37,448 nt of DNA. It comes from an uncultured bacterium. GTDB taxonomy: Bacteria > Cyanobacteriota > Vampirovibrionia > Gastranaerophilales > Gastranaerophilaceae. Location: the NCBI GenBank assembly GCA_902803165.1, contig CADCOS010000032.1, positions 1 to 37,448 on the forward strand, given 5' to 3'. The translations under genes and the position numbers were made by a program. Shown one piece after another: positions 1 through 37,448 of the stretch (positions within the stretch are counted from its first letter, which is position 1; the number at the start of each line of letters is the position of its first letter). Under the pieces are notes generated by a model. The model had not been told where the DNA came from. It did no database searches and saw only the letters and a list, made by a program, of their open reading frames with translations.

Positions 1-262
1 AAATTCAGGGTGACAAAAAAAATGAGTTCGGACATTGCATTAAAGGGTGAAAATGTTCTATTTATACTAATTTGCGAGATTTTATTTAAATTTATCTCGG
101 ACACTTATGTCGCAATTAAAGAGAAAGAAATCTTGAAATTAAATAATAAAATTGCATGCTTTAAACCTACGTTTAATTTTTACACTATTTTTTAAAATAA
201 TTTTAAATATTTACCCTATTCATTGAATTTGATATAATTACTATGAAAACGGAGGAAATATT
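1..262. other. Leading non-coding stretch with deoB promoter at its end
   Basis: I recognise no gene here. A 61-codon open frame (10-195, GTG start) has no visible ribosome binding site and a composition like its AT-rich surroundings, so I do not call it. A small hairpin can form from CGAGAT (75-80) and ATCTCG (94-99). The last 55 bases hold the deoB promoter and ribosome binding site. The window edge hides whatever lies upstream. Confidence 0.4.
210..238 (+). promoter_or_regulatory. Sigma-70-type promoter of deoB
   Basis: A -35 box TTTACC (210-215) and a perfect -10 box TATAAT (233-238) are separated by 17 bases. The predicted start near 245 leaves a short leader with a GGAGG ribosome binding site before the ATG at 263. 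Confidence 0.7.
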
Positions 263-1447
263 ATGACTAAAAAAAGAGCTGTTATCATAGTTATAGACTC
301 TATGGGAATAGGCGCAATGCCTGACCATGCTGATTTTGGCGATACTGACAAATGTAATACTCTTAAAAATGTTTGCGCCTTTAATAACGGGTTGGATGTT
401 CCTGTTTTAGAAGCAATGGGAATCGGAAATATTCAAGATTTTAAAGGCATAAATAAAACAGCCACACCTATTGCACAATACGGAACTTTACAGGAAAAAT
501 CAAAAGGAAAAGACACAACTACAGGTCATTGGGAAATTGCGGGATTAATAAGCGAAAAGCCTTTTGCGACTTTCCCGAACGGTTTTCCTAAAGAACTTAT
601 TGATAAATTCGTTGAAGAAACTAACTGCGGCGGAATCCTTGCAAACATTCCGGCAAGCGGAACCGCTATTATTGAAGAATTAAACGAGGAACATCACAAA
701 ACAAAATTTCCTATCGTTTATACTTCTGCAGACAGCGTATATCAAATTGCCGTCGATACGGATTTAATACCGCTTGAAACGCTTTATAAATGGTGTAAAA
801 TCGCAAGAAGGCTGCTTGATGAAGGAAATTATAATACCGCCAGAGTAATCGCACGTCCGTATAAAATTATTGACGGAAAACCTACAAGAATTTCAAAAGA
901 CAGACGCGATTATTCTATGGAACCGCCTAAAGACACAGTCTTGGATAAAATAAAAAAATCAGGTTCAAAAGTTATCGGCATAGGTAAAATTGAAGACATT
1001 TTCTCAAAAAAAGGAATTACCCACGCTATTCATACAGGCTCTAATAAAGAGGGATTGGAATTAACAATAAAAGCACTTAAAAATGAACTTCCGCTTGAAA
1101 AAATGAAGTACGAAGGGGTTGAAATTACTGACGATACAAGAGAAATGATTTTTACGAATCTTGTAGATACCGATATGCTTTTCGGGCACAGAAATAATGC
1201 GGAAGGGTACGGAAAAGCGATTGAGGAAATAGATGATTATCTGGAAGAAATATTACCGCTTATAACAGAAAATGACTTGTTAATTGTTACGGCAGATCAC
1301 GGATGCGATCCGACAGTCGAAGGAACTGACCACACGAGAGAATACGTTCCTGTACTATATTACTCAAAAGGCATTGAGCCTAAGGATTTAGGATTAACTC
1401 TCGGGTTTGATTCAATTGCAAAAAGAGTTTCCGACTGGCTATTTTAA
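263..1447 (+). CDS. deoB: Phosphopentomutase
   Basis: This enzyme interconverts ribose or deoxyribose 1-phosphate and 5-phosphate in the cytoplasm, linking nucleoside salvage to the pentose phosphate pathway. The 394-aa length is normal for the family. Alkaline-phosphatase-superfamily metal motifs are present: VIDSMGIGAMPD near residues 10-21, KDTTTGHWE near 85-93, TADHGCDPT near 345 and GTDHTREYVPVLYY just after, supplying the Asp and His ligands for two Mn ions and the phosphorylated Thr. The ATG start follows GGAGG at 7-nt spacing and a strong promoter. It appears monocistronic: no other nucleoside-salvage gene is adjacent, and the downstream ferredoxin has its own promoter-like box. Identity is very secure. 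Confidence 0.97.
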   Translation: MTKKRAVIIVIDSMGIGAMPDHADFGDTDKCNTLKNVCAFNNGLDVPVLEAMGIGNIQDFKGINKTATPIAQYGTLQEKSKGKDTTTGHWEIAGLISEKPFATFPNGFPKELIDKFVEETNCGGILANIPASGTAIIEELNEEHHKTKFPIVYTSADSVYQIAVDTDLIPLETLYKWCKIARRLLDEGNYNTARVIARPYKIIDGKPTRISKDRRDYSMEPPKDTVLDKIKKSGSKVIGIGKIEDIFSKKGITHAIHTGSNKEGLELTIKALKNELPLEKMKYEGVEITDDTREMIFTNLVDTDMLFGHRNNAEGYGKAIEEIDDYLEEILPLITENDLLIVTADHGCDPTVEGTDHTREYVPVLYYSKGIEPKDLGLTLGFDSIAKRVSDWLF

Positions 1448-1463
1448 TTTTAAAATTTTGTTG

Positions 1464-1494
1464 TATAATAATCTAGAGAGTTCCCTGAAAAGGG
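1464..1494 (+). promoter_or_regulatory. Putative ferredoxin promoter and leader hairpin
   Basis: A perfect TATAAT box lies at 1464-1469. The -35 position (1441-1446) overlaps the deoB stop and is poor. The leader starts with a CCCT-GAAA-AGGG hairpin (1483-1494) closed by a GNRA tetraloop, which could stabilise the 5' end of an abundant short mRNA. Confidence 0.45.
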
Positions 1495-1525
1495 TTTGTA
1501 ATATATTTATAAAGGAGAAATTAAA

Positions 1526-1702
1526 ATGGATGTAAAAATTAATGATTCTTGTATCGGTTGCGGCGCTTGCGAATCAATCTGCGATTCAGTATTCAAAGTA
1601 GAAGATGTAGCAAAAGTTCAAGCAGCAGGTATTGCAGGTAACGAAGATTGTGTTAAAGAAGCTGCTGATGCATGCCCTGTAAGCGCAATTGAAGTTGCAT
1701 AA
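1526..1702 (+). CDS. Small [4Fe-4S] ferredoxin (58 aa)
   Basis: This is a low-potential electron carrier of the cytoplasm. The 58-residue protein has a CIGCGAC start motif (Cys9, Cys12, Cys15) and a closing CP at Cys50, which together ligate one [4Fe-4S] cluster. Cys19 and Cys42 are in the positions that form a disulfide in single-cluster ferredoxins such as Desulfovibrio gigas ferredoxin II, where the second cluster has been lost. The ATG follows an AAAGGAG ribosome binding site with normal spacing, and a strong terminator follows the stop. Likely partners in this window are the 2-oxoacid:ferredoxin oxidoreductase (4847-7447) and the NuoEFG-less complex I, but that pairing is inference. Confidence 0.95.
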   Translation: MDVKINDSCIGCGACESICDSVFKVEDVAKVQAAGIAGNEDCVKEAADACPVSAIEVA

Positions 1703-1721
1703 GTTACAAATTATAAATTTG

Positions 1722-1756
1722 AAAAAGCACGGACTTAAAACCGTGCTTTTTGTTTT
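1722..1756 (+). terminator. Rho-independent terminator of the ferredoxin gene
   Basis: An 11-bp stem (AAAAAGCACGG at 1722-1732 with CCGTGCTTTTT at 1741-1751) and an 8-nt loop are followed by a T-rich run. The A-run on the 5' side makes it potentially bidirectional. Confidence 0.9.
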
Positions 1757-1834
1757 TAAATAAATTGTAACTGCAATAAAACCCATCTCAAGCACCTTAG
1801 TAATTTTAACACATTTTATTTTATATCATATCTA

Positions 1835-1870
1835 TTTACCCAACTGAAATTTTTTGATATAACTTAAATA
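1835..1870 (+). promoter_or_regulatory. mlaE promoter, probably producing a leaderless mRNA
   Basis: TTTACC (1835-1840) and TATAAC (1858-1863) are spaced by 17 bases. The expected transcription start, seven bases past the -10 box, is position 1870, which is the A of the start codon. No Shine-Dalgarno sequence lies in the intervening bases. Confidence 0.6.
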
Positions 1871-2601
1871 TGATAAATTTTTTAGGCAAATGCACCCAGA
1901 ATCTTATTACAAGCATAAAATACACTCTTAGCGGTGGTACGCGGTTCGTTTCCGTTATTTCTCAAGCAGCTGCCATAAGTTATGATTCATTAATAATTTC
2001 ACTTGTAGTTGTGTTTGTCTCAGCCGCTGTTATAGCGATTCAAGTTTCTAAGCAGTTTTTGATGACAGGAGCGGAAGCCTACATTGGCGGTTCAATCGCA
2101 ATTGTTATGATAAGAGAAATTGCACCGGGATTTGTCGCTCTTGCAATAGGCGCAAGAGCCGGAACAGCCATTTCGGCTGAAATAGCCAACATGCAGGTTA
2201 CATCTCAAGTGGATGCAATAAAAACACTTAAAGTCGATCCTGTCGGATATTATTTCTCACCAAGAATCGTCGCATCAGCAATTACTGTACCAATGGTTGT
2301 TTTGATTGCGGAATTAATCGGAATTATCGGCGGTTTGGTAGTATCTCATTATACTATCGGATTGCATCCGTCAAGATATATGCACTCCGTTTGGCTCTGG
2401 ATAAGCACAAAAGATATTTATATAAGCTTATTTAAAGCATTTATCTTTGGGATTCTGATAGCTCTTGTATGCGCTACACAAGGATATGAAACAAGAGGCG
2501 GAGCAAAAGATGTCGGAATATCAACAACTAAAGCAGCAGTACTTTCTACTGTTTATATGCTTGCCGCAGACTTTATAATAAATATAATTTTTTACTTATA
2601 G
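1870..2601 (+). CDS. mlaE: MlaE/YrbE-family ABC transporter permease
   Basis: This is the inner-membrane permease of a phospholipid-trafficking ABC system that moves lipids between inner and outer membranes. The 243-aa protein has about five hydrophobic segments and the family signature: REIAPGFVALAIGARAGT near residues 80-97, then SAEIANMQVTSQVDA, a DPVGYYFSPR motif and a late GYETRGGAKDVG loop. The usual ATPase (MlaF) and MCE protein (MlaD) genes are not adjacent, so the complex must be completed elsewhere. The gene starts without a ribosome binding site (see the promoter entry). A sigma-factor gene follows 54 bases downstream with its own promoter. Lipid A genes lpxB and lpxI in this window agree with a diderm envelope. 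Confidence 0.92.
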   Translation: MINFLGKCTQNLITSIKYTLSGGTRFVSVISQAAAISYDSLIISLVVVFVSAAVIAIQVSKQFLMTGAEAYIGGSIAIVMIREIAPGFVALAIGARAGTAISAEIANMQVTSQVDAIKTLKVDPVGYYFSPRIVASAITVPMVVLIAELIGIIGGLVVSHYTIGLHPSRYMHSVWLWISTKDIYISLFKAFIFGILIALVCATQGYETRGGAKDVGISTTKAAVLSTVYMLAADFIINIIFYL

Positions 2602-2602
2602 T

Positions 2603-2648
2603 TTGCTACAACTCAAATATTATGTTATTATAGACCTAATAAAAGGAG
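2603..2648 (+). promoter_or_regulatory. Promoter and ribosome binding site of the sigma-factor operon
   Basis: TTGCTA (2603-2608) and TATTAT (2626-2631) are separated by 17 bases, so transcription should start near 2638. AAAGGAG (2642-2648) supports the TTG start at 2656. Confidence 0.7.
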
Positions 2649-2655
2649 ATTTGTT

Positions 2656-3471
2656 TTGGCTAAGAACTTGCCCGCTAACGAAACTTATGAAAAAATTGCC
2701 GAATGGCTTGATGCTTATCGCTCGGAAGTTAGCGTAAAGAAAAAAGCTAAGCTTAAAACACTTATAGTCTCCAATATGGTTCCTGTTGTAAAAAATATTG
2801 CCAAGACAATCGCAAGACGTTCTTATGACCCTATTGAAGACTTGATTCAAGCCGGATTTATTGGGTTATTGAAAGCTATTGATAAATACTCAAAAGAAAA
2901 AAACAACAACTTTAGAATATATGCCGGTTATCTGATTATCGGTGAAATGAAACATTATATCAGAGATAAAATGGATGCGATAAGAGTCCCAAGACATATT
3001 CAAGAACTTACTATCCGTATTAATAACTTTACTAAGAACCTTACAGCAGAAGAAGTTCAGTCGATAACAAGCGAAGAAGTTGCTTCAGCACTTGAAGTTT
3101 CCCAAAAAGCCGTAGATATGGCTATGGTGGCAGACAGAAGACGTTCGACAATATCATTGGAAGATATTTCTTCAGATAAAGACAGTCTGAGTTTTGAAGA
3201 ATTGCTTCCTGCCGATGATTACAAAGAACGGGCTGAATACGAAGATTCCCGAATTATATTTGAAGAAGTTATAAATAAACTTCCGCCTGATGAACGTGTC
3301 ATTGTTGACATGTATTACAAACAGGATATGAACATGAAAGAAATTGCCGAAGCTCTTGTTATTACACCGATGAGCGTTTCCAGAAAAATGAAATCAGCAT
3401 TAAATATAATATCAAAATTCGTTGCGGAAAAAGAAGGCTCTTTGGTAATATCTGACAATAATGATAAATAG
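2656..3471 (+). CDS. Alternative sigma factor, SigB/SigF/SigG-like (group 3)
   Basis: This RNA polymerase sigma subunit directs transcription of a specific regulon. The 271-aa protein has region 2 (VSNMVPVVKNIAKTIA, then DPIEDLIQAGFIGLLKAI near residues 57-74), a FRIYAGYLIIGEMKHYIRD segment (regions 2.3-2.4), region 3 and a region 4 helix-turn-helix (LPPDERVIVDMYY, then MKEIAEALVITPMSVSRKM near 225-250). Region 1.1 is absent, so this is not the housekeeping sigma. It uses a TTG start supported by AAAGGAG. It is followed after 9 bases by a prepilin peptidase gene, so the two are cotranscribed. No anti-sigma or anti-anti-sigma gene is adjacent. Its target genes cannot be read from the sequence. 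Confidence 0.9.
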   Translation: MAKNLPANETYEKIAEWLDAYRSEVSVKKKAKLKTLIVSNMVPVVKNIAKTIARRSYDPIEDLIQAGFIGLLKAIDKYSKEKNNNFRIYAGYLIIGEMKHYIRDKMDAIRVPRHIQELTIRINNFTKNLTAEEVQSITSEEVASALEVSQKAVDMAMVADRRRSTISLEDISSDKDSLSFEELLPADDYKERAEYEDSRIIFEEVINKLPPDERVIVDMYYKQDMNMKEIAEALVITPMSVSRKMKSALNIISKFVAEKEGSLVISDNNDK

Positions 3472-3480
3472 AGGTTAATT

Positions 3481-4395
3481 TTGGATATATCTTTTGATAA
3501 TTTTGTTTTGTTTTGGATATGTATTATCGGGTTATGTTTAGGAAGCTTTTACAATGTAGTTATTTTACGTTCATTGTCAAATGAAAGTATAGTGTTTCCG
3601 CCTTCTAAATGTCCAAAGTGCAATCATAAACTTTTTTGGTGGCACAACATACCTATTTTTTCATACCTTATTTTAAAAGGGAAGTGCTATTTTTGCGGAG
3701 AAAAAATAAGTCCTCAATATCCGATAATCGAATTTGTAACAATGATTTTGTTCGCACTGACATTCTTAAAATTCGGATTTTCATTATTTACATTATTTGT
3801 AATTATTTGGATTTCATGCCTGATTATTATGACAATGACAGATTTGAAAGAAAAGGTAGTAGACTGCAATATTGCAATAATCATGGCTTTGTCCGGAATT
3901 CTATATAATTTTACTCCGTTTTGCAATTGGTACGGATTAAAAATGTCGTTTTTAGGACTTATCTTAGGCATTTTAATTATAGAAAGTATTGCACGATTAG
4001 GCTATTTATTTGTCGGGAAAAGAGCAATGGGAGAAGCTGATACTTATGTTGCTGGTGCATTGGGTGCGATTTTGGGGTGGGAAAGCTTACTGTTAACACT
4101 CGGATATTCTCTTGTTGCAGCTATGGTTATTATTGTTCCTATGTTTTTATACAATCAATTACGTAACAAAAATATCCCGATACTTATAACTTCCGCAATA
4201 TTTACTATCAGCATAATATTATTCAAAACAATTTTTGAAAATTGGCTTACATACGGTTTTGTTGCCATTTCGGGACTTACATTAGCCGCTTTGATACTAA
4301 AAGGCCTTAAAAATAAAAAAGAAAACAATATTTACCTGCCTTTTGTTCCGGCTCTTTCTGCAGGAACTTTGTACTTCATTTTCTTTGTAATATAA
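3481..4395 (+). CDS. pilD: Type IV prepilin peptidase / leader peptidase (A24 family)
   Basis: This polytopic inner-membrane aspartic protease cleaves, and in bifunctional members N-methylates, type IV pilin or type II secretion pseudopilin precursors. Residues 1-70 contain the N-terminal domain with LCLGSFYNVVI, ending in two CxxC pairs (CPKC and CYFCG) typical of the bifunctional, zinc-binding form. The first catalytic Asp is in MTMTDLKEKVVD near residue 121. The second lies in the motif equivalent to GxGD, here MGEAD near 187, so the second Gly is replaced by Ala. The 304-aa length is slightly above average because of extra C-terminal membrane segments. It starts with TTG after GAGG and is cotranscribed with the sigma factor. 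No pilin genes are visible nearby. Confidence 0.92.
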   Translation: MDISFDNFVLFWICIIGLCLGSFYNVVILRSLSNESIVFPPSKCPKCNHKLFWWHNIPIFSYLILKGKCYFCGEKISPQYPIIEFVTMILFALTFLKFGFSLFTLFVIIWISCLIIMTMTDLKEKVVDCNIAIIMALSGILYNFTPFCNWYGLKMSFLGLILGILIIESIARLGYLFVGKRAMGEADTYVAGALGAILGWESLLLTLGYSLVAAMVIIVPMFLYNQLRNKNIPILITSAIFTISIILFKTIFENWLTYGFVAISGLTLAALILKGLKNKKENNIYLPFVPALSAGTLYFIFFVI

Positions 4396-4414
4396 TTACG
4401 GAACAGAGGTTTTA

Positions 4415-4840
4415 ATGACAGTATCGTATCCGAATCAGTACAGAAATTATTGTGTATTTTCACCATCCGTTAATGAACGAATTAAGAATGGCGAATCAGA
4501 ACTGCCAGTAATTAAAGAATCTCTAAAAAACTCAAATTCAGAAGACGAAATTGTTGAAGATTTATATATTTTAAATTGCCTTATTGATAACGGCATTAAA
4601 CCCGACAAAGTAGCTGAATTATACCCTGAGCTTTCAAAATACAACAGAACAGAATCACCTCATATCCAAACATTTCTTGCAGGCATTTACAGAAAGACAA
4701 AAGTACCTGATGCCTTCGGACCGTTAGTGGCTATGCTTATCAAAAATTCAGTTAACCAAGCAGCTACCCAACCACATGATACTCTTACCCCTGATCCGAA
4801 CGAAGAAATCGGCGGGGCAATTTTAGACTATCTGGCATAA
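4415..4840 (+). CDS. Unknown 141-aa protein
   Basis: I do not recognise this family. The ATG follows AGAGG at good spacing, 19 bases after the prepilin peptidase stop, so it is probably the last gene of that operon. The protein is soluble, has no signal peptide or membrane segment, and is mostly predicted helix with an acidic middle (EDEIVEDLYIL near residues 48-58) and a Pro/Thr-rich linker near 120-130 (HDTLTPDPNEE). It ends 6 bases short of the convergent korC stop codon, with no terminator between. A lineage-restricted protein is likely. Confidence 0.7.
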   Translation: MTVSYPNQYRNYCVFSPSVNERIKNGESELPVIKESLKNSNSEDEIVEDLYILNCLIDNGIKPDKVAELYPELSKYNRTESPHIQTFLAGIYRKTKVPDAFGPLVAMLIKNSVNQAATQPHDTLTPDPNEEIGGAILDYLA

Positions 4841-4846
4841 AATTCC

Positions 4847-5383
4847 TTATACTAAAGCACCGCAGCCGGCTTCAAGGGCTTTTAGATTTAATGGTAAAAA
4901 CTGCTTTTTCTTTTCGCCTAAAACCAGCTCAACAGCTTTTGCAAGATATTCTTTTGATACAATACTGCAAGCCTCAGAAAGCACACCTAATGAAACCATA
5001 TTAGTTACCTTACTTGAACCTAAAGAATTTGCAATATCGCCCATTTTTGCAAAAACATACTTTATATCATCACGGGGTTTTGTAAGCGCAACCAAAGTAG
5101 CATTTGCGATAATAGTTCCTCCTGATTTAACTCGCTGTACAAATTTATCAAAAGATTGCTGGTTTAAAACTAACGCAAAATCCGTATCTTGTTTATGAAC
5201 AGAGCTTACTTCCGTATCGGAAACAACAATTTCACAATTTACCGTACCGCCTCTCATCTCAGCACCGTAGCAAGGGTACCAGGTAACATTTTTTCCCTGC
5301 AACATGAAAGCGTTAGCTAATATTGTTCCCGCCAGAAGAACCCCCTGACCGCCAAAACCTGCAAATATAAAATTCTTTTCCAT
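4847..5383 (-). CDS. korC: 2-oxoacid:ferredoxin oxidoreductase, gamma subunit
   Basis: This is the gamma subunit of a thiamine-diphosphate enzyme that oxidatively decarboxylates a 2-oxoacid to the acyl-CoA while reducing ferredoxin. The 178-aa protein begins with the glycine-rich FAGFGGQGVLLAG motif near residues 7-19, and carries CYGAEMRGGTVNC near 43-55, both hallmarks of the domain that helps bind CoA. It is the last gene of a four-gene operon, 10 bases after the beta subunit. Whether the substrate is 2-oxoglutarate (KOR) or branched-chain 2-oxoacids (VOR) cannot be settled from the sequence alone; the beta and alpha subunits look closest to sequences usually annotated as VOR, so the kor symbol is provisional. 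Confidence 0.9.
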   Translation of the reverse strand: MEKNFIFAGFGGQGVLLAGTILANAFMLQGKNVTWYPCYGAEMRGGTVNCEIVVSDTEVSSVHKQDTDFALVLNQQSFDKFVQRVKSGGTIIANATLVALTKPRDDIKYVFAKMGDIANSLGSSKVTNMVSLGVLSEACSIVSKEYLAKAVELVLGEKKKQFLPLNLKALEAGCGALV

Positions 5384-5393
5384 TATTACTTCC

Positions 5394-6143
5394 TTACTTA
5401 TTCTCAGTTAAATCTTTAAATATACCCAAAGGGAATACAGGTATCATTTCATTTTTAACTCTATCATGCGCTTGTTCCGGCGTCATATGCCAATTAGTGG
5501 GACATGATGAAAGTATTTCCACAAAACCGAATCCCAAACCTTCTAATTGAACTTCAAACGCTTTTCTTAATGCCTGCTTTGCCTGATTGATGTGAGGGAC
5601 AGAATCCAACGCCACTCGAGCTGAAAATGCCGTACCGTCACACAGTGCTATCTGCTCCGCAATTTTCATCGGATATCCGTAATATTCTTTATTTCTTCCA
5701 AACGGAGATGTTGTAGTAACTTGTCCCATCATCGTTGTCGGTCCGAGCTGTCCGCCTGTCATTCCGTACGTTGTATTATTGATACATATTGCAGAAACTT
5801 TCTCTCCCCTGATAGCCGTATGCATAGACTCTGCATAACCGATTGATGCAAAATCACCGTCACCTTGATAAGTAAATACAAACTTATCAGGATTAGTACG
5901 CTTAACACCTGTAGCAGAAGCACAAGCCCTACCATGAGGAGCTTCAACACAATCTATATTTAAAAAGTCATATAAGAAAACAGAACAGCCGACACAGGTT
6001 GAACATATTGTCTTTTCTTTTAAATTCATTTCGTCAATCAACTCTGCAACTAATCTTACAGCTATACCATGGTCACATCCGGGACAAAATGTAAATCTAA
6101 AATCTTTCTTCATAACCTCAGGAGTACTAAATACTGCTTGCAT
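5394..6143 (-). CDS. korB: 2-oxoacid:ferredoxin oxidoreductase, beta subunit (ThDP-binding)
   Basis: This catalytic subunit holds thiamine diphosphate and the proximal [4Fe-4S] cluster. The ATG at 6143 is chosen because it follows a strong AAGGAGG and yields the usual N-terminus; a longer frame to 6188 would intrude further into korA. Motifs seen: FCPGCDHG near residues 20-27 and CSTCVGC near 48-54 (cluster cysteines), HGRACASATG, then the ThDP/Mg motif GDGDFASIG with the downstream NNTTYGMTGGQ loop. At 249 aa it is typical of the short KOR/VOR beta subunit. It overlaps the end of korA by 17 bases, which implies translational coupling. Confidence 0.94.
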   Translation of the reverse strand: MQAVFSTPEVMKKDFRFTFCPGCDHGIAVRLVAELIDEMNLKEKTICSTCVGCSVFLYDFLNIDCVEAPHGRACASATGVKRTNPDKFVFTYQGDGDFASIGYAESMHTAIRGEKVSAICINNTTYGMTGGQLGPTTMMGQVTTTSPFGRNKEYYGYPMKIAEQIALCDGTAFSARVALDSVPHINQAKQALRKAFEVQLEGLGFGFVEILSSCPTNWHMTPEQAHDRVKNEMIPVFPLGIFKDLTENK

Positions 6144-7212
6144 AAATTCCCTCCTTTTTGCTCTCAAGAATTTTTTCAACCGAGGCAACTATCTCTTCTA
6201 CACTCAACCACTCACCGCATGGTCTGTTTATTAATGAGACACTCGATTTGCCTTCAGTTGAATATTTAACGTCCTTAAACATTTGTCCCATGTTCATTTC
6301 AACCACCGCAAAATCTTTTCCCTCAGATGCCAATTCATATATTCTTTTATGAGGGAACGGAGAAAGTGTTATAGGTCTGAAACCGCCTACTTTTAATCCT
6401 CTTTCTCTTAAAACTCTTACCGCTGCTTTAATGTTTCTTGTCATTGAACCAAATGCCGTCAATACTATATCGGCATCTTTTGTTTCAAATTCTTCAAAAG
6501 AAGTTTCATTTTTGGATATTAATTCAAACTTCTTAAATAAATCTTGGATTTTTTGAATATGAGCTTTTTCATCTCTTGCACACGAATAAATAGCTTTACC
6601 GTCTCTGCCTTTAGCACCTGTTAATGCCCATGATGAAACATCAACTTCCGGATAAGGATTTTCTCCGAAGCATGCAGGCTCCATCATCTGTCCCAAAAGC
6701 CCATCTGCCAAAAGAATTACAGGATTTCTGTACTTTCTTGCCAAATAAAATGCTCTATAGGTAAAATCTATACACTCCTGAACGGTTGCAGGTGCCAAAA
6801 CAATTATTTTATAATCACCATTGCCGCCGCCATACACAGATTGATTGTAATCTCCCTGCGCCGGATAAACATAACCTAACCCCGGACCTGCCCTCATAAC
6901 ATTTACTAATACAACAGGAACTTCATCACTGCAAGCATAAGATAAAGCTTCTTGCATAAGAGCTACCGCACATGAGGAAGATGAAGTCATGACCTTTGCA
7001 CCGGTTGCTGCAGCACCGACTACCATATTTATTGCGCCTATCTCACTTTCCGCAGAAACGTACCCTCTGCCTAATTCCGGCATTTTTGCACTCAAATATT
7101 CACCTATTTCTGTCTGCGGAGTAATCGGATACCCGAAATAACATTGACATCCCGCATTTATAGCAGCCTGCGCTATTGCATAGTTTCCTTTTATCAATAC
7201 TTTATCAGTCAT
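6127..7212 (-). CDS. korA: 2-oxoacid:ferredoxin oxidoreductase, alpha subunit
   Basis: This is the alpha subunit containing the pyrimidine-binding part of the ThDP site. The N-terminal GNYAIAQAAINAGC and GYPITPQTEIGEYL (near residues 27-40) are signature segments. MTSSSSCAVALMQEALSY follows, then VLLADGLLGQMM (about 188-199) and the C-terminal transketolase-like domain with GSMTRNIKAAVRVLRERG. At 361 aa it is standard for separate alpha subunits in four-gene operons. It lies 28 bases after the ferredoxin-like delta subunit. The SSSSC and GDYNQSVYGGGNGDY features resemble proteins annotated VorB, so substrate specificity is left open. Confidence 0.93.
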   Translation of the reverse strand: MTDKVLIKGNYAIAQAAINAGCQCYFGYPITPQTEIGEYLSAKMPELGRGYVSAESEIGAINMVVGAAATGAKVMTSSSSCAVALMQEALSYACSDEVPVVLVNVMRAGPGLGYVYPAQGDYNQSVYGGGNGDYKIIVLAPATVQECIDFTYRAFYLARKYRNPVILLADGLLGQMMEPACFGENPYPEVDVSSWALTGAKGRDGKAIYSCARDEKAHIQKIQDLFKKFELISKNETSFEEFETKDADIVLTAFGSMTRNIKAAVRVLRERGLKVGGFRPITLSPFPHKRIYELASEGKDFAVVEMNMGQMFKDVKYSTEGKSSVSLINRPCGEWLSVEEIVASVEKILESKKEGIYASSI

Positions 7213-7240
7213 ATAATTCCGTACCTTTATATCATTTATT

Positions 7241-7447
7241 TTATTTAAAAACTTCTATTGCAAGATCTGGACACCTTTTTGCGCACATTGCACATGCAAC
7301 GCAAGAATTATCTTTGTCTTCAAATTTAACAAGATAATCACCTAATCTGTTTGTCTCTTCTGATTTTTTTATAAGTCCTTTAGGACAAGTTTCCGTACAT
7401 ATATAACACGATTTACAACGTGAATTGTTAATTTTTATTAAGCCCAT
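7241..7447 (-). CDS. korD: 2-oxoacid:ferredoxin oxidoreductase, delta (2[4Fe-4S]) subunit
   Basis: This 68-aa ferredoxin-type subunit has two four-cysteine motifs, CKSCYICTETCP near residues 11-22 and CVACAMCAKRCP near 49-60, each ligating a [4Fe-4S] cluster. It carries electrons from the proximal cluster of the catalytic subunit to external ferredoxin. It is the first gene of the operon and is preceded by a GGGGG-containing ribosome binding region and an extended -10 promoter. Its position before the alpha subunit is the usual KOR/VOR order. Confidence 0.93.
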   Translation of the reverse strand: MGLIKINNSRCKSCYICTETCPKGLIKKSEETNRLGDYLVKFEDKDNSCVACAMCAKRCPDLAIEVFK

Positions 7448-7470
7448 CTATAACCCCCGCTATATCTCTG

Positions 7471-7479
7471 AGTGTAGCA
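7471..7479 (-). promoter_or_regulatory. Extended -10 promoter of the oxidoreductase operon
   Basis: Read on the minus strand, TG-C-TACACT forms an extended -10 element (7479 to 7471) with only a weak -35. Transcription would start near 7464, leaving a leader of about 17 bases. The region is divergent from the flagellin promoter. Confidence 0.45.
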
Positions 7480-7541
7480 CCAATAAGCTTTTAAAACTTT
7501 TATTGTGAACTTTTGTAAAAAAAATGTTACTTATTGTTATA

Positions 7542-7626
7542 TATAATTTATTTTGTGGAATTCAGTATATGTAAGCAAGAGCAAGGATGCCGCTTTCGTC
7601 TAGGTTAATAATTTTAGAACGGGGTG
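7542..7626 (+). promoter_or_regulatory. Flagellin promoter -10 box and leader with a CsrA-like site
   Basis: TATAAT at 7542-7547 is the best -10 box, with no convincing -35 and no clear sigma-28 consensus. The predicted leader of about 80 nt contains CAAGGATG (7582-7589). This matches the core of the CsrA SELEX consensus (CARGGAUG), with the AGGA exposed as the loop of a short GCA/TGC stem. A GGGGTG ribosome binding site ends the leader. Confidence 0.5.
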
Positions 7627-7632
7627 AACATT

Positions 7633-8493
7633 ATGGCTCTTACAATTAACACAAACATTTCAGCATTAGTAGCACAAAAAAATCTTAACAACGCTACTAC
7701 ATCTTTAAATCAAGCTATAGAAAGAATGACAACCGGCTACAAGATTAATCATGCCGGAGATAATGCTGCAGGTTATTCTATTGCTAGGAGATGGGAAACA
7801 CAACTGGGCTCATTGGATGTTGCTGCTGATAACGCTGCTACAGGTGCAGATATGCTATCTACACTGGAAGATAACTATTCTCTTATCTCAACACACTTAC
7901 AGCGTGTCAGAGACCTAACTGAACAAGCTGCAAACGGGACTTACGGAGCAGATTCTTTAGCGGCAATAAAATCTGAAATAACTGCCAGACTTGATGAAGT
8001 AACCCGTATCTCCAGCAACTGTGAATTTAACGGCAAAGACCTCATGTCCGGCGCCGGTACTGCTATTAACATTCAAGTTGGAATTGACAGCACCGCAAAC
8101 AGCAGAATTACGCTTGAAGCTTCCATGACAGCTGCGGCTGACTCCGTAACATTGTTCAAAGCTAAGGATAATTCTTTGACCTCAATTGATGCAATCGCCA
8201 CTAAAGCATCAACAGGAGATCCGTCAACGATGCTTGGAACAATTGACAATGTTATGAAAACTATTTCGGAAAGAGTTACCAAACTCGGTGCGGCACAAAA
8301 CAGAATTGATTCTGCTATTGAATCTATTGCCGTTCAGTCCGAAAACGTAACTTCGTCTCTGTCCACACTTAGAGATGCTGATATCGCATCGGAATCATCT
8401 AAATACATACAATCACAAATTTTACAACAAGCTGCCGCAACGCTTCTTTCTACTGCTAACCAATCACCTAGCATTGCATTGAACCTTATTTAA
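7633..8493 (+). CDS. fliC: Flagellin
   Basis: This is the filament subunit of the bacterial flagellum, exported through the flagellar type III apparatus. The start at ATG 7633 gives the canonical N-terminus MALTINTNISALVAQKNLN and is 7 nt from GGGGTG; an upstream GTG (7624) is less likely. The 286-aa protein has the N-terminal D0/D1 helices (residues 1-140), a short variable middle of about 60 residues and the conserved C-terminal D0 (DADIASESSKYI, ILQQAAATLL, SPSIALNLI). A short central domain is common in minimal flagellins. One Cys (near residue 134) is unusual for a flagellin. FliD is encoded downstream, and a FliA-type sigma factor lies at 29901-30752. Confidence 0.96.
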   Translation: MALTINTNISALVAQKNLNNATTSLNQAIERMTTGYKINHAGDNAAGYSIARRWETQLGSLDVAADNAATGADMLSTLEDNYSLISTHLQRVRDLTEQAANGTYGADSLAAIKSEITARLDEVTRISSNCEFNGKDLMSGAGTAINIQVGIDSTANSRITLEASMTAAADSVTLFKAKDNSLTSIDAIATKASTGDPSTMLGTIDNVMKTISERVTKLGAAQNRIDSAIESIAVQSENVTSSLSTLRDADIASESSKYIQSQILQQAAATLLSTANQSPSIALNLI

Positions 8494-8502
8494 GAAGCAG
8501 CT

Positions 8503-8539
8503 TTAATAAAATAAAAAGCGGCAATTAAAAAATTACCGC
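8503..8539 (-). terminator. Hairpin acting as terminator of the 89-aa gene
   Basis: GCGGCAATT (8518-8526) pairs with AATTACCGC (8531-8539) with one mismatch and an AAAA loop. On the minus strand the stem is followed by a U-rich tail (8517 down to 8503), so it terminates the reverse gene. On the plus strand no T-run follows, so it may only protect the flagellin mRNA end. Confidence 0.65.
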
Positions 8540-8572
8540 AAGATTATGTGTGTGTATTTATAGTATTAAAAC

Positions 8573-8842
8573 TTATGCTTCGGCTGTAAAATTGTTCTCA
8601 GCTTTTTTACTTTTACCGATTTCGGCTATTAGATTAAATGTTCTATATAGTTTATAACCTAATGCTGCTATCGGATTAGTATCTATTGAATCCGCTTTTT
8701 GAGAAATTTCTTGATTTCTTTCAAATTTTATTGAAGCATTTGGTTCTTTTAACAACAATATAGAATTTTCAGATTTTTTTTCTGTTTTAGTTACCGGATT
8801 TTCTCTAAATATTAAATTTGAATTTATTCTGTTAATTTTCAT
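8573..8842 (-). CDS. Unknown 89-aa protein between flagellin and the fliD region
   Basis: I do not recognise the family. It is a real gene by context: a near-consensus promoter 66-94 bases upstream, an AGAGG ribosome binding site, and a hairpin terminator just past the stop. The protein is soluble and highly charged, has no Cys and no membrane segment, and is Asn/Lys/Glu-rich at the N-terminus. Its C-terminal half holds one hydrophobic stretch (PIAALGYKLYRTFNLIAEIG near residues 57-76). It is transcribed opposite to the flanking flagellar genes. A flagellar role is suggested only by position. Confidence 0.7.
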   Translation of the reverse strand: MKINRINSNLIFRENPVTKTEKKSENSILLLKEPNASIKFERNQEISQKADSIDTNPIAALGYKLYRTFNLIAEIGKSKKAENNFTAEA

Positions 8843-8907
8843 TTTTATAACCTCTGTGGAATTTTTATTTTATTAAGTGTTTTTTATACACTTCATTTAA
8901 CATTTTC

Positions 8908-8936
8908 ATTATGCATCATTGTAAAAGTTTTGTCAA
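8908..8936 (-). promoter_or_regulatory. Near-consensus promoter of the 89-aa gene
   Basis: On the minus strand a perfect TTGACA (8936-8931) is followed after 17 bases by CATAAT (8913-8908). The predicted start near 8901 gives a 58-nt leader that contains a 6-bp hairpin (8875-8893) and an AGAGG ribosome binding site. This is the best -35 match in the window. Confidence 0.8.
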
Positions 8937-9081
8937 GTAGTTTTTTAAAAATTAGTTATGTGTCTATAAAAGCACTTATACAAAGGATTTAAAGATTAAG
9001 TGCAAAAAGCACACTTATATTCCTTTTTTCAACTTTTTTTGCATATTTTTTATTTAATCAGCTTTTCATAATATTTTTAAT

Positions 9082-9126
9082 TTATCCTTGGGAATTATGA
9101 GGACCTAATTCTTCAGGATAATTTTT
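9082..9126 (+). terminator. Orphan forward hairpin with T-run
   Basis: TTATCCT (9082-9088) pairs with AGGATAA (9115-9121). After one mismatch and two G-U pairs the stem continues as GAATTA (9092-9097) with TAATTC (9106-9111), closing an 8-nt loop. A TTTTT run follows at 9122-9126. The geometry is that of a forward terminator, but no forward gene lies upstream before flagellin (stop at 8493). It may end a small RNA or extended flagellin transcript, or be a regulatory structure. Confidence 0.5.
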
Positions 9127-9158
9127 GTCAAATTTTGTCACAATTCTTTACATATAAA

Positions 9159-9187
9159 TTGCGAAAAAGCTTTATTCATGATAAAAT
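9159..9187 (+). promoter_or_regulatory. Promoter of the 51-aa gene
   Basis: TTGCGA (9159-9164) and TAAAAT (9182-9187) are spaced by 17 bases. The predicted start near 9194 leaves a 90-nt leader. The leader includes a hairpin TTAGT/ACTAA (9251-9266) whose loop contains GGA, placed just before a strong AGGAGGA ribosome binding site. Confidence 0.6.
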
Positions 9188-9284
9188 CAGTGCGTATACA
9201 GTATAGAAAAGGTAGTGTTGAAAAATTTGCCGTCAGGCGTTAATTATATATTAGTGTGGAAACTAAAAATAGGAGGAATTCCAA

Positions 9285-9440
9285 ATGAACGTCACAAAAG
9301 TAGAAACTAAAAAAACGGTGAAATCTGCATTTAATGATGAATTTGAAAACTACCTAAAAAAACAGCAAGTTAAAACAACTTTTAACGGAACAGAAGTTGA
9401 ATCATTTTCTTGGTACAGAAAAGCTCTAGGCTTAGCTTAG
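9285..9440 (+). CDS. Unknown 51-aa protein in the flagellar segment
   Basis: This short gene is supported by a promoter, an ideal AGGAGGA ribosome binding site 8 nt before the ATG, and a strong terminator 24 bases after the stop. The protein is basic at the N-terminus (MNVTKVETKKTVKS), has a charged helical middle (NDEFENYLKKQQVK) and ends in WYRKALGLA. There is no Cys, signal peptide or membrane segment. I know no family for it. Its leader resembles the flagellin leader, and it sits directly upstream of fliD, so a role in flagellar regulation or chaperoning is possible but unproven. Confidence 0.75.
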   Translation: MNVTKVETKKTVKSAFNDEFENYLKKQQVKTTFNGTEVESFSWYRKALGLA

Positions 9441-9463
9441 TACGAAAAATATTAAATATTAAC

Positions 9464-9506
9464 AAAAAAAAGGCATCGCCGGACAGTACGGCTATGCCTT
9501 TTTTTT
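9464..9506 (+). terminator. Strong terminator after the 51-aa gene
   Basis: AGGCAT (9471-9476) pairs with ATGCCT (9494-9499) and, after one mismatch, GCCG (9478-9481) pairs with CGGC (9489-9492), closing a 7-nt loop. Eight T follow on the right and seven or more A precede on the left, so it could work in both directions. Confidence 0.95.
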
Positions 9507-9591
9507 GGAATTTTTATTATTATTATTTTCAATAGAGTTTTACAACACCGGCATTTGTTAAAACATGTTAAGATATCCTACGTATAAAGGG

Positions 9592-9620
9592 TTGAAATGA
9601 CACTAAGCATGAGTTATAAT
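9592..9620 (+). promoter_or_regulatory. fliD promoter
   Basis: TTGAAA (9592-9597) and a perfect TATAAT (9615-9620) have 17-base spacing. The transcript would start near 9627, with an AAGGA ribosome binding site before the ATG at 9664. This is a housekeeping-type promoter rather than a sigma-28 type. Confidence 0.75.
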
Positions 9621-9663
9621 TTATATATACAAATATATACTATAAATAAAAAGGATTTTAAAA

Positions 9664-11385
9664 ATGTCAATATCATTTAGCGGTTTGGCATCAGGGCTGG
9701 ATACTTCAGGATGGGTTGATGCGCTGGTATCAGTAAAACAAGAAAAAGTTTCAGGATTACAAACAGAGCTTGTAGCTTTGCAAAATAAAAAGACATCTCT
9801 GTCTAATACACGTTCTACGTTTAATACGTTTAGAACCGCCATTGAAAAATTGACAGATATGAAGTTTGGCGGAACATTCGATTTATTCGGTAAAAACACC
9901 GCAACATCCACTAATGAAGACATTTTTACCGCAACAGCGACTTCCAGTGCATTGAGGCAGAGTTATGATATATCTGTTCAACAATTAGCTACATACACAA
10001 AAGCTACTTCTATTGCAAGTGCCAGTACGATAGCTGATGACACTACAAAGTTGAAAAACATAGGTATAACAGACGGTAAATTTACCGTTTATGTTGACGG
10101 AATAAAAAATTCAATTGAAATAGACAAAGAAGATACTTTAGGCAATTTCAAGTCTAAAATGGCATCAGTAGGCGTTAGGGCTGAATTAGATACAGACGGT
10201 ATATTGCATTTATCGTCAATTGATACCGGAAAAACGCTTGATGTAGGTTCAACAACGGATACAACAAACTTGATGTCTTTTGTCGGAATAGAAAAACAGG
10301 ATGACGGAACTTATGCATCTACAAGTTCTATGTTTAAAGCAAACCTTGCAACAGTTCTGACATCAGAAAATTCAGGATTTAATACTAACATAACAGCCGG
10401 AACATTTACAATTGGTGCTGCTACTTTTACAATTGATAATAACACTACATTATCAGGTCTTATATCTCAAATTAATAACAGTGAAGAAGCGCAAGCTCAA
10501 GCTAATTGGGATGATACAACAGGAAAACTTACTATTACATCCACAAAAGAAGGCGCATCCTATATTAATATTGAGGCAGGGACAAGTAATTTTACGGATG
10601 TTATGGGATTAACCGTTACAACAGACGGTTCATCAAGAATGTACACAAACATTCAGGAATTAGGTAAAAACGCAATATTCTCGGTCAACGGAACTACAAT
10701 GATTTCAACATCAAACGTAGTTTCTTCTGATGTTTCAAGAATAGAAGGTGTAACTTTAACACTTAAAGGAGTATCTCCTGACGACGGAACAGCAGCAACT
10801 CTTTCTGTTACACAAAATAATTCCGATTTAGTTGAAGCAGTTAAGAATTTTGTAAGTGCATATAATGACACTATTAGTCAAATTGATACTATGACGGCAA
10901 AAGGTGCCGATTTGGCTCGTGAAACATCATTGACAAGTTTCAAGAGCACAATAAGAAATTACGCAATGGGTGCTAATACCTATAATGGCGGAGCTTATAC
11001 GCTACTGTCACAGATAGGTATTTCGACATCAAAAGCGGATGCTTCAAATATATCAACAGCATCCACAAGCACTCTGGTTTTTGATGAAGATACATTTTTG
11101 CAGGCTATGGAAGAAGATCCGTCTTCTGTTCAAGCTATTCTCGCAGGTGACAACAGCATTTTAACCCAAATGGAAAATGCGGTAGAGACAACATTAAAAG
11201 CTTCCGTCGGATTTTTCGATGTAAAACAGAGCACTATCAACTCTGATATTACAAAAATGGAAACAAAAATTAAAAAACAACAGACGAAAGTATCTTCATA
11301 CCGTTCACAGCTTGAAGCAGAATTCAAAAAGATGGAATCATTAATTTCGGCAATGCAGCAAAACTATAGCTCTTTCTTAAGCTAG
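9664..11385 (+). CDS. fliD: Flagellar filament cap protein FliD (hook-associated protein 2)
   Basis: FliD caps the growing flagellar filament and guides flagellin folding. The 573-aa protein starts with the family signature SFSGLASGLDTSGWVDALV (residues 4-22) and an N-terminal coiled-coil (about 23-70, FliD_N). It contains Ser/Thr-rich variable domains in the middle and a conserved C-terminal coiled-coil (FliD_C, about 450-570), with IGISTSKADASNIS near 455 and a Lys/Gln-rich helix ending at SSFLS. It appears monocistronic: fliS is not adjacent. The stop codon abuts the stop of the convergent TPR gene with no spacer. Confidence 0.95.
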   Translation: MSISFSGLASGLDTSGWVDALVSVKQEKVSGLQTELVALQNKKTSLSNTRSTFNTFRTAIEKLTDMKFGGTFDLFGKNTATSTNEDIFTATATSSALRQSYDISVQQLATYTKATSIASASTIADDTTKLKNIGITDGKFTVYVDGIKNSIEIDKEDTLGNFKSKMASVGVRAELDTDGILHLSSIDTGKTLDVGSTTDTTNLMSFVGIEKQDDGTYASTSSMFKANLATVLTSENSGFNTNITAGTFTIGAATFTIDNNTTLSGLISQINNSEEAQAQANWDDTTGKLTITSTKEGASYINIEAGTSNFTDVMGLTVTTDGSSRMYTNIQELGKNAIFSVNGTTMISTSNVVSSDVSRIEGVTLTLKGVSPDDGTAATLSVTQNNSDLVEAVKNFVSAYNDTISQIDTMTAKGADLARETSLTSFKSTIRNYAMGANTYNGGAYTLLSQIGISTSKADASNISTASTSTLVFDEDTFLQAMEEDPSSVQAILAGDNSILTQMENAVETTLKASVGFFDVKQSTINSDITKMETKIKKQQTKVSSYRSQLEAEFKKMESLISAMQQNYSSFLS

Positions 11386-12021
11386 CTATTTAGAATTATA
11401 TATTCTGTTTGTGCTGTCAAAAGTTTCCACTCTTTTAATCTTATTGTCCAGATTTTCGTTGGGACTTTTTGATGCTGCTTTTTTAAGATAAATTAGTGAT
11501 AATTTTGTATCACCTAATTTTTCATAAATATCACCCAACCTGAAATTTAAATCGTAGTTTTCCGAATACCCTTTTGCAAAAGCTTCTTTATAATATTTCA
11601 AAGCTTTTCTGTACATTTGTTTTTTATAGTAATATTCGCCAAAATAAAAATACGGTTCAGGTTTATTAGGCGCAATTCCTATTGCTCGTGAGAAATTACC
11701 TTTTGCATAACGTGTTACATTTATCTTGTCATATAAAATTCCCAGTCTTATGGAATAAATCTCATTTTCGGGGTTAATATTCTGCAATATTGAATACAAC
11801 ATTAAAGCATTCGTAATATCATCGTTCAACGTTGAATCTTTATATTGTTCGGCTAAATAAAAATACTTATCGGCTTTAACTTTTAGCTCAAATTCTGAAA
11901 GTTTTGAATAATCAACAGGAATTGAATACTCAATGCCGCCCTTTACCGCAGCAAATGATTCAGGTGTTACCCCTAATATTGAAACTAATATTAATAAAAT
12001 TATTATGGAAATGTGGCGCAT
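11386..12021 (-). CDS. Exported TPR-repeat protein
   Basis: This protein probably acts as a protein-protein interaction scaffold in the periplasm. The 211-aa sequence starts with MRHISIIILLILVSILGVTPESFAA, a signal peptide with probable cleavage after SFA. About three to four TPR units follow, with EPYFYFGEYYYKKQMYRKA near residue 135 and NFRLGDIYEKLGDTKLSLIY near 172 as the clearest. The gene is divergent from nuoA (83 bases apart) and convergent with fliD. Its partner is unknown; a flagellar or envelope role is only suggested by position. Confidence 0.8.
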   Translation of the reverse strand: MRHISIIILLILVSILGVTPESFAAVKGGIEYSIPVDYSKLSEFELKVKADKYFYLAEQYKDSTLNDDITNALMLYSILQNINPENEIYSIRLGILYDKINVTRYAKGNFSRAIGIAPNKPEPYFYFGEYYYKKQMYRKALKYYKEAFAKGYSENYDLNFRLGDIYEKLGDTKLSLIYLKKAASKSPNENLDNKIKRVETFDSTNRIYNSK

Positions 12022-12104
12022 AAAGTTATCTTAATATTATATAATAATCTATTGTATCAAAAAATTTTTTAAGGGAAAATTTATTATTATAAAGGGTTGT
12101 TAAG

Positions 12105-12458
12105 TTGAGAGAATTTACGTGTCTTGCGATATTTATAATAGTATCTGCCTTATTTGCAATTATTATGGTTGCTGTCGGATTTTTGTGCCAATATAAAAAG
12201 AACAACAGTGTTAAACTCTCAACCTATGAATGCGGTGTTAAACCACTGGAAAATGCCGATATTAAATTTGATGTTAAATACTTCAATTATGCCATTTTGT
12301 TTTTAATATTCGACATTGAAACAATATTTTTATACCCCTTTGCTGTCAATATGAATTCACTTGGACTGTTTGCCGTTATTGAAGCATTCGTTTTTGTTTT
12401 AATACTGCTTTTAGGATTATTTTTTATCATTAAAAAAGATTTGGTGAGGTGGCTTTAA
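12105..12458 (+). CDS. nuoA: NADH-quinone oxidoreductase subunit A
   Basis: NuoA is a small membrane subunit of complex I near the quinone site. The 117-aa protein has three membrane helices and the conserved loop YECGVKP near residues 40-46, followed by [18 protein letters not shown], whose acidic residues help proton coupling. It starts with TTG at 12105, supported by AAAGGG 8 nt upstream; no ATG gives the expected N-terminus. It is the first gene of an 11-gene operon (nuoABCDHIJKLMN), and its stop overlaps the nuoB start as TAATG. Confidence 0.95.
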
Positions 12459-13009
12459 TGAACGTCATCGTTACCTCTATTGATTATATTTTAAATTGGA
12501 GCAGGGCAAATTCGCTTTGGCCGCTGACATTCGCCACATCATGCTGCGGAATTGAAATGATGCAAACCGTTGCTTCAAATAATGATATTGCGAGATTCGG
12601 TTCGGAAGTATTCAGAGGTTCTCCGAGACAAGCTGATTTATTAATTTGTGCAGGGACAATAACGCACAAAATGGCACCGGTTTTACTCAGGTTATATGAG
12701 CAAATGGCAGAGCCCAAGTATGTTATAGCAATGGGAGCATGCACATGCGGAGGAGGAATGTTTGCCGAAAATTCATATTCAGTTGTTAGAGGTATTGATA
12801 AAATTATACCTGTAGACATTTATTTACCGATGTGCCCTCCGTCGCCGGAATCTCTTCTGGATTCAATAAGGAAACTTCAAAAAAATATAAAAAAAGAAAG
12901 TATTCTTTCCCGAAAGAGTTTTATGGATAAGCACGAACCAAAATTAAAAGAAAATTGCGGATTGCTTGTAAACGAAGAACTTAACATTACTAAAATCGGA
13001 ATAGATTGA
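12458..13009 (+). CDS. nuoB: NADH-quinone oxidoreductase subunit B
   Basis: NuoB holds the terminal cluster N2, which passes electrons to quinone. In this 183-aa protein the ligands are visible: the adjacent pair in TSCCGIEMM (about residues 26-34), CTCGGGMF near 91 and the Cys in PMCPPSPE near 126. The ATG at 12458 shares its A with the nuoA stop; a GTG nine bases upstream is in frame but less likely. The gene is well conserved despite the missing NADH module, as expected for the quinone-reducing core. Confidence 0.95.
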
Positions 13010-13027
13010 TTTTCGAAAGGCTATATT

Positions 13028-13450
13028 ATGAATACCGATAAAATAAAAGAAATTTTCGACTGTGTTGAAACAAAAGCAGATAAAATAATAGTAAAAAAAG
13101 ACTTTCTGAATGTAATTGATTTAATAAAAAACAATTATAAATTTGACATGCTCAAAGAAATTATTGCAATTGATAACAAAGACTGCATTGAACTTATTTA
13201 TAATTTATATTCAACGGAAAATGATGAAGACTTAAAATTATCTTTAACAGTTTCCAATAATGAAGCAGACAGTGTTTCAAAAATGTATGATTCAGCCGTT
13301 GCTGACGAAAAAGAAATATATGATTTATTTGGAATTAAATTTATCGGAAACGATGAACTTAAAAGACTTTACATGCCGGAAAATTGGCAAGGTCATCCTC
13401 TAAGAAAGGACTACAGCGAAAACGATAAAAGATTGGAGTGGAATGAATAG
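13028..13450 (+). CDS. nuoC: NADH-quinone oxidoreductase subunit C
   Basis: NuoC is a peripheral-arm subunit that packs against NuoD and NuoB. At 140 aa it is shorter than most stand-alone NuoC proteins (commonly near 150-220 aa). The first half is quite divergent. The diagnostic C-terminal portion is intact: DEKEIYDLFGIKF near residues 97-109, LKRLYMPENWQGHPLRKDY near 114-132. Its end overlaps the nuoD start by 8 bases, and it starts 18 bases after nuoB with a GAAAGG ribosome binding site. Confidence 0.92.
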   Translation: MNTDKIKEIFDCVETKADKIIVKKDFLNVIDLIKNNYKFDMLKEIIAIDNKDCIELIYNLYSTENDEDLKLSLTVSNNEADSVSKMYDSAVADEKEIYDLFGIKFIGNDELKRLYMPENWQGHPLRKDYSENDKRLEWNE

Positions 13451-14534
13451 CACATTCCTAAAACTTAACCTTGGACCGCAGCACCCGTCTACTCACGGGG
13501 TGCTGAGATTAATATTGGAAATGCAGGGGGAAAAAATAATTTCATGCGAACCTGATATAGGCTATTTGCACAGAGGAATGGAAAAAATGGCCGAAAAAAT
13601 GAGCTATATCAGATATCTTCCGACTGTAGACAGAATTGATTATCTTGCAGGGTTTTTCTATTCCGAACTTTTTTGCAGAACTGTTGAATCAGCTTTAGAA
13701 CTGGATTTATCAGAAAGAGTCAAGTATATAAGGGTATTACTGCTTGAATTAAACAGAATTGCTTCTCACTTATTATGGATAGGCGCATTTTTAATGGATT
13801 TAGGAGCGGTTTCTCCATTTTTCTATGTTTTCAGAGAACGTGAATTGATTCTTAAATATTTTGAAAAAATTACCGGTCAGAGAATGATGAACAATTACTT
13901 CGTTTTTGGCGGCGTAAGACACGATATATTTGACTTGGATGATGTTGAAGAGTTTTTAAAAATACTTCAGAATAAAATTCAAGATTACAATAAGATAATT
14001 ACCGATAATCCTATATTTGTACAAAGAACTCTCAGCAAAGGAATTTTAGCTCCTGATTTAGCTGTTAATTCAAGTATTACAGGCGTTAACCTAAGAGCCA
14101 GCGGAGTTAAACTTGATTTTAGAGAGAATGACTATTTATATAAAGATATTGAATTTAATCCTGCGGTTTTAAACGGAAAAGACTCATTGAGCAGGTACAA
14201 AGCAAGAATAGAAGAGCTGCAAACAAGTTCGGAAATAATTAAGCAATGCCTTGAAAAACTAAAAGAACATACTAATTTCCGAAACGACTTAGTAAACCCG
14301 ATTAATTTGAAACTGCCGACCGGAGAATTTTATTCTCAAATAGAAGCACCGAGAGGATTGGCTTCTTGCTTTATAAAATCTGACGGCGGGACTTCGCCGT
14401 ATAGATTAAAATGGAGAACAGGTTCATATTATTCGGTTAATTTATTAAGGCATCTTCTGAAGGGAGAATATCTTAACGATGCAATTGCAATTGCCGGTTC
14501 TTTGGACATTATTTTGCCGGAGGTGGATAAATAA
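13443..14534 (+). CDS. nuoD: NADH-quinone oxidoreductase subunit D
   Basis: NuoD is the 49-kDa-type subunit forming the quinone cavity. The 363-aa protein begins with LNLGPQHPSTHGVLRL (residues 7-22, with the conserved His pair) and GYLHRGMEKMAE (about 40-51, with the quinone-contacting Tyr). The family lacks the nickel-binding cysteines of hydrogenases, and so does this protein. It is somewhat shorter than typical (about 400 aa). The ATG lies inside the nuoC end and its stop overlaps the nuoH start. Confidence 0.95.
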   Translation: MNSTFLKLNLGPQHPSTHGVLRLILEMQGEKIISCEPDIGYLHRGMEKMAEKMSYIRYLPTVDRIDYLAGFFYSELFCRTVESALELDLSERVKYIRVLLLELNRIASHLLWIGAFLMDLGAVSPFFYVFRERELILKYFEKITGQRMMNNYFVFGGVRHDIFDLDDVEEFLKILQNKIQDYNKIITDNPIFVQRTLSKGILAPDLAVNSSITGVNLRASGVKLDFRENDYLYKDIEFNPAVLNGKDSLSRYKARIEELQTSSEIIKQCLEKLKEHTNFRNDLVNPINLKLPTGEFYSQIEAPRGLASCFIKSDGGTSPYRLKWRTGSYYSVNLLRHLLKGEYLNDAIAIAGSLDIILPEVDK

Positions 14535-15628
14535 TGAATTATTTATATTTCTTATATATGGAGTTTCTGGCAAAGCATAATATTCCGCAACTGTTCGGTG
14601 ATATAACATTCTTCTGTATACCGATTACTATTATTTTTGCGGCACTTCTTGTTATTGTACTTGCACTTGTACTATTTGAAAGAAAGCTTTTGGGTTGGTT
14701 TACTCAAAGAAAAGGTCCGAACAGAGTAGGTTTTTGGGGTGTTTTACAAACACTGGCAGATGCTTTTAAATTGTTATGCAAAGAAAATATTACACCGTCC
14801 GGAGCAAACAGGTTCCTTTTTAATTTAGCACCAATCATGATGTTTACGCCTGCTCTTGTTGTATTGGGAATAATACCATACAGCTCTGAATTTACATTTA
14901 TAAGTACGGAAACGAACCTTTTATTGTTCGTAATATTCTCTGCACTTCCTGTTTTAAGCATACTTATTGGCGGGAAATCAAGTGATAACAAATATGCACT
15001 TTTAGGTGCAGTGAGAAACATTGCTCAAATTTTGGCTTACGAACTTCCGATTGCATTCAGTTTGATGAGTATAATGGTTTTAGCTTCATCAATGAATTTG
15101 ACGGGTATTATGCTTGCTCAAAGCACAAAGTACGGTGCATTGGGATGGTTTTGGATTCCATGCTTTATAGGATTCGTGGTAATATTTATCTGCACACTTG
15201 CTGAACTTAACCGATGTCCGTTTGATTTACCTGAAGCGGAAAGTGAACTTATTTGCGGTTATAATACGGAATACTCAGGTATGAGATTTGCTTTATTCTA
15301 CTTGGGAGAATACACTTTACTTTTGGCAAACGCTTTATTTATATCTATACTTTTCCTCGGCGGTTATCTTTCTCCTTTTGGAAAATATATTTCTCCGATA
15401 TTATTTTCTCAAAACGTAGGGAATATAGTTTTGTATTTTGAACAAGCTTTCTGGCTGTTTCTAAAAGCATTTTTTGTAATATTTATTGTAATTTGGATTA
15501 GGGCTACAATGCCGAGAATGGCTTCTTTTGATTTGCTTAAATTCTCTTGGTGCCGGCTTTTACCTGTTTCAATACTAAATTTGTTTATCGTTATTATTAT
15601 AAAATATTTTGGAGGTTTGTATGCTTAA
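14534..15628 (+). CDS. nuoH: NADH-quinone oxidoreductase subunit H
   Basis: NuoH is the membrane subunit that contacts the peripheral arm and lines the quinone channel. The 364-aa protein has about eight hydrophobic helices, FERKLLGWFTQRKGPNRVG near residues 49-67, and the acidic loop CTLAELNRCPFDLPEAESEL near 220-239, followed by YNTEYSGMRFALFYLGEY. All of these are diagnostic. Its ATG overlaps the nuoD stop, and nuoI begins inside its last codons. Confidence 0.96.
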   Translation: MNYLYFLYMEFLAKHNIPQLFGDITFFCIPITIIFAALLVIVLALVLFERKLLGWFTQRKGPNRVGFWGVLQTLADAFKLLCKENITPSGANRFLFNLAPIMMFTPALVVLGIIPYSSEFTFISTETNLLLFVIFSALPVLSILIGGKSSDNKYALLGAVRNIAQILAYELPIAFSLMSIMVLASSMNLTGIMLAQSTKYGALGWFWIPCFIGFVVIFICTLAELNRCPFDLPEAESELICGYNTEYSGMRFALFYLGEYTLLLANALFISILFLGGYLSPFGKYISPILFSQNVGNIVLYFEQAFWLFLKAFFVIFIVIWIRATMPRMASFDLLKFSWCRLLPVSILNLFIVIIIKYFGGLYA

Positions 15629-15989
15629 AAACATATTAAAATTATTAATAAGCCTCCTTAATGTAGGGAAACATCTTTTTAAAAGACCTGTAACGCTGGA
15701 ATATCCCGAAAAGAAAAATTCTAAACCTGAAAATTTCAGAGGGGTTCCTGTTGTAAATAAATGTATTAAATGCGGAACCTGCATAAATGTTTGCCCGTCG
15801 GGAGCGATTCAAATTGAAGAAAATCAATTTTTTATTAATTTAAAAAAATGCATTTTTTGCGGTAATTGCTCATACTATTGCCCCGTAAAAGCAATAAAAA
15901 TGTCAGATAAATATGAAACAGCAGTCAGCGATAAAAACGAACTTATTCTTACTTACGATATTAAAGTGTCGGAGGTGAAAGATGTATAA
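15621..15989 (+). CDS. nuoI: NADH-quinone oxidoreductase subunit I (2[4Fe-4S])
   Basis: NuoI carries clusters N6a and N6b. The 122-aa protein has two motifs, CIKCGTCINVCP near residues 50-61 and CIFCGNCSYYCP near 80-91. The ATG at 15621 is chosen because it follows GGAGG (15611-15615), although an in-frame TTG lies slightly upstream. In an enzyme without NuoEFG this subunit is the most exposed electron entry point and the likely ferredoxin contact, as proposed for NDH-1-type enzymes; that is inference here. Confidence 0.95.
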   Translation: MLKNILKLLISLLNVGKHLFKRPVTLEYPEKKNSKPENFRGVPVVNKCIKCGTCINVCPSGAIQIEENQFFINLKKCIFCGNCSYYCPVKAIKMSDKYETAVSDKNELILTYDIKVSEVKDV

Positions 15990-16500
15990 CCAAATAATTT
16001 TTTATATTTCAGCTATATTTACAGTATTATTTGCACTTTTAGCAATTAAGTTTGATAACATATTTTATTCATTATTATCTGCAATTGTAGTGTTCATAAG
16101 CATTGCCGCAATATTTTTCACGGCAGGCTCGGAGTACAACGCAATTATACAATTTGCTGTTTACGGTTTTGCAATTCCGGTAATTTTGGGAATTACAATA
16201 ATGTTTACAACCTTAAAAGGAAAAACTGAAAACTCGTCAAGAAATAAGTGGATTTCGTATATTCTGTTTTTACTCGGCGGAATATTTTTAATTGCATTAA
16301 TTTATTTAGTTTTAATATCCTTTGTAACCGTACCTGACGGCTTTAACATCAATTCAAATTCACCTGTTTCAGGAAATAGTATTCCTATATTTGCTGACGG
16401 AATTTTCAAAAAATACGTTTGGGGATTTGAATTAATATCATTAGTCATTACAATAGCCGCTATTGGTTTAACCATATTTAAAAAGGAGGTGAAAGACTAA
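15982..16500 (+). CDS. nuoJ: NADH-quinone oxidoreductase subunit J
   Basis: NuoJ is a membrane subunit involved in coupling electron transfer to proton pumping. The 172-aa protein has five hydrophobic helices; the third contains the conserved AVYGFAIPVILGITIMF segment near residues 55-71 (in most homologues VYVGAIMVLFLFVIM), so this stretch is divergent from the usual Gly/Ala-Val pattern. It overlaps nuoI by 8 bases and touches nuoK. Assignment rests on position, length and topology as much as on sequence. Confidence 0.88.
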   Translation: MYNQIIFYISAIFTVLFALLAIKFDNIFYSLLSAIVVFISIAAIFFTAGSEYNAIIQFAVYGFAIPVILGITIMFTTLKGKTENSSRNKWISYILFLLGGIFLIALIYLVLISFVTVPDGFNINSNSPVSGNSIPIFADGIFKKYVWGFELISLVITIAAIGLTIFKKEVKD

Positions 16501-16808
16501 TGGAAGGATTAACCCTTTATCACTACCTTTTTCTCGGACTGATTCTATTCGTAATAGGCATTTCAGGTTCAATACTTTGCAAAAATGTAATCAAAGTGCT
16601 TATTTCTATTGAATTTATGCTCTGCGGAATAAATATAAATTTTATAGCATTTGCTTCTTATTGCGGAAGCCCTGCTTATGACGGATTAATATTCGGACTG
16701 TTTTACACCGGAATTGGTGCGGTTGAACTTGCAGTAGCTTTATATATTTTCTATTTAATGTATAAGAAAAAGCTTTCTGATAACATAGAACATTATGGAG
16801 ATTTATAA
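16500..16808 (+). CDS. nuoK: NADH-quinone oxidoreductase subunit K
   Basis: NuoK is a three-helix antiporter-like subunit related to MrpC. The 102-aa protein shows the family pattern: LYHYLFLGLILFVIGISG, then the conserved Glu in LISIEFMLCGININFIAF near residues 33-50, and a second acidic site in GIGAVELAVALYIF near 73-86. Both membrane glutamates needed for proton transfer are present. The ATG shares a base with the nuoJ stop. Confidence 0.94.
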   Translation: MEGLTLYHYLFLGLILFVIGISGSILCKNVIKVLISIEFMLCGININFIAFASYCGSPAYDGLIFGLFYTGIGAVELAVALYIFYLMYKKKLSDNIEHYGDL

Positions 16809-16810
16809 CA

Positions 16811-18670
16811 TTGGCAGAAATAATTTCTAATAACATATATTTAATAATATTAATGCCTTTATGGATTTTTCTTGTTATTATGACAGGCAGATTTTTTGCC
16901 GTTTATGTAAATAATATGCTTATTAATATTCTGACGTTATTCTCGTCTTTGCTGGGAATGTTATCCTGCGGAGGGCTTTTTTATACATTTTCTCCGGATA
17001 ATGTTTTTGAATATCAATTGCCTTTTATAAAAATTAACGATTTTATTATTCATTACGGAATTTATATAGACAAAACCGCTCTTATATTTGCTTTTATTTT
17101 ATTCAGCGTAAGTTTTTTTGTGCAGCTTTTCAGTATTTTTTATATGAAAGAAGAGAAAAAACGATACAGATTTTTTGCTTTATTAAATTTATTTAATTTT
17201 GCACTTGCAGGGTTATTCTTTAGTCCAAACTTATTTCAAACATACGTTTTTTGGGAAATCGCAAGTGTTGTTTCATATCTTTTAATAGGATTTGATTACT
17301 TTAACACAGCCAAGTCCAAAGCTTCAAAAAAAGTTTTTATTATTAACAGAATAGGCGATACGGCTCTTATTTCCGGAATAATTTTAAGCTCATATTTTAT
17401 GTTTGAATATGCTCCTGATAAAAGTTTAGCGGCACTCCCATTTATGGATATGAATATAATCTCGACATTATTATATTCTTATACATCAAAAGTGCTCTTT
17501 TTAACAATTTGCGGGCTTTTCATAATTTCCGCGATAGTAAAATCCGCACAAGCTCCTTTTTATATGTGGCTTCAAGAAGCAATGGAAGCAAAACTTCCGG
17601 TTAGCGCATTGTTACATTCCGCTACTCTTGTCACATTGGGAATTTATCTTGTAATACGAACTTTGCCGTTTTTAACATTCAGTCCGACAATACTAAAATT
17701 AATTGCATTAACAGGAATTCTTACAGCTATAATTTGTTCCCTTTCCGCTTGTGCTCAAATTAACCCTAAAAAAGCACTCGCATACTCAACCTCAGCACAA
17801 ATAGGCATAATGTTTTTTGCACTTGGGATATTAAATATTAAAACTGCCGTTATGCTGTTTTGCGCTCATGCTTTCATTAAATCAATGCTATTTTTAACCT
17901 TGCCTGACGAAAATCGGGAATGGGATTATTTTAGTTTTATATCATTTATAATAGGCGGATTTTCACTGTCAGGAATGATTTTTTCAGGGCTTTGCGCAAA
18001 AGAAGTTTTTGCTTGCAATTTAAACAATAACGGCGTTATTATATTATCTTTATTATCATTTGCCACCGCATTTTATACCGCAAGACTTGCATTTAATATT
18101 GCTTCCTCTCACGGATTAACAAAGACTTTACCCGATAAATTAAAAATAACCGCTATTTCAGGATTAATATTCTTGAATATAATTTTGTATGTTATTTTAA
18201 GACTTAAATTCTCGTATAAAATAACGGAACCGTTTTGGAGCGCACTATTCGGGTGGATTTTTGTTTATATTTTATACACAAAAAACAAATTTATAAAAAT
18301 ACCGATATTATATGAAATATGCTACGAGGGTTTTTATTTTGATAAAATTTTGACATCTTTTTCTGATAAATTATTCAATTATATTTCAACAATTTCTGAA
18401 AAGATTGAACATAAAATTTTCGAAAACTATACGGTATTAAACGCTTCAGCAAGAATAGCCGTTAATTTTTCAGGGCTTATAGAAAATAAAATTATGAACA
18501 AATCCGTTGAATTAATAAAAAACGGATTACTAAAAATTTCTGAAAATGATTTAAAAATGCAGCAGGGAAATATTCAAAGATACAATTTGTATGCATTTTT
18601 GATAATAACAGTGATTATAACATGCCTGATTTTGGCATACACAGCTATTATAAGCTACGCAGGAGGATAA
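16811..18670 (+). CDS. nuoL: NADH-quinone oxidoreductase subunit L (divergent)
   Basis: NuoL is the distal antiporter-like proton-pumping subunit with a long lateral helix. The 619-aa protein keeps the key charges: YVFWEIASVVSYLLIGF (Glu in helix 5) and IVKSAQAPFYMWLQEAMEA (Lys in helix 7), followed by PVSALLHSATLV. After HAFIKSMLFL, the usual loop with GSVIH and KMGGL is replaced by a short TLPDENREWDYF, so roughly 17 residues are missing. The C-terminal lateral helix and last membrane helix are intact. It starts with TTG two bases after the nuoK stop. It is a functional-looking but unusual NuoL. Confidence 0.92.
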   Translation: MAEIISNNIYLIILMPLWIFLVIMTGRFFAVYVNNMLINILTLFSSLLGMLSCGGLFYTFSPDNVFEYQLPFIKINDFIIHYGIYIDKTALIFAFILFSVSFFVQLFSIFYMKEEKKRYRFFALLNLFNFALAGLFFSPNLFQTYVFWEIASVVSYLLIGFDYFNTAKSKASKKVFIINRIGDTALISGIILSSYFMFEYAPDKSLAALPFMDMNIISTLLYSYTSKVLFLTICGLFIISAIVKSAQAPFYMWLQEAMEAKLPVSALLHSATLVTLGIYLVIRTLPFLTFSPTILKLIALTGILTAIICSLSACAQINPKKALAYSTSAQIGIMFFALGILNIKTAVMLFCAHAFIKSMLFLTLPDENREWDYFSFISFIIGGFSLSGMIFSGLCAKEVFACNLNNNGVIILSLLSFATAFYTARLAFNIASSHGLTKTLPDKLKITAISGLIFLNIILYVILRLKFSYKITEPFWSALFGWIFVYILYTKNKFIKIPILYEICYEGFYFDKILTSFSDKLFNYISTISEKIEHKIFENYTVLNASARIAVNFSGLIENKIMNKSVELIKNGLLKISENDLKMQQGNIQRYNLYAFLIITVIITCLILAYTAIISYAGG

Positions 18671-20152
18671 ATGGACATATTTATTTCAATACCTTTTTTA
18701 ATATTTTTACCGATGGCGGCGTCATTTTTATTGATGTCACCGCTTTTTACGAACAATGAAATTTCCATTAGGAGGTTCGCAAAAAGCTTATGCGGTTTCC
18801 ACTTAATTTATACAATAATTCTGTTCGCATTTTTTAATGCAGCAAATCCTTATACCTGCAAATTGTCATTTTTTGGTCAAGACTGGATAGAATCACTGGG
18901 AATACAATTTGCTTTTAAAATTGACGGAATCAGCATGCTGCTCGTCCTTTTGACTTCTTTCATATTCTTTATTGCATCAATGGCAAGTAAAATGAATATT
19001 CGAAAGAGCCATAAATTTTATTATTCAATGCTTTTACTGCTAATGTCGGCTGTTTTAGGAATTTTTACCGCTAACGATATGTTTGTATTTTTCCTGTTTT
19101 GGGAATTAGAACTTATTCCTGCATATTTTCTCATTGGCGGAGATTTTGGTCACGAATATAAAGAAGAATCAAAAAAATCAGCCGTTAAGTTTGTACTGTT
19201 TACTTTTTTAGGCAGTATGATTATGCTGCTTGGAATTTTGCTTTTGCACTACTTCAACTATAACTCCGCAAATATTCTATCTTCTGTTTTCGAAAATATT
19301 ATTACAACAAATATTCCTACGAGTATAAAATACTTAATATCTATATGCTTTTTAATAGGATTTGGCGTAAAACTTCCGATTATTCCTTTACATACCTGGC
19401 TTCCGGATGCACATACCAATGCTCCGACACCGGTAAGTATGATTTTAGCGGGAATACTTTTAAAAACAGGGGCTTATGGTATATACAGATTTAATTATCA
19501 AATATTGGGGGATATTTTTTCAAATTTTGCCGGTATTTTAGCTGTTCTTGCACTTATCAATATAATTTATACAGCTTTTGTAGCATATACCCAAAAAGAT
19601 ATTAAACGCATTGTTGCGTATTCAAGTATTTCAAATATGGGACTTGTTTTATTAGGTCTTTGTGCCTTCAATCAAATAGGTTTGAGCGCTTCTGTTTTCC
19701 ACATGATTGCACACTCCTTTGTAACGGCGGGACTGTTCATGATTTGCGGAATAGTATATTTAAGATGCAAAACCAGAGATATAAATTCTCTGGGAGGAAT
19801 AGCAATTTATATGCCGAGACTTTTCGGATTTGCATCCCTTATTGTTTTAGCATCCGTAGGTATACCGCTTTTTGCTCCTTTTATAGGTGAAATTCTTACC
19901 ATAATATCTGCTATGTTTTCTGATATGGGAACGGTTTTAAAACTAACGGCAATATTTTCGCTTCCTCTTTTAATAATAAGTTCTTGTTACATGCTTAAAT
20001 TCCTACACGAAGGATTTATGGGGCAAGTTCAGGAAAAGTTCTCAAAAATTAATGATATTACGGTACATGAATTTGTAATACTTGCTTCAATTACGACCGG
20101 TCTTATATTTTTGGGTATATTCCCGTTTGTAGTTTTAAATATGGTGGGATAG
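18671..20152 (+). CDS. nuoM: NADH-quinone oxidoreductase subunit M
   Basis: NuoM is a middle antiporter-like pump subunit. The 493-aa protein has about 14 helices and canonical motifs: FFLFWELELIPAYFLIG (catalytic Glu near residue 145), GFGVKLPIIPLHTWLPDAH (Lys near 237), then NAPTPVSMILAGILLKTGAYG and HMIAHSFVTAGLFMICG. It starts one base after the nuoL stop. In contrast to NuoL, all conserved loops are complete. Confidence 0.96.
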   Translation: MDIFISIPFLIFLPMAASFLLMSPLFTNNEISIRRFAKSLCGFHLIYTIILFAFFNAANPYTCKLSFFGQDWIESLGIQFAFKIDGISMLLVLLTSFIFFIASMASKMNIRKSHKFYYSMLLLLMSAVLGIFTANDMFVFFLFWELELIPAYFLIGGDFGHEYKEESKKSAVKFVLFTFLGSMIMLLGILLLHYFNYNSANILSSVFENIITTNIPTSIKYLISICFLIGFGVKLPIIPLHTWLPDAHTNAPTPVSMILAGILLKTGAYGIYRFNYQILGDIFSNFAGILAVLALINIIYTAFVAYTQKDIKRIVAYSSISNMGLVLLGLCAFNQIGLSASVFHMIAHSFVTAGLFMICGIVYLRCKTRDINSLGGIAIYMPRLFGFASLIVLASVGIPLFAPFIGEILTIISAMFSDMGTVLKLTAIFSLPLLIISSCYMLKFLHEGFMGQVQEKFSKINDITVHEFVILASITTGLIFLGIFPFVVLNMVG

Positions 20153-20158
20153 AAGAAT

Positions 20159-21589
20159 ATGATAAACGATTTTTTCAATATAATGCTTCCTCAAATATGC
20201 TTGGGACTTTTTATAGTCCTGCAGCTTTTATTGAGCATATTTTTATCACCAAGATTTGAAAAATATGCAAGAATAATATCCGCATCAGGAATCGCATTGA
20301 GCGCAGTACTGCTTACATCCGTACAGGCAGAACCTCAATATTTCGGATTAAAAAATGCAGTAATGTCTGATTATTATACTGTTTTATTTCATTTTATAAT
20401 TCTTATTTGCGGATTCTTTATAGTTCTTTTAATGAAAAATTTAACCCTAAAGTCAAAACAAAATTCATATACTTTGCATGCATTACTTTTAACAGCCATA
20501 TTTGGTGCATTTAATATTGTAAGTGCGAATGACTTTTTAACATTGTTTATATCAATTGAATTACTGTCCTTCCCGACATACTTTTTAATTGCGTCAACCC
20601 GTAATTACTATTCCAAAGAAGCTTGTTTTAAATATTTAATTACAAATGCAATCTCCACCGGAGTCTTTTTATTCGGAGTCTCATACCTGTACGGGATAAC
20701 TTCATCTGTTAATTTTTCTGAAATTACCGAATTTATGAGCGAAAATGAGCCATCTCTATTATATGCTTTTTCGGGAATTATGATCATTTTGGGGTTAATT
20801 TCAAAATTATCAATTTTTCCGTTTGCGAATTGGGTTATTGACGTATATAAAGGTACCGAAACTTCAATACTAGCATTTTTATCAACGATACCTAAACTTG
20901 CAATGTTCGCTATTGTATGCAGATTACTTGTATTTCCTTTATCATACAGTTTTGAATTAGCTTTTGTTTTGGCAATTATTTCAATTATAACAGCATTTTG
21001 GGCAAATACTTATGCCATAAGAGAAAATAATGTCAAAGTAATCTTTGCCTGTTCTTCTGCCGCTAATGCTTCATATATGCTTCTTGTTGCCGCTCTGGTT
21101 TCAGTTTATAACCTTTCTACAGTTATTTTTTATTTAGTTTGCTATGTAATAATGAACCTTACTGTATTTTGTTTCTTAAATATTACAGAATACAACAATA
21201 TCGGCTTTAACATTAACGATTTTAAAAATATTTTCCATAAAAATCATGGTTTTGCGGTTTGCTACGCTCTTACAATAATTGCACTTGCAGGATTCCCTAT
21301 AACATCGGGTTTTGCTGCCAAAATTTATTTATTTTCAGCAGTTGCCAATTCCGGACTTATATTTTTACCGTTTTTACTTGCTTTATTATTGTTAACGGTA
21401 ATTGCACTATTTTATTATCTGAAAATTATTATGCCTTTATTTGAAAAGAATAATTCCGAAGGTATTAAATTAAAAGCTTTTTACTCACAAAAGTTTGTAC
21501 TTTTTATAACAGCTGCCATTACACTTATAATCGGAATTTGTCCTGAAAAACTAATTGAACTGTGCCGTTTTATTGCCTATAACATATAA
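20159..21589 (+). CDS. nuoN: NADH-quinone oxidoreductase subunit N
   Basis: NuoN is the proximal antiporter-like pump subunit. The 476-aa protein shows [22 protein letters not shown] (Glu in helix 5; the second half spans about residues 130-142), [20 protein letters not shown] near 216-235 with the conserved Lys, and PKLAMFAIV. In the C-terminal half [14 protein letters not shown] keeps the late lysine. It starts 6 bases after nuoM and closes the operon. No nuoE, nuoF or nuoG follows: the next gene is ruvB. Confidence 0.94.
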
Positions 21590-21609
21590 TTTATGGTATT
21601 ATGTGGCTA
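21573..21609 (+). promoter_or_regulatory. ruvB promoter, probably producing a leaderless mRNA
   Basis: TTGCCT (21573-21578) and TATTAT (21597-21602) have 18-base spacing, so transcription is expected at about 21609, the A of the ruvB ATG. No Shine-Dalgarno sequence is visible. The promoter lies inside the last codons of nuoN. Confidence 0.55.
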
Positions 21610-22676
21610 TGGCAATAATATCAGACGACAATATAATTAAAAAACATTCCTCTGCTAAAAATCCAAACATAAAAGCAGAATCTATTGAATACGATAAAAC
21701 TTTTGAAAATTCAATCAGACCTAAAGATTTTGAAAGTTATATAGGTCAAAGCTCCCTAAAAGAAACTTTAAAAATAATTCTTGAGGCGGCAAAAAAAAGA
21801 GAAAAACCGCTTGATCACATGCTTTTTTACGGACCGCCCGGATTAGGAAAAACAACAATTGCAGGTGTAATTGCCGCCCAAATGGGAGTTGATATAAAAA
21901 TAACTTCCGCCCCCGCTCTTGAAAGGCCTCGCGATATTATAGGGATTCTTATGTCGCTCAAAGGCGGAGAAATTCTTTTCATTGATGAAATTCACAGACT
22001 TAACAAAGTTGCTGAAGAAATTCTGTATCCTGCAATGGAAGATTTCACTTTGGATATGACTACAGGTAAAAGTCAAACGGCCAAAACACTAAGAGTACCT
22101 ATTCCTAAATTTACATTAATAGGAGCTACGACGAAAGCGGGGGAACTGTCAAGCCCATTGAGAGACAGGTTTGGAATGATTCACAGATTGGAATTTTATT
22201 CCGTGGAAGAACTTTCAAAAGTGGTCACAAGAACAGCCGGATTAATTGATATAAAAATTACTGAAGAAGGAGCAAAAGCTATAGCAAAGAGATCCAGAGG
22301 GACTCCTCGTATTGCTAACAGACTTGTCAAAAGAGTATCAGATTTTGCGATAGTCAAATACGACGGAATAATAGACGAAAATGTTGCGAATGAATCTCTT
22401 GATATATTAAAAATTGATACTTACGGATTAGATACAACAGATAGAGCTCTTTTGAATTTAATTATAGATAAATATGACGGAGGACCGGTCGGAATCGAAA
22501 CAATAGCAGCAGCTTTAAGTGAAGATGTAAGAACTATTGAAGATGTTTGTGAACCATATCTTTTACAAGCGGGATTTTTACAAAGAACTCCGAGAGGAAG
22601 AAAAGTATCGCCCGAAGGTTACAGACATTTAGGAATAAATCTGCCGTCAGAACAAAAAAGGTTATTTGACTATTAG
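21609..22676 (+). CDS. ruvB: Holliday junction branch migration ATPase RuvB
   Basis: RuvB is the AAA+ motor that, with RuvA, drives branch migration of Holliday junctions in recombination and repair. The 355-aa protein has Walker A GPPGLGKT (about residues 75-82), Walker [10 protein letters not shown] near 123, sensor [17 protein letters not shown] near 170 and a winged-helix C-terminus ([20 protein letters not shown]). The start at ATG 21609 gives the normal N-terminus with a short extra Ser/Lys-rich leader; the frame is open upstream to 21555, but that would run into nuoN. ruvA and ruvC are not adjacent. Confidence 0.97.
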
Positions 22677-22685
22677 GATTAATTA

Positions 22686-23786
22686 ATGAAAAAATTATTA
22701 TTCTTTATATTTATATTTTTTATATCTGTTTTCTCCTGCTTTGCAGAAGACGCAAATATTTTACCGTCTCAGACCGGAATTGTACAAACAGTAGAATACA
22801 TCGATTTAGACGGGGGTGAATACACTCAAACAAAACAAATCGCTGAAATAAAGCTTCTAAAAGGTGATTTAAAAGGAGAAAAAGTTACAGTTGACAACAT
22901 GCTCACCGGAAATCCAAATTATGACATTAAACTAAAAAAAGGAATGAAGGTTGTTTTGCACGTTGAAAAAAGCGATGACGGACTTATGTTTTCCGTGGAA
23001 GATATTGAACGCTCCGGAGTTTTAGTGGTATTGGGCCTTATTTTTTGCGCATTACTTATTTATGTCGGAAAAGAAAAAGGATTATGCAGTCTTGTATCAA
23101 TATGTCTGACTTGTTTTTTAATATTTTATTTACTGTCACCGATGATTTTAACGGGTATTAATCCGGCTCTTGCAACACTTATTACATGCCTGCTTGCAAC
23201 TTTGGTTACAATGTATTTAGTCGGCGGATTCAACAAGAAAAGTACATCTGCTGCGATAGGGTGTGTTTTAAGTCTTTTGACAGCTGGAATTTTATCTTAT
23301 TTAACCGTAAAATTTGCTTCATTAACAGGGTTTAGCGGCGAAAATTCCATGTTTTTATATTCTGCACACCCTGAACTCGATTTTATATCTATTGTAATTT
23401 CGACAATGATGCTTGCAACACTCGGTGCCGTAATGGATGTCGGAATGTCAATCGCAAGCACAATCAATGAAATTTATTCCGTTGATAACACAAAAACTAT
23501 AAAAGAACTTTTTCTATCAGGTATGAATGTCGGAAGGGATATTATAGGAACAATGGCTAACACATTGATTCTCGTTTACTTAGGAGGTTCTCTTCCTCTA
23601 ATCCTTCTTGCTTCTAATATAGATTTGCAAAAGTTCTTTAACCTTAATCAAGTTGTGACGGAAATTGCATCTGCACTAATCGGGAGTTCCGCCATTGTTA
23701 TTTGCGTTCCAATTACAGCAATTGTCGCATCCGAGCTTGTCAGCCGAATTAAACAAAATGATGATTTCTCAAATTTCGGTAAATAA
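22686..23786 (+). CDS. YibE/F-family multi-pass membrane protein
   Basis: YibE/F proteins are integral membrane proteins of unknown biochemical function found in many bacteria. The 366-aa protein has an N-terminal signal-like helix (about residues 1-20), an extracytoplasmic beta-rich domain to about residue 115 (GEKVTVDNMLTGNPNYDIKL), then seven to eight membrane helices with the conserved ATLGAVMDVGMSIASTINEI and GRDIIGTMANTLILVYLGGS segments. It begins 9 bases after ruvB with AGGA before the ATG, so it is likely cotranscribed. Confidence 0.88.
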   Translation: MKKLLFFIFIFFISVFSCFAEDANILPSQTGIVQTVEYIDLDGGEYTQTKQIAEIKLLKGDLKGEKVTVDNMLTGNPNYDIKLKKGMKVVLHVEKSDDGLMFSVEDIERSGVLVVLGLIFCALLIYVGKEKGLCSLVSICLTCFLIFYLLSPMILTGINPALATLITCLLATLVTMYLVGGFNKKSTSAAIGCVLSLLTAGILSYLTVKFASLTGFSGENSMFLYSAHPELDFISIVISTMMLATLGAVMDVGMSIASTINEIYSVDNTKTIKELFLSGMNVGRDIIGTMANTLILVYLGGSLPLILLASNIDLQKFFNLNQVVTEIASALIGSSAIVICVPITAIVASELVSRIKQNDDFSNFGK

Positions 23787-23815
23787 TTGATTTTTCATAT
23801 TCCAAATGATATACT
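23787..23815 (+). promoter_or_regulatory. Promoter of the exported protein at 23844
   Basis: TTGATT (23787-23792) and TATACT (23810-23815) are separated by 17 bases. The start near 23822 leaves a 22-nt leader with GGGGAG 8 nt before the ATG. Confidence 0.7.
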
Positions 23816-23843
23816 TGTGTTGAATTTAAGGGGAGAAAATGGG

Positions 23844-24530
23844 ATGAAGAGATTTAAGTTTATTTTAATATTATTTACATTACTTTGTTTTACATCATTA
23901 AATGTTAACGCAAGTACATTTAAGGCAGATGCAAGAACGAAAAGAATTCCTGCGGGAACTCTGTTCAGATTGGAATTTTTAAATGGCGTCAGCACGTACT
24001 CAGGAGGGGTAGGTGATGCGTTTTCGGCAACATTAAAAAATGAGCAGGCAAATGATTCAGGAGTAATATTACCCCTAGGTTCCGTTGTCAGAGGAAGTAT
24101 CGGAGATGTAAAAACTTCAAAAAGATTTTCAAGAGGTGCAAAATTATATCTTGATTTCGATCACATCGTAACACCTACAGGACGTCAAATTCCGCTCGAC
24201 ATGGCTGTTTGCGCATTTGATAAAATTTATTTTGACGGAGGTTTATACAAAAATCTCGGTTACGGTGAAGCTTTAAAGAAAAATTATAACAGAGCTGTTG
24301 AAATAACAAAGAATTCTACAGAGTACGGCTTGAGCGTCAGAGATTCTCATCCAGGATTGCATTATTTAACGACTCCAGTATGCGCCATCGGCGGTTTCAT
24401 TGGCGGAGCCGGATATTTAATAGGGGACAGTATAGCTGATATTTTCAGAAAAGGAGAAGAGGTTCAAATTAACGCCGGCGATATTATCGACGTTAAACTC
24501 TTAAATCCGATTGATGTTCCGGTATATTAA
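23844..24530 (+). CDS. Exported protein of unknown function, possible VirB10/TrbI-like barrel
   Basis: The start is set at ATG 23844, which follows GGGGAG, rather than at an upstream in-frame TTG inside the promoter. The 228-aa protein opens with a signal peptide (KRFKFILILFTLLCFTSLNV, then NA before the mature Ser/Thr). The mature part has the pattern IPAGTLFRLEFLNGVSTYSG, then LPLGSVVRGSIGDV near residue 85, seen in periplasmic beta-barrel proteins of the VirB10/TrbI type, and a Gly-rich segment (IGGFIGGAGYLIGDS) near 185. It ends with a 4-base overlap with the convergent lpxB stop. Function is unknown. Confidence 0.75.
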   Translation: MKRFKFILILFTLLCFTSLNVNASTFKADARTKRIPAGTLFRLEFLNGVSTYSGGVGDAFSATLKNEQANDSGVILPLGSVVRGSIGDVKTSKRFSRGAKLYLDFDHIVTPTGRQIPLDMAVCAFDKIYFDGGLYKNLGYGEALKKNYNRAVEITKNSTEYGLSVRDSHPGLHYLTTPVCAIGGFIGGAGYLIGDSIADIFRKGEEVQINAGDIIDVKLLNPIDVPVY

Positions 24531-25651
24531 TCCGAGAGCATTTTTATAATACAATTTGCGGCTTCTGATGCAGAATATTTATCAGAAAGCAGTTCTCTTA
24601 CTTCACCTAATGCTTTAATGGTATTTTGCCTGTATTCTGAATTATAAAGCAACTTTTCGCTTTCATAACAAATGTTATCAGAAGTAAATTTAGTTTGTAC
24701 AAGTTCCGGAACTATATCTTTTCCTGTAATAATGTTAGGAAGAGAAACGTTTTTAATACATCGAACCATTAAATATATCAAATACAGAATCCAAGGCCCT
24801 TTATATCCTATTATCATAGGTGTTTGATATAATGATGCCTCGAGAGCTACAGTGCCGGATGCTAATATTAAAGAATCGGAAACACTTAGAAGCGCCTGAT
24901 TTTCACCCTTTATAACTTTGAAACCGGTATCTTTTATATATTTATCGAAAATTTTATCGTTTAAATTCGGTGCGTGAGAAATACAAATCTGAATTTCGGG
25001 GTGCAGCTTTTTTAATTTTTTAGCGCCGTTAATAAGAGTTTTAGCTAAAAACGCCAGTTCTAAAGGTCTTGAACCGGGGAAAACTGATACAAGAGGTTTG
25101 TTTAGGTCAAATCCGTGTTTTACGAAGAACTCATTTTTGTCAGCTTTCGGCAAAAGCTGCTTAATTAGAGGATGTCCGCAAAACTCAACATCTATACCGA
25201 AATTTTTGTATAAAGCCTCCTCAAAAGGAAAGATACAAAGTACCTTATCCACATATTTTTTTATTTTTTTAATACGCCATTTTCTGCTTGCCCAAACCTG
25301 AGGCGGAATATAATCTACAATCTTTATTCCGCTTCCTTTTAATCTTTTTGCGACTCTTAAATTGAATGTTCCGTAGTCAATTAACAAAACTAAGTCAGGC
25401 TTATAAACGTTCAAAAGATAATCACAAACATTTTTTTCCAAACATAAGTGATCGATTGCCATTTTTAAGCTAATGCCAAAGGCAGACATTTTTGAATGGT
25501 CGTGAAAAATTTTTGCTCCCGCGTTTTTAAGATTTTCTCCGCCGATGGCTTGTATTTCAATATCAGGACATTTTTCCTTTAAAATAGCAGCGACTTTGCC
25601 GCCATGTATATCTCCGGAATACTCTCCTGTTATAATAAAAACTTTTTTCAT
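24527..25651 (-). CDS. lpxB: Lipid-A-disaccharide synthase
   Basis: LpxB (GT19) condenses lipid X with UDP-2,3-diacylglucosamine to form the lipid A disaccharide at the cytoplasmic face of the inner membrane. The 374-aa protein begins with ITGEYSGDIHGGKV (residues 6-19) and IQAIGGENLKNAGAK; it has PPQVWASRKWRIKKI near 140, VFPGSRPLEL near 190 and the SGTVALEASLYQTPMIIGYK donor-site segment near 262-281. All are diagnostic. It is cotranscribed downstream of lpxI with a 4-base gap. Pairing with LpxI supplies both of its substrates. Confidence 0.97.
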   Translation of the reverse strand: MKKVFIITGEYSGDIHGGKVAAILKEKCPDIEIQAIGGENLKNAGAKIFHDHSKMSAFGISLKMAIDHLCLEKNVCDYLLNVYKPDLVLLIDYGTFNLRVAKRLKGSGIKIVDYIPPQVWASRKWRIKKIKKYVDKVLCIFPFEEALYKNFGIDVEFCGHPLIKQLLPKADKNEFFVKHGFDLNKPLVSVFPGSRPLELAFLAKTLINGAKKLKKLHPEIQICISHAPNLNDKIFDKYIKDTGFKVIKGENQALLSVSDSLILASGTVALEASLYQTPMIIGYKGPWILYLIYLMVRCIKNVSLPNIITGKDIVPELVQTKFTSDNICYESEKLLYNSEYRQNTIKALGEVRELLSDKYSASEAANCIIKMLSD

Positions 25652-25655
25652 AACT

Positions 25656-26471
25656 TTATACTGCCATTACAACGATATTATTTTTATCTGCGTATTTAAT
25701 AACTTCGTCTTTATCTACAATAATAGTTTCGCCTGCTTCTACCGCAATTAAATCAGCCTTGTACTTTTTCATTATCTTTAGAGTTTTTAAACCTATTGCA
25801 GGAATATCAAACCTTTTATCCTGAGCCGGTTTTGCGACTTTTATAACTCTTGCCGCACTTTTAGCAAGTTTACCGCCTCTTTTAATACAATTATCCGTAC
25901 CTTCAATGGCTTCTACCGCCATAATCATTTTGTCTTTAATAACTACTGACTGACCTATATCAAGCTTTCCTGTTTCTTTTGCAAGCCAATATCCGTAATT
26001 TACATCCTCTACCTGTTCCGCTGTCGGCTGAACCTTCCCTAAAACGCCTGAAGGAATCATAAGGTTTTTAATAAATAAAGTTTGGTCTAAAACGGTCACC
26101 CCTATTTTTTCAAGCTCTTCGATTATCATAAGCATCACTTTATCATCATTCAATCTTATTGCTTTTTTTACAAAATCCAAAGCTCTTGAGTCAAACTTAG
26201 GTCGTTTTATTATAACTGTTTTACTTACCTTTCCTAAAAATGTCAGCTGCGTAATCCCTTCACTTTTTATAACTTTTTCTATTTTTAGAACTTCTCCGGG
26301 ACAGAATGAATAAACTTTTGAGCAATATTTTTTTAATTGTCTGTAATTATCATCAGACAGCGATATACAAACAACATCAAAGCCGTTTTCTTTTGCATAT
26401 TGAGCCATTTTTACGGGAAGAAGCCCGTCTCCGGCAATTAAACCTTGTTTATGCTCTAAAACAACTGACAT
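25656..26471 (-). CDS. lpxI: UDP-2,3-diacylglucosamine diphosphatase LpxI
   Basis: LpxI hydrolyses UDP-2,3-diacylglucosamine to lipid X, replacing LpxH in lineages without it. The 271-aa protein shows GLIAGDGLLPVKMAQYAK near residues 10-27, the catalytic-domain segment KDKMIMAVEAIEGTDNCIKR near 200-219, KPAQDKRFDIPAIGLKT and AVEAGETIIVDKDEVI near the C-terminus, all typical of the family. AGAGGAGG precedes the ATG. The lpxI-lpxB pairing is common and supports lipid A synthesis here. Confidence 0.95.
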   Translation of the reverse strand: MSVVLEHKQGLIAGDGLLPVKMAQYAKENGFDVVCISLSDDNYRQLKKYCSKVYSFCPGEVLKIEKVIKSEGITQLTFLGKVSKTVIIKRPKFDSRALDFVKKAIRLNDDKVMLMIIEELEKIGVTVLDQTLFIKNLMIPSGVLGKVQPTAEQVEDVNYGYWLAKETGKLDIGQSVVIKDKMIMAVEAIEGTDNCIKRGGKLAKSAARVIKVAKPAQDKRFDIPAIGLKTLKIMKKYKADLIAVEAGETIIVDKDEVIKYADKNNIVVMAV

Positions 26472-26627
26472 TATACTAAAACCTCCTCTATACTCGGATG
26501 AGTTAATAATACTATAAAAAATCTTTTTTTTTTAGCTTTTGTTAATTATTATTAAAAAACTTACTTTATTTTTTTCAAATTTTATAGTAAATTATAGTTA
26601 TATACTAGTAAAATAGAAGTGTGCTTT

Positions 26628-27377
26628 ATGAATAATGATGAAAAGAAAATACTTATAAAAATAATTGCAATCGTTTTGGTTGTATTTTATTTTGCGATGC
26701 CACCGCATAATAAAATTGCACAATGGGGATTCGTTTTTAACAATATTGCCCGTTTTTTTGAATCCAGTCCGGCTAATATGGAAAAGACAGAATACTTGTT
26801 TCACCGCAATAATGCTATATACTTAGTCAGAATGGATAATAAAATTGCTGCTTTAAGAGAAATGGATAAAGCAGTTGCTACTTTTCCGGTATCACTTCCC
26901 GATGAGCAATTGTATTCTTTATATAGCGAAAGAGCAAAAGTAAGATTGTACTACGGCGATTATAAAGGCGCTCTTACAGATTATTTGCGTAATCCGAACC
27001 CAAATATGAATGATATGCTAAAAATAGCAATGCTGTTCAAAAAAGAAGGCAAACGCAAGACTGCTGTTTCATACTGTAATAAAATAATAGAAATGGATAT
27101 CAGAGCCTACGCAGGATATGCCTGCATGGCGGATGTATACGCTGATGCCGGCAAATACGAATCTTCCGTAACTATAATGGATTTGTTGATTGACAGATGC
27201 CCAAATAAAGCAAGATATCATTGGGATAGAGCAATGTATAAAGAAAAAATGGGCGACATTAAAGGCGCAGAAGAGGATCGCCAAAAAGCTGACGAATTGT
27301 CCGCCGGCTATGTTAACACAAATTCTATAACAGAGGAAGCTCTCAAACCAAAGGTTTTGGATTTGACTATTTCGTAA
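26628..27377 (+). CDS. Membrane-anchored TPR-repeat protein
   Basis: The ATG at 26628 is preferred over an in-frame GTG at 26619. The 249-aa protein has one N-terminal membrane helix (ILIKIIAIVLVVFYFAM near residues 8-24) as a signal anchor, then a helical domain outside or inside the membrane with three to four TPR-like repeats (YSERAKVRLYYGDYKGALTD, YAGYACMADVYADAGKYESS, YHWDRAMYKEKMGDIKGAEE). No catalytic motif is visible. A promoter-like TATACT (26601-26606) lies upstream. Its role is unknown; it could be a scaffold for envelope assembly. Confidence 0.8.
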   Translation: MNNDEKKILIKIIAIVLVVFYFAMPPHNKIAQWGFVFNNIARFFESSPANMEKTEYLFHRNNAIYLVRMDNKIAALREMDKAVATFPVSLPDEQLYSLYSERAKVRLYYGDYKGALTDYLRNPNPNMNDMLKIAMLFKKEGKRKTAVSYCNKIIEMDIRAYAGYACMADVYADAGKYESSVTIMDLLIDRCPNKARYHWDRAMYKEKMGDIKGAEEDRQKADELSAGYVNTNSITEEALKPKVLDLTIS

Positions 27378-27393
27378 ATCTTTATAATAAATT

Positions 27394-27408
27394 AATATTC
27401 TGAATATT
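27394..27408. promoter_or_regulatory. 15-bp perfect palindrome upstream of nadB
   Basis: AATATTC (27394-27400), a central T and GAATATT (27402-27408) form a perfect palindrome between the TPR gene and nadB. The one-base centre makes it a poor hairpin, so a dimeric repressor site is more likely than a terminator, although seven T follow on the right. Confidence 0.35.
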
Positions 27409-27447
27409 TTTTTGTTTTAAAATAGATATACAGACAAGAGGTTGTAT

Positions 27448-29076
27448 ATGAAACATTCGGAGTATTCGGCAGTTATAGTTGGAAGCGGTGCAGCAGGATT
27501 GTTTGCCGCACTTAAATTGTCGTCTCAAATAACTTTACCTGACGGAATTTTAATTGTAACAAAATCAACTATCGGTGAAAGTAACTCTAAATACGCACAA
27601 GGTGGTATTGTTGGTGTATTACACCAAAACAAAGAAGACAACGTTGAATCTCATATAGAAGATACCCTTAGAGCAGGTGCAGGATTGAGTGACAAAAAAG
27701 TCGTTAAATATATTTCTGAACTTTCTGATACCGTAATCAATGACTTAATAACTTACGGTGTTAAATTTGATAAAGATAAATTCGGGAACCTTAATTTTAC
27801 ACTGGAAGCAGCTCATTCACACAGACGCATATTGCACTCCGGAGGAGATGCGACAGGCAAAGGAATTGTAGATGCTCTTTGCAAAAAAGTTGAAGAGGAT
27901 TCCAATATTACCGTTTTAGAAAATACCATGGCAGTTGAACTGCTTATAAATTCTAACAATGAAACTAAAGGGCTTATTATATATAATTCTCTAACAGGAG
28001 AACATGAAATTGTCTATTCTTCTGCCGTAATATTAGCTACAGGCGGAGTTGGACAAGTATACAAATACACAACAAATCCGGAAGGAGCAACAGGAGACGG
28101 ACTTGATTTGGCATACAATGCGGGTGCAATAATTCAAGATATGGAATTTATTCAGTTTCACCCTACTGCTTTGGCTTTAACGCCAAAAAGCAAAGAACGT
28201 TTCTTGATATCAGAAGCTGTAAGAGGAGAAGGGGCTAAACTTATAGACAGTTCCGGCAAAGAATTTATGTCCAAATATCACGATAAAAGAGAACTTGCAC
28301 CCAGAGATATTGTAACAAGAGCGATTTATTCAGAAATGAAAAAATCTCATACAACAAACATGTTTTTAAATGCTTCTGTAATAGACAAAAATAAACTTGC
28401 AGAAAGATTTCCGACAATATCAAAAAAATGTTCAGTAAATGGTATTGATATTTCATCATCACCAATTCCTGTTGCGCCCGCTGCACATTATACTATGGGC
28501 GGAATTAAAGCTACAGTTGAAGGTAAAACTTCAATATCAGGTTTGTATGCTATCGGTGAAGCAGCCTCAACCGGATTACACGGTGCAAACAGATTAGCAA
28601 GCAACTCTTTGTTAGAATGCGTAGTTTGCGCTTACGAACTTGCGGATTACCTGTCTTTTGCCAATCTTGAAACACCTAAAATCATAGACAATGCCATTAT
28701 GCAAACAATTGGTATTTATTCAAAACCTCTAACTGATATTGAATATAATATACCCGAACTTAAACAAAAACTAAAAGATTTAATGTGGAATAAAGCAGGT
28801 ATAATCCGTAATGAGAGAGATTTAAAATCTGCAATATCTGAAATAGAAACAATGAAAGCCAATTTTAAACGAGAACGCAAGTGTGCTAACATACAAGAAT
28901 ATGAATACAGAAATATGCTTACTGCCGCACAACTGATAACAGAAAGCGCTCTAAACAGAACAGAATCTGTAGGTGCGCATTCAAGGGAAGATTTTAAAAA
29001 CAGTATACAGAATGAAGCGAAACATTCTAATATAAAAAAATGTAATAACACGGAGATTGTTGAATATGTTGGATAA
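27448..29076 (+). CDS. nadB: L-aspartate oxidase
   Basis: NadB is an FAD enzyme converting aspartate to iminoaspartate, the first step of NAD synthesis de novo. In anaerobes fumarate may replace oxygen as acceptor. The 542-aa protein has the FAD motif VGSGAAGLFAALKL (about residues 11-24), KYAQGGIVGVLH, AHSHRRILHSGGDATGKGI near 128-146, QFHPTAL near 233, HYTMGGIKA near 345 and GANRLASNSLLECVV near 375. The ATG at 27448 follows AAGAGG at 6 nt; a TTG six bases upstream is in frame. nadC overlaps its 3' end. Quinolinate synthase nadA is not in this window. Confidence 0.95.
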   Translation: MKHSEYSAVIVGSGAAGLFAALKLSSQITLPDGILIVTKSTIGESNSKYAQGGIVGVLHQNKEDNVESHIEDTLRAGAGLSDKKVVKYISELSDTVINDLITYGVKFDKDKFGNLNFTLEAAHSHRRILHSGGDATGKGIVDALCKKVEEDSNITVLENTMAVELLINSNNETKGLIIYNSLTGEHEIVYSSAVILATGGVGQVYKYTTNPEGATGDGLDLAYNAGAIIQDMEFIQFHPTALALTPKSKERFLISEAVRGEGAKLIDSSGKEFMSKYHDKRELAPRDIVTRAIYSEMKKSHTTNMFLNASVIDKNKLAERFPTISKKCSVNGIDISSSPIPVAPAAHYTMGGIKATVEGKTSISGLYAIGEAASTGLHGANRLASNSLLECVVCAYELADYLSFANLETPKIIDNAIMQTIGIYSKPLTDIEYNIPELKQKLKDLMWNKAGIIRNERDLKSAISEIETMKANFKRERKCANIQEYEYRNMLTAAQLITESALNRTESVGAHSREDFKNSIQNEAKHSNIKKCNNTEIVEYVG

Positions 29077-29899
29077 ATTTTATATAGAAGACCATATAAA
29101 AAAAGCTTTAGCTGAAGATATAGGCTTTGGGGACATTACGACTGATTATCTTACAAACGAAAATGATACTATGAGTTGCGAACTTAATTCAAGAACCGAA
29201 GGTATTTTTTGCGGAAAATCAGTTTTTGAAACAGTTTTTAAAGTTTTGTCAGACAAAGTTGAAATAAATTTTTATAAAAATGACGGGGATAAAATCAGCA
29301 AAGGCGACAAAATTGCCGACATAAAAGGTCCCGCAAAATATATTTTATTGGGAGAAAGAACAGCTCTCAACTACGTTCAAAGAATGAGCGGAATTGCAAC
29401 AGAAACTAATAAATACCAAAAAGCTATAGGTAACTATAAAGCAAAAATTGTTGATACAAGAAAAACAACACCACTATTTAGGGCTTTTGAAAAATATGCC
29501 GTAAAAACCGGAGGCGGAAGCCTGCACAGATTTAACCTATCAGATTGCGCCATGATAAAAGATAATCATATTAAATACTCCGGTTCTATAACTAAAGCAG
29601 TTGAAGAATTAAAAAAGAATATTTCTCATGCACATAAAATAGAAGTAGAGTGTGACACAAAAGACCAGGTTAAAGAAGCTCTTTCTTGCAAAGCTGATAT
29701 TATAATGCTCGATAATATGACGATTGAACAAATGAAAGACTGCGTCAAACTTATCAATGGACAAGCAATTGTCGAAGCAAGCGGAAATGTAAATCTTACA
29801 ACCGTATCAGAAATAGCTTCTACAGGTGTCGATATAATATCCTCAAGCGCTATAGTAGCTAAAGCACCAACACTTGATTTAGGGCTTGATTGCAAATAA
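29066..29899 (+). CDS. nadC: Nicotinate-nucleotide diphosphorylase (quinolinate phosphoribosyltransferase)
   Basis: NadC converts quinolinate and PRPP to nicotinate mononucleotide. The 277-aa protein carries ALAEDIGFGDITTDYL near residues 12-27, GERTALNYVQRMSGIAT near 97-113, the substrate-binding VDTRKTTPLFRAFEKYAV near 129-146, then HRFNLSDCAMIKDNH and the late EVECDTKDQVKEAL and EASGNVNLTTV segments. The ATG at 29066 lies inside nadB (11-base overlap) with GGAG upstream, so the two are translationally coupled. Its stop is 1 base from the convergent fliA stop. Confidence 0.96.
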   Translation: MLDKFYIEDHIKKALAEDIGFGDITTDYLTNENDTMSCELNSRTEGIFCGKSVFETVFKVLSDKVEINFYKNDGDKISKGDKIADIKGPAKYILLGERTALNYVQRMSGIATETNKYQKAIGNYKAKIVDTRKTTPLFRAFEKYAVKTGGGSLHRFNLSDCAMIKDNHIKYSGSITKAVEELKKNISHAHKIEVECDTKDQVKEALSCKADIIMLDNMTIEQMKDCVKLINGQAIVEASGNVNLTTVSEIASTGVDIISSSAIVAKAPTLDLGLDCK

Positions 29900-29900
29900 A

Positions 29901-30752
29901 TTATATAATACTCTTTTTTAATCTTACAGAACGGTTTTCGCTCAACAAGTTTTTAAGTTTCATAATAGCTTGAGCATGAAGTTGAGAAACTCTTGATTCT
30001 GAAATATTAATTGCATCGCCGATTTCTTTCAAGGTCATATTTTCGTGATAATAAAGAACCATAATAGTTCTTTCTCTTTCAGGTAAACGTTTCAAAGCCT
30101 CCTCCAATTCCTTTTTTACATTATCGCTTTCAAGTTGTTCATGAGGAGTTTTGTTACTTGAATCTTCTATAGTATCAATTATCTCCAAATCCCCGTCGGA
30201 AGCGCCCTTTTTATCATATATAGAAGTTATCGTTGTATCTTCTGCTATTATTTGTTCTACTTTTTCTTTTTCAATACCTAAATAATTTGCTATTTCAGTA
30301 TTTGTAGCAGCCCTTCCGAATTGTTTTTTCAATTCATCCTGAGCCTCTTTTACGTCACGTATTTTTCTTCTTATACTTCTCGGAAGAAAATCTTGTGAAC
30401 GAACTTTATCTATAATACAGCCTCTGATTCTTATTAATGCATAAGTCTCAAATCTGGCACCCATTTTGGGCGAATATTTTTCAACGGCATCAATAAGACC
30501 TTCAATACCATAACTTGAAATATCTTCATATGAGAAAGTAGGAGGGAGAGCAACCTTAACCCTGCCTACAACATATCTTGTTAAATATATATATTGCAAA
30601 ATGAGCTCATCACGAATTGACTTATTCTCGTGATCTTCAAAATATTTAGACCACAAATCCGCCAATTCTTCATTGGATATTCTTTTTATTTTGCTGTAAG
30701 AAATTAATTCTAAATCCTGTTCCATCCCATTTAGTCCAATGTGTTGCTCCAT
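29901..30752 (-). CDS. fliA: FliA/WhiG-family (sigma-28) sigma factor
   Basis: This alternative sigma factor is of the type that directs late flagellar genes. The 283-aa protein has region 2 (LILQYIYLTRYVVGRV, FSYEDISSYGIEGLIDAV), the family-specific RIRGCIIDKVRSQDFLPRSI (about residues 107-126, regions 2.4-3.0), region 3 (NTEIANYLGIEKEKVEQII) and region 4 (LPERERTIMVLYYHENMTL, then GDAINISESRVSQLHAQA near 240-257). Start choice is uncertain: ATG 30752 overlaps a TATAAT box on the same strand, whereas ATG 30725 would give a short leader. Flagellin and fliD nearby carry housekeeping-like -10 boxes, so its regulon is not obvious here. Confidence 0.93.
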   Translation of the reverse strand: MEQHIGLNGMEQDLELISYSKIKRISNEELADLWSKYFEDHENKSIRDELILQYIYLTRYVVGRVKVALPPTFSYEDISSYGIEGLIDAVEKYSPKMGARFETYALIRIRGCIIDKVRSQDFLPRSIRRKIRDVKEAQDELKKQFGRAATNTEIANYLGIEKEKVEQIIAEDTTITSIYDKKGASDGDLEIIDTIEDSSNKTPHEQLESDNVKKELEEALKRLPERERTIMVLYYHENMTLKEIGDAINISESRVSQLHAQAIMKLKNLLSENRSVRLKKSII

Positions 30753-30870
30753 TATATTTTAGCTTTTTTAATCAAAAACTTTATCGTTTGTTTGGATGAA
30801 ATTGTTAAGATTTGTTAAATTATATATTTTAAATTAGCAATTTAATAAAAAATAAATACTTATTATATAT

Positions 30871-30891
30871 ACAGGGATACTAACAGGGATA
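30871..30891 (+). repeat. Short direct repeat
   Basis: ACAGGGATA occurs at 30871-30879 and again at 30883-30891 (period 12), just downstream of an AT-rich TATTATATAT stretch that could be a forward -10 box. Confidence 0.6.
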
Positions 30892-30991
30892 TTAAAAGTT
30901 ACTGAAATTTTGTTCACAATTCACATATTTTCACATACTACACTTCACACACATTAAGTTTTTAGAGTCAATTGAAATGACTCTTTTTTTT
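30873..30991 (+). ncRNA. Candidate small RNA ending in an orphan forward terminator
   Basis: This region lies between two reverse-strand genes, yet it ends with a forward terminator (30964-30991). A transcript starting after the TATTATATAT stretch (30861-30870) would be about 120 nt and contain the second ACAGGGATA copy plus four TTCACA motifs (30913, 30920, 30930, 30944). No convincing -35 box is seen, and no known RNA family is recognised. This is a hypothesis based on layout. Confidence 0.35.
30964..30991 (+). terminator. Forward rho-independent terminator without an upstream forward gene
   Basis: AGAGTCA (30964-30970) pairs perfectly with TGACTCT (30978-30984) across a 7-nt loop, and seven T follow. 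On the minus strand the stem is preceded, not followed, by the T-complement run, so it does not fit the reverse gene at 31014-32540. Confidence 0.8.
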
Positions 30992-31013
30992 GTGTAAAAA
31001 ATTAAACAGCGAA

Positions 31014-32540
31014 CTACACCGATGTCTTTATGTTTGACTCAGTTCTCTTTGAACTATTATTTTTTATTGCCAAGCCTTTTTTTAAAACTTGCTCAACTTG
31101 ATTAAATACGCTGTCCCAATCGCCTATAGATTTTTGTCTGAATAATTTTACACTATCATACCAATCAGAGCGGCTCATATCATCGTGCCATCTCCAATTG
31201 ACTTCGTATGGCAAAAGTATGAAACAAGGAATTCCCAGTGCACCTGCAAGATGCGCAAGGGATGTATCATTACAAATTACAAGATCTAAGTTTGACAGAG
31301 CTGCTGCGGTTTGAGAAAAATCAATAAGCTCACAGCCAATATCCGTGATATCATATTTATCCGTTAATTTCTTTAATTCTTCAGCTCCTTCAAATGTTTG
31401 GAAAGAATAAAATTTTGTTCCTTCAAGCTCAATTAAAGGAGAAAAAGCTTCGGTTGGGATTACCCTATCCATATCGTAATAAGTATTTCCCTGCCACTTT
31501 ATACCTATTTTTAATTTATCATTATCAAAATACTTATTTTTATATTCATCCGCCAAATTTTGATCAAAATTCAAATAGCCTTCGGAAGCTTCGAACACCG
31601 ATTTTCCTTTCAAGCCTAAAACATAAGGTAGACTTAAAATCGGACAATGAACATCAAAATCCATATTTTGTTCAGGAATAAAACCGTCTATAAGTTCATC
31701 TATACCTAAATTGCTTTTTTCAAACAAAGGAACCAACGGTCTTTGAGGATAAAAAACGAGTTTTTTACATCTTTTTTTAGCTAACGGCAAGTATCTTGAA
31801 AACATAATAACATCGCCAAAACCTGCCTCATAATATACAAAAAGCGTCTTATCTTTGATATTTTCACCTTTCCACAATTTATCTTTTGACGCCAAGTTTG
31901 GATACGTTTTATTCTGAAGAGCAATGGCAGTCTCCCTGCATAACCTGTTTTCAAAATATTTTAAACCTTTATCATAATTTTTTGTCCTCATTAATGCAAT
32001 TGAATAAAAATACTCTGTATCTTTATCGTTAGGTTTAAGTTTATTACAAATTTTTAATGCCGAAACCGCACTTTTACCATTACCTTCTATTTCATATAAA
32101 TGCGCTAAATTAAACCATGCCTGATATGAAGACGGATTAATTTTAAGAGCCTTTTCATATACCGAAATAGCCTTTTTTATCTGTTTTAAATTCTTATACG
32201 CAAGAGCTATGTTGAATAACAGCGAAAAATTTTTAGGATAATTTTCTAAAACATCTTTTTCGCAACTGATTATTTCATCATAATCTTCATTTCTTATATA
32301 TGCTTGGAAAAGTGTTTCGTAAAAATATTCACATGGAGACAGGAATATTGCTTTTTTAACCCAATCTATAGATTCTGCCACATCGTTTTGTTGAAGCTTT
32401 AACACACCCATTAGATTATAAACTTCCGCATTATCCGGATTTAATTCCAAAGCCTCTTTATAAGCCGATTCAGCCTCTATAAATTTCCCGCTTTGATGAT
32501 AGTCAAAACCCTTGTTAATTATATCGTTAATTGTTGGCAT
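31014..32540 (-). CDS. TPR-repeat glycosyltransferase (GT9-like C-terminal domain)
   Basis: The 508-aa protein combines an N-terminal TPR array (about residues 1-200; repeats such as AESAYKEALELNPDNAEVYN and AISVYEKALKINPSSYQAWF) with a C-terminal glycosyltransferase-9-like fold. That domain has VYYEAGFGDVIMFSRYLPL near 235-253, IGIKWQGN near 346 and the nucleotide-sugar site LDLVICNDTSLAHLAGALG near 420-438. Such fusions are cytoplasmic enzymes that modify proteins or surface glycans. A GGAGGG ribosome binding site and a TATAAT box (32565-32560, minus strand) precede the ATG. The FliA-type sigma gene lies 261 bases downstream on the same strand, so flagellin glycosylation is a possible role, but this is inference. 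Confidence 0.85.
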   Translation of the reverse strand: MPTINDIINKGFDYHQSGKFIEAESAYKEALELNPDNAEVYNLMGVLKLQQNDVAESIDWVKKAIFLSPCEYFYETLFQAYIRNEDYDEIISCEKDVLENYPKNFSLLFNIALAYKNLKQIKKAISVYEKALKINPSSYQAWFNLAHLYEIEGNGKSAVSALKICNKLKPNDKDTEYFYSIALMRTKNYDKGLKYFENRLCRETAIALQNKTYPNLASKDKLWKGENIKDKTLFVYYEAGFGDVIMFSRYLPLAKKRCKKLVFYPQRPLVPLFEKSNLGIDELIDGFIPEQNMDFDVHCPILSLPYVLGLKGKSVFEASEGYLNFDQNLADEYKNKYFDNDKLKIGIKWQGNTYYDMDRVIPTEAFSPLIELEGTKFYSFQTFEGAEELKKLTDKYDITDIGCELIDFSQTAAALSNLDLVICNDTSLAHLAGALGIPCFILLPYEVNWRWHDDMSRSDWYDSVKLFRQKSIGDWDSVFNQVEQVLKKGLAIKNNSSKRTESNIKTSV

Positions 32541-32604
32541 AATATTCCCTCCATAATAGATTATAATAAATAATAATTAACACTTGAATCGGTTGTTTAA
32601 AGTA

Positions 32605-32636
32605 ATTTAAAAAACCTCCCGGTTACGGGAGGTTTT
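32605..32636 (-). terminator. Terminator of the lysC operon
   Basis: AAAACCTCCCG (32611-32621) pairs perfectly with CGGGAGGTTTT (32626-32636) across a GTTA loop. On the minus strand a run of T follows, ending the lysC and NTF2-like transcript. The symmetry lets it also work on the plus strand. Confidence 0.95.
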
Positions 32637-32664
32637 AGTTTAATATTTATTTTTTCGGTTATCT

Positions 32665-33132
32665 TTATCTAAACTTTAAAAATATTTGTTCTTTTGTCTG
32701 CATCATTTCTTCTACAATCAACCATTTACCGTTCGACTGTTTTTGAATTACTTGATACATTTTTAATTTATATGTTTCACCTTTTGGCTGCCTTAAAGCT
32801 GAGACCTTATACCTTCCGTTTGGTAACGGTGTAACTGTTATATTGGAATAAGAATTTGTATATTTTCTTAATTTTGCTGTTGCCTGACTCAATCTCATTT
32901 GCTTAACGTAAGTGGCTGTATCTGTTCCTACATCAACGAGCTCTCCATTAGGCTTTACCACTTCTCTGATAATTTTGGCATTTGGGGAATACATATCCCC
33001 TACTGAAGTATCATAAGTATTTGCGGCATTTACATAATTACTGAAAAAGTCCAAAGCCTCTTTTTTCCCGTCAGCAAACACAGCCAGAGGAACTAAAAAA
33101 ACAGATAAAATAAGTATAAAAAGATTTTTCAT
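32665..33132 (-). CDS. Exported small protein, NTF2-like fold likely
   Basis: The ATG at 33132 is chosen because AGGAGG, which overlaps the lysC stop, is 8 nt upstream; an in-frame GTG at 33141 would touch the ribosome binding site. The 155-aa protein has a clean signal peptide (MKNLFILILSVFLVPLAVFA) and a mature alpha-plus-beta domain. DFFSNYVNAANTYD near residues 28-41, MYSPNAKIIREVV, and a final strand pair (YQVIQKQSNGKWLIVEEMMQ) fit the SnoaL/NTF2-like layout. No catalytic role can be assigned. It lies downstream of lysC in one transcript, ended by the terminator at 32605-32636. Confidence 0.75.
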   Translation of the reverse strand: MKNLFILILSVFLVPLAVFADGKKEALDFFSNYVNAANTYDTSVGDMYSPNAKIIREVVKPNGELVDVGTDTATYVKQMRLSQATAKLRKYTNSYSNITVTPLPNGRYKVSALRQPKGETYKLKMYQVIQKQSNGKWLIVEEMMQTKEQIFLKFR

Positions 33133-33144
33133 ATAATTCACCTC

Positions 33145-34410
33145 CTAAACATTAGGTAAATCGCCTTTAACATCAGCTATTTCGTTGCTGTCAAGACCAA
33201 ATACAGTATGGAGTGTTTCAACCGCTTTATTAGCATTATCTTTGTCAACTAAACAACTGATTTTTATTTCACTTGTTGCAATCATTTTTATGTTTATACC
33301 GAGATTTGCCAGTGTTCTGAACATTTTCGCCGCAATCCCCGGTCTTCCTACCATGCCTGCACCGACTATTGATATCTTTGCAATTTTATCATCCACAAAC
33401 ACATTGCTGTAGCATAGTTCGGATTTTAACTTTTCCAATACTCCCATTGCTTTATCAATATCAGATTTATCGATTGTAAAAGCAATGTCATTTGTGTGAA
33501 GTTCTTTTCTGGCATAAGACTGAATAATCATGTCTATTGATATGTTTTCTGCTGCAAGCCCGTCAAATAATGATGCTGCCACTCCGGGGTTATCTTTTAC
33601 ATCACACACAACAATTCTAAGCTGTGACATATCTGATGCTACACCCGTTACCGGTCTGTGTAATTCCATTTTATCTACTCCTAATATTAAAGTTCCGTAA
33701 TCTTCAAGTTTAAAAGTACTCCTTACCCTGACAGGCGTGTTGTGAGTCATAGCTGTTTCAACCGCTCTCGGGTGAAGTACGTTTGCTCCGCCGGAAGCCA
33801 GTTCCATCATTTCATCATAAGAAATTTCTTTTAATTTTGATGCACATGGTACAATTCGCGGATCCGTTGTATAAACACCTTCTACATCAGTATATATATC
33901 ACACCTTTCAGCTTCCAATGCACCCGCTAAAGCTACAGCAGAAGTGTCAGAACCGCCTCTTCCCAGCGTTGTTATTTCGTAATCATCAGTTATACCTTGA
34001 AAACCTGCAATTACAACAACTTTTCCTTCATCAAGATATTTGCGTATCTTATCAGTCTTGATATCAAGGATTCTTGCCTTTGTATGAACTTTTTCAGTTA
34101 TTATACCTACTTGCATTGCATTCATACTTACAGCATCACATCCTTGAGCCTGTAATGCCATAGCCAAAAGTGCAATAGATACTCCCTCTCCAGTCGATAG
34201 AAGCATGTCCATTTCTCTTGCGGACGGGTTCGGAGTTATATCTTTTGCTAATTTTGTTAATATATCAGTAGTATGCCCCATTGCTGAAACAACTACCACC
34301 ACATCATGTCCTAAATTTTTTTCTCTTATAACGGCACGTGCGACATTTTTTATCTTATCGGTATCCGCAACAGAAGTACCGCCAAATTTTTGAACTATTA
34401 TATCTTTCAT
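33145..34410 (-). CDS. lysC: Aspartate kinase
   Basis: This enzyme phosphorylates aspartate, the first step of lysine, threonine and methionine synthesis. The 421-aa protein shows VQKFGGTSVADTDKI near residues 6-20, VSAMGHTTD, LSTGEGVSIALLAMAL, GFQGITDDYEITTLGRGGSD near 143-162, the Asp-rich YTDVEGVYTTDPRIVP and SGGANVLHPRAVE. Two ACT domains occupy about residues 265-415, giving feedback inhibition by lysine and/or threonine. No homoserine dehydrogenase fusion is present. No lysine riboswitch fits: the predicted leader is only about 24 nt. Confidence 0.96.
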   Translation of the reverse strand: MKDIIVQKFGGTSVADTDKIKNVARAVIREKNLGHDVVVVVSAMGHTTDILTKLAKDITPNPSAREMDMLLSTGEGVSIALLAMALQAQGCDAVSMNAMQVGIITEKVHTKARILDIKTDKIRKYLDEGKVVVIAGFQGITDDYEITTLGRGGSDTSAVALAGALEAERCDIYTDVEGVYTTDPRIVPCASKLKEISYDEMMELASGGANVLHPRAVETAMTHNTPVRVRSTFKLEDYGTLILGVDKMELHRPVTGVASDMSQLRIVVCDVKDNPGVAASLFDGLAAENISIDMIIQSYARKELHTNDIAFTIDKSDIDKAMGVLEKLKSELCYSNVFVDDKIAKISIVGAGMVGRPGIAAKMFRTLANLGINIKMIATSEIKISCLVDKDNANKAVETLHTVFGLDSNEIADVKGDLPNV

Positions 34411-34440
34411 TCCTTTTGTCCCAAAATAAAGTCAACTATA

Positions 34441-34469
34441 ATTATATATACAAATAACGATAAAAACAA
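34441..34469 (-). promoter_or_regulatory. lysC promoter
   Basis: On the minus strand TTGTTT (34469-34464) is followed after 17 bases by a perfect TATAAT (34446-34441). Transcription would start near 34434. Confidence 0.75.
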
Positions 34470-34533
34470 CAAAAAAGTTTTATTTTAATAATTATTGAAT
34501 TAAATAATAAAAAAATATGTTATTATAAATAGT

Positions 34534-35304
34534 ATGAACACATATCTTAACGGAAGCATAAAAAGCGGAGCTGTAATGAGGTGGTCCATTAACCCCCTTA
34601 TAGTCTATATTGCACCAATGAAGTTTTATTCAAAAGTCGGAGAAGATAATAAATATCGCAAGATGGTAATGGATGCATTTTCCGTTTGGTCTGCTGCCAG
34701 CGGAGGAAAAATAACATTCAGAATTACAAATGTGCTTCTGGATTCAAATATAAATGTTGATTGGAAAAGAGTTGACAGAGATGCTCTCGGACATTGCTAT
34801 TTCAATTGGGATCAACAAGGACGGTTATACGGAGCGGAAGTGTCAATCGGGTTAACAGACGGAAGAATACATAAGGCTTATGATAATGATACGGAAGTCT
34901 ATCACACAATACTTCATGAAATAGGTCATGCGCTCGGTTTAGGACACAGTCCGTATAAAAGTGATATTATGTATACTCCTCATCAATATGGAAACGCGTC
35001 TCTTTCACCAAATGACAAATATTCCATTCAGTGGCTTTACAGACTGCCCGCAGGAGCTTCCGTGAAAAAAATAGCCTCTCAACATGGGCTTACAACTTCA
35101 ACGGACATTGATTCCGTTATAAGAAAGATTGATTCCAAAAATAATACAGGAAAAGAAAATCACGAGCATCTTCAAATACAAACAAGTCGTGATTTGCTTG
35201 AAGAGGCTTCAAATATAGGTGACTTAAAAAAATATAACATGATGCTGCAAAACATTTCGCTTTCTCAAAATGTAAAGAATTATTTAAATAATAACAGAAA
35301 ATAG
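34534..35304 (+). CDS. Matrixin-like zinc metalloprotease (M10 family)
   Basis: This protein contains the complete metzincin active site: HEIGHALGLGH at residues 128-138 (three His ligands and the catalytic Glu) and the Met-turn SDIMYTP with Met146. The catalytic domain spans about residues 15-170 and opens with MRWSINPLIVYI, as usual for secreted matrixin-like enzymes. A helical, charged tail of about 85 residues follows. No signal peptide or pro-domain Cys switch is visible. Two starts are possible: ATG 34534, which has TATTAT eight bases before it and no ribosome binding site, or ATG 34576 (residue 15), which follows GGAG. Substrate and location are unknown. Confidence 0.85.
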   Translation: MNTYLNGSIKSGAVMRWSINPLIVYIAPMKFYSKVGEDNKYRKMVMDAFSVWSAASGGKITFRITNVLLDSNINVDWKRVDRDALGHCYFNWDQQGRLYGAEVSIGLTDGRIHKAYDNDTEVYHTILHEIGHALGLGHSPYKSDIMYTPHQYGNASLSPNDKYSIQWLYRLPAGASVKKIASQHGLTTSTDIDSVIRKIDSKNNTGKENHEHLQIQTSRDLLEEASNIGDLKKYNMMLQNISLSQNVKNYLNNNRK

Positions 35305-35313
35305 CAAAAAATC

Positions 35314-35344
35314 TTGACTAAATGTTTTATAATAATTATATAAT
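35314..35344 (+). promoter_or_regulatory. Probable promoter of the 252-aa unknown gene
   Basis: TTGACT (35314-35319) lies 19 bases before TATAAT (35339-35344); an alternative -10, TATATA (35337-35342), gives 17-base spacing. The leader of about 40 nt precedes ATG 35391. Confidence 0.55.
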
Positions 35345-35390
35345 TATCAATGCATCATGTGTGGTAAAATTTAGAAAAGATTTGGGACAA

Positions 35391-36149
35391 ATGACAGACA
35401 AAAACAATATTAATTACATGAATAATATTGAAGGAACTGCAACAGAAAGTACACAGTCTTCCAATCCGTTGTCATCTTTTGCAAATAAATCAGCGTTGAG
35501 CGATTATACACAAATTGTTTCCAGAAAAAATTTTGACGAAGATGCTCATAAAATAGCAGAAGTGGTAAGAATTTTAAATAATCTTGCGCCTTTAACAATG
35601 CCCGTTTATAATTTCAATATTGATGAAATTAACGGAGAACGTTATTACAAACCTGACGGTTCTTTACTCTTGGTAAGAGATTTTGACAGTGACGTTATTC
35701 GTGATTACTATTACAACCCGAATGCCGATTCTGCCGAATATACCGTTTCAAGGATTCTTGAACACGACAAAAATACCGGCAGACTGCGAGTAAAAATTGA
35801 ACCTATTACCCGCAAAGGCAGCAGATTAAAAACTACAATCGCAATTTTTGATGAGAAAATTAACAATAAGTATACAATAATACAACTTTCCGATAACGGA
35901 ATCGTTAATAATATTTCTGAGTTTTCGGGCAAGGGGAAATCTTTTCAAACATTATTCAGAAGCTCGACCAGCTTTAAACCCGTCAGATACATCGAAGGTA
36001 AGGATAACAAAGATAGCGGATTTGAAATGGTTGACTGTTTATTTTCAGAGAGCGGAGAAATAGTAAGAATTAAAAAATATAACAGTAAAAAAGAAATTAA
36101 TATTGATTATACCGACTCTCAAAAACATGTTTCCGTGAAGACTAAGTAA
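35391..36149 (+). CDS. Unknown 252-aa protein
   Basis: I do not recognise the family. The start at ATG 35391 is preferred because an upstream open frame would overlap the promoter. The protein is soluble, with a low-complexity polar N-terminus (Asn/Ser/Thr-rich to about residue 40), then a beta-rich body with YKPDGSLLLVRDFDSD near 90-105 and short repeated strand-turn units (RLRVKIEPITRKGSRLKTTI, NKYTIIQLSDNGIVNNI). These resemble the repeating beta-turn units of MORN-type or YD-type proteins but without a clear match. No signal peptide or catalytic motif is seen. Likely lineage-restricted. Confidence 0.65.
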   Translation: MTDKNNINYMNNIEGTATESTQSSNPLSSFANKSALSDYTQIVSRKNFDEDAHKIAEVVRILNNLAPLTMPVYNFNIDEINGERYYKPDGSLLLVRDFDSDVIRDYYYNPNADSAEYTVSRILEHDKNTGRLRVKIEPITRKGSRLKTTIAIFDEKINNKYTIIQLSDNGIVNNISEFSGKGKSFQTLFRSSTSFKPVRYIEGKDNKDSGFEMVDCLFSESGEIVRIKKYNSKKEINIDYTDSQKHVSVKTK

Positions 36150-36184
36150 CAGACAAAAAACCTTAAATTTTCTTCACATACTGT

Positions 36185-36213
36185 TTGCATTTTAATTTTG
36201 TTTATTTTAATAT
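36185..36213 (+). promoter_or_regulatory. Promoter of the rpmG-trnW-secE-nusG operon
   Basis: TTGCAT (36185-36190) and TAATAT (36208-36213) are spaced by 17 bases. The transcript start near 36220 leaves a leader of about 93 nt that holds a strong hairpin. Confidence 0.65.
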
Positions 36214-36233
36214 AGAACGGTACGCCGAATTTT

Positions 36234-36260
36234 ATAGAATGTGTTAAATTCACATTCTAT
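36234..36260 (+). promoter_or_regulatory. Perfect 10-bp hairpin in the rpmG leader
   Basis: ATAGAATGTG (36234-36243) pairs with CACATTCTAT (36251-36260) around a 7-nt TTAAATT loop. Only a weak T-run follows, so it looks like a leader regulatory structure or weak attenuator rather than a full terminator. Confidence 0.6.
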
Positions 36261-36312
36261 TTTAAATAGGTCGAAAACAAGATAAAACAAAATTATATAA
36301 AGGAATTCAACA

Positions 36313-36480
36313 ATGGGTATCAAAGGTAAAAATGACAGAATGGTTGTTCTTGCATGTGAAGATTGCAAAGAAAGAAATTACACAACAGTAAAGAACAAAA
36401 AAAATTCTAAGGACAGAATGGAACTCTCCAAATACTGCCCAACTTGTAAGAAACACACAACTCACAAGGAAACCAAGTAA
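36313..36480 (+). CDS. rpmG: Ribosomal protein bL33 (zinc-binding form)
   Basis: bL33 is a small protein of the large ribosomal subunit. The 55-aa sequence [18 protein letters not shown] starts typically and contains two CxxC pairs (Cys15/Cys18 and Cys42/Cys45), so this is the zinc-binding 'C+' paralogue. AAGGA lies 9 nt before the ATG. It opens the rpmG-tRNA-Trp-secE-nusG cluster seen in many bacteria. Confidence 0.95.
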
Positions 36481-36485
36481 GGTAA

Positions 36486-36517
36486 CCAAGTGACTAAGTG
36501 ACCAAGTGACCAAGTCA
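36486..36517 (+). repeat. 8-bp tandem repeat, four copies
   Basis: Four units CCAAGTGA, CTAAGTGA, CCAAGTGA and CCAAGTCA lie head to tail between rpmG and tRNA-Trp. A related CCAAGT also closes rpmG (36473-36478), which suggests expansion by slippage from the gene end. Copy number may vary between strains. Confidence 0.9.
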
Positions 36518-36544
36518 TTTAAAGCTTCTTGATCACTTTCACGG

Positions 36545-36617
36545 GCGTCCTTAGTTCAGTTGGTAGAACGTCGGTCTCCAAAACCGGATGTCGAGGGTTC
36601 GAGTCCTTCAGGGCGCG
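36545..36617 (+). tRNA. trnW: tRNA-Trp (anticodon CCA)
   Basis: The cloverleaf folds completely: acceptor stem GCGTCCT with AGGGCGC (one G-U pair), D-arm GTTC/GAAC, anticodon stem TCGGT with ACCGG and loop CTCCAAA giving anticodon CCA, a 5-nt variable loop and T-arm GAGGG-TTCGAGT-CCTTC. The discriminator is G. The 3' CCA is not encoded, so it must be added by the CCA-adding enzyme. It sits between rpmG and secE and is probably processed from their shared transcript. Confidence 0.97.
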
Positions 36618-36642
36618 ATTTGTAAAAACACAGGAAAACGAA

Positions 36643-36849
36643 ATGAACGATACTTTAGAAAAAACAAAAGATGCCGTAACCACATATTTTAGAGGCGTAA
36701 AAACTGAGTGGGGCAAGATTACTTGGCCGGAAAAACATCAGGTTGTTACGGAAACTTTTTTTGTAATAGCAATTGTATTTGTATTCACTGTTTTTATTTA
36801 TGTTGTGGATATACTATTCAATGCATTGTTATCGCACATTCACGGTTAA
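36643..36849 (+). CDS. secE: Preprotein translocase subunit SecE
   Basis: SecE is the essential small subunit of the SecYEG channel. The 68-aa protein is the single-membrane-helix form: an amphipathic N-terminal helix, then the signature VKTEWGKITWPEKHQVV near residues 19-35, and one membrane helix (FVIAIVFVFTVFIYVVDILF about 40-59). The start is set at ATG 36643 just after AGGA, since the longer open frame would run through the tRNA. Confidence 0.96.
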   Translation: MNDTLEKTKDAVTTYFRGVKTEWGKITWPEKHQVVTETFFVIAIVFVFTVFIYVVDILFNALLSHIHG

Positions 36850-36879
36850 CCTGACTATAATAAACCAAAAAGGGTAAGA

Positions 36880-37448
36880 ATGATGAGTGAAAAAGACGAA
36901 ATTCTCGAAAACGAAGAAATAGTTGAAGAATCAGCTAATGACCTAAAATCAGCAGAAAAGAAAAATCAAAAACGCTGGTATATTGTTCATACTTATTCAG
37001 GTTACGAAAACAAGGTAAAAAGCAATCTTGAAAAACGTATTGAATACATGAATATGTCAGACAAGATTTTCCGTGTTGAAGTTCCTCAAAAAACAGTTAC
37101 CCAAATTAAGGGCGGCAGAAAACAGGAAAAAGAAGAAAAGATTTTCCCGGGTTATGTTTTGGTTGAAATGATAATGGATGAGGACAGCTGGTATGTAGTA
37201 AGACACACAGCAGGTGTAACAAAATTTGTCGGCTCGGCTAAAAAACCTATTCCTGCAAAGGAAAGCGAAATCAAAAAGATTATTCATCGTTCAACTGCTC
37301 AAACTCAAAAAGTTGAAATGGATGTTAAGGTCGGAGAAAAAGTCAGAATTATATCCGGACCGTTTGCAGAGTTTGTCGGAGATATTACAGAAGTTTATCC
37401 TGATAAAGCAAAACTTCGAGCAATGGTTTCAATCTTCGGTCGTGAAAC
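36880..37448 (+). CDS. nusG: Transcription termination/antitermination protein NusG (cut by window end)
   Basis: NusG binds RNA polymerase and links it to Rho or the ribosome. The visible part (189 codons) has an acidic N-terminal extension of about 30 residues, then the NGN domain with KRWYIVHTYSGYENKVK near residues 33-49, FPGYVLVEMIMDEDSWY near 91-107 and GVTKFVGS near 115, and the start of the KOW domain (VGEKVRIISGPFAEFVG). Two adjacent ATGs (36880, 36883) follow AGGGTAAG; the second has slightly better spacing. The C-terminus lies beyond the window. Confidence 0.95.
   Translation, partial: MMSEKDEILENEEIVEESANDLKSAEKKNQKRWYIVHTYSGYENKVKSNLEKRIEYMNMSDKIFRVEVPQKTVTQIKGGRKQEKEEKIFPGYVLVEMIMDEDSWYVVRHTAGVTKFVGSAKKPIPAKESEIKKIIHRSTAQTQKVEMDVKVGEKVRIISGPFAEFVGDITEVYPDKAKLRAMVSIFGRE

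Follow-up and report, generated by a model that had tools for sequence, protein, structure and literature searches.

The flagellin gene of the window (the whole 37,448-nt stretch of DNA analysed here) carries in its leader a hairpin that we consider, with a probability of about 0.7, to be the upstream binding site (BS1) of a CsrA-FliW circuit for flagellin homeostasis, although CsrA probably controls this particular paralogue less strongly than its siblings. Circuits of this kind are known from Bacillus, Campylobacter and Clostridioides. If the assignment is true, the range of the CsrA-FliW flagellin circuit takes in the flagellated sister lineage of the cyanobacteria, and these gut bacteria probably limit flagellin output through conserved RNA elements in the leaders of their flagellin genes. 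A literature search returned no full-text match for CsrA with Melainabacteria, and a search on Gastranaerophilales, CsrA and FliW gave no paper with Gastranaerophilales among the matches listed.

The window site and its position in the leader

The source genome is a Candidatus Gastranaerophilales (Melainabacteria) metagenome assembly (1.78 Mb, 177 contigs), and the nearest flagellins among named records were mostly from Ca. Gastranaerophilales or gut bacteria. A scan of the whole window against Rfam matched a tRNA and no leader family. The features of the flagellin gene and its leader are as follows.

7536-7562, + strand: promoter-like element, GTTA (7536-7539) and TGTGGAATT (7554-7562), 18 bases start to start, shared by leaders of the genus
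7573-7595, + strand: hairpin GCA-AGGA-TGC (7581-7590), the putative upstream CsrA site (BS1), which an outer stem may extend (AAGC 7573-7576 with GCTT 7592-7595); supported by the local fold and by family conservation, absent from the full-leader fold
7591-7626, + strand: predicted hairpin over most of the Shine-Dalgarno sequence, found in both the 85-nt and the 98-nt fold
7621-7627, + strand: GGGGTGA, the Shine-Dalgarno sequence, presumably complementary to 16S rRNA, without GGA (the lone case among 59 comparable leaders)
7633-8493, + strand: flagellin gene, 286 aa, with Flagellin_N and Flagellin_C domains; start codon ATG 7633, in frame with the GTG at 7624 given in the open reading frame list

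A preliminary description of this DNA had pointed to CAAGGATG at 7582-7589, flanked by GCA and TGC in the flagellin leader, as a match to the core of the CsrA SELEX consensus. The sequence is as described (7581-7590 reads GCAAGGATGC, which encloses the octamer, and AGGA occupies 7584-7587), but the count of such octamers is at chance level: CARGGATG occurs twice in the window against 1.04 expected, and at least two copies were found in 26 of 100 shuffles. We therefore rejected octamer statistics as sole proof of a site and gathered flagellin leaders from the same genome, from the genus and from named records. In that comparison it is position, not the octamer, that raises the window site above chance, its ANGGA lying 29 nt downstream of the start of the upstream element while most sibling sites lie at 25-32 nt.

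A covariance model of the site ranked the window copy third in its own genome with an E value of about 1, the window site itself being among the sequences used to build the model. We also tried this model (R1) in a regulon search and rejected the outcome, as the 11 matches in the source genome (best E 0.5) were indistinguishable from chance. One of them, C120:11297, sits before a second flagellin gene that is cut by the contig end, so the model does recover a sibling. Another truncated flagellin gene of this species is on C159.

The upstream element is inferred to be a promoter. TGTGGAA was present in 59 of 105 flagellin leaders, with GTTA 17 or 18 bases ahead of it in 55 of these 59, and the arrangement GTTA-N13/14-TGTGGAATT has the appearance of a late flagellar promoter for these bacteria. 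It precedes many flagellin genes of the genus, and occurs in the window also at 9239-9261, before the open reading frame at 9285 that precedes fliD, and near an FlgN gene (L136); L135, L138, L139 and L140 are further loci where it was noted. A sigma-54 promoter was rejected as the meaning of TGTGGAATT, since no Sigma54_DBD was found in the genome. GTTA-N-TGTGGAA showed no numerical excess across the genome, where it and the reversed pattern each matched 12 times, and at least four of its 12 matches precede flagellin-like genes. The location of the promoter-like element 5' of the BS1 hairpin argues, suggestively, against a transcription start downstream of 7589. A second class of flagellin leader (L016, L063, L069, L083, L122, L125 and L127) does not contain TGTGGAATT and often has (A)TACAAGGATATGTGA, TTAGGGA and GAAAGGTTAG.

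Hairpins in flagellin leaders of the genus and the order

The leader sample was drawn from the source genome, 57 more genomes of the genus and named records. We dropped tblastn matches that started after residue 12, had no ATG within 60 nt or had less than 60 nt upstream, and merged identical 100-nt leaders, which left 105 distinct leaders. Hairpins with a GGA loop (score of at least 10) were found in 67 of these 105, compared with 9.2 +/- 2.8 in dinucleotide shuffles and with 11 of 95 control leaders, taken from non-flagellin genes of the same loci (open reading frames of our own selection, with flagellin-like proteins excluded by short motifs). Of the 59 leaders that share the TGTGGAA element, 58 have an ANGGA between positions -62 and -21 relative to the start codon.

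To align the sites we anchored each leader on the first A[AC]GGA that follows the TGTGGAA element, a choice blind to pairing; six of the 59 leaders contain no A[AC]GGA, and the remainder gave 40 distinct sites. Covariation was scored on an alignment (A1) of 39 of these, with the minus-strand locus L018 left out. Because the leaders are mutually related, the shuffle counts overstate significance and are not probabilities: the total stem length of the 40 sites was 133 against 100.9 when the 3' arms were redealt (reached in 0 of 1000 shuffles), the covariation score of the 39 sites was 0.222 against 0.131 (0 of 500), and 37 of 500 shuffles attained the observed number of further pair types, one measure of covariation. 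In the same 39 sites, 70.3% of cells were paired in the true register against 22-38% in slid registers, and all five stem pairs vary on both sides, with G-U pairs included. The A-N-GGA loop is invariant in the genus sites and the arms are variable, which, judged from the alignment, is how an RNA loop that a protein recognises would look. The preliminary description had suggested looking for conservation of the motif upstream of orthologous flagellins, and this expectation was borne out for orthologues and paralogues alike, with compensating changes in the stem.

The closing pair of the genus hairpin is C-G in 31 of 39 sites and the second pair is mostly G-C (27 of 39). Folding of whole leaders gave a BS1 closing pair probability above 0.5 in only 33 of 57 (the L017 row of this accessibility set is meaningless, as its anchor took the wrong GGA; the actual L017 hairpin appears in a separate fold), and RNAalifold found no consensus structure in a mixed alignment of 22 leaders (A2, in which L017 is misplaced). 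A third GGA lies between BS1 and the Shine-Dalgarno sequence in 41 of the 59 leaders, and 36 of these 41 place it at a distance of 17-18 nt to the Shine-Dalgarno GGA. At L061 and L107 the 3' arm of BS1 can pair instead with a downstream repeat that holds this middle GGA, and two mutually exclusive hairpins may compete there. Flagellin genes of the genus also form tandem arrays of up to five consecutive copies (G037:C21:10328-15199 and others).

A comparable site is carried by leaders outside the window's family but within the order. Of 30 distinct leaders from these other families, 24 have an ANGGA 22-55 nt upstream of the start codon (a site by our definition was not found in the other six), and 21 of these 24 sites have at least two contiguous pairs. 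The stem is mostly UAC/GUA (C-G in 17 of 24, A-U in 20 of 24 and U-A in 11 of 24), and the sequence UACARGGANGUA precedes the Shine-Dalgarno GGA by about 20 nt. All 30 leaders have a GGA near the start codon, and the GGA-GGA spacing is 19-22 nt in 21 of the 24.

The genes for the proposed regulators are present in the source genome. The preliminary description had proposed a search for csrA and fliW and regarded absence of csrA as a refutation; both were found, 12 nt apart on the same strand of a contig other than the window's. At all 47 loci analysed fliW immediately precedes csrA, 30 in the genus (the remaining 24 of 54 genus csrA matches had no locus) and 17 in other families. Within the genus, csrA was detected in 54 of 56 genomes and in all 36 with at least 90% completeness and at most 5% contamination. 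Across 40 genomes of the order, flagellin was found in 22 and csrA in 18; the genomes with fliW were exactly those with csrA, and neither gene occurred in any of the 18 flagellin-free genomes. Within the family to which the window belongs, 17 of 17 sampled genomes from other genera (G058-G096) had no flagellin, csrA or fliW and are thus a natural control; as read from gene content, these genera lost flagella and CsrA together, which suggests that CsrA here chiefly serves flagella. Four genomes had flagellin without csrA or fliW (G062, G076, G077 and G089, which are 78, 91, 66 and 89% complete). The site is kept in leaders of G076 (L172, L195) and G089 (L180), so a contig with csrA and fliW is likely missing from those two assemblies; it is not kept in G062 (L184) or G077 (L188).

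We compared the CsrA sequences encoded at L001:1501-1836, L142-L170 and L200-L216. Residues R6, A36, R44, L2, E46, V/I51 and N55, which the excerpted accounts assign to RNA contact or FliW contact (PMC6692469, PMC7829508), were kept in 47 of 47. Proteins of the genus have a long tail; 29 of the 30 measure 107-115 aa, and the remaining frame 127. They differ from those of other families at position 4 (I in 29 and V in one, versus L in 17 of 17), position 33 (A in 30 of 30 versus G in 17 of 17) and position 37 (D in 30 of 30 versus P in 17 of 17). In the lineage with I/V4, A33 and D37 the second stem pair of the leader went from A-U to G-C. These changes amount to one evolutionary event, so co-evolution of CsrA with the stem pair is only a suggestion.

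Folding of the window leader and alternative readings

A 33-nt local fold contains the BS1 hairpin at -4.9 kcal/mol (z -0.22), so it has no unusual stability. In a 98-nt fold of leader and early codons the GCA-AGGA-TGC hairpin had a probability of about 2e-5, since 7586-7589 is taken up in a pairing with 7629-7632. Presentation of AGGA in a hairpin loop, as originally described, thus held for the local fold and failed in that of the full leader, where the BS1 closing pair is 0.00 and the GGA is unpaired at 0.35; the geometry is possible, yet disfavoured by the predictions. Siblings from the same genome, on contig C120, have the hairpins CATCC-AGGAA-GGATG and TATGC-AAGGAAC-GCATA (the latter read by eye), and both their leaders have a GGA at the Shine-Dalgarno sequence. 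The second CsrA-type site over the Shine-Dalgarno sequence, which is usual in leaders of this type, is absent from the window leader. The window copy looks like a weakened member of its family.

This weakening raises the question of whether the window site is a remnant, in a paralogue that has left the circuit, with BS1 too weak and translation set by the Shine-Dalgarno hairpin. Such an account would explain why the window leader is alone among 59 comparable leaders in lacking GGA from the 20 nt that precede the start codon, why its Shine-Dalgarno region is the least accessible of 57 (unpaired 0.09, median 0.92) with the BS1 hairpin missing from the full-leader ensemble, and why the 85-nt fold (z -2.48) is more stable than 200 of 200 shuffles. 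However, GCAAGGATGC retains the CsrA core at a sibling-like spacing from the upstream element, siblings with the same three-pair stem (L064 and L116) likewise fold poorly (closing pair 0.01 and 0.17), and the folding predictions disregard co-transcriptional folding and ribosomes. We regard a remnant as credible but unlikely. It is far less probable that CsrA activates the window gene, BS1 binding preventing the pairing of 7586-7589 with 7629-7632 and opening the start region, as reported for the activation of E. coli ymdA by CsrA (excerpt of PMC7652899). The full-leader fold does pair part of the site with bases just 5' of the start codon, but when we forced the BS1 hairpin the Shine-Dalgarno sequence was still buried (unpaired 0.17 versus 0.16) because a separate hairpin covers it.

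An equally improbable alternative is that the inverted repeat acts in DNA, as an operator or part of the promoter, and is no RNA element. Its near-constant distance from TGTGGAATT would fit this, but an operator would retain its arms, and here the loop is invariant while the arms vary, with pairs changed on both sides and G-U pairs among them; leaders of other families, moreover, keep the loop, and the upstream element is not visible in those listed. We thus retain the reading of the window hairpin as BS1 of a CsrA-FliW circuit. With BS1 weak, the Shine-Dalgarno site lost and the Shine-Dalgarno sequence buried, control of the window gene by CsrA is uncertain and probably weaker than in siblings.

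The proposed circuit and known systems

Sequence comparison established the two genes, their linkage and co-occurrence with flagellin, a leader hairpin that covaries, and another GGA far enough from it to suit a CsrA dimer. The conservation and covariation of the hairpins, the adjacency of csrA and fliW and their co-occurrence with flagellin make a circuit of the Bacillus and Campylobacter type very likely in these bacteria; CsrA binding, repression and relief by FliW are inferred by analogy. CsrA would bind the ANGGA hairpins of flagellin leaders and in most of them bridge BS1 to the Shine-Dalgarno GGA, blocking ribosomes, until flagellin export frees FliW, which would then remove CsrA. The homeostatic circuit that the preliminary description envisaged is thus supported by the genes and the leader family, and less so by the window leader, which has no second site and in whose full-length fold BS1 is unformed.

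Where a genome has some ten flagellin genes whose leaders are graded, it would become testable whether CsrA decides the choice of flagellin. A more speculative extension, which we hold doubtful, is that a single CsrA (I/V4, A33, D37) co-evolved with the rewritten hairpin and governs flagellins graded from three GGA sites to one, so selecting those that build the filament. The window gene would then lie at the escape end of the series, its BS1 perhaps bound without shut-off.

In B. subtilis, CsrA occludes the Shine-Dalgarno sequence of the flagellin (hag) mRNA and FliW relieves this, and there, as here, fliW adjoins csrA (excerpt of PMC6529632). The CsrA of the genus, known from sequence, differs from that of B. 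subtilis in its 107-115 aa length with a long tail and in I/V4, A33 and D37. The C. jejuni flaA leader, regulated by CsrA and FliW, has a GGA-GGA spacing of 21 nt, and 18 nt is quoted as the optimum (excerpt of PMC4894983); the distance of 17-18 nt from the middle GGA to the Shine-Dalgarno GGA in the genus is close to this optimum. The genus resembles C. jejuni further in having ANGGA hairpin loops over the ribosome-binding site as well as 5' of it, in compensatory changes across species, and in the presence of csrA with fliW (PMC4894983, same excerpt). Unlike C. jejuni flaA, it has many flagellin paralogues per genome with variant leaders, a third GGA between the two in 41 of 59 leaders, and, in the window gene, no second site. 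The UACARGGANGUA of other families matches the core of the CsrA SELEX consensus RUACARGGAUGU (as quoted in the excerpt of PMC7652899). The genus retains the closing C-G pair and the ANGGA loop of that consensus, and differs from it in a second stem pair that is mostly G-C and not A-U.
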